Shown here: positions 1 through 37,110 of the stretch, one piece after another
How positions within the stretch are numbered: the first letter of the stretch is position 1
Layout: the number at the start of each line of letters is the position of its first letter
From: Chloroflexota bacterium
Lineage (GTDB): Bacteria; Chloroflexota; Dehalococcoidia; SZUA-161
Reading direction: 5' to 3'
Assembly (NCBI GenBank): GCA_021787935.1
Contig: JAJYLC010000016.1
Coordinates: 1 to 37,110, forward strand
DNA length: 37,110 bases
Program-made: the position numbers and the translations under genes
The notes under the pieces: model-generated
What the model was told of the DNA's origin: nothing
The model's database searches: none
What the model saw: the letters and a program-made list of their open reading frames with translations, nothing else

Positions 1-588
1 CTTGGCGATGCCCTGCAGTACCTTATCGCTGTAGACCACGCCGGTGGGGTTATTGGGCGAGTTCACCAGCACAGCCTTTGTCTTCGATGTAATGCTTTCT
101 TCCAGAGCCTTAAGGTCGGGGATGAACTTGCTATCAGTGGGGACTATTCTGGCTACAGCCTGATGGTTGTCTGCATAATAGATGTACTCAGAGAAATAGG
201 GGGCGAAGATGATTATTTCGTCCCCTGGCTCGGAGATAGCTTTTATTGCTGTATTCAGCGCCCCAGCAGCGCCGCAGGTCATTACTATTTCATTAGCTGT
301 GAAGGGCAGCCCTGTCTTGGCTGAAAGGTGCGCTGCTACCGCAGCACGTGTCTCAGGATACCCCGCGTTGGGCATATAACGGTGCATCCCCGGCCTAGGT
401 TTGTTCGCCCAATCGCGCAGCTCTCCCCGGAACTGATCAGGCGGCTCGAATATCGGGTTGCCCAGGGAGAGATCGAAGACATTCTTTTCACCGAATTTCT
501 TTTTGAGGGCGATCCCTTCCTCGAACATCTTTCGGATCCACCCGCCCTCGGTCATGTACTTCTTAACTTTTTTAGAAACTGCCATCAT
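1..588 (-). CDS. PLP-dependent aminotransferase, class I/II (partial, N-terminal half)
   Basis: This is the N-terminal 196 residues of a fold-type I aminotransferase related to aspartate aminotransferase; the gene runs off the left edge. The reverse strand reads LSLGNPIFEPPDQFRGEL near the N-terminus, then TCGAAGALNTAIKA (cofactor phosphate region), and ends in LVNSPNNPTGVVYSDK. The SPNNPTG motif is the signature of class I aminotransferases. The PLP-binding lysine lies beyond the edge. The start is one of two adjacent ATGs (588 or 585), preceded by GGGGAG. It lies downstream of DAHP synthase on the same strand, which would fit aromatic amino-acid transamination, but substrate cannot be read from this half. 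Between the two genes are two hairpin repeats (637-682). Confidence 0.85.
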   Translation of the reverse strand, partial: MMAVSKKVKKYMTEGGWIRKMFEEGIALKKKFGEKNVFDLSLGNPIFEPPDQFRGELRDWANKPRPGMHRYMPNAGYPETRAAVAAHLSAKTGLPFTANEIVMTCGAAGALNTAIKAISEPGDEIIIFAPYFSEYIYYADNHQAVARIVPTDSKFIPDLKALEESITSKTKAVLVNSPNNPTGVVYSDKVLQGIAK

Positions 589-636
589 CTTGCTCCCCGC
601 AAGAAATTCTAAATATTATTGAATTTCTTTAGGGTA

Positions 637-682
637 GGTTGGAGCACCCGCTCCAACCATGCCTGGAGCGGATGCTCCAGGC
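637..682. repeat. Tandem pair of short perfect hairpins (TTGGAGC-type palindrome)
   Basis: Two perfect 9-bp stems with 4-nt loops lie side by side: GGTTGGAGC at 637-645 with GCTCCAACC at 650-658, and GCCTGGAGC at 661-669 with GCTCCAGGC at 674-682. The first recurs almost exactly at 21617-21640, so this is a dispersed repeat. There is no T-run, so rho-independent termination is not obvious. Confidence 0.8.
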
Positions 683-700
683 TCCCCATATTTATATCTG

Positions 701-1717
701 CTAAAGAGGCCTGCCTATAGCCTTTGCAATTGGCCTCAGTTCTGCCATTAGGCGCTCGAAATTGGGGATGTTCAAAGATTGCAAACCATCGACCAGCGCT
801 TCCTCCGGATTAAGGTGAACCTCTACCAGGAGGCCGTCTGCACCTGCCGCTATGGCAGCCTTGGCTATGGTGGGCACGTAGGCGAAATGCCCTGCAGCAT
901 GGCTGGGGTCTACGACTACCGGAAGGTGGCTGAAGCGTTTGATGACCCCGATCGAGCTGATGTCCATAGAAAAGCGGATGCTGTCTTCAAAGGTCCTTAT
1001 GCCGCGCTCACACAGTATCACCTGCTGATTGCCTTCGGCCAGAAGATAGTCGGCCGCTGTGAGCCATTCCTTGATAGTGGCAGCATAGCCTCTCTTCAGC
1101 ATTATGGGATGTCTCATCTTGGACAGCTCTTTCAAAAGGGCAAAGTTCTGCATATTGCGAGAGCCTACCTGCAATATATCGGCGTGCTTGGCTATAATCT
1201 CTATGTTCTGGATATCAACAACCTCGGTCACGACAGGGATGCCGAGGTCAGTTTTTACCTTAGCCAGCATCTTCAAAGCCTTCTTCTCCAGGCCCTGGAA
1301 GCTGAAAGGCGAAGTGCGGGGTTTGTAGGCGCCACCTCTAACTATCGAAGCGCCGAGGCGCTGGACCGCTTTGGCAGTTTCCATGAGCTGGTGCTCGCTC
1401 TCCACAGCGCAGGGGCCGGCCATGATAACCAGCCTTTTACCTCCTATTTCAATCCCATTGACATTCACTATGGTGTTCTGCGGATGGAATTCCCGCGAGG
1501 CGAGCTTGTAGGGCTTCATTACGCGGGATACGCTCTCCACACCGGGCAGAACGGCAAAAACATCGGTGGATGCCTTGCCGGTGTCGCTGCCCAGTATCGC
1601 CACCACCGTCTTCTCAGTGCCCAGGTTCAACTGCACCTCAAAGCCCAGGGCATGAGCCCTCTTTACTACATGGTTTACCTGCTGCCTTGTGGCACCCTTG
1701 CTCATTTCCACAATCAT
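701..1717 (-). CDS. aroF: 3-deoxy-7-phosphoheptulonate (DAHP) synthase, type I-beta with N-terminal regulatory domain
   Basis: The enzyme condenses phosphoenolpyruvate and erythrose 4-phosphate, the first step of the shikimate pathway, in the cytoplasm. The 338-aa protein has an N-terminal ferredoxin-like domain (about 1-70) of the kind that gives feedback control in Thermotoga-type enzymes, then the KDPG-type TIM barrel: MAGPCAVES at 99-107, RGGAYKPRTSPFSFQGL at 127-143, the metal-ligand region CERGIRTFE at 236-244 and VVVDPSHAAG at 267-276. All expected active-site blocks are intact. The ATG at 1717 follows GAGGTGACCTAAC. It begins 24 bp after the thioesterase gene, probably in one transcript with it and the aminotransferase. 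I use the symbol loosely for this class; other genomes call it aroG or aroA. Confidence 0.95.
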   Translation of the reverse strand: MIVEMSKGATRQQVNHVVKRAHALGFEVQLNLGTEKTVVAILGSDTGKASTDVFAVLPGVESVSRVMKPYKLASREFHPQNTIVNVNGIEIGGKRLVIMAGPCAVESEHQLMETAKAVQRLGASIVRGGAYKPRTSPFSFQGLEKKALKMLAKVKTDLGIPVVTEVVDIQNIEIIAKHADILQVGSRNMQNFALLKELSKMRHPIMLKRGYAATIKEWLTAADYLLAEGNQQVILCERGIRTFEDSIRFSMDISSIGVIKRFSHLPVVVDPSHAAGHFAYVPTIAKAAIAAGADGLLVEVHLNPEEALVDGLQSLNIPNFERLMAELRPIAKAIGRPL

Positions 1718-1741
1718 GTTAGGTCACCTCAAATCAGAGTG

Positions 1742-2146
1742 TTACTTTCTCTCCCCCAGAGAGACGGTTGTGCCTGTTGCCCGGGCGATAGTCTTCCCTT
1801 TAGAGTCAGCTACAGTCATCTCCGATATGCCCAGCTTCTTGCCCGCATGAATAACTTTGGATTCTGCGTAGATGGTCTCTCCCACAGGCGCAGCGGCAAT
1901 ATAGTTGATGTTTAATTGCACAGCCACATAGATATAGTCCAGCGTATTAAGTGAGCAGCCGAAGGCCTGGTCGAGTAATGAGGCAATCACGCCGCCGTGA
2001 ATCAAGTTCTCCCAGTTCAGAAAATCTTTTTTCAGCTCCATCTTTACTCTGGCATATCCCTTGGACAGCTCCACCAGCTTCATGCCCATGTTCAGGGCAT
2101 AGGGCGAGGTATCGAACCTCCGGCGCATCTCTTCTACATCAGCCAT
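1742..2146 (-). CDS. PaaI-type hotdog-fold thioesterase
   Basis: The protein is 134 aa from the ATG at 2146, which has AGGAGA eight bases upstream; the in-frame extension to 2209 has no ribosome site. NLIHGGVIASLLDQAFGCS carries the HGG motif and acidic residue of the PaaI / acyl-CoA thioesterase group, and the C-terminal half has the expected hotdog strands ending in ARATGTTVSLG. It should hydrolyse a CoA thioester in the cytoplasm; the acyl group cannot be predicted. It is the first gene of a minus-strand set with aroF and the aminotransferase, so phenylacetyl-type or aromatic CoA esters are possible but unproven. Confidence 0.85.
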   Translation of the reverse strand: MADVEEMRRRFDTSPYALNMGMKLVELSKGYARVKMELKKDFLNWENLIHGGVIASLLDQAFGCSLNTLDYIYVAVQLNINYIAAAPVGETIYAESKVIHAGKKLGISEMTVADSKGKTIARATGTTVSLGERK

Positions 2147-2548
2147 ACTTATATTCTCCTGCCTATTACATAAATATTCCAGGCTAAGCGGATTTAATGA
2201 TTTTAGCAATAAACTGGCAGCGACACAACTTTAAAGTGAAGAACTTTAAAAACTTCTTTTCAGCCCCTGTATCTCCTATTTCTCGGTGGAAAAGGAGAAA
2301 TTGAGGGACACCCCAATCCCCCGGCGGAAGCTAAGGTTTATATAAATAAATACCTAGCCATCTGACCAGGACAAAGACTAGCCGATAGTTTAGTACTAAT
2401 CCCTCCAGATGATTGGTGCATTCGATAGCGTCTGCCTTTAACATAGTTGACCGTGAGGCGGGTTGCTTCCCTGATGTTCTGAGCTTATCAAACTTGTGAG
2501 TTGATAAACCACGATGATATACTTGGTAAATATAAACTGGATATTGCA
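2147..2548. other. Divergent intergenic region
   Basis: About 400 bp separates the minus-strand thioesterase from the plus-strand ABC exporter. I see no coding potential. It holds a weak hairpin near 2268-2300 (TCTCC / GGAGA arms) and a clean inverted repeat at 2485-2507. No convincing sigma70 promoter was found for either side. Confidence 0.6.
2485..2507. promoter_or_regulatory. Inverted repeat TTATCAA-N9-TTGATAA, operator candidate
   Basis: TTATCAA at 2485-2491 and TTGATAA at 2501-2507 form a perfect 7-bp inverted repeat, centres 16 bp apart, about 40 bp before the ABC ATPase start. This is the size of a dimeric repressor site. No regulator gene is adjacent. Confidence 0.4.
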
Positions 2549-3457
2549 ATGAAAAAGGTCATTGAGGTCGAACACCTTAGAAAAGCTTATGGCTCCCTTG
2601 TTGCTGTAAATGATGTTTCCTTCTCGGTAGCAGAAGGCGAGATTTTCGGAATCCTTGGCCCCAACGGGGCAGGTAAGACTACTACCGTTGAGTGCGTACA
2701 GGGTCTGCGTCCCTTCGATTCAGGCCTTATTCATGTACTCGGTCTCGACCCTAAGTCTGATGGAATAGCCCTGAGGCAACTGATAGGTTCTCAGCTCCAG
2801 GAGTCAGCCCTTCCCGACCGCATTAAAGTCTGGGAAGCGCTTGATCTCTTTTCTTCATTTCTCCCGCATAGTCTGAACTGGTGTGAACTGATGAACCAGT
2901 GGGGACTTGCAGAGAAACGTAACGCCTCATTTTCCAGCTTGTCTGGTGGTCAACGTCAGAGGTTGCTGGTAGCTCTGGCCCTGGTGAATAACCCTAAAAT
3001 CGTATTTCTCGATGAGATGACCGCCGGCCTAGACCCTGCAGCCCGTCACGTAGCCTGGGACTTGATTCGGGCTATCAGAGAAAGAGGCACCACGGTCGTG
3101 CTGGTTACCCATTTCATGGACGAAGCAGAACACCTGTGTGACCGTCTGGCTATTGTCGATCAGGGCAAACTCGTTGCTCTCGATACGCCGCAGGGACTCA
3201 TTACCACCTATGCTAACCAGAGCAAAGTAGTCTTCACCGCCGAGCATACTGATTTACCCTGGCTAAAACAGATACCTCACGTACGCAGTGTGACCAGGCA
3301 TGGCCCGCGTGTCGAGGTGGAAGGAACCGGACCGGTGCTAGCTCTGGTAGCAGCTTCGCTGGTCGATCATGGCATTGTTCCTTCCGACCTACGTACAGAG
3401 CAGCCAACACTGGAGGACGTCTTTCTGAACATTACGGGCCACGGCGCCCATAACTGA
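2549..3457 (+). CDS. ABC transporter ATP-binding protein (ABC-2 exporter, drug/antibiotic type)
   Basis: This 302-aa nucleotide-binding subunit energises the membrane protein encoded next. Walker A GPNGAGKTT is at 37-45, signature LSGGQRQRL at 131-139, Walker B IVFLDE at 151-156, D-loop AGLDPAAR, and the switch histidine in VLVTHFMDEAEH. The C-terminal part (about 230-302) is the extra domain usual in CcmA/DrrA-like exporters. I start at the ATG at 2549 because KKVIEVEHLRKAYG is the normal family N-terminus; the 16-residue upstream extension has no family character. No strong ribosome site precedes it. The permease begins 8 bp after the stop. Confidence 0.93.
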   Translation: MKKVIEVEHLRKAYGSLVAVNDVSFSVAEGEIFGILGPNGAGKTTTVECVQGLRPFDSGLIHVLGLDPKSDGIALRQLIGSQLQESALPDRIKVWEALDLFSSFLPHSLNWCELMNQWGLAEKRNASFSSLSGGQRQRLLVALALVNNPKIVFLDEMTAGLDPAARHVAWDLIRAIRERGTTVVLVTHFMDEAEHLCDRLAIVDQGKLVALDTPQGLITTYANQSKVVFTAEHTDLPWLKQIPHVRSVTRHGPRVEVEGTGPVLALVAASLVDHGIVPSDLRTEQPTLEDVFLNITGHGAHN

Positions 3458-3465
3458 GAAATATT

Positions 3466-4206
3466 ATGCGAACTTTATTAAAACTGACCTGGGTGGAGCT
3501 CAAGCTTTTCGTGCGTGAGCCCATCACCATGGTCTTCACCTTCGCCCTGCCTCTCATATTTCTTTTCGTGATGGGCGGGGTCTTCAAAAATAATCCCGAT
3601 CCGGATGTATATCGTGGCGTAGGAGCTATAGACTATTACACTCCCGCCTACATCGCCCTTGTCATCGGCTCGATTGCAGTCGTGGGACTGCCAGTGCACT
3701 TCACCGCCTACCGTGAGCGAGGTGTGCTGCGAAGATTTCGCGCTTCGCCGATTCCTCTGTGGACTATTTTCGGCTCGCAGGTACTAGTAAGCCTTGTTAT
3801 CGCCGCTGTAGGTGGTGTCCTAGTTACAGTGGCGGCCAAGCTCGCTTTTAACATCGGCATGCCTGAGTCGCCGGGTCTCGTCATCGGTGCATTTATCGCC
3901 GGCGTTTTAAGTTTTGTCGCCTTTGGTATCCTGCTCGGTTCACTGCTTCCTACAACGCGTGCGGCACAGGGCTTAGGTTTGATACTTATCATTATTATGC
4001 TGATTCTGGGAGGAGCCGGTCCGCCTCGAGAGGTGATGACGTCCGTCATGCGTGGAGTCGGGGATGCAACACCTCTTCGGTACGTAATTGTGCTAATTCA
4101 GGACCCATGGCTGGGCTTTGGCTGGAATTGGGCCTTCTTCTTGATTGTTATGGGGATTATGGTAGTAGCATCTTTGCTATCGCGCCGCCTATTCCGCTGG
4201 GAATAA
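3466..4206 (+). CDS. ABC-2 type transporter permease
   Basis: The 246-aa protein has six predicted membrane spans: about 20-38, 62-82, 104-126, 138-160, 168-190 and 222-241. The conserved RERGVLRRFRASPIP loop after span 2 is typical of ABC-2 permeases (DrrB/NodJ group). It pairs with the ATPase 8 bp upstream as an exporter, probably a homodimer with two ATPase copies. The substrate is unknown; drugs, lipids or a peptide are all possible. The start ATG follows GAGAAATATT. Three of its spans are Gly/Ala/Val-rich but the frame is intact throughout. Confidence 0.92.
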   Translation: MRTLLKLTWVELKLFVREPITMVFTFALPLIFLFVMGGVFKNNPDPDVYRGVGAIDYYTPAYIALVIGSIAVVGLPVHFTAYRERGVLRRFRASPIPLWTIFGSQVLVSLVIAAVGGVLVTVAAKLAFNIGMPESPGLVIGAFIAGVLSFVAFGILLGSLLPTTRAAQGLGLILIIIMLILGGAGPPREVMTSVMRGVGDATPLRYVIVLIQDPWLGFGWNWAFFLIVMGIMVVASLLSRRLFRWE

Positions 4207-4379
4207 GTTCCTCGTCTCCCCGACCGAATAATCGAACCGACTGCACTGTTAAATTTTTTGTTTTTATTAATAATTACTATAATTCGATTGAAATATATAG
4301 ACACAGCGCTAAAAGTAATGATAAAATCATTGGCAGTTAATTCTCATGGAAAGTATTTAAGCTGACGGAGGATATTTTA

Positions 4380-4502
4380 ATGGGCAGGAAGGAAAGAAAA
4401 GCGCAGCAAAGGCAAGCATATAAAGCAGCATTTAAAAAGGTCAAGCATGGCCATGGTGGCCGGCCAATTCGGAAGAAGGAAGAGGCAGCCCTCGGCAGAT
4501 AA
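4380..4502 (+). CDS. Small basic protein, 40 aa
   Basis: ATG at 4380 has GGAGG eight bases upstream. The product starts MGRKERKAQQRQAYKAAFKK and ends with KEEAALGR; 14 of 40 residues are Lys or Arg. I do not recognise the family. The strong ribosome site and the lack of any other explanation favour a real gene. It could bind nucleic acid. A second, even more basic small ORF lies 181 bp downstream. Confidence 0.55.
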   Translation: MGRKERKAQQRQAYKAAFKKVKHGHGGRPIRKKEEAALGR

Positions 4503-4683
4503 GACGTAAGACAAATCTGGCCTGAAAAAGCAACTGACCGGGGATGTAAACAGGCGGCTATTCATCTAACATGGATACAATTTTACCCAACAATAATCTA
4601 GCCCGCTTGAGGACATCCCTGGTTTGTTTTTATAAATATAAAACATTACAAAGCCGAAGCCGTTAAGAAAGGAGGTGAACAAC

Positions 4684-4788
4684 ATGGCACAAAAAGGAGG
4701 ATGCTCTACAAGGAGACCTTGTGGTAGCTCGGCCAAATCAGCAGCTAAGAAAACGACCAAGAAGACAGCAAAAACCACTAAGAAATAG
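4684..4788 (+). CDS. 34-aa Lys/Thr-rich peptide, possible leader peptide
   Basis: ATG at 4684 follows an excellent AAGGAGGTGAACAAC site. The peptide begins MAQKGGCSTRRPC and its last 15 residues are AAKKTTKKTAKTTKK, with seven Lys and five Thr. The stop codon lies inside the first arm of an alternative hairpin (4787-4793), so ribosome position on this ORF could decide whether the downstream terminator forms. It may be a regulatory leader peptide for the transporter gene at 4873, or a small histone-H1-tail-like DNA-binding protein. The two are not exclusive. Confidence 0.5.
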   Translation: MAQKGGCSTRRPCGSSAKSAAKKTTKKTAKTTKK

Positions 4789-4858
4789 AGCGAACATCGC
4801 TGCATAGAAAAGGCGGAAGAGGTCGCTCTCCTGGGGAGAGCGATTCTTCTGTATTTTT
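4787..4858 (+). terminator. Terminator with competing antiterminator arm (attenuator-like)
   Basis: CGCTCTCC (4824-4831) pairs with GGAGAGCG (4835-4842), followed by the T-rich stretch ATTCTTCTGTATTTTT: a plausible intrinsic terminator. AGAGCGA also occurs at 4787-4793 and can pair with the same TCGCTCT (4823-4829), which would stop the terminator from forming. The structure sits between the 34-aa ORF and the transporter. Confidence 0.55.
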
Positions 4859-4872
4859 GAGAATCGGATTCT

Positions 4873-6141
4873 ATGATACTCACTATATGTATCTTTGTTT
4901 TCACTTTAATACTGATTATGGTCAGGCCCAGGCCCCTGAACGAGGCTACAGCAGCCTTGTTGGGGGCCATTCTCATGTTAGCCGTGGGCACCGTGTCGCC
5001 TTCCCAGGTTTACGACGTGCTCAAAAACATTGACAACATCCTTCTATTTTTTCTGGGGCTGATGATTGTCTGTGCTGTGACCGACCGGGCTGGTTTTTTT
5101 GAGTGGAGCGCTCTCAAAGCAATCAGGCTTGCTAACGGGCAAGGACGCAGGCTACTTTTCGTCCTGTTCGGACTGGGAGTAGTGATCACCACATTCTTTT
5201 CCAACGACGCTACTGCCCTGATATTAACCCCGATTGTTTATGTGCTGGTTACCAGGTTGAAGCTCAACCCTTTGCCTTATGTTTTTGCCTGCGCTTTTAT
5301 TGCCAATACTGCCTCTATGATGCTGCCCATATCAAACCCGGTCAATTTGCTCCCTGTGGATAAATTCGGGGTCACCCTGGGTGAATACCTCCGGTTTCTC
5401 CTTTTGCCTACCGTACTGGCGATTCTAATAAATATAGCTCTTTTCACCATCATCTTTCGTAAATCTATTTCGACTTCATTTAAATACGATAACACAGGGC
5501 TCTCGGTTAAAATCGACAGGTTTTTCCTCTTCACCTGCGTTGGCCTTGTTCTAACTGCCCTGGGTTACATATTCACTTCCCTCTATGGCAAGCCTCTTTC
5601 CTGGCCAGCGCTAGGGGGTGCTGCCTTCCTTCTCGTAGGCGGCTTTGCCTTCCGTCACCTCACCCTTAGGCGTGTTAATTCGGGTATTTCCTGGTCCATC
5701 CTCCTTTTTATTTTCAGCCTGGCCTTGCTGGTTAAAGGTCTGGATAATGCAGGAGTAACTCACACCATTGGAGAAGCGCTGGCTAACCTTTCCTCCAGAG
5801 GCTCTCTGGGGGCAATAACGGCCACTTCTTTCGGCACAGCTATCGGCTCGAATCTCATCAATAACTGGTCGATGATGCTGATATCAGTATCCAGTTTGGG
5901 TAATATTAGCACCTCATTACCATCCTTCCATCAGGGCCTCATCTATTCAAGCATAGTCGGGGCCGATCTGGGACCTAATATCGCCGTCATCGGCTCGCTG
6001 TCCTCCATGCTGTGGCTCGTCATTCTGAGACAGAGAGGACTCGACATACGTCCCGTGCAATATTTAAAGCTCGGACTGATGGTTGCTCCCATAATGCTCC
6101 TCGCCGCTGCACTTGGTCTCTATGTTTGCAGCCTGTTCTGA
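4873..6141 (+). CDS. ArsB/NhaD-type (SLC13-like, ion transporter superfamily) membrane transporter
   Basis: The 422-aa protein is nearly all membrane spans (about 10-11). It carries the two re-entrant motifs of this superfamily: FFSNDATALILTPIVY (about 113-128) and FIANTASMMLPISNPVN (about 142-158). These match ArsB NNDGAALILTPIV / ADTAS...SNLVN, so arsenite or another anion is the best guess, but no ArsR, ArsC or ArsA gene is near. The ATG at 4873 lacks a strong ribosome site; AGAATC-G-GATTCT (4860-4872) is a perfect palindrome ending at the start codon. Expression may be attenuated (4787-4858). Confidence 0.82.
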   Translation: MILTICIFVFTLILIMVRPRPLNEATAALLGAILMLAVGTVSPSQVYDVLKNIDNILLFFLGLMIVCAVTDRAGFFEWSALKAIRLANGQGRRLLFVLFGLGVVITTFFSNDATALILTPIVYVLVTRLKLNPLPYVFACAFIANTASMMLPISNPVNLLPVDKFGVTLGEYLRFLLLPTVLAILINIALFTIIFRKSISTSFKYDNTGLSVKIDRFFLFTCVGLVLTALGYIFTSLYGKPLSWPALGGAAFLLVGGFAFRHLTLRRVNSGISWSILLFIFSLALLVKGLDNAGVTHTIGEALANLSSRGSLGAITATSFGTAIGSNLINNWSMMLISVSSLGNISTSLPSFHQGLIYSSIVGADLGPNIAVIGSLSSMLWLVILRQRGLDIRPVQYLKLGLMVAPIMLLAAALGLYVCSLF

Positions 6142-6217
6142 AGTAAGATTTCAGGCAGCCTACTATTTATCCATATAGTACTTCTTAACTATTTTTTAAA
6201 AAAGCTACTAAAACCTC

Positions 6218-6246
6218 TTGACATAGACCTCTGTTAGTGATATTTG
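6218..6246 (+). promoter_or_regulatory. Sigma70-type promoter for the kamA cassette
   Basis: TTGACA (6218-6223), 17-bp spacer, TATTTG (6241-6246). It lies about 100 bp before the GTG start of the KamA gene. The -35 is perfect; the -10 is moderate. Confidence 0.6.
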
Positions 6247-6345
6247 TTATACAAAGGGAGAATATAGTGCTGTGCTATTCATGAACTAAAATGCATGTTT
6301 CGCACAGCAGGAAAAATAATTAAGTAACAAGGAGGCGGCTTTAAG

Positions 6346-7698
6346 GTGTTACAATCGAATATTGTTATGCAGGAAAAAGCGCTTACTTCGGCAGATGAGG
6401 AACCTCCAAGCGCTGCCATTAGCGAGACCGAAGAGCCCCCAAGTAGTAAAAGCACAATAGGCTCGGAAAACCGGAAGAGATTCTTCGGCCATGTTGCGGA
6501 GGAAAATTGGAAGGACTGGAGATGGCAATTCCGGAACCGAATCACCACCATCGACGAATTATCCAAGTTCATCCCCCTATCAGGCAAAGAACAGTCAAGG
6601 CTTAAATTGGTAGCTACCAAATACCCCTTTGCGGTGACTCCTTATTATCTCACCCTGATCAACGTGGATGACCCCAATGACCCCGTTAGAAAGCAGGCTA
6701 TACCATCCTTTGACGAGATAGGTCTGGTGGGAATGGGGAAAGAGGACCCGCTGGAAGAGGTGAGAGATTCACTTGTCCCCGGGTTAGTACAGCGCTACCC
6801 CGACAGGGCGTTAATGGTGCTTACGGATATATGTCCAATGTTCTGCCGTCACTGCACCCGCAAGAGAGAGTGGAAAAATGGTGGCTGGGTGCGTAAGGCT
6901 GCCGAGATTGAAGCAATGCTCGAGGAGATACGCAGGCGCAAGATAATTAGAGATGTCATCATCTCCGGCGGTGACCCTTTAACCTTATCCACACGCCGTC
7001 TGGAAGAAATTATCTCAAAGTTGAGACAAATAGAGCATGTGGAGATCATACGCATAGGCACGCGCTTCCCCGTGGTATTGCCACAGCGCATAGACGATGA
7101 GCTTTGCGCTATGCTCTCGAAATACGGCCCGATATGGCTCAACACTCACTTTAACCATCCCAACGAGATAACGCCTGAGTCAGCGGCTGCCTGCGATAAG
7201 CTGCTTCGAAGCGGAGTACCCGTCAACAACCAGTCCGTGCTGCTGCGGGGGGTAAATGACTCCGTTGAGACTCAGACGAAGCTGTGCCAAGGGCTTCTCA
7301 AAATTAAGGTGAGGCCCTACTACCTCCTCCAGGCCGACGAGGTACAGGGCACAGAGCACCTGCGCACCACCGTGGAGGCAGGATTAAAGATTATAGAAGG
7401 AATGCGAGGATACACCTCGGGTATAGCGATCCCTACCTACGTAGTGGACCTGCCTGGAGGCGGAGGTAAGGTGCCCCTTCAGCCAGAATACCTCATGTCG
7501 CAAACCGGCGACACGCTTACCTTCAGGAACTACCAGGGCCGTATCTTCCATTACCGGGAGCCCAGGCTGATAGGACAAAGCCCCGCAAAGAATGGGCAAC
7601 GAACCTGCCGAAGGACACGGCCTGTTCTCACGCAGCTTGTACTGTTTAAGGAAGAAGAGAAAAGTAGAGATGAAAATAGGGCTGTCGTACGATCTTAA
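6346..7698 (+). CDS. kamA: KamA-family radical SAM aminomutase, probably lysine 2,3-aminomutase
   Basis: It should convert L-lysine to beta-lysine using SAM, a 4Fe-4S cluster and PLP. The radical SAM motif CPMFCRHC has Cys163, Cys167 and Cys170 (CX3CX2C). PGGGGK places the PLP lysine at 375. Asp331 (QAD) and Asp368 (YVVD) lie 44 and 7 residues before it, as do Asp293 and Asp330 before Lys337 in clostridial lysine 2,3-aminomutase; these bind the side-chain amine, so lysine is favoured over glutamate. The first 40 residues are a Glu/Ser/Pro-rich tail unlike the family core. The start is GTG at 6346 with GGAGG ten bases upstream; an ATG at 6367 is the alternative. The last 29 bases overlap the next gene. 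Confidence 0.92.
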   Translation: MLQSNIVMQEKALTSADEEPPSAAISETEEPPSSKSTIGSENRKRFFGHVAEENWKDWRWQFRNRITTIDELSKFIPLSGKEQSRLKLVATKYPFAVTPYYLTLINVDDPNDPVRKQAIPSFDEIGLVGMGKEDPLEEVRDSLVPGLVQRYPDRALMVLTDICPMFCRHCTRKREWKNGGWVRKAAEIEAMLEEIRRRKIIRDVIISGGDPLTLSTRRLEEIISKLRQIEHVEIIRIGTRFPVVLPQRIDDELCAMLSKYGPIWLNTHFNHPNEITPESAAACDKLLRSGVPVNNQSVLLRGVNDSVETQTKLCQGLLKIKVRPYYLLQADEVQGTEHLRTTVEAGLKIIEGMRGYTSGIAIPTYVVDLPGGGGKVPLQPEYLMSQTGDTLTFRNYQGRIFHYREPRLIGQSPAKNGQRTCRRTRPVLTQLVLFKEEEKSRDENRAVVRS

Positions 7699-8707
7699 AA
7701 GCGAAATAGCTCTAGCCCAAGACCATCCCGATGATGCTCTTGAGGAATACGACTCTCTGGAAACAGTAGACGGCATTGCTGCCGCCTTGGAGTCCCTGGG
7801 ACACTCCGTTGTCAAACTGAGTGGTGGCAGGAAGTTTCTAGCTAATATTCTGGAGAGTGACGTAGACTTTGTTTTCAACATCTCTGAAGGAAGGGGAAAC
7901 TACAGAGGCAGAGAGGCCCAAATACCTGCCGTCCTGGAGATGCTGGATATACCCTATTCAGGGTCTGATCCCCAGTGTCTGGCAATCGCTCTGGATAAGC
8001 CGCTAACCAAGAAGTTGGTACAGTCAGCAGGTGTCCACACCCCGAAGTGGGAAATTGTCAGCAATAGGCAGGAGATGAAGGAGGTTTGTCAGGACAGTTT
8101 CCCCCTGCCTGCTTTCATAAAGCCGGCCTTTGAGGGTTCAAGCAAAGGCATCCGGATTGGATGCAGGGTTGAAGACAGAGATCAAATGGCTATGGTTATA
8201 GGGACGATATTTGAGCAATACCGGCAGCCAGTGATGGTAGAGGAATTCATTTCGGGTGATGAAGTGACTGTTGGCATAGTAGGCAATTCTCCACCGCAAA
8301 TTGTGGGAATTATGCGCATTCTGCCCAAGAAAAGGAGCACTAATTTTGTCTATTCGCTGGAGGTAAAAAGAGACTGGCAAAACCAGGTTGATTATGAGTG
8401 CCCGGCGCAGCTTGAGGCAAAGGTTCTTAAAAAAATCGCTGATTTCAGCCTGAGGGCTTTTGATACCCTGGGATGCCGTGATTTCGCCCGGCTGGACTTC
8501 AGGCTCGATCGAAAAGGTATGCCCTGTTTCTTAGAGATTAACCCACTTCCGGGGCTTAACCCGAAATCGAGTGACCTGCCGATCATGGCTTATAAAATGG
8601 GCTGGAACTATCAGGGTCTGATAAGCTCTGTGCTTAATGCTGCCCTGAATAGATATCCGGGAACCGGGGCGCTCATGAAGCACAGCAAAATTATTAAGGT
8701 AGGATAA
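7670..8707 (+). CDS. ATP-grasp ligase, D-Ala-D-Ala ligase-like (first of pair)
   Basis: The 345-aa protein has the Ddl order: N-terminal domain with DVDFVFNISEG (64-74), a GIxTP-like hinge (GVHTPKW, 121-127), the ATP-binding FIKPAFEGSSKGIR (149-162), VEEFISGDEVT (190-200), then ARLDFRLD (273-280) and the metal-binding FLEINPLPGLNP (287-298, Glu289, Asn291). It should form an amide bond by way of an acyl phosphate. Its C-terminal EINPLPGLNP differs from EINTxPGMT of true Ddl, so D-Ala-D-Ala is doubtful. The ATG at 7670 starts inside kamA (29-bp overlap), which implies translational coupling. Context suggests a beta-lysine-containing product. Confidence 0.85.
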   Translation: MKIGLSYDLKSEIALAQDHPDDALEEYDSLETVDGIAAALESLGHSVVKLSGGRKFLANILESDVDFVFNISEGRGNYRGREAQIPAVLEMLDIPYSGSDPQCLAIALDKPLTKKLVQSAGVHTPKWEIVSNRQEMKEVCQDSFPLPAFIKPAFEGSSKGIRIGCRVEDRDQMAMVIGTIFEQYRQPVMVEEFISGDEVTVGIVGNSPPQIVGIMRILPKKRSTNFVYSLEVKRDWQNQVDYECPAQLEAKVLKKIADFSLRAFDTLGCRDFARLDFRLDRKGMPCFLEINPLPGLNPKSSDLPIMAYKMGWNYQGLISSVLNAALNRYPGTGALMKHSKIIKVG

Positions 8708-8712
8708 GCACT

Positions 8713-9738
8713 GTGCACCTGAAGATAGCGATAATCTTCAATCAGCCGAGCGTTGACCGTTATGGTGAAATGGGAGAGTTCAAGGCGGTCGCCAGCGTGC
8801 TTGAAGAGGTAAAGCCAGTCCATCGGGCGCTTTCCGAGTTGGGCTATTCGGTAGTTAAAATTCCTCTGCGTCCACCTCTTGAGCTAGCCGAAGAGAAACT
8901 CAGAGCTTTGGAAACAGACCTCGTGTTCAACCTCTTCGAAGGCTTTGAAGGCCGCCCTGAAACAGAAGCTATAGTGGCCGATATGCTCACCGACCTGGGC
9001 ATACCCTTCACCGGTAACCCGCCCTCCACTCTCTCTCTCGCCCTGAACAAAGCAAAGGCCAAAGCGGTCCTGGAAGTTGGGGGTATCAGGACACCGAGGT
9101 ATCAGGCCTTGAGCCCCGAAAACCTGCAGCCGTTCCATCTTGATTTCCCCTGCATCGTCAAGCCTCTGGGAGAGGATGCCAGCCATGGTCTGTCGGAGGA
9201 GAGTGTAGTTGCGAACTTCGACCAGCTCACCAAGCAGGTAAACAAGGTGAGCCAGCATTTCCGGGGAGACGTCCTGGTCGAAGAGTTCCTGCAGGGGCGA
9301 GAGTTCAACGTTACAGTGCTGGGCAACAAAGACCTAATCGCTCTGCCTGTAGCTGAAATGGTGTATTACCTGCCGCCCGAACTGCCTAAGCTGCTCACCT
9401 TTGCTGCCAAGTGGTATGAGGAGAGCATTTATTATAAAGGGACTAAGGCCACCTGCCCCGCAGAGATTGGAGAGAGGGAGGGAGAACTGATTTCCCAAAC
9501 TGCCCTGTTCGCCTTCAAACTGCTGGACTGCCGCGGCTATGCTAGAGTAGATATGCGCCTGGATGATGAAGGAATACCCAATGTTTTAGAGGTGAACCCC
9601 AATCCAGATATATCTCCGGGTTATGGTGCGGCCCGCCAGGCCAAGGCGGCGGGTATGACCTACAACCAGTTCATCGAGAAAATTGTAATGTTTGCCCTCG
9701 AGGAGCGCACATATAACCCGATAAAAGACCTTGTTTAG
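8713..9738 (+). CDS. ATP-grasp ligase, D-Ala-D-Ala ligase-like (second of pair)
   Basis: This 341-aa paralogue of the preceding protein has ETDLVFNLFEGFEG (67-80), GGIRTPRY (123-130), FPCIVKPLGEDASHG (145-159, Lys150), LVEEFLQGREFNV (188-200), GYARVDMRL (275-283, Asp280) and VLEVNPNPDISPG (291-303, Glu293, Asn295). The catalytic metal ligands of the ATP-grasp fold are kept, while the acceptor end differs from both Ddl and the first copy, so the two probably act on different substrates or in sequence. It starts with GTG at 8713, five bases after the previous stop, with AGGA eight bases upstream. Confidence 0.85.
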   Translation: MHLKIAIIFNQPSVDRYGEMGEFKAVASVLEEVKPVHRALSELGYSVVKIPLRPPLELAEEKLRALETDLVFNLFEGFEGRPETEAIVADMLTDLGIPFTGNPPSTLSLALNKAKAKAVLEVGGIRTPRYQALSPENLQPFHLDFPCIVKPLGEDASHGLSEESVVANFDQLTKQVNKVSQHFRGDVLVEEFLQGREFNVTVLGNKDLIALPVAEMVYYLPPELPKLLTFAAKWYEESIYYKGTKATCPAEIGEREGELISQTALFAFKLLDCRGYARVDMRLDDEGIPNVLEVNPNPDISPGYGAARQAKAAGMTYNQFIEKIVMFALEERTYNPIKDLV

Positions 9739-9767
9739 GGGCTTGCTGATTTAGTTAGAAGGTTACT

Positions 9768-9794
9768 GGGGGCGGGTTTTTCAAACCCGCCCCC
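9768..9794. repeat. Perfect 12-bp hairpin between ligase and acetyltransferase genes
   Basis: GGGGGCGGGTTT (9768-9779) and AAACCCGCCCCC (9783-9794) pair perfectly around a 3-nt loop. No U-tract follows. It resembles the GTAGGGGC-type palindromes of this window and may be one, or it may reduce read-through into the acetyltransferase gene. Confidence 0.7.
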
Positions 9795-9828
9795 ACTACT
9801 GTGTGGTACGTTTAGGGGGTTGAAAGTA

Positions 9829-10317
9829 ATGGCTAAGCGCTCTCATATCAGGCCGATGTCCCTTGAGGACAAGGCAGCCGTAATGAGAATTCTTGAAGCC
9901 ACACCGGAGTTCACGCCGGGCGAGGTAATTGTGGCTGAAGAGCTTATCGACTCCTATTTAAGCGACCCCGCTGAATCAGGCTACTTCATTCTGGTGGCTG
10001 AGGTTAACTCAGAAGTTGGAGGTTACATTTGCTGGGGACTAACCCCGCTCACCGAGGGTACCTGGGATATATACTGGATTGCTACCGCCCGGGAGAAACA
10101 AGGACAGGGCATCGGTTCGGCCCTGCTTCTCTCTGTCGAAGCTAGGATCAAAGAGTCCCGAGGTAGACTGGTTTTTATCGAGACATCATCCAAGCCAGGG
10201 TATGAGAAGACAGAGCGGTTTTACCGTTCGCACGGCTACGAGGTGATCTGCCGTATCCCGGACTTTTATGCACCCAGTGATGACAAGTTGATCTTGCAGA
10301 AACGGCTGACCCCGTAG
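9829..10317 (+). CDS. GNAT-family N-acetyltransferase
   Basis: The 162-aa protein is a single GNAT domain. Acetyl-CoA motif A is REKQGQGIGSALLLSVEAR (about 87-105, Q/RxxGxG/A form), and FYRSHGYEVI near the C-terminus is motif B. I start at the ATG at 9829 with AGGGGG eight bases upstream; a TTG nine bases earlier is less likely. It lies 90 bp after the second ATP-grasp gene on the same strand. In methanogens a lysine aminomutase (AblA) and an acetyltransferase (AblB) make the osmolyte N-epsilon-acetyl-beta-lysine. This protein is shorter than AblB, so the analogy is only suggestive. Confidence 0.85.
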   Translation: MAKRSHIRPMSLEDKAAVMRILEATPEFTPGEVIVAEELIDSYLSDPAESGYFILVAEVNSEVGGYICWGLTPLTEGTWDIYWIATAREKQGQGIGSALLLSVEARIKESRGRLVFIETSSKPGYEKTERFYRSHGYEVICRIPDFYAPSDDKLILQKRLTP

Positions 10318-10397
10318 AACCACTCAGTCAGCTATTGCCCCTCGCTTGCAGGCTCTAAGCTCTAAAGTGCGAGGCATCCAGGCTTTAAACAACCCAC

Positions 10398-11438
10398 TCA
10401 AATAGTTTTACCCAGTTCGTTTATCATCAATACCATCTCATTAAGCCGCCCGGCACTTTTTCTGTTGTATTTGAAAGCAATTCTGGGTTTTGACAGAAGA
10501 GTTGGCTCGTCTTTTTCCGCATTAAGTGCTGATGTTTTAACGATTTTTCCGGACTCTACCAGGTCGCTGAACAACTCATTCAATTTTCCGATGTCGCCAT
10601 CAGAAAGCTCCTTCTCCAACCTGAGCACAAGCTGATTCCCAACCTGGCGCATGGAATTATAGGTTGAATAGTAAGACCTGATCCAGTCTGCCGCCTCCTC
10701 GGCCGAATGCATAATCTTGTAGAATGAAAGGTCTTCCTGGGAGATAAACCGCCGGCCCAGCATCTGCTTCCTGATGAATTGATTCCAGCTTTCCCAATAT
10801 TGTTCCCCGGGGAGTTCCATCAGAACCACGGGCATGGGCGGCGCCTTCCCTGTCTGCAGGAGCGTTAGTACCTCGAACCCTTCATCATGTGTGCCGAAGC
10901 CGCCGGGGAACAGCGCAATGGCATCGGCTTCCATAACGAAAAAAATCTTGCGGGTGAAAAAATATTTGAATTTAACCACCTTAGGATCGTCTCGAATTAT
11001 ACTGGTGGGCCCCTTCTCAAAGGGCAGCAAGATGTTGACCCCGAAGCTGTTCTGAGGGCCAGCGCCTTCGATGCCGGCCCTCATGATTCCTTCCGCAGCC
11101 CCTGTGATTACCATGAATCCATTATCAACTAACAATCGCCCGAGCTTCACCGCTAACTGATAGTAGCTGCTGTGCCTGCCTACTCGGGCCGACCCGAACA
11201 TGGACACCTTGCGCACCGCCCGATACGGCTTAAAGACACATGCAGCGTGCCGGAACTCAGCCATGGCACGGCTGATGACCTTAAGGTCAAGAATATCGAG
11301 TTCATCTCGCTTGCAATTCAACGCATTTACGATGATGTCTTTATAGAGTAGAGAGCGGAGGTCTTTTTTATTATTAGTTAAGACCTCTTCTACTATCTTG
11401 AGCGTTTCCTGCAATTTGTCCGCTTTACTTTCCGCCAT
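10398..11438 (-). CDS. LOG-family (TIGR00730-like) Rossmann-fold protein
   Basis: The 346-aa protein has the LOG motif PGGFGTHDE at 178-186 and the nucleotide-binding GAAEGIMRAGIEGA at 113-126. LOG proteins cleave the ribose-phosphate bond of N6-modified AMP or AMP-like nucleotides (cytokinin-activating phosphoribohydrolases); they are often misnamed lysine decarboxylases. It is longer than plain LOG (about 190 aa): about 70 residues precede the fold and about 90 helical residues follow, with extra Lys/Arg-rich sequence at the end. It belongs to the larger bacterial group of unknown biological role. It converges with the GNAT gene 80 bp away. The ribosome site is weak (GGCGGG). Confidence 0.85.
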   Translation of the reverse strand: MAESKADKLQETLKIVEEVLTNNKKDLRSLLYKDIIVNALNCKRDELDILDLKVISRAMAEFRHAACVFKPYRAVRKVSMFGSARVGRHSSYYQLAVKLGRLLVDNGFMVITGAAEGIMRAGIEGAGPQNSFGVNILLPFEKGPTSIIRDDPKVVKFKYFFTRKIFFVMEADAIALFPGGFGTHDEGFEVLTLLQTGKAPPMPVVLMELPGEQYWESWNQFIRKQMLGRRFISQEDLSFYKIMHSAEEAADWIRSYYSTYNSMRQVGNQLVLRLEKELSDGDIGKLNELFSDLVESGKIVKTSALNAEKDEPTLLSKPRIAFKYNRKSAGRLNEMVLMINELGKTI

Positions 11439-11841
11439 ATTTCCCGCCTCGATTAAAATTCTCTAAATGTACTCTATTCTACTCCATGTCTGCGGCGTGG
11501 TAAAACAAAGACCGGCAAGGTGGCTTAGAGTCAAATTATCAGTGATTAAGGCTAATAGTCTCTCAAAGACCGTTGTCAATGAAAAGGGAGGCATTAAGGA
11601 CATGTGATTTTTTGTTGCCGGGTGGGTCGCGGGGGTTTCGGGGCACGGCGGCGCCATGGTACGGTTTTTCTCCGGGGGCACGGATTTACGGGGGCGACGC
11701 GGAAGGGTTTTGCGGGGGCACGGTTTGGTCATTCCCCTGTCCCCCTATAGTCTCCCTTCCCCCATTAAAATACACCTTACATTTAGTTGAAAATCAGTTC
11801 TTAGTGCTGTATCCTTTTGTTAATGCTGGCAGGAGGGTAGC
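11439..11841. other. Intergenic block with G-rich repeats
   Basis: No credible gene lies here. From about 11610 to 11740 the plus strand is strongly G-biased and contains CGGGGCACGG (11639-11648) and two copies of CGGGGGCACGG (11673-11683 and 11713-11723), spaced 34-40 bp. The four-G runs could form quadruplexes on the plus strand. The base composition is unlike the flanks. Confidence 0.55.
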
Positions 11842-12273
11842 ATGGGAAAAAGGCTGGGATATTTGATATGGATTATAGCCGGCGCAATTGGTATAGGCTT
11901 CAATATTAGAGACATCTATCAGACGACACGCATAGGCTTACCAACTCAGGTATGGACAGCTATTGCCTTCGCATTATTTATTCTAGGAACAATCGTAGTA
12001 GTCCACTATAGAGATGAAGAATTTCAACGCAAGCTTGAGCAATCCCTATCTAGAAGTACGCCAAATATTGCTTTGCAGCGCAGAGCAAAACTCTCGTGGA
12101 ATGACCAGATTGTAGTTCAGCACCTAGGCGGTCAGATGGAAAAAATGCATGGACATATCGACGCACATGGAATAGAAGCTGATTATCAAGACGGGATAGA
12201 CACAAACGACATACTAAAACGCAGTTGTACCCAGTGTGGTAATCCTCGAAATAAGCCTGGGAAGGTAATATAA
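11842..12273 (+). CDS. Small two-span membrane protein, unknown function
   Basis: The 143-aa protein starts at an ATG with a perfect AGGAGG seven bases upstream. Two membrane spans are visible (about 5-23, YLIWIIAGAIGIGFNI; and about 36-55, VWTAIAFALFILGTIVVV), then a charged cytoplasmic tail with REDEEFQRKLEQSL-like helix and a C-terminal CTQCG pair that could bind metal. I do not recognise a family. It is followed by a frameshifted small gene, and the neighbourhood looks accessory. Confidence 0.65.
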   Translation: MGKRLGYLIWIIAGAIGIGFNIRDIYQTTRIGLPTQVWTAIAFALFILGTIVVVHYRDEEFQRKLEQSLSRSTPNIALQRRAKLSWNDQIVVQHLGGQMEKMHGHIDAHGIEADYQDGIDTNDILKRSCTQCGNPRNKPGKVI

Positions 12274-12340
12274 ATAGCACATCCTGCAAAAACTGTTGTT
12301 CAGATACCGGCCTTCACACTAAAATGGCTGAGGAGATGCC

Positions 12341-12581
12341 ATGCAAGTTGTCATGAAACCCATTAGCGGTACCGGTAAAGATAACCTCGAACGCGCCGAA
12401 GCTGAGTTAATCAGAGTACTAAGTTTCGGGCAACGTGCTCAGCGCTAAGGTGAGAAGGGAAAGAATCATCTTAGATATCGAGGTAAACCCTAAATGGGAG
12501 TTAGAAGACAAGGTGGGCTATCTCAAAGAGTGGATACGAGCAAAGGTGAAGATGATGTTCGAGGTAATTAGCGTGTCTTAA
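12341..12581 (+). pseudogene. Frameshifted small gene (about 80 codons), unknown
   Basis: An ORF with a good GGAG site starts at 12341 (MQVVMKPISGTGKDNLERAE...) and stops at 12446. The overlapping +1 frame continues from about 12420 (SGNVLSAKVRRERIILDIEV...) to a stop at 12579. Read together they make one amphipathic protein of about 80 aa, so a single frameshift near 12420 is the simplest reading. Two overlapping tiny genes are the alternative (12341-12448 and 12450-12581). Confidence 0.35.
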
Positions 12582-12607
12582 AAAGAGGGCAAATAGGCGG
12601 TGGGAAG

Positions 12608-12817
12608 TTACACTTTATCTACAATTATTATTGTATTCGAATTAATGTCAGTATCTGTCAAAAATATATTTGTACTATCAGCAACATCGTAAAGGTCACC
12701 CTTGTCTGATAAATTGTCAGGTACAATTCGCATCACACCATTCTCATAGGCTTCAAGCTCTGAGATAAATTCTTGCGTAAACCCCAACATTCTCAATAAG
12801 GCATTCCTATCCATCAT
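12608..12817 (-). CDS. Small acidic protein, partner of the protease gene
   Basis: The 69-aa ORF starts five bases after the serine protease gene, at one of two adjacent ATGs (12817 or 12814) with AGGA upstream. It is acidic and rich in Asn, Asp, Ile and Thr, without Cys or membrane spans; it starts MMDRNALLRMLGFTQEF. No family is recognised. The tight spacing suggests it works with the protease, perhaps as substrate, inhibitor or adaptor. Composition is AT-richer than in most of the window. Confidence 0.55.
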   Translation of the reverse strand: MMDRNALLRMLGFTQEFISELEAYENGVMRIVPDNLSDKGDLYDVADSTNIFLTDTDINSNTIIIVDKV

Positions 12818-12822
12818 TTGTC

Positions 12823-13866
12823 CTACCTTTTCTGAGCAGGGTCACCTCTAAAAACACAATATTTATCTGATATGTATATCTTCGCTGTACTGGAATTCTC
12901 AAACATGTAGTAAATCAGAGCCCAGAACCTTCGTATCGCCCTTTCCAGACCTTGTATGCTCTCCGAATGCGTTATTTTTATCTTGCACTCGCTCCATGCT
13001 ATTTCTCTTGTTATTCCTCTACTATGTGTTTTCCATTGTTCATTACTACAAAGAGTAGTAGCTATTTCCTTAGCACGCTTCTGCTTCTCGGCACCTTCTA
13101 CCACCCTCCCGTCACTACTATGCTTATCCCACGTCTTAAACTTGTAATTCCGCAAGTAATTCTCCGCCAGCTCGATCGAGTACCTACTTGCGTTTACTGC
13201 GTTCCCAATTTCCTTACCGTCCAGTTGCGACAGTATCTGTAAGTCCGTCCAGAGCGGCTTCTGCCCTTTTGACAACAAATCTGTCCCCCGCTTCTGTATA
13301 TCCTCAATCAGTGTAAGAATTGCCTGAGCTGGGACATACCGCCCTTCTTTATTTGGCACTTGTGGGTCGATTGGCCCTATATACGCTCTCGCATCCATAA
13401 TAATATCATCTCCTGATAAGGCAAATATTGTCCCTGCACTCATTGCCATGCTTGGTATTATGAACGCCACATTCTCAAAACGCGGTCTCAACTTATCTAC
13501 AAACTTTGCTACTTGTTCTGCAGATCCGCCGGGAGTTGCCAATATAACGTCAATCTCTTTTACAGCATCTTCGATGGAAGAAACCATCTCGTAAAACGGT
13601 AAATCATCCCGATAATCAATTGATATCGAACTCTTAATATTCTGATTCACAAAGTTTGATAAGTAGCATATTGCTGGCCGATTCCTAACAGCTCTAATTT
13701 CCGCCAACGATTTCCTGATTTCAGCTACGCCATCCATATTGACAACTTTGTACTTCAATAGACTCTCGAATTCACGCCCATCCTCCATCTTGTCCAACAA
13801 AGACGTTACCACAGGTTGGAATCGTTGATGTACTGAAGACGGAAATCCTTGTTTGTGTTTTGCCAT
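12823..13866 (-). CDS. SDH/ClpP-fold serine protease (SppA/crotonase-like)
   Basis: This 347-aa protein has the ClpP/crotonase fold as found in the SDH serine proteinase group. ILATPGGSAEQVAKF (108-122) forms the oxyanion region, PSMAMSAGTIFALSGDDI (138-155) carries the nucleophile Ser143, and YIGPIDPQV (162-170) carries Asp167, giving a Ser/Asp(Lys) catalytic set like membrane-associated SppA. There is no signal peptide or membrane span, so it is cytoplasmic. Related proteins often occur in variable and phage-linked regions. It is encoded with a 69-aa partner. AT-rich codon use and the isolated setting suggest horizontal acquisition. Confidence 0.8.
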   Translation of the reverse strand: MAKHKQGFPSSVHQRFQPVVTSLLDKMEDGREFESLLKYKVVNMDGVAEIRKSLAEIRAVRNRPAICYLSNFVNQNIKSSISIDYRDDLPFYEMVSSIEDAVKEIDVILATPGGSAEQVAKFVDKLRPRFENVAFIIPSMAMSAGTIFALSGDDIIMDARAYIGPIDPQVPNKEGRYVPAQAILTLIEDIQKRGTDLLSKGQKPLWTDLQILSQLDGKEIGNAVNASRYSIELAENYLRNYKFKTWDKHSSDGRVVEGAEKQKRAKEIATTLCSNEQWKTHSRGITREIAWSECKIKITHSESIQGLERAIRRFWALIYYMFENSSTAKIYISDKYCVFRGDPAQKR

Positions 13867-14133
13867 GTTCTCAACCTACTCCAATCAATACAATATGCCA
13901 ACTGAAGTCTGAAACAACGTCGACCTCGACTTGAAGTATTGCCTACGTTGGTTATCCCGTTCAATGAATGGCATAAGACTATCATATGAAAGAGCGGCTG
14001 TCAACGTTAGATGTCCTAGTGTAGAGTATCCTACAGTTTCGAAAAGTAGTTATACAGACCTGCCACGTCCTCAGGGTGGGTGAGGATGACTCCGACCTCG
14101 GCCCACTACTACTGCTGTGAACCAGCTTCAAGG
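13867..14133. other. Intergenic, divergent
   Basis: No gene seen. I looked for a SAM-type riboswitch ahead of the homocysteine operon and found none; there is only a modest CCTCA...TGAGG hairpin near 14068-14087. Confidence 0.5.
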
Positions 14134-14162
14134 TTGTCAATAATCATGATTTGGAGTAATAT
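14134..14162 (+). promoter_or_regulatory. Promoter of the homocysteine operon
   Basis: TTGTCA (14134-14139), 17-bp spacer, TAATAT (14157-14162). The predicted transcript would begin near 14169 and leave a leader of about 29 nt with GGAG before the ATG at 14198. Confidence 0.65.
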
Positions 14163-14197
14163 ACATAAATCTCTGAAACTCAATTTTGGAGTCTGAA

Positions 14198-15412
14198 ATG
14201 ACCAAAACCATCGCTGAAATCAACGAGAAAATCGCCAAGGGCCAGGCTGTGGTGGTGACCGCCGAAGAGGTCATAGACATCGCAAAAAAGAAGGGTGTAG
14301 CCAGGGCTGCCCAGGAGATAGACGTGGTGACCACCGGTACGTTCGGCCCTATGTGTTCGTCAGGCGCTTATTTCAACCTGGGGCATGCCAAGCCCCGCAT
14401 GAAAATCGGCGGGGGCACAGCTTACCTGAACAATGTGCCTGCCTACACAGGATTCGCTGCCGTAGATATTTTCCTCGGTGCAACAGCCATGCCTGATGAT
14501 GATCCCCGAAACAAGATTCATCCCGGTGACTTCCCTTACGGCGGAGGGCATGTCATCGAGGAGTTGGTAGCCGGCAAGGATGTCAGGTTGGTAGCCACTT
14601 CCTATGGCACTGACTGCTATCCCAGGCGAAAAGTCGAAACCTTGATCAACCTGAAGAGCATCAACGAAGCTGTGCTATTCAACGTTCGAAATGCCTACCA
14701 GAACTACAATATAGCGGTTAATCTCAGCGACCGGACAATTTACACCTACATGGGAGTGTTGAAACCCCATCTGGGTAACGCCACCTACTCCACCGCGGGC
14801 CAGCTTTCGCCGCTGTTCAACGACCCGCTCTATAAAACAATCGGCATAGGCACAAAGATATTCCTCGGAGGCGGCACCGGCTACGTGGCCTGGCAGGGCA
14901 CGCAGCACAATCCCAACGTAGTGCGCACCGATAAGGGCGTGCCCAAGCGTGGAGCCGGAACGCTGGCGGTGATAGGTGACCTGAAGCAAATGAAGCCGCG
15001 GTGGCTGGTAGGAACCAGCTTCATAGGCTATGGCTGCACCATGACCGTCGGCATAGGAGTTCCCATACCGATACTGTCTGAAGAAATCCTCATGTACACA
15101 ACGGTCAAGGATGAGGAGATATTCGCCCCTATCGTGGACTACTCTGACGCTTATCCCCAGCGGCGCCCCGACATCCTCGGGGAAATAGATTACGCCCAAC
15201 TAAAGAGCGGCAAGATTAAGGTTCAAGGCAAAGATGTGCCCACCGCCTCGCTTTCAAGCTATGCCAGGGCGGTCGAAATCTCTAACATACTCAAAGACTG
15301 GATAAAGAAGGGAGAATTCCTGCTGACACAGCCTGTAGCGCCACTGCCCGGGCCGGAATCGGGGATAACCTTCAAGCCCATGCCAGACCGTCCATTTGAG
15401 AAGATAGACTGA
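14198..15412 (+). CDS. Homocysteine biosynthesis protein (COG1900 / DUF39)
   Basis: Proteins of this family are needed in Methanosarcina for making homocysteine from aspartate semialdehyde and a sulfur donor, bypassing O-acyl-homoserine. The 404-aa protein has the family blocks TTGTFGPMCSSGAYFNLGH (Cys53) and ATSYGTDCYPRRK (Cys140); two conserved cysteines are thought to carry sulfur. Gly-rich loops (KIGGGTAYLNNV, FLGGGTGYVAW) fill the middle. No C-terminal CBS pair is present, unlike some archaeal forms. The ATG at 14198 has TTGGAG upstream; a TTG at 14186 is in frame but overlaps that site. The electron-transfer partner follows 17 bp later. Confidence 0.92.
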   Translation: MTKTIAEINEKIAKGQAVVVTAEEVIDIAKKKGVARAAQEIDVVTTGTFGPMCSSGAYFNLGHAKPRMKIGGGTAYLNNVPAYTGFAAVDIFLGATAMPDDDPRNKIHPGDFPYGGGHVIEELVAGKDVRLVATSYGTDCYPRRKVETLINLKSINEAVLFNVRNAYQNYNIAVNLSDRTIYTYMGVLKPHLGNATYSTAGQLSPLFNDPLYKTIGIGTKIFLGGGTGYVAWQGTQHNPNVVRTDKGVPKRGAGTLAVIGDLKQMKPRWLVGTSFIGYGCTMTVGIGVPIPILSEEILMYTTVKDEEIFAPIVDYSDAYPQRRPDILGEIDYAQLKSGKIKVQGKDVPTASLSSYARAVEISNILKDWIKKGEFLLTQPVAPLPGPESGITFKPMPDRPFEKID

Positions 15413-15429
15413 GCTAAAGGAGTCAGACC

Positions 15430-15840
15430 ATGAATATTGCCAGAAAGATAGTTCTACGTTTCCCGCCACGGCTCGTAGACCAGCCGATAATATACCGCCT
15501 GGTGAAGGACTACGACCTGCAGTTCAATATTCTAAAAGCCTCGATTACGCCCAATGAAGAAGGCATCCTGGTAGTGGAGCTTAGCGGCAAAAAGAAAGAT
15601 TACGACGAAGCTATCCGTTTTCTGGCCGGAGCCGGGGTAGAAGTACAGGCACTGATTAAGGATGTAGCTCGCCTGGAGGATAGGTGCACTCATTGCGGCG
15701 CATGTGTAACTATGTGCCCTGTGGGCGCTCTTGTCGTCAACACCCAAACGAGACAGGTCGATTTTCTGGAGAGCAAGTGCATCGCCTGCGGGCTTTGCAT
15801 CAAGCCATGCCCTGTGAGAGCGATGGAAGTGCGTCTATAA
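15430..15840 (+). CDS. NIL domain / 2x[4Fe-4S] ferredoxin-type protein
   Basis: The 136-aa protein has an N-terminal NIL (ferredoxin-like substrate-binding) domain, about 1-78, and a bacterial ferredoxin domain with CTHCGACVTMCP and CIACGLCIKPCP, two full cluster motifs. It is the usual partner of the COG1900 homocysteine protein and probably supplies electrons for the reductive sulfur-incorporation step. It has a strong AAAGGAG site and sits 17 bp after the COG1900 gene and 3 bp before the UPF0280 gene. Confidence 0.92.
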   Translation: MNIARKIVLRFPPRLVDQPIIYRLVKDYDLQFNILKASITPNEEGILVVELSGKKKDYDEAIRFLAGAGVEVQALIKDVARLEDRCTHCGACVTMCPVGALVVNTQTRQVDFLESKCIACGLCIKPCPVRAMEVRL

Positions 15841-15843
15841 GGG

Positions 15844-16569
15844 ATGTATGAGCCAAGAACCTACAGAGACTGGGTCAGCGATAAGGACCTGGTCTCCTTT
15901 TCGGTAGTAGTCAAAGAAACCGACCTCCGCATCAGAGCCAGGCGCGACCTTACACCCAAGGCGCTCTCGGCAACCCAACGCTACCGCGCTGACCTGGAGA
16001 CATATATAAAATCGCACCCTGTCTTCCTGACCACTCTCAAACCTTTCGAAGTCGAACCGGATGCTCCACCTATCGTTAAGGAGATGGCTGATGCCGCCCG
16101 GGAAGTAGGCGTGGGACCTATGGCGGCGGTTGCAGGTGCTATAGCCGAGAGGGTGGGCAAAGAGCTTCTTCCCTATTCTGAAGAGGTCATCGTGGAAAAC
16201 GGCGGTGACATCTTCCTGAAGACTTCGAAAGAAAGGCTCATAGGTGTCTATGCCGGAGAATCCAAATTCACTAAGAAAATTGCCTTCTCCATTAAGCCCA
16301 AGGAAACGCCCCTGGGCGTTTGCACTTCCTCCGGAACAGTGGGACATTCCCTCAGCTTCGGATACGCCGATGCAGTCATAGTCTTCTCGCCTTATACAGC
16401 CCTGGCCGACGCCGCAGCCACCGCCATAGGCAACAGGGTCAGGATAGTCGAAGATATACCAGATGCACTCGAATTTGCCCAGAGTATAAAAGACCTTAGG
16501 GGTGTAGCTATCATAAAAGGTGATAATATGGGGCTCTGGGGACAGATTAGACTAGCAGCCGCCGACTGA
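15844..16569 (+). CDS. UPF0280 family protein (COG2122, ApbE-like fold)
   Basis: The 241-aa protein belongs to UPF0280, a family related in fold to the flavin transferase ApbE and linked to the same homocysteine route. Visible blocks are PMAAVAGAIAERVG, VIVENGGDIFL, CTSSGTVGHSLSFGYADAV and ALADAAATAIGNRV, which line the ApbE-type pocket. The ATG at 15844 comes 3 bp after the ferredoxin stop and has no clear ribosome site, so translation is probably coupled. Its exact reaction is not known to me. Confidence 0.88.
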   Translation: MYEPRTYRDWVSDKDLVSFSVVVKETDLRIRARRDLTPKALSATQRYRADLETYIKSHPVFLTTLKPFEVEPDAPPIVKEMADAAREVGVGPMAAVAGAIAERVGKELLPYSEEVIVENGGDIFLKTSKERLIGVYAGESKFTKKIAFSIKPKETPLGVCTSSGTVGHSLSFGYADAVIVFSPYTALADAAATAIGNRVRIVEDIPDALEFAQSIKDLRGVAIIKGDNMGLWGQIRLAAAD

Positions 16570-16583
16570 AAAAAGTGATTCTG

Positions 16584-17735
16584 CTACGTTATCTGGGACT
16601 CTTCACCGTACACCCGCCCCTTCCACTTGACACCGGCGCCGGTAAGGTACTGGTAGCTGGCATAGAAACTGATAAGCACCAGGAAGGCCATACCGATAGG
16701 ATGCAGAATAATGAATGTCTTTGGCTGGGAAAAGCGTCGGCCTGCTAAAAAGCGCGCTAAGAACAGTATAGCCACCTGGAGCATGACCAGTATCTCCCAT
16801 GCCATGGCAGGCTGCGCGAGCAGCAAACCGTAAAGCAGCCATAAAAAGGGCGCCAGAAACAGAAGCACTGCCGCGGCTATCAACCCTACCATAGTGACAA
16901 TCGATAACGAAGCTACTGTGTAGAACCACCGGGTGATGCCATCCCACATCGTGCCGAACTCGCGGTACATCTGGCAGGAGACCAGCGACGACAGATCCAG
17001 CGTCAACTGTTTGTAGTGATGCCGCGACACCTCTCTGCCCAGCCAGACATCCTCTACTATACGAGATTTCACCGCTTCATGTCCGCCGATGCTGCGATAT
17101 TCATTGGCCGAGAAAAACAGGAACTGCCCGATGGCCACCGAGGGCATAGTGCCCCGCGAGCGCTGCAGCCACCAAAACGGCAGCCCGCAAAGGAGTATAA
17201 AGTAAAACATGATAGGAAGGGCCGTCTTCTGCCAGAGCGAGGTTGTCCGCTGATAGGGGAAGCCTGAGATTAGCGCGGCCCGTGAGACAAGGGCAACCCC
17301 CAGAATTCTACGCAGCATCGAGGGGGCATGAACGGTATCGGCATCGGTAAACAGCAGCCAGGAACCTCTAGCCTCCTGGGCAAGCTGGTGACAGGCAAAC
17401 GGTTTGCCCGCCCAACCCTCGGGCAAAGGTTTTCCATGCAGCAGTCTGACCCGGCCGTCTTCGGCAGCAATCCGAGATACAATATCGCCTGTCCCGTCAG
17501 TCGAGGAGTCATCCAGCACAAGTACCTCAAAATTGGGGTAGTCCTGTTGGCGCAAGGAATCGAGGCAGACTCCGATGTTAGCCTCTTCGTTCCTTGCAGG
17601 GATGAGAACGGAGATTAAAGGCGCGGGCTCAGGCAGGTCGATGTTTGACTTGGGTTTTCTTAGGGCTTTTAGATTCAACAGAAGATTGAGCAGAATCGCA
17701 GCCAGCACAATAGAGACTATCTGTTGGTAAAGCAT
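16584..17735 (-). CDS. Membrane glycosyltransferase, family 2 (HpnB/CrtQ-like)
   Basis: The 383-aa protein has an N-terminal anchor (about 3-22), a GT-A catalytic domain (about 40-270) and three to four C-terminal membrane spans. SVLIPARNEEANIGVCLDSL opens the fold, VLVLDDSSTDGT gives the first acidic motif, LLFTDADTVH is the metal-binding DxD, and VEDVWLGREV is the acidic acceptor motif in place of the usual QxxRW. Family relatives act on carotenoid, hopanoid or other lipid acceptors. The ATG follows GGAG eight bases upstream. It lies 21 bp downstream of the PlsY-like gene, which favours a glycolipid role. Confidence 0.88.
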   Translation of the reverse strand: MLYQQIVSIVLAAILLNLLLNLKALRKPKSNIDLPEPAPLISVLIPARNEEANIGVCLDSLRQQDYPNFEVLVLDDSSTDGTGDIVSRIAAEDGRVRLLHGKPLPEGWAGKPFACHQLAQEARGSWLLFTDADTVHAPSMLRRILGVALVSRAALISGFPYQRTTSLWQKTALPIMFYFILLCGLPFWWLQRSRGTMPSVAIGQFLFFSANEYRSIGGHEAVKSRIVEDVWLGREVSRHHYKQLTLDLSSLVSCQMYREFGTMWDGITRWFYTVASLSIVTMVGLIAAAVLLFLAPFLWLLYGLLLAQPAMAWEILVMLQVAILFLARFLAGRRFSQPKTFIILHPIGMAFLVLISFYASYQYLTGAGVKWKGRVYGEESQIT

Positions 17736-17756
17736 CTGTAAAGCTCCGGCGGTGCC

Positions 17757-18344
17757 TTAGCCAACGCGCGCCTTTCTGGCCTCAACTACATCGTCACCTG
17801 TTACCAGTTCTTTGACCAGTGAGGGCATCACGATTAAGCATCCGGCCAGGGCATATTGCCAGGAATCATACCATAGCCCCAGCACTATGGGCATAGAGAT
17901 GCGGAAGAGCCTATTGCTCAGCACATGCCGCCTGGTGACTACCATAGGTAATATATACCAGGCTGCCATGATGAGCACCGCCAAAACATTTATCAGGACC
18001 AGGCCTGAGACCCCAATAGTCATCCCCTGACCGCCCCCGCGTCTCAGCCAAATGGGCCAGTTGCAGCCAATGACAGCCGCTACCACAATTGTAAAGCTGG
18101 CCCAGAGCTCACCCACCATGAAGTAGGCGATAAGTATGCAAATCCCCGCCTTTGCCATCTCAACCAGGAAGGCCAGCAGAGCCGGGCGTTTCCCGCCATG
18201 CAGGAGCACAGCCGTCACCGTGGCGTTGCCCGTGCCCATGGTGCGGATATCCTTGCCGGTGAAGAGACGCATGGAGAGGTATGAAGTGGGGATACTCCCG
18301 ATTAAATAACCTATCACTATAAGTATTATGAATGTTGTTGCCAT
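17757..18344 (-). CDS. PlsY-like (DUF205) glycerol-3-phosphate acyltransferase, divergent
   Basis: The 195-aa protein has about five membrane spans and three motifs of the acyl-phosphate-dependent acyltransferase PlsY: GSIPTSYL (16-23), DIRTMGTGNATVTAVLLHGG (32-51) and CNWPIWLRRGGGQGM in place of the usual FKGGKG. The last motif is altered (no Lys), so the substrate may differ from glycerol 3-phosphate; it may be a specialised paralogue. The ATG has GGGAG upstream and a good promoter at 18390-18418. It is co-transcribed with the glycosyltransferase. Confidence 0.8.
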   Translation of the reverse strand: MATTFIILIVIGYLIGSIPTSYLSMRLFTGKDIRTMGTGNATVTAVLLHGGKRPALLAFLVEMAKAGICILIAYFMVGELWASFTIVVAAVIGCNWPIWLRRGGGQGMTIGVSGLVLINVLAVLIMAAWYILPMVVTRRHVLSNRLFRISMPIVLGLWYDSWQYALAGCLIVMPSLVKELVTGDDVVEARKARVG

Positions 18345-18389
18345 GGTAACTCCCGATATAGCGGAACTGCGCTATTTAGCATTGAAAAT

Positions 18390-18418
18390 ACTCTAAGCAA
18401 TAAGCAGTGTTTTGTCAA
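18390..18418 (-). promoter_or_regulatory. Promoter of the plsY-like / glycosyltransferase pair
   Basis: On the minus strand: TTGACA (18418-18413), 17-bp spacer, TAGAGT (18395-18390). It is about 45 bp before the ATG at 18344. Confidence 0.65.
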
Positions 18419-18452
18419 GTTGACAATTTCACTTAGGTGGTTGTACGCAACG

Positions 18453-19109
18453 CTATGCCTTCTTCGTCGCCTCAATCAACTTGAAGATCCCGAAGGCAAG
18501 GTCGGTGACGTGTTCAACTTCGAGGCCGCTTTTGCGTACATTATCCACCGTTCTGCGGTTGATGTTAGCGCCCGCCGTCCACACAGACAGAGGGTTAGCA
18601 AGGTTCATAAGCCAGCCTAAAACTCGATTGGCGCTGAGGACATGCTCTATCAAAACCACCCTGCCGCCTGCCTTACATACACGCTCAATCTCCTTTAGAC
18701 CGCGAACTGGGTCGGGAACAGAGCAGAAGACAAATGAGCCTACTATGCTATCGAAGGAACTGTTCGGGAAATCGAGCTTCTGCACATCCATTTGCTGTAA
18801 AAGCACCTTTATCTTTTGCTTGTTAGCTTTACGTCTAGCTCGTTCCAGCATCTCCTCGCTGAAATCAATGGCAGTTATATCAGCGTCAGCGGGATAATAT
18901 GGGAAATTCTTACCAGTGCCGACCCCCACCTCGAGGATGCGGGTGCCTTCTGCTTTGCTCCATAAAAGGTCCCGCCACTTGCTGTAGCGGGACCTCTCAA
19001 CAAGGCCCTCCATACAGTCGTATAGAGGTGCAATCCGATTGTACCTCTTTCTAACGGTCTCTGTAGCTTTGCCTTCAGGCGACATCTTTGGATCGCGCAT
19101 TAACGTCAA
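18453..19109 (-). CDS. Class I SAM-dependent methyltransferase (UbiE/Methyltransf_11-like)
   Basis: The 218-aa protein has the Rossmann SAM-binding motif ILEVGVGTGKN (58-68), the acidic residue in ADITAIDFSEEM, a QQMDVQKLDFPNSSFDSIV post-motif and GLKEIERVCKAGGRVVLIEH. The N-terminus (RKRYNRIAPLYD) matches UbiE/COQ5-like enzymes of small lipids or quinones, but function is not fixed. The best start is TTG at 19109, which overlaps the stop of the SHOCT gene (TTGA) and has AGGAAAG seven bases upstream; ATG at 19100 is the alternative. Translation is probably coupled to the SHOCT gene. Confidence 0.85.
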   Translation of the reverse strand: MTLMRDPKMSPEGKATETVRKRYNRIAPLYDCMEGLVERSRYSKWRDLLWSKAEGTRILEVGVGTGKNFPYYPADADITAIDFSEEMLERARRKANKQKIKVLLQQMDVQKLDFPNSSFDSIVGSFVFCSVPDPVRGLKEIERVCKAGGRVVLIEHVLSANRVLGWLMNLANPLSVWTAGANINRRTVDNVRKSGLEVEHVTDLAFGIFKLIEATKKA

Positions 19110-19345
19110 GACAGGTCTTTCCTAATCTGGTCGAACTCTTCCTTGGATATCTGGCCTTTGGCATAGCGTTCTCTGGCTATTTCCAAAGGATTGCGCTTCT
19201 CCAAATTGTCACCTCTGGGTTCTCTATGCCTCACTATCGACCTGATCCCCCAGACTACCAGCCAGATAATCGCTATCCAGAACAGCAGCATCCATATCCC
19301 GCCGAACACCATCCACCAACCCCAGCCATCGTGCATGTACCACAT
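19106..19345 (-). CDS. SHOCT-domain small membrane protein
   Basis: The 79-aa protein has one Trp-rich membrane span (about 10-35) and a C-terminal SHOCT motif, NPLEIARERYAKGQISKEEF (about 52-71). SHOCT modules are short helical oligomerisation motifs. The start follows AGGAGG at ideal spacing. The stop overlaps the start of the methyltransferase gene. Role unknown. Confidence 0.85.
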   Translation of the reverse strand: MWYMHDGWGWWMVFGGIWMLLFWIAIIWLVVWGIRSIVRHREPRGDNLEKRNPLEIARERYAKGQISKEEFDQIRKDLS

Positions 19346-19524
19346 TTTTACCCTCCTGACGGTGTTAACTGCCAGTTACATAGACTCACTAAGGGCACCT
19401 CCGGTTCTCCGACAGAAAGTATCCTGCGCTTCTCAATCTCGCTTAAATCCCCGGTCGAGAGCCTTATCAATGGAGGTGTCCTCAACCTCTACAGTTCACC
19501 AACTCTGGGTATTTGTTAGCCGAC

Positions 19525-19680
19525 CTACTTCTTCTTCCCAGCTACGTACTTTTCAGGGTTCTGGTCAAAAGCCTTCTTACAGCCCGGAGCGCAGAAGTAA
19601 TACTTTTTGCCCTTGTACTCAGAAGTGGCGGCTGGTTTCTTCTCATCTACTTCCATCTTGCATACCGGATCGATTGCCAT
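19525..19680 (-). CDS. YHS-domain metal-binding protein, 51 aa
   Basis: ATG at 19680 follows AGGAGGTGTCC. The product starts MAIDPVCKMEVDEKK and has YYFCAPGCKKAFDQNPEKY, so it is a complete YHS domain (DPVC...YYFCxxxCxxxF). These small proteins bind metals or occur at the ends of copper ATPases and reductases. It stands alone, 179 bp upstream of the SHOCT gene on the same strand. The intervening 179 bp has no gene. Confidence 0.85.
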   Translation of the reverse strand: MAIDPVCKMEVDEKKPAATSEYKGKKYYFCAPGCKKAFDQNPEKYVAGKKK

Positions 19681-19734
19681 TGGACACCTCCTCAATTCAG
19701 CTAAATAAATTAGAAATGTCTCTTGTTTAATTGC

Positions 19735-19849
19735 CTTGGGGTATCCCCCGGGTTTCAGAACATCGTTCTCTCAGTATGCCCACACTCTCTCCTTTTCCAT
19801 TCCCTGTCATTCTACGCCGCGATAACACTCAAAGGGAGGATACCCCAAG
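19735..19849. repeat. Inverted-repeat-bounded segment, 115 bp
   Basis: CTTGGGGTATCC (19735-19746) is repeated as GGATACCCCAAG (19838-19849), perfect over 12 bp and 91 bp apart. The interior has no ORF. It could be a miniature insertion element or a large stem. It lies just left of the phage-like island. Confidence 0.5.
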
Positions 19850-19903
19850 ATCCAAAACAAGGGAAAAGGATTATCACCTTTATAACATAGACGATGTTAA
19901 AAA

Positions 19904-19943
19904 GTCATAAAGCCAGGGGGATAAAAAGTTGAAAACTTATGAC
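19904..19943 (+). promoter_or_regulatory. Paired element GTCATAA ... TTATGAC
   Basis: GTCATAA (19904-19910) and TTATGAC (19937-19943), followed by ATTTT, lie 23 bp ahead of the SOS-type promoter. A similar pair with nearly the same spacing is at 29718-29755. This may be an operator; no binding protein is known here. Confidence 0.35.
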
Positions 19944-19965
19944 ATTTTAGTGCGACATTTTCCTC

Positions 19966-19995
19966 TTGACAAAATAAGAACTTATGTTCTACTAT
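19966..19995 (+). promoter_or_regulatory. Promoter with LexA/DinR-type SOS box
   Basis: TTGACA (19966-19971) and TACTAT (19990-19995) are 18 bp apart. Between them lies AGAACTTATGTTCT (19977-19990), a perfect palindromic arm pair in the GAAC-N4-GTTC form bound by Gram-positive-type LexA (DinR). An operator filling the spacer would block RNA polymerase. The first phage-like gene starts 33 bp downstream with AGGAGG. Confidence 0.7.
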
Positions 19996-20028
19996 TGCCT
20001 TGCTCTAATTAATGAGAGGAGGTGAAAC

Positions 20029-20421
20029 ATGGCGGAGGAGACCAGAGATACGGAGACGCAGGACAAGGATAATCTGCAAGCGCGCATAACGCAGCTCGAA
20101 CAAGGCATCGCCTCTAAAGATGGCGAGTTGACTGCTGCCAAGCAGTTGCTGTCCGGCGCAGTGGCAAAATACCGCGCTGCTGTCCTTGCCAGCGTGCCCG
20201 GCATGCCCGAGGAACTGGTCAAGGGAGAGTCAATAGATGAGATAGACGCCTCTCTGGAACAGGCTCGGGGCATAGTAAGCAAGGTCAGGCAGCAGCTCGA
20301 GGCAGAGGCTGAGGCTAACAAGGTGCCCACAGGCGCACCGCCTCGTATGCCGCAGGATCTCTCGGCGCTGTCCCCGGCAGAAAAGATAGCCTACGCCCTG
20401 AAGAAATCCCTGAGAATGTAG
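20029..20421 (+). CDS. Phage scaffold-like coiled-coil protein
   Basis: The 130-aa protein is acidic and helical. DNLQARITQLEQGIASKDGE (about 14-33) is a coiled coil, and the C-terminus is PxxLSALSPAEKIAYALKKS, a short basic helix as in capsid scaffold proteins. It sits directly upstream of the major capsid gene, the usual place for a scaffold. It has a perfect AGGAGGTGAAAC ribosome site and is the first gene after the SOS-type promoter. The name rests on order, size and composition, not on sequence identity. Confidence 0.65.
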   Translation: MAEETRDTETQDKDNLQARITQLEQGIASKDGELTAAKQLLSGAVAKYRAAVLASVPGMPEELVKGESIDEIDASLEQARGIVSKVRQQLEAEAEANKVPTGAPPRMPQDLSALSPAEKIAYALKKSLRM

Positions 20422-20617
20422 AGCGCCCTTGTTTCATTCCTCTCCCTTGACGGGAGAGGCTAGGTGAGGGTGAAAGTCTATCGGCGCTCAGGCGTGAGGA
20501 ACTCAATTGTAGGAGCGCACTGAGTTCCCCCTTTTCTAAAGGGGGTAAGGGGGATTAGGAATTCAACTGTAGGGGCGAGGCAGTGTCTCGCCCAATATTA
20601 AAAAGGAGAGAAAGAAC
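20422..20617. repeat. Cluster of dispersed palindromic repeats
   Basis: Three repeat types are stacked in the gap: CTCTCCCTTGACGGGAGAG with its GGTGAGGGTG tail (about 20440-20474), TTCCCCCTTTTCTAAAGGGGG with a GGGGGATTA tail (20525-20557), and GTAGGGGCGAGG...CTCGCCC (20569-20593). All recur elsewhere in the window. The capsid gene's ribosome site follows directly. Confidence 0.75.
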
Positions 20618-21508
20618 ATGGCACTAACACTAGCAGAAGCAGCCAAACTTTCCAACGACGTCCTGTTAATGGGCGTCATCGAGACCATTATCTATGATAG
20701 CCCGGTGCTTCAGGTGCTGCCCTTCATCGAGATTGTGGGCAACGGCCTCACCTACAACCAGGAGAACCAGGCCCCCACCGTGGCCTTCTACGATGTGGGC
20801 GATACCTGGGCAGAGTCCACGCCCACCTTCACCCAGCAGACCGCCACTCTCAAAATCCTGGGCGGCGACGCCGACGTAGACAACTTCCTGGCTAAAACCC
20901 GCAGCAACATCCAGGACCTGGAAGCTGCTATTGTGCAGCTCAAGGCCAAAGCGGTGCAGCAGAAGTTCGACGACACCTTCATCAACGGCGATACCGCCGT
21001 CGATGCCAAGTCCTTCAATGGCATTGACAAATTATGCGCCGCTGGACAGACGCTCAGCATGGGCGCAGATGGAGGCATACTTACCCTGGAGAAACTCGAC
21101 GAGCTGATCGACAAGATAAAGACCGGCAAGCCCGATATGCTGCTCATGAGCAAACGCAGCCGGCGCAAGCTCACTGCTTTGAGCAGGGGCTCCGGCAGCG
21201 GCATCATGGAGTTCGACCGCAACCAGTTCGGGCAGATGGTGCAGTATTACAGCGGCATCCCCATAGGCGTCAACGACTGGATTTCCGACAGCAAGACTGT
21301 GGGCGTATCCACCGACTGCTCCACTATCTACACACTCAGCTTCGGCGAGGGTTCGGTGGCAGGTCTGACCGCACCCGGCGGCTTGCAGGTGGAGAAAGTG
21401 GGCAGTCTGGAGACTAAAGACGCCAGCCGCACCAGGGTCAAGTGGTATGTAGCGCTGGCCCTGTTCAATACCCTGAAGCTGGCCAAGCTTACCGGCGTCC
21501 GCAGCTAA
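20618..21508 (+). CDS. Phage major capsid protein (HK97-like)
   Basis: The 296-aa protein resembles a tailed-phage major capsid family common in environmental Chloroflexi-type phages. Features are the N-terminal helix MALTLAEAAKLSNDVLLMGV, then LPFIEIVGNGLTYNQE, YDVGDTWAESTPTFTQ, LKILGGDADVDNFLAKTRSN and LEAAIVQLKAKAVQQKFDDT (spine helix, about 107-126). The C-terminus (RTRVKWYVALALFNTLKLAKLTG) is the usual last strand and helix. The frame is clean. No prohead protease is encoded nearby and there is no long N-terminal delta domain, so assembly would rely on the scaffold-like protein. AAAGGAGAG site upstream. Confidence 0.85.
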   Translation: MALTLAEAAKLSNDVLLMGVIETIIYDSPVLQVLPFIEIVGNGLTYNQENQAPTVAFYDVGDTWAESTPTFTQQTATLKILGGDADVDNFLAKTRSNIQDLEAAIVQLKAKAVQQKFDDTFINGDTAVDAKSFNGIDKLCAAGQTLSMGADGGILTLEKLDELIDKIKTGKPDMLLMSKRSRRKLTALSRGSGSGIMEFDRNQFGQMVQYYSGIPIGVNDWISDSKTVGVSTDCSTIYTLSFGEGSVAGLTAPGGLQVEKVGSLETKDASRTRVKWYVALALFNTLKLAKLTGVRS

Positions 21509-21516
21509 GGAAAACA

Positions 21517-21640
21517 GTAGGGGCGTTCAACTGAACGCCCCTGGACCTTCCAAAATTCCCCCTTTTCTAAAGGGGGATACAGGGGGATTACGTAGGGGCG
21601 AGGTTACCTCGCCCTCAGGTTGGAGCGGGTGCTCCAACCT
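21517..21640. repeat. Four stacked palindromic repeats
   Basis: GTAGGGGCGTTCAACTGAACGCCCCT type (21517-21542), TTCCCCCTTTTCTAAAGGGGG type (21556-21590), GTAGGGGCGAGGTTACCTCGCCC type (21592-21614) and AGGTTGGAGC-GGGT-GCTCCAACCT (21617-21640). They fill almost the whole gap between the capsid and connector genes. Confidence 0.85.
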
Positions 21641-21657
21641 ACCCAGAGGAGGGAACT

Positions 21658-22257
21658 ATGAACCTCAATGATATGAGGTCTCAAATCCGTAAAGACCTCC
21701 ACGACGAGGACTCTCAAAACTACAGATGGACGGACAGCGAGCTGGAACGTCACATCGACCACGCCCTGCGCGAGCTGAGCCTGTCCTGCCCACTCGAGGC
21801 CAAAGCAACGCTCAGCACTACCGCTGAGAGCCGTGACCTGTCACTCTCATCCCTCAGCGACCTGGTGGAGGTCGAGGCTGTGGAATATCCGGTGAGCAAC
21901 TATCCACCATCCTATGTCCGCTTCAGCACCTGGGCAGATACTCTGACCCTGCTTATAGACAGCCTGCCCGGTGAGAGCGAGGATGTTTATATCTACTACG
22001 GCAAGCTGCATGTCCTGGACGCCAGCAGTTCCACCATACCCGCCGGGCTTGAAGACCTGGTGGCGCTGGGCGCAGCCGCCTATGCCGCTATCGAGTGGGC
22101 CAGCTTTGCTGCCAATCGCGTTAATGTGGGGGGCTCTGAGGTCTGGCGCAGCTATCTCACCTGGGGACAGGACAGGCTGGCTGCCTTCATGAAAGGTCTG
22201 GCCCAGCACAGTAAGAAGAATACCGTGCGGGTACGCCAGCTTTACCCCGTTTTTTAG
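21658..22257 (+). CDS. Phage head-tail connector-like protein
   Basis: The 199-aa protein starts with NLNDMRSQIRKDLHDEDSQN and WTDSELERHIDHALRELS, the helical start typical of gp6/gp15-like head-completion adaptors, followed by a beta-rich middle (EVEAVEYPVSNYP, VYIYYGKLHVLD) and a C-terminal helix. Its position right after the capsid gene is the expected one for a connector. The ribosome site is AGAGGAGG. The assignment is by order and general sequence character. Confidence 0.7.
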   Translation: MNLNDMRSQIRKDLHDEDSQNYRWTDSELERHIDHALRELSLSCPLEAKATLSTTAESRDLSLSSLSDLVEVEAVEYPVSNYPPSYVRFSTWADTLTLLIDSLPGESEDVYIYYGKLHVLDASSSTIPAGLEDLVALGAAAYAAIEWASFAANRVNVGGSEVWRSYLTWGQDRLAAFMKGLAQHSKKNTVRVRQLYPVF

Positions 22258-22419
22258 GCATAAAATGCAAACGATTTATAAATGGGGGAGTGCAGAGGGG
22301 ATTCACCCCTCTTCCTGGGGCCTGTCCTGAGCCCTGTCCTGAGCTCGCCGAAGGATTGTCGAAGGATGTCCCCCAAATTTCTAATTCCCCCCAAGATTGG
22401 GGGACACAGGGGGTTGAAG
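22258..22419. repeat. Repeat-filled gap
   Basis: It contains a CCTGTCCTGAGC...CGCCGAAGGATTGTCGAAGGA repeat (about 22320-22366) and a TTCCCCCCAAGATTGGGGGA type palindrome with GGGGGTTGA tail (22385-22415). An ORF reading through this gap into the next gene is made of repeat sequence only. Confidence 0.7.
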
Positions 22420-22623
22420 ATGGGTTGGAAAACATTTAACGACAGGCTGGCATTCATAACCGTATTAGTGATAGTAGCGCTGTGGCTGGCTCACAGGTGG
22501 CTCAGCCTGCCCAACGAGGTCATCGGCGCCACCATCTTGCAGTTCGGCCTGATTATGCAGCACTACTTCCGCAAGGCATCTCAAAGCGTTGTCCGAAAAC
22601 GCAAAAGCAGGGGCAATTCATAA
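22420..22623 (+). CDS. Small membrane protein, holin-like
   Basis: The 67-aa protein has two hydrophobic segments (about 11-24, AFITVLVIVALWLA, and about 34-48) and a very basic C-terminus (RKASQSVVRKRKSRGNS). Size, topology and position among phage structural genes fit a holin, but no lysin gene is present, so function is uncertain. The start is the ATG at 22420 after GGGGG. Confidence 0.55.
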   Translation: MGWKTFNDRLAFITVLVIVALWLAHRWLSLPNEVIGATILQFGLIMQHYFRKASQSVVRKRKSRGNS

Positions 22624-22672
22624 ATCGCCCCACGATGATCTATGGGTAGTCTGGAGCATCTGCTACAGACAT

Positions 22673-22698
22673 GTAGGGGCGAGGCAATGCCTCGCCCC
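22673..22698. repeat. GTAGGGGC-type palindrome
   Basis: GTAGGGGCGAGGCAATGCCTCGCCCC type, ending 14 bp before the next start codon. It lies in an 89-bp gap. Confidence 0.85.
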
Positions 22699-22712
22699 AA
22701 GAGGAATTTAAC

Positions 22713-24701
22713 ATGAGAATGCTCTCGCCAACACTTCTCGCAGCTCAAAAATCCAGCGCACGCCTGCCTTACGTCAAGGTAGAAATACTGGACAGGGTGG
22801 CAAGCATAACCCGTCTCAACTGGACCAGGCTCTACAGCGGCAGCGAGCCCGATTTCCATCACGGCGTTACCATGCCCGGCGACGGCTCCCTGATTCGAGC
22901 CAGAGTAGACCCCTCCGGCTACCAGCTCTACCGTCAGCGCGTTGCCAGCCCAGGTCCCGGCAGCGACTTCAGCCCCTGGACAGGGGTATGCACCGTGTCC
23001 AGTGTTTCCGGCATCGTCCTGACCAGCCGCGGCTTCAGGGTGCTCCTGTTCTATGTCGACACAGACCAGAGGACAATCTTACTCAGAGAGAGCACCGACT
23101 ATGGCGCTACCTTCGGCAGCCCCACATCAATAACCACCGCTGCCTCGACAGTAGGCTGGCTTGCTGCAGCCATCAACAACAGCGACGTGGTCTGCCTTTT
23201 CTACTCGGTAAACGGCACGGTTTATAGCATAAAAAGGACAGGCGGAAGCTGGGGTTCGCCCTCCGCCTGGACTAACAGCGCTGCCGCCATTACAGGCATT
23301 GGCTGTGTTTACCAGGGTGACTGGGATCTCGTTATCTGCGGACAGGACAGCGCCGGTAACTACAAGGTCTGGACCTGCGTTTACGGCGATGGCTACTCCC
23401 AGAGCCCCGGCACCTGGTCGGACCTGGCAGAGCTTACTATAGCCAGCCCCAGCTCAAATATTGAGTTCCGTTGTCCTTATGTCAACTTCGCTGGCATCTT
23501 CCGTATCTTCTTCGTGGAGAAATACAGCGGCACAGCCTCTTACAGCCGCCCCTACTGGTCTCACTCATTGACCACAGCCGAATTTACCTCCAACCTGTGG
23601 CGCGAGCCGGTGCCCTTTAACTTAGTCTCAAGCTGCGGCCTGGCTATGGTGCACAGCGGGTCATATGCCTGGCTGTCCGCGCCATCAGGAGTATGGCGCG
23701 CTGCTCTCCTGCCCTCCTCCGTAGATGTTACCGATGATATTATCGCGCTGAGCGCCCAGACCAACCCTTCCTCAGGCAAGATTCAAATCGAACTCAGAAA
23801 CGACGACGACCGCTACTCCAGCCCCCCGTCTCCTATCAAGCTGGGCTCAGAAGTGCTGGTCAGCCCGGGATACTGTACCGCCTCAGGCACGGAAGTATCC
23901 AGCGGCCCTGCTTACTGGATAGAGGGCTGGACATACCTGTCCATAGGTAGGACAGCCGCCCCCGGCTGTCACTCCCTCATTCTCCACGCCTCCGATGCCT
24001 GGAGCTTACTGGAGAGATGGAAAGCCAGGCGTCAGTTCGCCTGGGCATCCGGCAGTGTCAGCATCTTTCAGTTGCTCAACTTTATTCTGGCGCGCGCTGG
24101 CCTGGAGTTCTCCTCGTTCAGTCACAGCGATGCCCTGGTAAACTTTCACCCCGCCTTCACTATGAATCCCGGAGAATCCGGCAGGTCTGCCGTGCTGCGT
24201 CTTCTGTCCCAAGTGCCCGACCTCCTGTTCTTCAGAGGCTACTGCGGCTACATCATCAACCCGCAGGCGTCTGACTCCAGCGTCTACTCCTATGGCAGCG
24301 ACCACGCCATACTGGAAGCAGAGTACACCCAACGCGCCGGGGAAGCTAACCGTGTGCAGGTCTTCGGTCTCCCATCCTCCGTCACCATCACCGAGGATTG
24401 GGACTGGGAAGAGATCGACCTGGTGTACGACCGGCTGGCGCAGGTACACGACATAAACCTGGACACCGCAGCGGAAGCTCACGCGCGGGGCGAGGCTATG
24501 CTCAGGCACGCCGCCATCAACTCAATGGATGGCCGCATAGTAGTGCCCATGAACTGCGGCCAGGAGTTGTACGACGTCATTGATATAACAGACGCCCTCG
24601 CCGGCCTGAGCGCAGCCAAGAGGCGTGTCCTTTCGCTCCATCATACCTATGATACCCGGAAAGGCATTTACAACTTGAAGATAGGTCTGGGTTCACCCTG
24701 A
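22713..24701 (+). CDS. Phage tail hub/baseplate-like protein with inserted beta-propeller
   Basis: The 662-aa protein has three parts. Residues 1-60 are a short N-terminal domain with a YVKVEILDRV strand. Residues about 60-340 are repeated beta-hairpins of sialidase/BNR character (RVLLFYVDTDQRTILLRES, SDVVCLFYSVNGTVYSIKR, WDLVICGQDSAGNYKVWT), which predicts a sugar-binding propeller. Residues about 345-662 resemble tail-hub proteins (gp27/gpD type): IQIELRNDDDRYSSP, FQLLNFILARAGLEF, GEANRVQVFGLPSS and the terminal YDTRKGIYNLKIGLGSP. Such a protein would sit at the tail tip and touch the cell surface. It has a GAGGA site and a second in-frame ATG two codons in. No tape-measure or tube gene precedes it. 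Confidence 0.65.
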   Translation: MRMLSPTLLAAQKSSARLPYVKVEILDRVASITRLNWTRLYSGSEPDFHHGVTMPGDGSLIRARVDPSGYQLYRQRVASPGPGSDFSPWTGVCTVSSVSGIVLTSRGFRVLLFYVDTDQRTILLRESTDYGATFGSPTSITTAASTVGWLAAAINNSDVVCLFYSVNGTVYSIKRTGGSWGSPSAWTNSAAAITGIGCVYQGDWDLVICGQDSAGNYKVWTCVYGDGYSQSPGTWSDLAELTIASPSSNIEFRCPYVNFAGIFRIFFVEKYSGTASYSRPYWSHSLTTAEFTSNLWREPVPFNLVSSCGLAMVHSGSYAWLSAPSGVWRAALLPSSVDVTDDIIALSAQTNPSSGKIQIELRNDDDRYSSPPSPIKLGSEVLVSPGYCTASGTEVSSGPAYWIEGWTYLSIGRTAAPGCHSLILHASDAWSLLERWKARRQFAWASGSVSIFQLLNFILARAGLEFSSFSHSDALVNFHPAFTMNPGESGRSAVLRLLSQVPDLLFFRGYCGYIINPQASDSSVYSYGSDHAILEAEYTQRAGEANRVQVFGLPSSVTITEDWDWEEIDLVYDRLAQVHDINLDTAAEAHARGEAMLRHAAINSMDGRIVVPMNCGQELYDVIDITDALAGLSAAKRRVLSLHHTYDTRKGIYNLKIGLGSP

Positions 24702-24721
24702 AGGGAGGAGTCTAATATCCC

Positions 24722-24858
24722 ATGTCATTGCGAGTCCCGATTTATCGGGATGACTCCTCGCTTGCGCTCGGAGCAGGCTCCGCAATCTCTGGTGCTCGTA
24801 AGTAGGGAAAGGGCACGGTGAGATTGCCGCGGCTCCTTCGATGGCCTCGCAACGACAT
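24722..24858. repeat. Long imperfect palindrome, TGTCATTGCGAG family (copy 1)
   Basis: It begins TGTCATTGCGAG, has CCGCAATCTC and GAGATTGCCGCGG in the middle and ends CTCGCAACGACA, so the ends are inverted repeats. Copy 2 is at 25002-25099. Non-coding. Confidence 0.8.
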
Positions 24859-24906
24859 ATAGAAGAGTCCTTCTCTGGGAAAGGCAGCCAGGAAAATTAA
24901 AAACCT

Positions 24907-24952
24907 GTACGGGCGCGGTTTCCGCGCCCTGGGCGAGGCGACCTCGCCCCTA
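24907..24952. repeat. Double GTAGGGGC-type palindrome
   Basis: Two hairpins in tandem: GGGCGCGG-TTT-CCGCGCCC and GGGCGAGG-CGA-CCTCGCCC, bounded by GTAC/CTAC. The strand also carries the usual CCCCTAC end. Confidence 0.8.
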
Positions 24953-25001
24953 CGGAATGTTCATAGCTCGTTATAAGGAAATATAGGAGCGAGGATAATC
25001 A

Positions 25002-25099
25002 TGTCATTGCGAGCGTAGTGAAGCAATCTCTCGCACCTGTTGTTACGAAGTAGCACGGGGAGATTGCCGCGGCCTCCTTCGGATGGCCTTGCAATGATA
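25002..25099. repeat. Long imperfect palindrome, TGTCATTGCGAG family (copy 2)
   Basis: TGTCATTGCGAGCGTAGTGA, then AGCAATCTC and GAGATTGCCGCGG, ending TTGCAATGATA. It is shorter than copy 1 and lies on the same strand. Confidence 0.8.
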
Positions 25100-25109
25100 T
25101 AGAGAGGAA

Positions 25110-25236
25110 TCCCCCCTTTTGCAAAGCAGGCCAGAGGGATTACAGAAATTCCTCTCCCTTGACGGGCTTCGCCGTGAGCTCAGCCGAACGGAGAGGCTAG
25201 GCTTGTCCTGAAATCATTGAAGGTGAGGGTGAAACA
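25110..25236. repeat. Two further repeats before the spike-like gene
   Basis: A degraded CCCCCTTTT...GGGATTA palindrome (25110-25142) and a CTCTCCCTTGACGGGCTTCG...GGAGAGGCTAGG repeat with GGTGAGGGTGAAACA tail (25150-25236). The tail supplies the ribosome site of the next gene, as its relative near 20474 does not. Confidence 0.65.
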
Positions 25237-25449
25237 ATGATTAAAAAAGGAATCCTGAAATCTTTCGACAGTGGCACTTATCTAGCCACCGTCCAAATCG
25301 CGGGCAGCCTGAGCGTCTGGCTCGACAACATCCCCACCTCGAGGGCGATCGCCAGCGCCGACATGGTCGCCGGCCGCAACGTCGCCATTCTTTTCATTGA
25401 CCCGAGCAACTTCTCCGATGCTGTCATTATTGCTGCTTGGACTTCTTAA
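25237..25449 (+). CDS. Small phage tail/baseplate-spike-like protein
   Basis: The 70-aa protein is all-beta: GILKSFDSGTYLATVQIAGS, VWLDNIPTSRAI, MVAGRNVAILFIDPSNFSD, AVIIAAW. It looks like a short OB-type barrel of the kind found in phage baseplate spike proteins. No membrane span or Cys. Start ATG follows GGTGAGGG. It overlaps the convergent membrane-protein gene by 23 bp at the 3' ends. Confidence 0.6.
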   Translation: MIKKGILKSFDSGTYLATVQIAGSLSVWLDNIPTSRAIASADMVAGRNVAILFIDPSNFSDAVIIAAWTS

Positions 25450-25741
25450 GGTCCCTCAAACAATACCACGCCCAAAAGGCAACTCCAATAAAGAATATAA
25501 TGCTAACCCATGACAGGGCAGTCCTATTTCCACCTGCTCCCGCTATTATCGCTCCCAACCCAGCACCACCGAACAGACTACTGCCTGCTATCCCATATGA
25601 TCGAATCCACCTCTCATTACTTTTTTCCTCCATCTGCTTGAGCTTATTACGTATGTCTTCATTACACATCTTGATAGAGTTCAGTTCATCCATTAACCCC
25701 TTCGCTCCGTCAGCAGGTTGCACTTTTCCCGCATCACTCAT
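25427..25741 (-). CDS. Small membrane protein with coiled coil, convergent to the island
   Basis: The 104-aa protein has an N-terminal helical/coiled-coil part (MDELNSIKMCNEDIRNKLKQ, about 17-36) and two membrane spans (about 50-70, Gly/Ala-rich; about 76-94, SIIFFIGVAFWAWYCL) with a Lys-rich end. A perfect AGAGGAGG site precedes the ATG at 25741, so I take it as real although it overlaps the 3' end of the spike-like gene. Function unknown; a phage-encoded holin or immunity protein is possible. Confidence 0.65.
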   Translation of the reverse strand: MSDAGKVQPADGAKGLMDELNSIKMCNEDIRNKLKQMEEKSNERWIRSYGIAGSSLFGGAGLGAIIAGAGGNRTALSWVSIIFFIGVAFWAWYCLRDLKKSKQQ

Positions 25742-25933
25742 GCTATCCTCCTCTAAGAAACCTTCCTCTTATTATACTATCGTTTCCCCCTCGTCCTCTC
25801 ACGGGCGTCGAGCTCTATTCACCGGTTTGTTGAAGCTCATCCAGTCTTTTTCCTTGTCTTCCTGGTTGCCCTTCGCTGGGAAGGCGGCTCTCCGCTCCGC
25901 TCCGTGCCGTCCGCCCTGCGCGACATCTTCCCC

Positions 25934-25962
25934 TTGACAAATGAGAACTGTTGTTCTAAAAT
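25934..25962 (+). promoter_or_regulatory. Second SOS-type promoter, no gene behind it
   Basis: TTGACA (25934-25939), 17-bp spacer and TAAAAT (25957-25962), with AGAACTGTTGTTCT (25944-25957) in the spacer, again GAAC-N4-GTTC. No convincing ORF follows before 26338, so it may drive a non-coding RNA or be a remnant. Confidence 0.6.
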
Positions 25963-26102
25963 GACGCCATATCATCGGGACTGAATGTACACAGCATCCC
26001 GACCCAATTCAAGAGCAGCAAACAGCATCTAAAGAGCCTCACGATTGTGGGCTGATGGCTTTAAGCCAATAGCTGGTTGCATCGGGCTCTTGGAAAGCCC
26101 TG

Positions 26103-26259
26103 GAAAATTGAATATGTGGGGTTTCGTTCGTGGGATTTGTTTTGGGGAAATTGCTCCTTGACACAGGGACGTTTTTTACCCGGGCGGTTCCCGCTGCGTT
26201 CGGCTGAAGCTGATCACGGCCCGCGAAATCCCGGCGTCCGGCGACCCGAAAATTGAATA
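26103..26259. repeat. Segment flanked by 12-bp direct repeats
   Basis: GAAAATTGAATA occurs at 26103-26114 and 26248-26259. The 133 bp between them have no convincing gene; a 77-codon minus-strand ORF there has a Pro/Asn/Arg-rich, low-quality sequence. The direct repeats could be target-site duplications or simple recombination sites. Confidence 0.4.
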
Positions 26260-26300
26260 ATTCATGCGACATAAAACCAGGGCCGTGCTATGCCCTACCC

Positions 26301-26329
26301 TTGACATCCTAACTCAAGCCCCCTATCAT
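26301..26329 (+). promoter_or_regulatory. Promoter giving a leaderless transcript
   Basis: TTGACA (26301-26306), 17-bp spacer, TATCAT (26324-26329). The transcription start would fall at about 26336-26338, on or next to the ATG at 26338. There is no ribosome site. Confidence 0.65.
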
Positions 26330-26337
26330 CTTTTAAT

Positions 26338-26994
26338 ATGAACAAATATTTAGAGTCCACCGAATACATTGACTGGGAGACCGAGTCGGTCAAGAAAAAA
26401 GCAGCGGAGCTGACCAAAGGGCTGAAGACAAACAGAGAGAAGGCTATCGCCGTCTACTACTTCGTCAGGGACAGCATCAGGCACAATCCCTACGCCGAGG
26501 GCGCCTCGCCCGAGGACTTCAGGGCCAGCGCTATCCTGCAAAAAGGTAACGGCTACTGCCAGCACAAGGCCCTGCTCCTGGCTGCCCTGGCCCGCGCCGC
26601 GGGTATACCTTCCCGCCTGGGCTATGCCGATGTTCGCGACCATCTCCTGTCCAAAAAGTTCCGCGCCATGATAGGCGGCGATAACCTGCTCATCCAGCAT
26701 GGCTATACCGAGCTGTACATAGATGGCAGGTGGGTACATGCCAGCCCTGCCTACGACCTGGCCACCTGCAACAAGATGGGCTTTGTCCCTGTAGAGTTCG
26801 ACGGCATACACGACGCCCGCGATTCAGCGTTCAATGCCACAGGAAAACCGCACATCGAGTACGTCAAGGACCACGGAACTTACGCCGACTTCCCCTGGGA
26901 CTTCATACTGAGTTACCGTCAGGAATGGGTTAACAGCATAGGCCGTGAATGGGGCGAGTATCAAGACAACGTTGCCAGGCACCACAAAGAGTGA
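26338..26994 (+). CDS. Transglutaminase-like cysteine protease domain protein
   Basis: The 218-aa protein is a single transglutaminase-core domain. GNGYCQHKALLLAALARAAG (71-90) carries the nucleophile Cys74, and HGYTELYIDGRWVHASPAYD (121-140) supplies His121 and Asp140. The N-terminus (about 15-50) is the usual helical lead-in (REKAIAVYYFVRDSIRH). There is no signal peptide, so it is cytoplasmic. Such proteins act as proteases or peptidases; the substrate is unknown. The transcript seems leaderless. It is alone on its strand. Confidence 0.88.
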   Translation: MNKYLESTEYIDWETESVKKKAAELTKGLKTNREKAIAVYYFVRDSIRHNPYAEGASPEDFRASAILQKGNGYCQHKALLLAALARAAGIPSRLGYADVRDHLLSKKFRAMIGGDNLLIQHGYTELYIDGRWVHASPAYDLATCNKMGFVPVEFDGIHDARDSAFNATGKPHIEYVKDHGTYADFPWDFILSYRQEWVNSIGREWGEYQDNVARHHKE

Positions 26995-27191
26995 GATAAA
27001 ATCCTAAACAATATCTAATGCTCAAAACACAAACCCTTAAACGCTTTTGAATTTTCTCCTCGAATTTTGAATTTGCCTTCGGCACGAGCTCAGGCCAGGG
27101 TTTAGGGTTTCGTGCTCAGGATTTCGGATTTGCCCGAAGCAGAGCCTTGTAGGGGGTAGTTCGCGAACCGCCCTCATCTGGAGGAGTCACT
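26995..27191. other. Intergenic with repeats
   Basis: It contains AATTTTGAATTT-type A/T repeats, AGGATTTCGGATTT (27118-27131, also at 31981-31994), and a GTAGGGGG...CCGCCCT palindrome (27149-27174) ending just before the GGAGG site of the nitroreductase gene. Confidence 0.6.
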
Positions 27192-28016
27192 ATGAGTCGG
27201 TTAATTGTTGATGACGCCAAATGTAACCGCTGCGGCATCTGTATTAAAGAATGTCCGCCGCGCATCATCGAAATGGTGGAGCCCAAGGCATTGCCCACCG
27301 TAATCCCGGACCAGAGGGAACGCTGTATTGTCTGCGGACACTGCGTCGCCGTGTGCCCCTTCGAAGCTATCAGCCTGGATACCATGATGCCGGTGGACTG
27401 CGCTCCGGTGAACAAGGAGCTGCTGCCCACTGCAGAGCAGATGGAGCACTTCCTCAGGTCCCGCCGCTCCATCCGCGTGTACAAAGAAAAAACGGTGCCC
27501 CACACGGTGTTGGTCAAGCTCATAGACATCGCCCGCTATGCGCCATCAGCGCATAACTCGCAGCCGGTGCAATGGCTTATCGTGGAGGATCCTGCGGAAG
27601 TGAGGAAACTGGCCGAGCTTGTCATCCAATGGATGAACCTGCTCGTCAAAAAATCGCCGCGGCTTGTCGAGCAGTTCCACTTCGACAAGTTCGTCAGTGC
27701 CTGGGAGCGAGGAGAGGACAGGGTCCTGCGCGGTGCGCCCCACATCATAGTGGCTCATGCGCCCAAGGATACCGCAATGGCACAGGAGAACTGTGCTATA
27801 GCGCTTACCTATCTGGAGCTGGCGGCCTACTCCCAGGGGTTGGGAACCTGCTGGGCGGGTTATCTCATGGCAGCAGCCTCGTCTTTCCCCGCTCTGATCA
27901 ACGCTCTGGCGCTGCCCGGCGGACACAAATGCTTCGGGGCCATGATGGTGGGATATCCTAAGCATGAGTTCCGCTGCATCCCTTTGAGGAACAAGCCCTC
28001 GATAATCTGGCACTGA
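27192..28016 (+). CDS. Nitroreductase family protein with N-terminal 2x[4Fe-4S] ferredoxin domain
   Basis: The 274-aa protein joins a bacterial ferredoxin domain (CNRCGICIKECP at 11-22 and CIVCGHCVAVCP at 45-56) to an FMN-dependent nitroreductase domain from about 85. RSRRSIRVYKEKTVP is the FMN-phosphate-binding start, ARYAPSAHNSQPVQW the flavin loop, and GLGTCWAGYLMAAA the late helix. The clusters probably deliver electrons to FMN. This form is common in anaerobes; the substrate is unknown. Strong GGAGG site. It converges on the glycosylase gene with 4 bp between stops. Confidence 0.92.
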   Translation: MSRLIVDDAKCNRCGICIKECPPRIIEMVEPKALPTVIPDQRERCIVCGHCVAVCPFEAISLDTMMPVDCAPVNKELLPTAEQMEHFLRSRRSIRVYKEKTVPHTVLVKLIDIARYAPSAHNSQPVQWLIVEDPAEVRKLAELVIQWMNLLVKKSPRLVEQFHFDKFVSAWERGEDRVLRGAPHIIVAHAPKDTAMAQENCAIALTYLELAAYSQGLGTCWAGYLMAAASSFPALINALALPGGHKCFGAMMVGYPKHEFRCIPLRNKPSIIWH

Positions 28017-28020
28017 AAAT

Positions 28021-28932
28021 TTACACCTCGATGCCCAGGTGTTCAGCAATTATCAGATAGAAGCCGGCCAGGCCTTTCCATTTTCCCCATTTTTGAGCAA
28101 TCTGGCGTGCCTCGTCGGTCGAGATTCTCCGGCCATTGCTGTAGTAATGCGCCATGCACCTTCTCAAACCTATATCGTCGGCAGGCATTTCCTCCAGCCT
28201 GCGCATGCCTCTGAGCACAGCCATCTCCGCCGTCCAGCGACCTATGCCCCGTATATTTAAGAGCCTATCAATGACTGTGTTTGTATCCTCAAGCTCCTTG
28301 AGCCCCTCCAGGTCCAGCTTCCCCTCTACAATAGATTTCGATACATCCCTGATATACTCGGCCTTCTTCTCGCTCAACCCGCACTGGCGCAATTCCTCTA
28401 TAGTTGCGGTGGCCAGTCTTTGCGGCGTGGGAAATATATAATAATCCATTTCATCTATCCTTAACGCATCGCCGAAGGCTTTGACCACCTTCCTTTCCAT
28501 GCTGTGCGCCACAATTAGAGAGATCTGCTGTTCTATTATGGAGCTTATCAAAGACTCAAAAACAGTGGGAGTGGTGGGATTTTTCAGGCCTCTAAGCTTC
28601 TCAGCTATCTCAGCCATAATCCTGTCGTTTTTCACAGCCCAGTAGAAGGTGTCCAGGTTAAGCCCCAGATTCAGAATATAGCTGATGGCCTCTTCAGCCG
28701 CTCTCCGGTCATTTTCAGAGATTTTCTGGTTGGACCTGAGTTCCGCTGACAGCACCGGGGCATCCACACTTCCCGAGGACTCTACCGTAATGAGAATCAG
28801 CTTGTTGTTTGCCCTGATAACCTGCCGATATTTCCCGTTTTCATATATGCGAATCTGCCTGTCGCCATCATGGAAAATCCTGTTGCTCAGGTCAAAGTCG
28901 TACGGCGGGACAGGTGTTATGGTCAACTTCAT
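28021..28932 (-). CDS. alkA: DNA-3-methyladenine glycosylase II (AlkA-type, HhH-GPD)
   Basis: The enzyme removes alkylated bases in base-excision repair. The 303-aa protein has the N-terminal AlkA-type beta domain (about 1-85) and the HhH-GPD domain: the IEQQISLIVAHSM helix (133-145), the hairpin LLNIRGIGRWTAEMAVLRGM (224-243) and the catalytic aspartate in MPADDIGLRR (249-258, Asp253). There are no Cys ligands for an iron-sulfur cluster. It starts at ATG 28932 with AAGG upstream; the AlkA fold fits best, though 8-oxoguanine glycosylases share the N-terminal domain. Confidence 0.88.
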   Translation of the reverse strand: MKLTITPVPPYDFDLSNRIFHDGDRQIRIYENGKYRQVIRANNKLILITVESSGSVDAPVLSAELRSNQKISENDRRAAEEAISYILNLGLNLDTFYWAVKNDRIMAEIAEKLRGLKNPTTPTVFESLISSIIEQQISLIVAHSMERKVVKAFGDALRIDEMDYYIFPTPQRLATATIEELRQCGLSEKKAEYIRDVSKSIVEGKLDLEGLKELEDTNTVIDRLLNIRGIGRWTAEMAVLRGMRRLEEMPADDIGLRRCMAHYYSNGRRISTDEARQIAQKWGKWKGLAGFYLIIAEHLGIEV

Positions 28933-28961
28933 TAGGAAGCCTTCTACAGACGACCCAGCAG

Positions 28962-28989
28962 GGGCCTTGCCACAGCAGTGGCAAGGCCC
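28962..28989. terminator. Perfect 12-bp hairpin, AGCA loop
   Basis: GGGCCTTGCCAC (28962-28973), loop AGCA, GTGGCAAGGCCC (28978-28989), then TTTGCG. It stands between two minus-strand genes. Termination is plausible in either direction; the short T-tract favours the plus strand. Same loop as the hairpin at 29604-29635. Confidence 0.55.
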
Positions 28990-29037
28990 TTTGCGCTCAT
29001 ATGAACTCTAAGTGCCATTGCCTTTTAACCTAATAAG

Positions 29038-29349
29038 CTAGCCCCATTCCTTGACTGCCTTGGCCGCAGCAGGCATTCCTTTGGCCAGGTCTTGGGGAGT
29101 CATGACCGGCATGAATTTCACTTTGGCCTTAAACCCGAAGAAGAAGGGCTCCGCCATCGCCACCATCTGAGAGGGGTCATCCATGTTAATGACAACGTAT
29201 CCCCCTCGATTGCCTTTTATCGTAGTAAAGTAAGCGGCCTCCGCTTTCATCTCTTTCAGCAGTCCCCCCATCTTTTCTCCAAACTTAGGGTCCCTGAGGG
29301 CTTTATTGCCGGCTTCTCCGTCAAATTCCACTTTCATTAAAAACTTCAT
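29038..29349 (-). CDS. DUF3303-like small protein
   Basis: The 103-aa protein has MKFLMKVEFDGEAGNKAL, an alpha/beta ferredoxin-like (dimeric barrel) pattern, and VVINMDDPSQMVAMAEPFFF, which fits small dimeric alpha-beta-barrel families such as DUF3303. Function unknown. GGAGG lies eight bases before the ATG at 29349. It stands alone. Confidence 0.65.
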   Translation of the reverse strand: MKFLMKVEFDGEAGNKALRDPKFGEKMGGLLKEMKAEAAYFTTIKGNRGGYVVINMDDPSQMVAMAEPFFFGFKAKVKFMPVMTPQDLAKGMPAAAKAVKEWG

Positions 29350-29402
29350 TTTACCGTCCTCCTTTGATTATTAAAGTTTTACGTGATTTCTCAAGTGAAT
29401 TC

Positions 29403-29431
29403 TTGACACTGGCGCACCCACGGCCTATATA
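29403..29431 (+). promoter_or_regulatory. Consensus promoter without a clear gene
   Basis: TTGACA (29403-29408), 17-bp spacer, TATATA (29426-29431). Only a 23-codon ORF (from 29484) follows, then the hairpin at 29604. A small RNA of about 200 nt is possible. Confidence 0.5.
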
Positions 29432-29603
29432 CTGGAATCACATCACACCCATCCCCCCTTCCCTATGTTCCCCAGATACTAGTATGAATAGCTATGAACC
29501 CGCAAAAAAACGAGCCTTCAGAATTTTTGTGGATTTCGGGTTCTGCTTTTTCTGAGATCAACCGAGGGTCTCTAATTAATCCCAGCCTCACTTCACCACC
29601 ATT

Positions 29604-29635
29604 GCTGGTTCGCTACCAGCAGGTAGCGAACCAGC
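29604..29635. repeat. Perfect 14-bp hairpin, AGCA loop
   Basis: GCTGGTTCGCTACC (29604-29617), loop AGCA, GGTAGCGAACCAGC (29622-29635). No U-tract follows. It could be the 3' end of a transcript from 29438 or a dispersed palindrome. Confidence 0.75.
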
Positions 29636-29717
29636 AACACCACCCCACAATAACCTTCTAAGCCTGCTTTTTGCTGCCGAATGTATATTCCATTCTACTA
29701 AGAAAGATATGAAAAAA

Positions 29718-29755
29718 TCATAACATCCTTGGAGAAATAGTTAAGGAGTTATGAC
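29718..29755 (+). promoter_or_regulatory. Second TCATAA ... TTATGAC pair
   Basis: TCATAA (29718-29723) and TTATGAC (29749-29755) followed by ATTTG, spaced as at 19904-19943 within one base. Both copies are preceded by an A-run. No gene lies directly downstream on the plus strand. Confidence 0.35.
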
Positions 29756-29803
29756 ATTTGTGAGGCGCGAAAAGTGGTTACAACAACTGCAGCGTTAGGG
29801 GTT

Positions 29804-29989
29804 TTATGGTTCCAGAGGCATGATAATTGCCAGGATTATGTAAATCAAAATGCCCGTGAAAGCGAAGAACAGTGTCAGCACTGCGATGAGCCTGATGATA
29901 GTGGGATCGACGTCAAAGTATCTGGCAATACCGCCGCAAACGCCCCAGATTATTCTTTCATCCCTGCTGCGATAAAGCCTCTTCTCCAT
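29804..29989 (-). CDS. PspC-domain membrane protein
   Basis: The 61-aa protein is a lone PspC domain: KRLYRSRDERIIWGVCGGIA (3-22), then YFDVDPTIIRLIAVL and one long span (about 34-57, ALTLFFAFTGILIYIILAIIM type). PspC proteins respond to membrane stress. I start at the second of two ATGs (29989), five bases after GAGG. It lies 51 bp after the RNase H-MoaC gene. Confidence 0.88.
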   Translation of the reverse strand: MEKRLYRSRDERIIWGVCGGIARYFDVDPTIIRLIAVLTLFFAFTGILIYIILAIIMPLEP

Positions 29990-30040
29990 CATTCCCTCTC
30001 GCAATTTTCAGATATATATCTGTGGTTCTGCGGCTACTAG

Positions 30041-30913
30041 TTACTCCAGCACAATATCGCCGCTTTTGCCGCCGCTTTTGCGCGCCAGGCGTATGCTCTC
30101 GATGCGCATGCCTCTGTCCACAGCCTTGCACATATCGTAGATGGTGAGAGCAGTCACCGCTACCGCTGTGAGCGCCTCCATCTCTACACCGGTCTGCGCC
30201 GCGGTCTTCACCGTTGCCGTTATATTCACTGTGGAGCGTTCCCCATCGAGCTTGAACTCGACAGATACGTGGCTAATAGGAAGTGGATGACATAGTGGAA
30301 TCAGGTGGGAGGTCTGCTTAGCCGCCATGATGCCCGCCATCTGGGCCACAGCCAGGACATCTCCCTTGACAGCCTCGCCCTTTTTTATCATTGCTAGAGT
30401 GTCGGGCTTCATCACAACCACGCCTTTAGCTATCGCTGTGCGTTCTGTTGCGGGCTTCGCCGAGATGTCAACCATGTGCACCTTGCCTTCGGAGTTAAAA
30501 TGGGTCGGCAGAGATGATTCTTGAGCCGCCTCTACGTTACACGCCATCTCGTTGGCCAGTCTGTTCGCCCTTTCGTTCTCGAAATGGTGATTATGGCCCT
30601 TAATCCAGACCCAATCCACGCTGCGCTCTGCCGCTAACCTGTCCAGCTCATGCCATAAATCGAGGTTAGCGCTGCGCTTCCAATTCTCGGTCATAGTGCG
30701 AATGAGATACTGGCTATCGCTGTGTACAGTCACTTTAGAGCCGACCGGAGTTTGCTCCAGTGCTTTGACCGCAGCCAGAATCTCCATTCTGTTGCTAGTG
30801 GTGTCCTCCTCGCGACCTTTCAGTTCCCGCCTCTTCTCGCCGTCCACAATAACAGCAGCCCATCCCCCGGGCCCCGGGTTGCCCACGCATGCGCCATCGG
30901 TGTAGATATGCAT
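30041..30913 (-). CDS. moaC: RNase HI - MoaC fusion (cyclic pyranopterin monophosphate synthase)
   Basis: The 290-aa protein has two whole domains. Residues 1-128 are RNase [19 protein letters not shown] (Asp6), [15 protein letters not shown] (Glu44), [12 protein letters not shown] (Asp66) and [13 protein letters not shown], where the fourth metal residue is Asn117 instead of Asp. Residues 144-290 are Moa[47 protein letters not shown] and [13 protein letters not shown], with all key motifs. MoaC makes cyclic pyranopterin phosphate for molybdenum cofactor. The ATG at 30913 has GGAGG eight bases upstream; GTG at 30916 is in frame. The preceding moaA supplies MoaC's substrate. Confidence 0.93.
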
Positions 30914-30917
30914 CACA

Positions 30918-31895
30918 TCAGCCTCCGATCTGCGACATGAAGCGCTCGCAGGTAACCCCCGCTACAAGTTTATGTCTTTCCGGCTTCGACACAACTGCCT
31001 GCCGTATCAGTTGCTTTATATCCTCAACAGCCGCACCCTGACGCAACGGACCCCGCAGGTCGATTTCTGCATCCGAGAAAAGGCAGGGACGCAGCTTACC
31101 ATCAGCAGTGAGGCGCAGCCTGTTGCACTGCTGGCAGAAACACCGCGTGACCGGGCTAATGAAGCCGATGGTCCCTTTTGCGCCGGGGAAGCGATAGTAC
31201 TTGGCAGGTCCGATGCCGTTGGGAGCAGAAGGCTCTAGCTTGCCCAGGTCCTCGATGCGCTCCATTATCTCAGATACAGGCACCAGAGAGTGATTCTTTT
31301 TGCCCTTTTCCATGAAGGGCATAAACTCGATGAACCGTACGTGCCACGCATCGCTGACCGTCAGCAGGGCAAAGTGGGGTATCTCGTCGTCGTTGGTATC
31401 GCGGATAACCACCATATTGACCTTCACCGGATTAAGCCCTACCTGCTTGGCAGCCTCCATGCCCCTGAGCACATCGTCGAGCTTTCCCATGCGGGTGATT
31501 TTATGGAACCTTTCGGGGCGAAGCGAGTCGAGGCTGATATTGACGCGGTGCAGCCCTGCCTTCTTTAACTCGGCAGCGTGCCGCTCCAGCAGCACACCGT
31601 TAGTGGTCATAGATATGTCGTCAACCCCTTCTATTCCCGCCAGCATTGCCACAAGGTCTGTCAGCCCTGCCCTCACCAGAGGCTCTCCTCCGGTGAGCCT
31701 TATTTTGGTGATTCCGAGCTCGGCCGCTGCCCTGGCAACAAGCCAGATCTCCTCGTACCTCAGAATATCGTCGTGGGACATCAGGGGGATACCCTCTGGA
31801 GGCATACAATAAATGCATCTCAGGTTGCAGCGGTCAGTGACTGAGATTCGCAGGTAATTTATGGGGCGCTGGTAAGAATCGCAGAGTTTCGTCAT
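30918..31895 (-). CDS. moaA: GTP 3',8-cyclase MoaA (radical SAM)
   Basis: MoaA and MoaC carry out the first steps of molybdenum cofactor synthesis. The 325-aa protein has the N-terminal cluster motif CNLRCIYC (Cys23, 27, 30), [21 protein letters not shown] and the second cluster motif [20 protein letters not shown] near the C-terminus. The chain ends in Gly-Gly, needed for MoaA activity. Its TGA (30920-30918) lies 4 bp before the ATG of the RNase H-MoaC gene, so both are co-translated. Confidence 0.96.
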
Positions 31896-32034
31896 AATCG
31901 CTTCTCGGAGGGTCTACAAACTCTTTTCAGTTTCAAATTCGAATAGTTCAAACTTCTTATTTTTAAATTTGAATTTGTTTAGGATTTCGGATTTAGAGCT
32001 TAGAGTTTCCTTCTATTAATTGTAAACCAAGTCT
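31896..32034. other. Intergenic with A/T repeat
   Basis: It contains AAATTCGAAT / AAATTTGAATTT runs and AGGATTTCGGATTT (31981-31994), shared with 27118-27131. No gene. Confidence 0.6.
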
Positions 32035-32643
32035 TTACTGCTTTGCCAATCGCGCCAGTATCCGCCTTGCCTTTTGCGCTGCTTTGGCACGATGGCTAAT
32101 CCTGTTCTTCTCAGCGAGTGACAGCTCCGCCATCCTTTTGTCCAACTCCGGGAGATAAAAGATTGGATCGTAGCCAAAGCCGCCCTCACCCCTGGAATCG
32201 AAAGCTATTATACCTTCGCAAATACCCTCTGTGGTTTTCACCTTGCCATCGGGAGTGGCAATTGCGATAACTGCCCGGAAGCGGGCCGTCCTTTTATCCC
32301 AGGGGATATTGCGAAGCTTCGCCAGAAGGTAGTCGTTTCTCTCTTTGTCCGATACGTTATCCCCGGCGTAGCGGTGAGAAAGAGGCCCGGGCCCGCCACC
32401 TAGGGCATCCACCTCCAGCCCTGAGTCATCGGCCATGGCGGTAAGCCCGCTCAGCTTAGCGTAGGCAGTGGCTTTGCGTATTGCGTTCTGCTTCAGGCTC
32501 GAGCCGGTCTCCTCGACCTCCTCTGTAATCCCCTGCTCCAAGAGGGTGGTCAGCTCAAATGGCATCCCTCCAAGAAGCTCAGCGTATTCCCGCAACTTGC
32601 CCCGGTTATTAGTAGCAACCAGGAGCCTGGCTGGCCTAATCAA
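32035..32643 (-). CDS. rdgB: XTP/dITP diphosphatase (RdgB/HAM1)
   Basis: The enzyme hydrolyses non-canonical purine triphosphates to keep inosine and xanthosine out of DNA. The 202-aa protein has LVATNNRGKLREY (8-20), MADDSGLEVDALGGGPGPLS, SHRYAG, GEGGFGYDPIF and MAELSLAEKNRISHRAKA, every conserved block. The start is TTG at 32643, inside the last codons of the FBP aldolase gene (8-bp overlap), so coupling is likely; no ATG lies near. Confidence 0.94.
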   Translation of the reverse strand: MIRPARLLVATNNRGKLREYAELLGGMPFELTTLLEQGITEEVEETGSSLKQNAIRKATAYAKLSGLTAMADDSGLEVDALGGGPGPLSHRYAGDNVSDKERNDYLLAKLRNIPWDKRTARFRAVIAIATPDGKVKTTEGICEGIIAFDSRGEGGFGYDPIFYLPELDKRMAELSLAEKNRISHRAKAAQKARRILARLAKQ

Positions 32644-33733
32644 GCTTAACGAATCTTCCCTTTAATTTTTTCGACACCTGGGGCATGGTTGTATATTCCA
32701 TCTCTTCGAGAGGGAGCCGGTGCGGTTCGAAAGGCCCGTGCCGTCGCATGTATTCGGCAATTTTATTGGCCTGGCGTCGGGCTTCGTCGAAGCTGGGGTC
32801 ATCGAACATGTCGCGAGGTCCTACCAGCCTGCCACCTACTAACTGAAAGCCCGCAGCAACCACCCTGGGAGGTCCGTCGAACCGCGAAGGGTTGCTCTGG
32901 GGTATGGATACCGGCATCAAAGGGCCATGATGTGAACCGCGCATCCATCCCTCCACCAGATGGGGAAGGGCGAACGGCTCGAGCACCTCACCCACCGCGG
33001 GGAACTCGCCCTGGCAGCGCACGATGCAGACCGGATCATCCTTGCCCACATACCTGCCAGCGATCAGGGACAGTTTCTGTGTAGAGGTGACAGCAGCAAT
33101 ATTGCCACCCTCCCGGCTATGGACTGACTTCACTATATAGCGAGAAGGAGCGCCAATGAAGACCAGCATATCATATATCTCTTCGGGCGCACTGAAGGTT
33201 ACCTTCTTGGTCTCTTTGACATCGTGCACCTCAAAAGAGAAACCTGAGTGCATATTGGGGGCTATGACCAGGCCTATAGTAGTGAACGGGTCGGCGAACA
33301 TCCTGTAAAGGGGCATATTCCATGCCCCCGCCGACGTTTTGTCTGCCATGAAGACAATTACCGGCTCGGACTTCCTCTCCTCGAACTCCATCTCCGCCAC
33401 CCCCGGGCCCATCCCCTTTACGTTGCCCGAAAAGGCATCGGAAAGCAGGTCCTGACCAGCGCCATAAAGTCCGTGCTTTTTAGCCACCTCGGTGCCTGAC
33501 ACGAAGGTGTCCCAGCACAGCTTATGGACACGCTCATTCTCCACCCCTTGCTCGTGGGTCATGATGAGTTGCAGGTCATCGCCACAGCGTGTTACGTGAA
33601 AATCAATGAGCAATCCTGACTTTTTAGCCTTCTCCAGAGACTTTTGGGCATCGGCCAGAATATCAGGATGGGAGCTGGAATGCCCTACATACCCGCCTAT
33701 ATCAGCCTTGATTACGCTCAGAGTGATTTTCAT
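32636..33733 (-). CDS. fbp: Fructose-1,6-bisphosphate aldolase/phosphatase (archaeal type V)
   Basis: The bifunctional enzyme makes fructose 6-phosphate from triose phosphates in gluconeogenesis. The 365-aa protein has the family N-terminus KITLSVIKADIGGYVGHSS, then VTRCGDDLQLIMTHEQG, LYGAGQDLLSDAFSGNVKGM, GVAEMEFEERKSEPVIVFMADKTSAGAWN-type metal site, FSFEVHDV and MRGSHHGPLMPVS. It is found in Archaea and deep-branching thermophilic or anaerobic bacteria. GGAGG lies twelve bases before the ATG, which is long. It is encoded with rdgB in an overlapping pair. Confidence 0.94.
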   Translation of the reverse strand: MKITLSVIKADIGGYVGHSSSHPDILADAQKSLEKAKKSGLLIDFHVTRCGDDLQLIMTHEQGVENERVHKLCWDTFVSGTEVAKKHGLYGAGQDLLSDAFSGNVKGMGPGVAEMEFEERKSEPVIVFMADKTSAGAWNMPLYRMFADPFTTIGLVIAPNMHSGFSFEVHDVKETKKVTFSAPEEIYDMLVFIGAPSRYIVKSVHSREGGNIAAVTSTQKLSLIAGRYVGKDDPVCIVRCQGEFPAVGEVLEPFALPHLVEGWMRGSHHGPLMPVSIPQSNPSRFDGPPRVVAAGFQLVGGRLVGPRDMFDDPSFDEARRQANKIAEYMRRHGPFEPHRLPLEEMEYTTMPQVSKKLKGRFVKLD

Positions 33734-33788
33734 GATTACTATGAACCTCCACTTTGTAATTAAGAATAAATAATAGAAACTTAACTGG

Positions 33789-34238
33789 TTATTTCATATG
33801 CTCTCTAACCAGAGAGATAAACTTTTTGGTATCCTCAGCGTGGACATTAGTCATCCTCAGCCTCTCCCCGGCGGCATCGCTTATCCCCGCTCCTCTAAAC
33901 TGCACATAGGTAACTTTAGAAAATATGCCGTAGCCTGTAAACACGATGCCCACGAAAGTAGCAACGCCGCAAAGCGGGGTAACCAAGCTTACATCAGTAA
34001 ATATATTCACAACGATCCCGATTATTCCCAGCAATGCCAGAACGATGCCTATATCGGTAACGAGCCCTCGTGAACCATTGATGTAAGTTATAGACGAAAT
34101 ATGTGAATAAGCGATATCGTCCAACTCCTCCCCGTGAAAATGCTTCCGGTATCTGAGCAGCCTTTTATTAGTAGCGTAGAAATCGCCTGCTATGGCCAGG
34201 ACATTTTCCCCGGGGATAAGATATTTTCCCACGGGCAT
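33789..34238 (-). CDS. bPH_2-like (PH domain) membrane protein
   Basis: The 149-aa protein begins MPVGKYLIPGENVLAIAGDF, followed by YATNKRLLRYRKH, ISSITYINGSRG, two membrane spans (about 62-80 and 87-105) and a C-terminal strand-rich part. The pattern of a PH-like domain split by two membrane spans fits the bacterial PH domain group (bPH_2). I start at 34238 because GAGG lies seven bases upstream; starts at 34265 or 34307 overlap the cobO end and lack a site. Function unknown. Confidence 0.65.
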   Translation of the reverse strand: MPVGKYLIPGENVLAIAGDFYATNKRLLRYRKHFHGEELDDIAYSHISSITYINGSRGLVTDIGIVLALLGIIGIVVNIFTDVSLVTPLCGVATFVGIVFTGYGIFSKVTYVQFRGAGISDAAGERLRMTNVHAEDTKKFISLVREHMK

Positions 34239-34269
34239 CGGAGTGCCTCTAACTTCCTTTAACATTTTC

Positions 34270-34818
34270 TTAGTATTCGAATCCGGCCCGAGCCTGAACC
34301 CCCTCATCGTAAGGGTGTTTTATCGCTACCATCTCTGTTACCAGGTCAGCAATCTTCACTATCCTGGGATCAGCGTAACGACCGGTCAGTATCAGCTCCA
34401 CCGGCTCAGGTTTATTTTTTATCAACTCGATAACTTCTTCAATATCCAGAAGCCTCCAGGCAGCAGCTACATTTATCTCATCCAGGACCACCAAATCATA
34501 ATTCCCGCTCATCACTGCTTCCCTGCCCACCTCCAGCGCCTTCTTTGCCTCAGCCTTATCCTCCTCCTTGACGTTGCGTGGATCGACAAAGCCGAGGGAA
34601 CCAAAGGTCTTGATGGTCACATTGGGAAGGCAGCCGAGGCTCTTCTGCTCACCGTAGGGATAGCTGCCTTTCATAAAGTGGATAATGCAAACCCTGAGGT
34701 CATGGCCCAGAGCCCGGAGCACCACGCCTAAAGCCGCCGAGGTCTTGCCCTTGCCACTGCCGGTAAAGACCTCCACAAGCCCTTTCTTAGAAGAAGATGC
34801 CTGAGTCTTTTCTGTCAT
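34270..34818 (-). CDS. cobO: Cob(I)yrinic acid a,c-diamide adenosyltransferase
   Basis: The CobO/BtuR-type enzyme adds the adenosyl group to corrinoids. The 182-aa protein has the P-loop TGSGKGKTSAALG (19-31), the helix VLRALGHDLRVCIIHFMKG, VVLDEINVAAAW and ILTGRYADPRIVKIADLVTE, and ends QARAGFEY like other family members. It is consistent with corrinoid salvage, an important theme in Dehalococcoidia. No clear ribosome site precedes the ATG. The PH-domain gene follows 31 bp later. Confidence 0.95.
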   Translation of the reverse strand: MTEKTQASSSKKGLVEVFTGSGKGKTSAALGVVLRALGHDLRVCIIHFMKGSYPYGEQKSLGCLPNVTIKTFGSLGFVDPRNVKEEDKAEAKKALEVGREAVMSGNYDLVVLDEINVAAAWRLLDIEEVIELIKNKPEPVELILTGRYADPRIVKIADLVTEMVAIKHPYDEGVQARAGFEY

Positions 34819-34883
34819 TAGTCTGGTATTAAATCTGCCGAATGCACCGAACGCATCCTTACTTTAACAAAGGGGACTCCAAA

Positions 34884-35030
34884 ATGTCAAGGAAGCACAA
34901 GAAGAGGGTGCGAGATTCTTCCTGCCTGGGATATCCCTGTAGGGGCACAGTGCACTGTGCCCCTAATAGTCCCCCAAGAATGGAGAATATAGGGATTGAA
35001 AGAAGATTAATCTCTATCCAGCATCCTTGA
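34884..35030 (+). pseudogene. Small basic ORF interrupted by a palindromic repeat
   Basis: ATG at 34884 (AGGGGA nearby) opens MSRKHKKRVRDSSCLGYPCR, then reads through a GTAGGGGC palindrome (34939-34965) in frame and continues to 35030. The basic start resembles the ORF at 4380. Sequence after the repeat is probably not the original C-terminus. Confidence 0.3.
34939..34965. repeat. GTAGGGGC-type palindrome
   Basis: GTAGGGGCACAG-TGCA-CTGTGCCCCTA form, followed by a degraded GTCCCCCAAGAAT...GGGATT repeat. Confidence 0.85.
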
Positions 35031-35086
35031 TGTTCCGAAGACTTCGCAGTAGAATACGGCCGGAGAGATAGGATCGGGAGACAGAC

Positions 35087-35275
35087 ATGATAGAAATCCG
35101 AAAAACAGCCATAGCCTTTGAGGAAGAAGAGCTGCTCGAACTGGGGCAGATTATAGTTGACCGTGACGAAAAAGAAGCGCTCGACTTCCTCAAAAAGTCG
35201 GTATATGACAAAGTAGTTGACTCCCAGCAAGTCAGGACTGAGCACGGCCAGTTAAACAAAACCCTGCGCACCTGA
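35087..35275 (+). CDS. Small acidic hypothetical protein, 62 aa
   Basis: ATG at 35087 with GGAG eight bases upstream. It reads MIEIRKTAIAFEEEELLELG, then IIVDRDEKEALDFLKKSVYD. It is predicted to be helical and acidic, with no Cys and no membrane span. I do not recognise a family. Codon use is coding-like. Confidence 0.55.
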   Translation: MIEIRKTAIAFEEEELLELGQIIVDRDEKEALDFLKKSVYDKVVDSQQVRTEHGQLNKTLRT

Positions 35276-35412
35276 CTTTAGTCAACCTTATTTGCCCAAT
35301 CCTGCCATCTCGTGCTTCATTCTGTCCCCGACCGTTAAATTCATAGCGGAAAGCTAAACGCACACTCTGGACAATCATTCAGCAGCTTTGAAAAAATGCC
35401 TTAAAAAGCTAC

Positions 35413-35442
35413 TTGACAAGCCGCTCCGACAAGTAGTATACT
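35413..35442 (+). promoter_or_regulatory. Promoter of the 23S rRNA gene
   Basis: TTGACA (35413-35418), 18-bp spacer, TATACT (35437-35442). It is about 165 bp before the 23S start and has a nearly perfect consensus, as expected for an rRNA gene. Confidence 0.7.
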
Positions 35443-35512
35443 TACCTCGAATGCCCATGATGATGAAAAACAACACAACTTAATACAAAATCTTATTGGC
35501 TGGTGTCTACTA

Positions 35513-35544
35513 AAGTGCGGTCTGAGTGACATCAGACCGCACTT
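35513..35544. other. Leader hairpin ahead of 23S rRNA
   Basis: AAGTGCGGTCTGA (35513-35525) pairs perfectly with TCAGACCGCACTT (35532-35544), loop of six. It lies in the transcribed leader and may be a processing or antitermination structure. Confidence 0.65.
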
Positions 35545-35607
35545 AATGTTGAAAAAAGTACATTAACAACTGAATACTGAACAAGGTCCTAGTTGTGGTT
35601 TAATGTA

Positions 35608-37110
<1,503 letters not shown>

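Follow-up and report, generated by a model that had tools for sequence, protein, structure and literature searches.

A block of structural phage genes lies among housekeeping genes

The window that we analysed, a stretch of 37,110 bases, is a complete contig (C46) of a 2.68 Mb genome assembled in 169 contigs, and it contains a block of phage structural genes that begins at a composite promoter (Table 1). The block is bordered by housekeeping genes, which encode a glycosyltransferase, a PlsY-like acyltransferase and a methyltransferase on its 5' side and a transglutaminase-like protein, a nitroreductase and an HhH-GPD glycosylase on its 3' side. The open reading frames (ORFs) that a first-pass annotation had assigned to the block do exist with open frames, and the gaps between them, described there as full of repeats, indeed carry dispersed repeats. 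The third-position GC of the block genes resembles that of their neighbours. The window contains no tRNA and has no match to PADLOC, and the only Rfam match in the window and the RNA-like repeats is a 23S rRNA at the window's end.

Table 1. Positions of the block, its promoter and its neighbours in the window, and of the packaging operon on contig C1 (locus L113)
Feature	Position	Strand	Evidence or remark
Chromosomal neighbours	14186..18344		Gene order kept 5' of the scaffold gene in other genera, identity 62-82%
Homocysteine-biosynthesis-like gene	14186-15412	+	
241-aa ORF	15844-16569	+	
Glycosyltransferase	16584-17735	-	
PlsY-like acyltransferase	17757-18344	-	
Composite promoter	19952..19996	+	GCGACATTTTCC element, -35 TTGACA, LexA-type operator, -10 TACTAT
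LexA-type operator	19977-19991		AGAACTTATGTTCTA; SOS-like box 19978-19989
Scaffold-like protein, 130 aa	20029..20421	+	PHROG 233, E=0.04 (weak); position 5' of capsid
Major capsid protein, HK97 type, 296 aa	20618..21508	+	PHROG 212 major head protein, 7e-78; PF05065 Phage_capsid, 3e-8
Head-tail connector (adaptor), 199 aa	21658..22257	+	PF24175 SU10_adaptor, 1e-8; syntenic in relatives
Membrane-like ORF, 67 aa	22420..22623	+	No family match; found only in sister genus
Probable baseplate-hub protein, 662 aa	22713..24701	+	gp27/Mu gp44 fold by AlphaFold and Foldseek
OB-fold spike-like protein, 70 aa	25237..25449	+	AlphaFold pLDDT 94; top PDB match P2 gpV spike, E=2e-3
104-aa ORF	25427-25741	-	No relative in any locus compared
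C1 composite promoter	L113:9797-9837		
C1 operon	L113:9967-13472		TerS-like 116 aa, TerL 461 aa, HTH 92 aa, portal 471 aa

The capsid and connector genes have clear family matches, while the first gene of the block may encode a scaffold, based on the weak PHROG match and on its position 5' of the capsid gene, which is conserved in more than 60 loci. We found no sequence family for the 662-aa protein, but its AlphaFold model (pLDDT 92) matches Mu gp44, the MuSo2 43 kDa tail protein, hubs of contractile injection systems and T4 gp27 in Foldseek, with E values down to 9e-18. The fold of hubs of the gp27, Mu gp44 and VgrG type resembles the C-terminal part of this protein, just as the OB spikes gpV and gp5 resemble the 70-aa protein; based on these predicted folds, the two are probably a hub and a spike. 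Unlike gp27-type hubs, however, the protein has a predicted beta-propeller-like insert (about residues 90-340) and occurs without recognised genes for a tube or for baseplate wedges. The 67-aa ORF had been labelled holin-like, but only its membrane-like sequence speaks for this.

The OB-fold gene is present in 48 loci and is the last conserved gene of the block. The block was originally extended to position 25741, the end of a reverse ORF; since that ORF is not conserved, we place the end at 25449. Within the block there is no gene for a terminase, portal, integrase, lysin or tape measure, nor are there a repressor, attachment sites or replication genes.

The packaging genes form an operon on a second contig

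We compared the block with 99 relative genomes of Chloroflexota, mostly labelled Dehalococcoidia. In relatives, the capsid gene is preceded by genes for a TerS-like protein, the large terminase TerL, a short HTH protein carrying a cysteine motif and the portal protein. With the TerL and portal of a relative as queries, we found both genes in the source genome, intact, in single copy and adjoining, in an operon on contig C1 that is likewise flanked by housekeeping genes. The reported lack of a terminase and a portal thus holds for the block but not for the genome, and the search elsewhere in the genome that had been suggested recovered both genes behind the same promoter as the block.

The Walker A motif is present in all 41 full-length TerL proteins (41/41), and the remaining terminase motifs in most of them. 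The TerS-like proteins (n=34, median 119 aa) are assigned on the basis of position, and searches of two of them with Pfam or PHROGs detected no DNA-binding domain. Small terminases of gene transfer agents (GTAs) have similarly been reported without a DNA-binding domain (PMC11841831). The particle genes of the source genome are distributed over two unlinked contigs; we saw no integrase at either locus and no replication genes beside the operons. The tape measure family PF10145 had no match in the source genome or in eight of nine others (8/9), and neither a lysis gene nor a tail tube was identified.

The chromosomal site is itself shared. The neighbours at 14186..18344 recur beside phage genes in the loci L045 (genome G003) and L040/L119 (genome G006), so that three genera have these chromosomal neighbours of the phage genes in common; in G003 and G006, the neighbours sit between the packaging operon and the structural operon.

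Both operons start at a composite promoter with a LexA-type operator

In the promoter of the scaffold gene, the LexA-type operator lies between the -35 and -10 elements, and its SOS-like box is conserved in relatives. On C1, the corresponding box, AGAACATATGTGCTA, is located 144 bp 5' of the TerS-like gene, and in both promoters the box is preceded by a GCGACATTTTCCTCTTGACA stretch. The composite consensus common to both operon starts is GACA-N8-TTGAC-N5/6-AGAAC-N4-GTNCTA. With its letters slightly relaxed, this composite occurs at 42 sites in 37 of 80 GTDB loci, with none on the opposite strand, and all 42 sites precede HTH/portal, scaffold or TerS genes. A search of the 99 genomes for the composite as plain DNA gives matches in 14 of them, compared to 0 for the reversed control. 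When the three genomes in which the composite also lies on a dispersed repeat (G000, G001 and G004) are left out of the count, 19 of the 20 remaining sites directly precede packaging or structural operons and one precedes a fibre-like gene.

The core of the operator, GAACN4GTTC, very probably represents the LexA operator in this class, because the 100 bp preceding lexA contain it, in perfect form, in 19 of 23 genomes, where shuffled sequences are expected to give 0.04 in all; recA promoters carry the box less regularly than those of lexA. SOS control, which had been claimed for the block, is well supported by the LexA-type operators in both promoters and is strongly predicted for both operons. 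A similar box is also found before genes without a role in repair (a purL-like gene in G003 and G006 and an rplI-like gene in the source genome) as well as 5' of a dispersed RNA-like repeat.

The system is patchily distributed and under purifying selection

The capsid gene is present in 44 of the 99 relative genomes and TerL in 56, with both in 40 (Fisher p=2e-10). The distribution is patchy, and the two genes co-occur. We can thus reject the idea that the block is a lone relic of one strain, given the 44 genomes with a capsid. An apparent loss of the capsid in G001, a genome of the same genus, was also rejected: its scaffold gene starts behind the same composite promoter as in the window, and the contig stops about 280 bp after that start. 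A few genomes (G003, G004) have at least two capsid loci. In some lineages the system is being lost, with the portal in two pieces in G030 and the capsid in three pieces in G060.

IMG/VR contains 191 related stretches, and the 80 loci examined are on contigs of 2-27 kb. On the longer contigs the block is the same and again ends with the OB gene, and they show no further recognised phage module. A free Chloroflexota phage in IMG/VR was considered and rejected, as only short contigs with this same block were found there.

In comparison with the sister genus, all frames are intact while the spacers are only about 50% identical. The dN/dS values, which are approximate since synonymous distances are near saturation, are 0.16 for the scaffold gene, 0.08 for the capsid, 0.13 for the connector, 0.14 for the 67-aa ORF and 0.19 for the hub, indicating purifying selection on the particle genes. 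Synteny and dN/dS had been named as the check on domestication, and both favour it, with synteny maintained across the bacterial class.

The capsid appears to have been inherited largely together with its host lineages. Capsid distances amount to a median of 0.54 of the RpoB distances (30 genomes), and the capsid and RpoB trees have 10 of 27 splits in common, compared to a mean of 0.25 and a maximum of 3 after shuffling. One family (f1) is not a single clade in the capsid tree, but in each of the six other families from which two members were sampled, the capsids pair in agreement with RpoB. A Mantel test gives a modest correlation (r=0.27). The deep capsid branches are poorly supported, with some in disagreement with RpoB. 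Because of these deep branches, the modest correlation and the failure to recover f1, some horizontal movement of the capsid is possible.

With respect to origin, 36 Chloroflexota capsids group together to the exclusion of eight capsids from phages or phage-plasmids (support 99/98), in a tree for which the program warns of long phage branches. The best identity to a phage protein is 44% for the capsid, 30% for TerL and 24% for the portal, with none for the hub. A low-carbon amino-acid signature has been reported for alphaproteobacterial GTAs, although it is not universal. The capsids here do not show it: their side-chain carbon is 2.73, compared to 2.71 in the eight phage or phage-plasmid homologues (p=0.90).

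A split, host-domesticated particle system is the best explanation

Phage-derived capsid, portal and terminase genes are intact in the host genome, and we consider the block to encode the structural part of a phage particle system that has been split and domesticated by the host and that is probably GTA-like in function, a reading to which we give a probability of roughly 0.7. The best reading of these sequences is an ancient, LexA-controlled, GTA-like system that was domesticated independently. Among the options that the first-pass annotation had offered, a GTA relic came closest: the GTA part is the best supported of them, but the system appears to be maintained rather than a relic. On present evidence it would work like a GTA, and membership in that class proper hangs on packaged and transferred DNA. 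Several observations speak against this reading: no lysis gene, tail tube or tape measure was identified in the source genome, the capsid shows no low-carbon signature and may have moved horizontally in part, the distribution is patchy with broken copies in G030 and G060, and boxes similar to the operator precede some genes outside repair.

In the mechanism that we propose, DNA damage would inactivate LexA and so release both unlinked operons together, as suggested by their shared operators. The scaffold and capsid proteins would build heads on the portal, and the terminase would fill these heads with cell DNA. Packaging is probably non-specific, because the TerS-like protein shows no DNA-binding domain. 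The connector, hub and OB spike could then close the particle and deliver the DNA to relatives, with the hub propeller perhaps binding cells, and the HTH protein might bind the GACA element. A more specific form of this proposal is tentative, and we would bet against it: a tube-less build, in which the portal and connector are joined directly to a gp27-type hub with its propeller and OB spike, wired to LexA together with a dispersed family of structured RNAs, as a new domestication into a GTA.

The main rival is an SOS-induced bacteriocin derived from a defective prophage, like PBSX, which would package cell DNA and kill or block competitors with no gene delivery. Packaging without delivery would leave nearly the same traces, and the LexA-type operators on both operons, the retention of the capsid, the terminase and a possibly cell-binding hub, and the lack of identified lysis or delivery genes all agree with such a particle. 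A killing tail is not evident, however, as the tape measure family was not found in the source genome or most of the others searched, and both the class-wide maintenance and the failure to detect a DNA-binding domain in the TerS-like protein are at least as compatible with a GTA. We therefore regard a PBSX-like particle as unlikely, though it deserves to be taken seriously.

A decayed or recently acquired prophage, which had been put forward as the simpler alternative, is rejected as a general explanation, and we consider it very improbable. It would account for the scattered genes, the repeats in the gaps, the patchy distribution and the broken capsid and portal copies of some lineages. Yet the genes, their order and their promoter are constant across a bacterial class, dN/dS is 0.08-0.19, the two unlinked operons retain a common promoter, the chromosomal site is constant in several genera, and third-position GC is like that of the neighbours.

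The conflicts of some deep capsid branches with RpoB, and the presence of at least two capsid loci in G003 and G004, could also point to a present-day phage satellite or multi-piece phage-like parasite that spreads horizontally among Chloroflexota. We think this highly improbable, since the operons sit among housekeeping genes kept in order, the capsids of the six other families with a sampled pair follow RpoB, and no integrase or replication genes were seen beside the operons in the source genome; known satellites carry an integrase. Least probable of all is a structural compartment or virus-like particle without DNA, comparable to an encapsulin, since an HK97-fold capsid under strong selection would suit it but the packaging motor is kept, with the portal, a TerL with catalytic motifs, the connector and the hub retained alongside the capsid. 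The suggestion of a tailocin-like device is disfavoured in the same way, with capsid, portal and terminase present and no PF10145 match in the source genome.

Comparison with known systems

PBSX of Bacillus subtilis is an SOS-induced, chromosomal phage remnant that packages host DNA, and its genes, including those for a full tail and for lysis, form a single contiguous prophage-like cluster. The system described here resembles it in its chromosomal location, its predicted SOS-type control and the packaging of host DNA that we propose for a phage remnant, but its operons lie apart from each other and no tail genes were found. The phages with a PHROG 212 capsid (Pseudomonas phages like Ab18/phiW8-1, Xanthomonas phages and Paenibacillus phage Halcyone) and related phage-plasmids share the capsid family and the order terminase, portal, head proteins, capsid. 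They have complete genomes of at least 40 kb, however, and in Halcyone a tape measure follows the capsid at a distance of a few genes, whereas the Chloroflexota capsids are a separate clade.

Those GTAs whose genetic basis is known represent three independent exaptations, found in Alphaproteobacteria and spirochaetes (PMC9662315), and it has been described as difficult to discover others in distant bacteria (PMC11841831). RcGTA, CcGTA and BaGTA of Alphaproteobacteria and BhGTA/VSH-1 of Brachyspira likewise consist of host-controlled phage genes for head, packaging and tail tip, and they share with the Chloroflexota system vertical co-inheritance, more than one locus and a TerS without a detectable DNA-binding domain (PMC9662315, PMC11841831). 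In contrast to them, the Chloroflexota system belongs to a different phylum and is predicted from its genes. Its TerL, portal and capsid are only distantly related to phage proteins (30%, 24% and 44%), both operon promoters directly contain LexA-type operators, and genes for a tail tube, a tape measure and lysis were not found. None of the papers searched, a collection without most subscription journals, reports a GTA from Chloroflexota. The particle predicted from these phage-derived genes, which many relatives also keep, looks like an unreported GTA rather than a decaying virus.

A maintained, LexA-wired particle system around the Dehalococcoidia would bring DNA-damage-triggered gene exchange into an abundant and mostly uncultured phylum, which includes organohalide respirers. 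The system could also account for a number of short database contigs labelled 'viral', and its promoter signature allows further members to be found and tested.

A dispersed element with a LexA-type promoter

The genome carrying the window (G000) contains 12 copies of a dispersed element of ∼370 bp, one of them in the window itself; additional copies are found in G001, a genome of the same genus, and probably also in G004. The promoter at the start of the element is the same LexA-type composite that precedes the particle operons. In alifold predictions, alignments of the element scored −89 and −92, compared to −36 and −52 for column-shuffled alignments, and once the G001 copies were included, compensatory changes were seen at 12 pairs. 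An Rfam search of the element returned no family. The element is possibly an SOS-induced structured RNA, or else a repeat that carries a promoter.

Candidate LexA targets elsewhere

LexA-type or similar boxes also occur before genes that we named from sequence. The presence of a box 5′ of a DUF72-like gene in two families suggests that this gene is a further conserved SOS gene of the class. Promoters of a purL-like gene, and that of an rplI-like gene in G000, contain the box AGAACnnnTGTGCTA with a −10-like stretch 3′ of it; these would be either unusual LexA targets or a case of coincidentally similar promoter shape.

Features in the window and at related loci
Feature	Location (G, genome; C, contig; L, fetched locus)	Strand	Remark
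∼370-bp element	window 25918-26290	+	LexA-type composite promoter at 5′ end, then strongly foldable sequence
Copies outside window	G000 C10, C15, C19, C37, C43, C60, C90, C103, C107, C109, C135		L121-L125, L129, L131-L135
Box, DUF72-like gene	G006:C69:352; G030:C1:1414319		L352; L350
Box and −10-like stretch, purL-like promoter	G003:C224:4853; G006:C39:10192		L348; L349
Box and −10-like stretch, rplI-like promoter	G000:C44:3969		L126
104-aa membrane-like ORF	window 25427-25741	−	opposite strand, overlaps end of OB-fold gene
Capsid-connector cassette (example)	L072:11434-12087		similar positions in many loci

The block and its relatives

The 104-aa reverse ORF at the end of the block has no relative among the loci compared. 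Contigs catalogued as viral in IMG/VR (L136-L215) contain the same chromosomal block as the window, and those of sufficient length have no further recognised phage module; thus, they may be mislabelled host DNA. Many relatives' loci have, between capsid and connector, a variable cassette that is absent from the window; it encodes LamG lectin-like or fibre-like proteins and is likely a fast-changing binding module.
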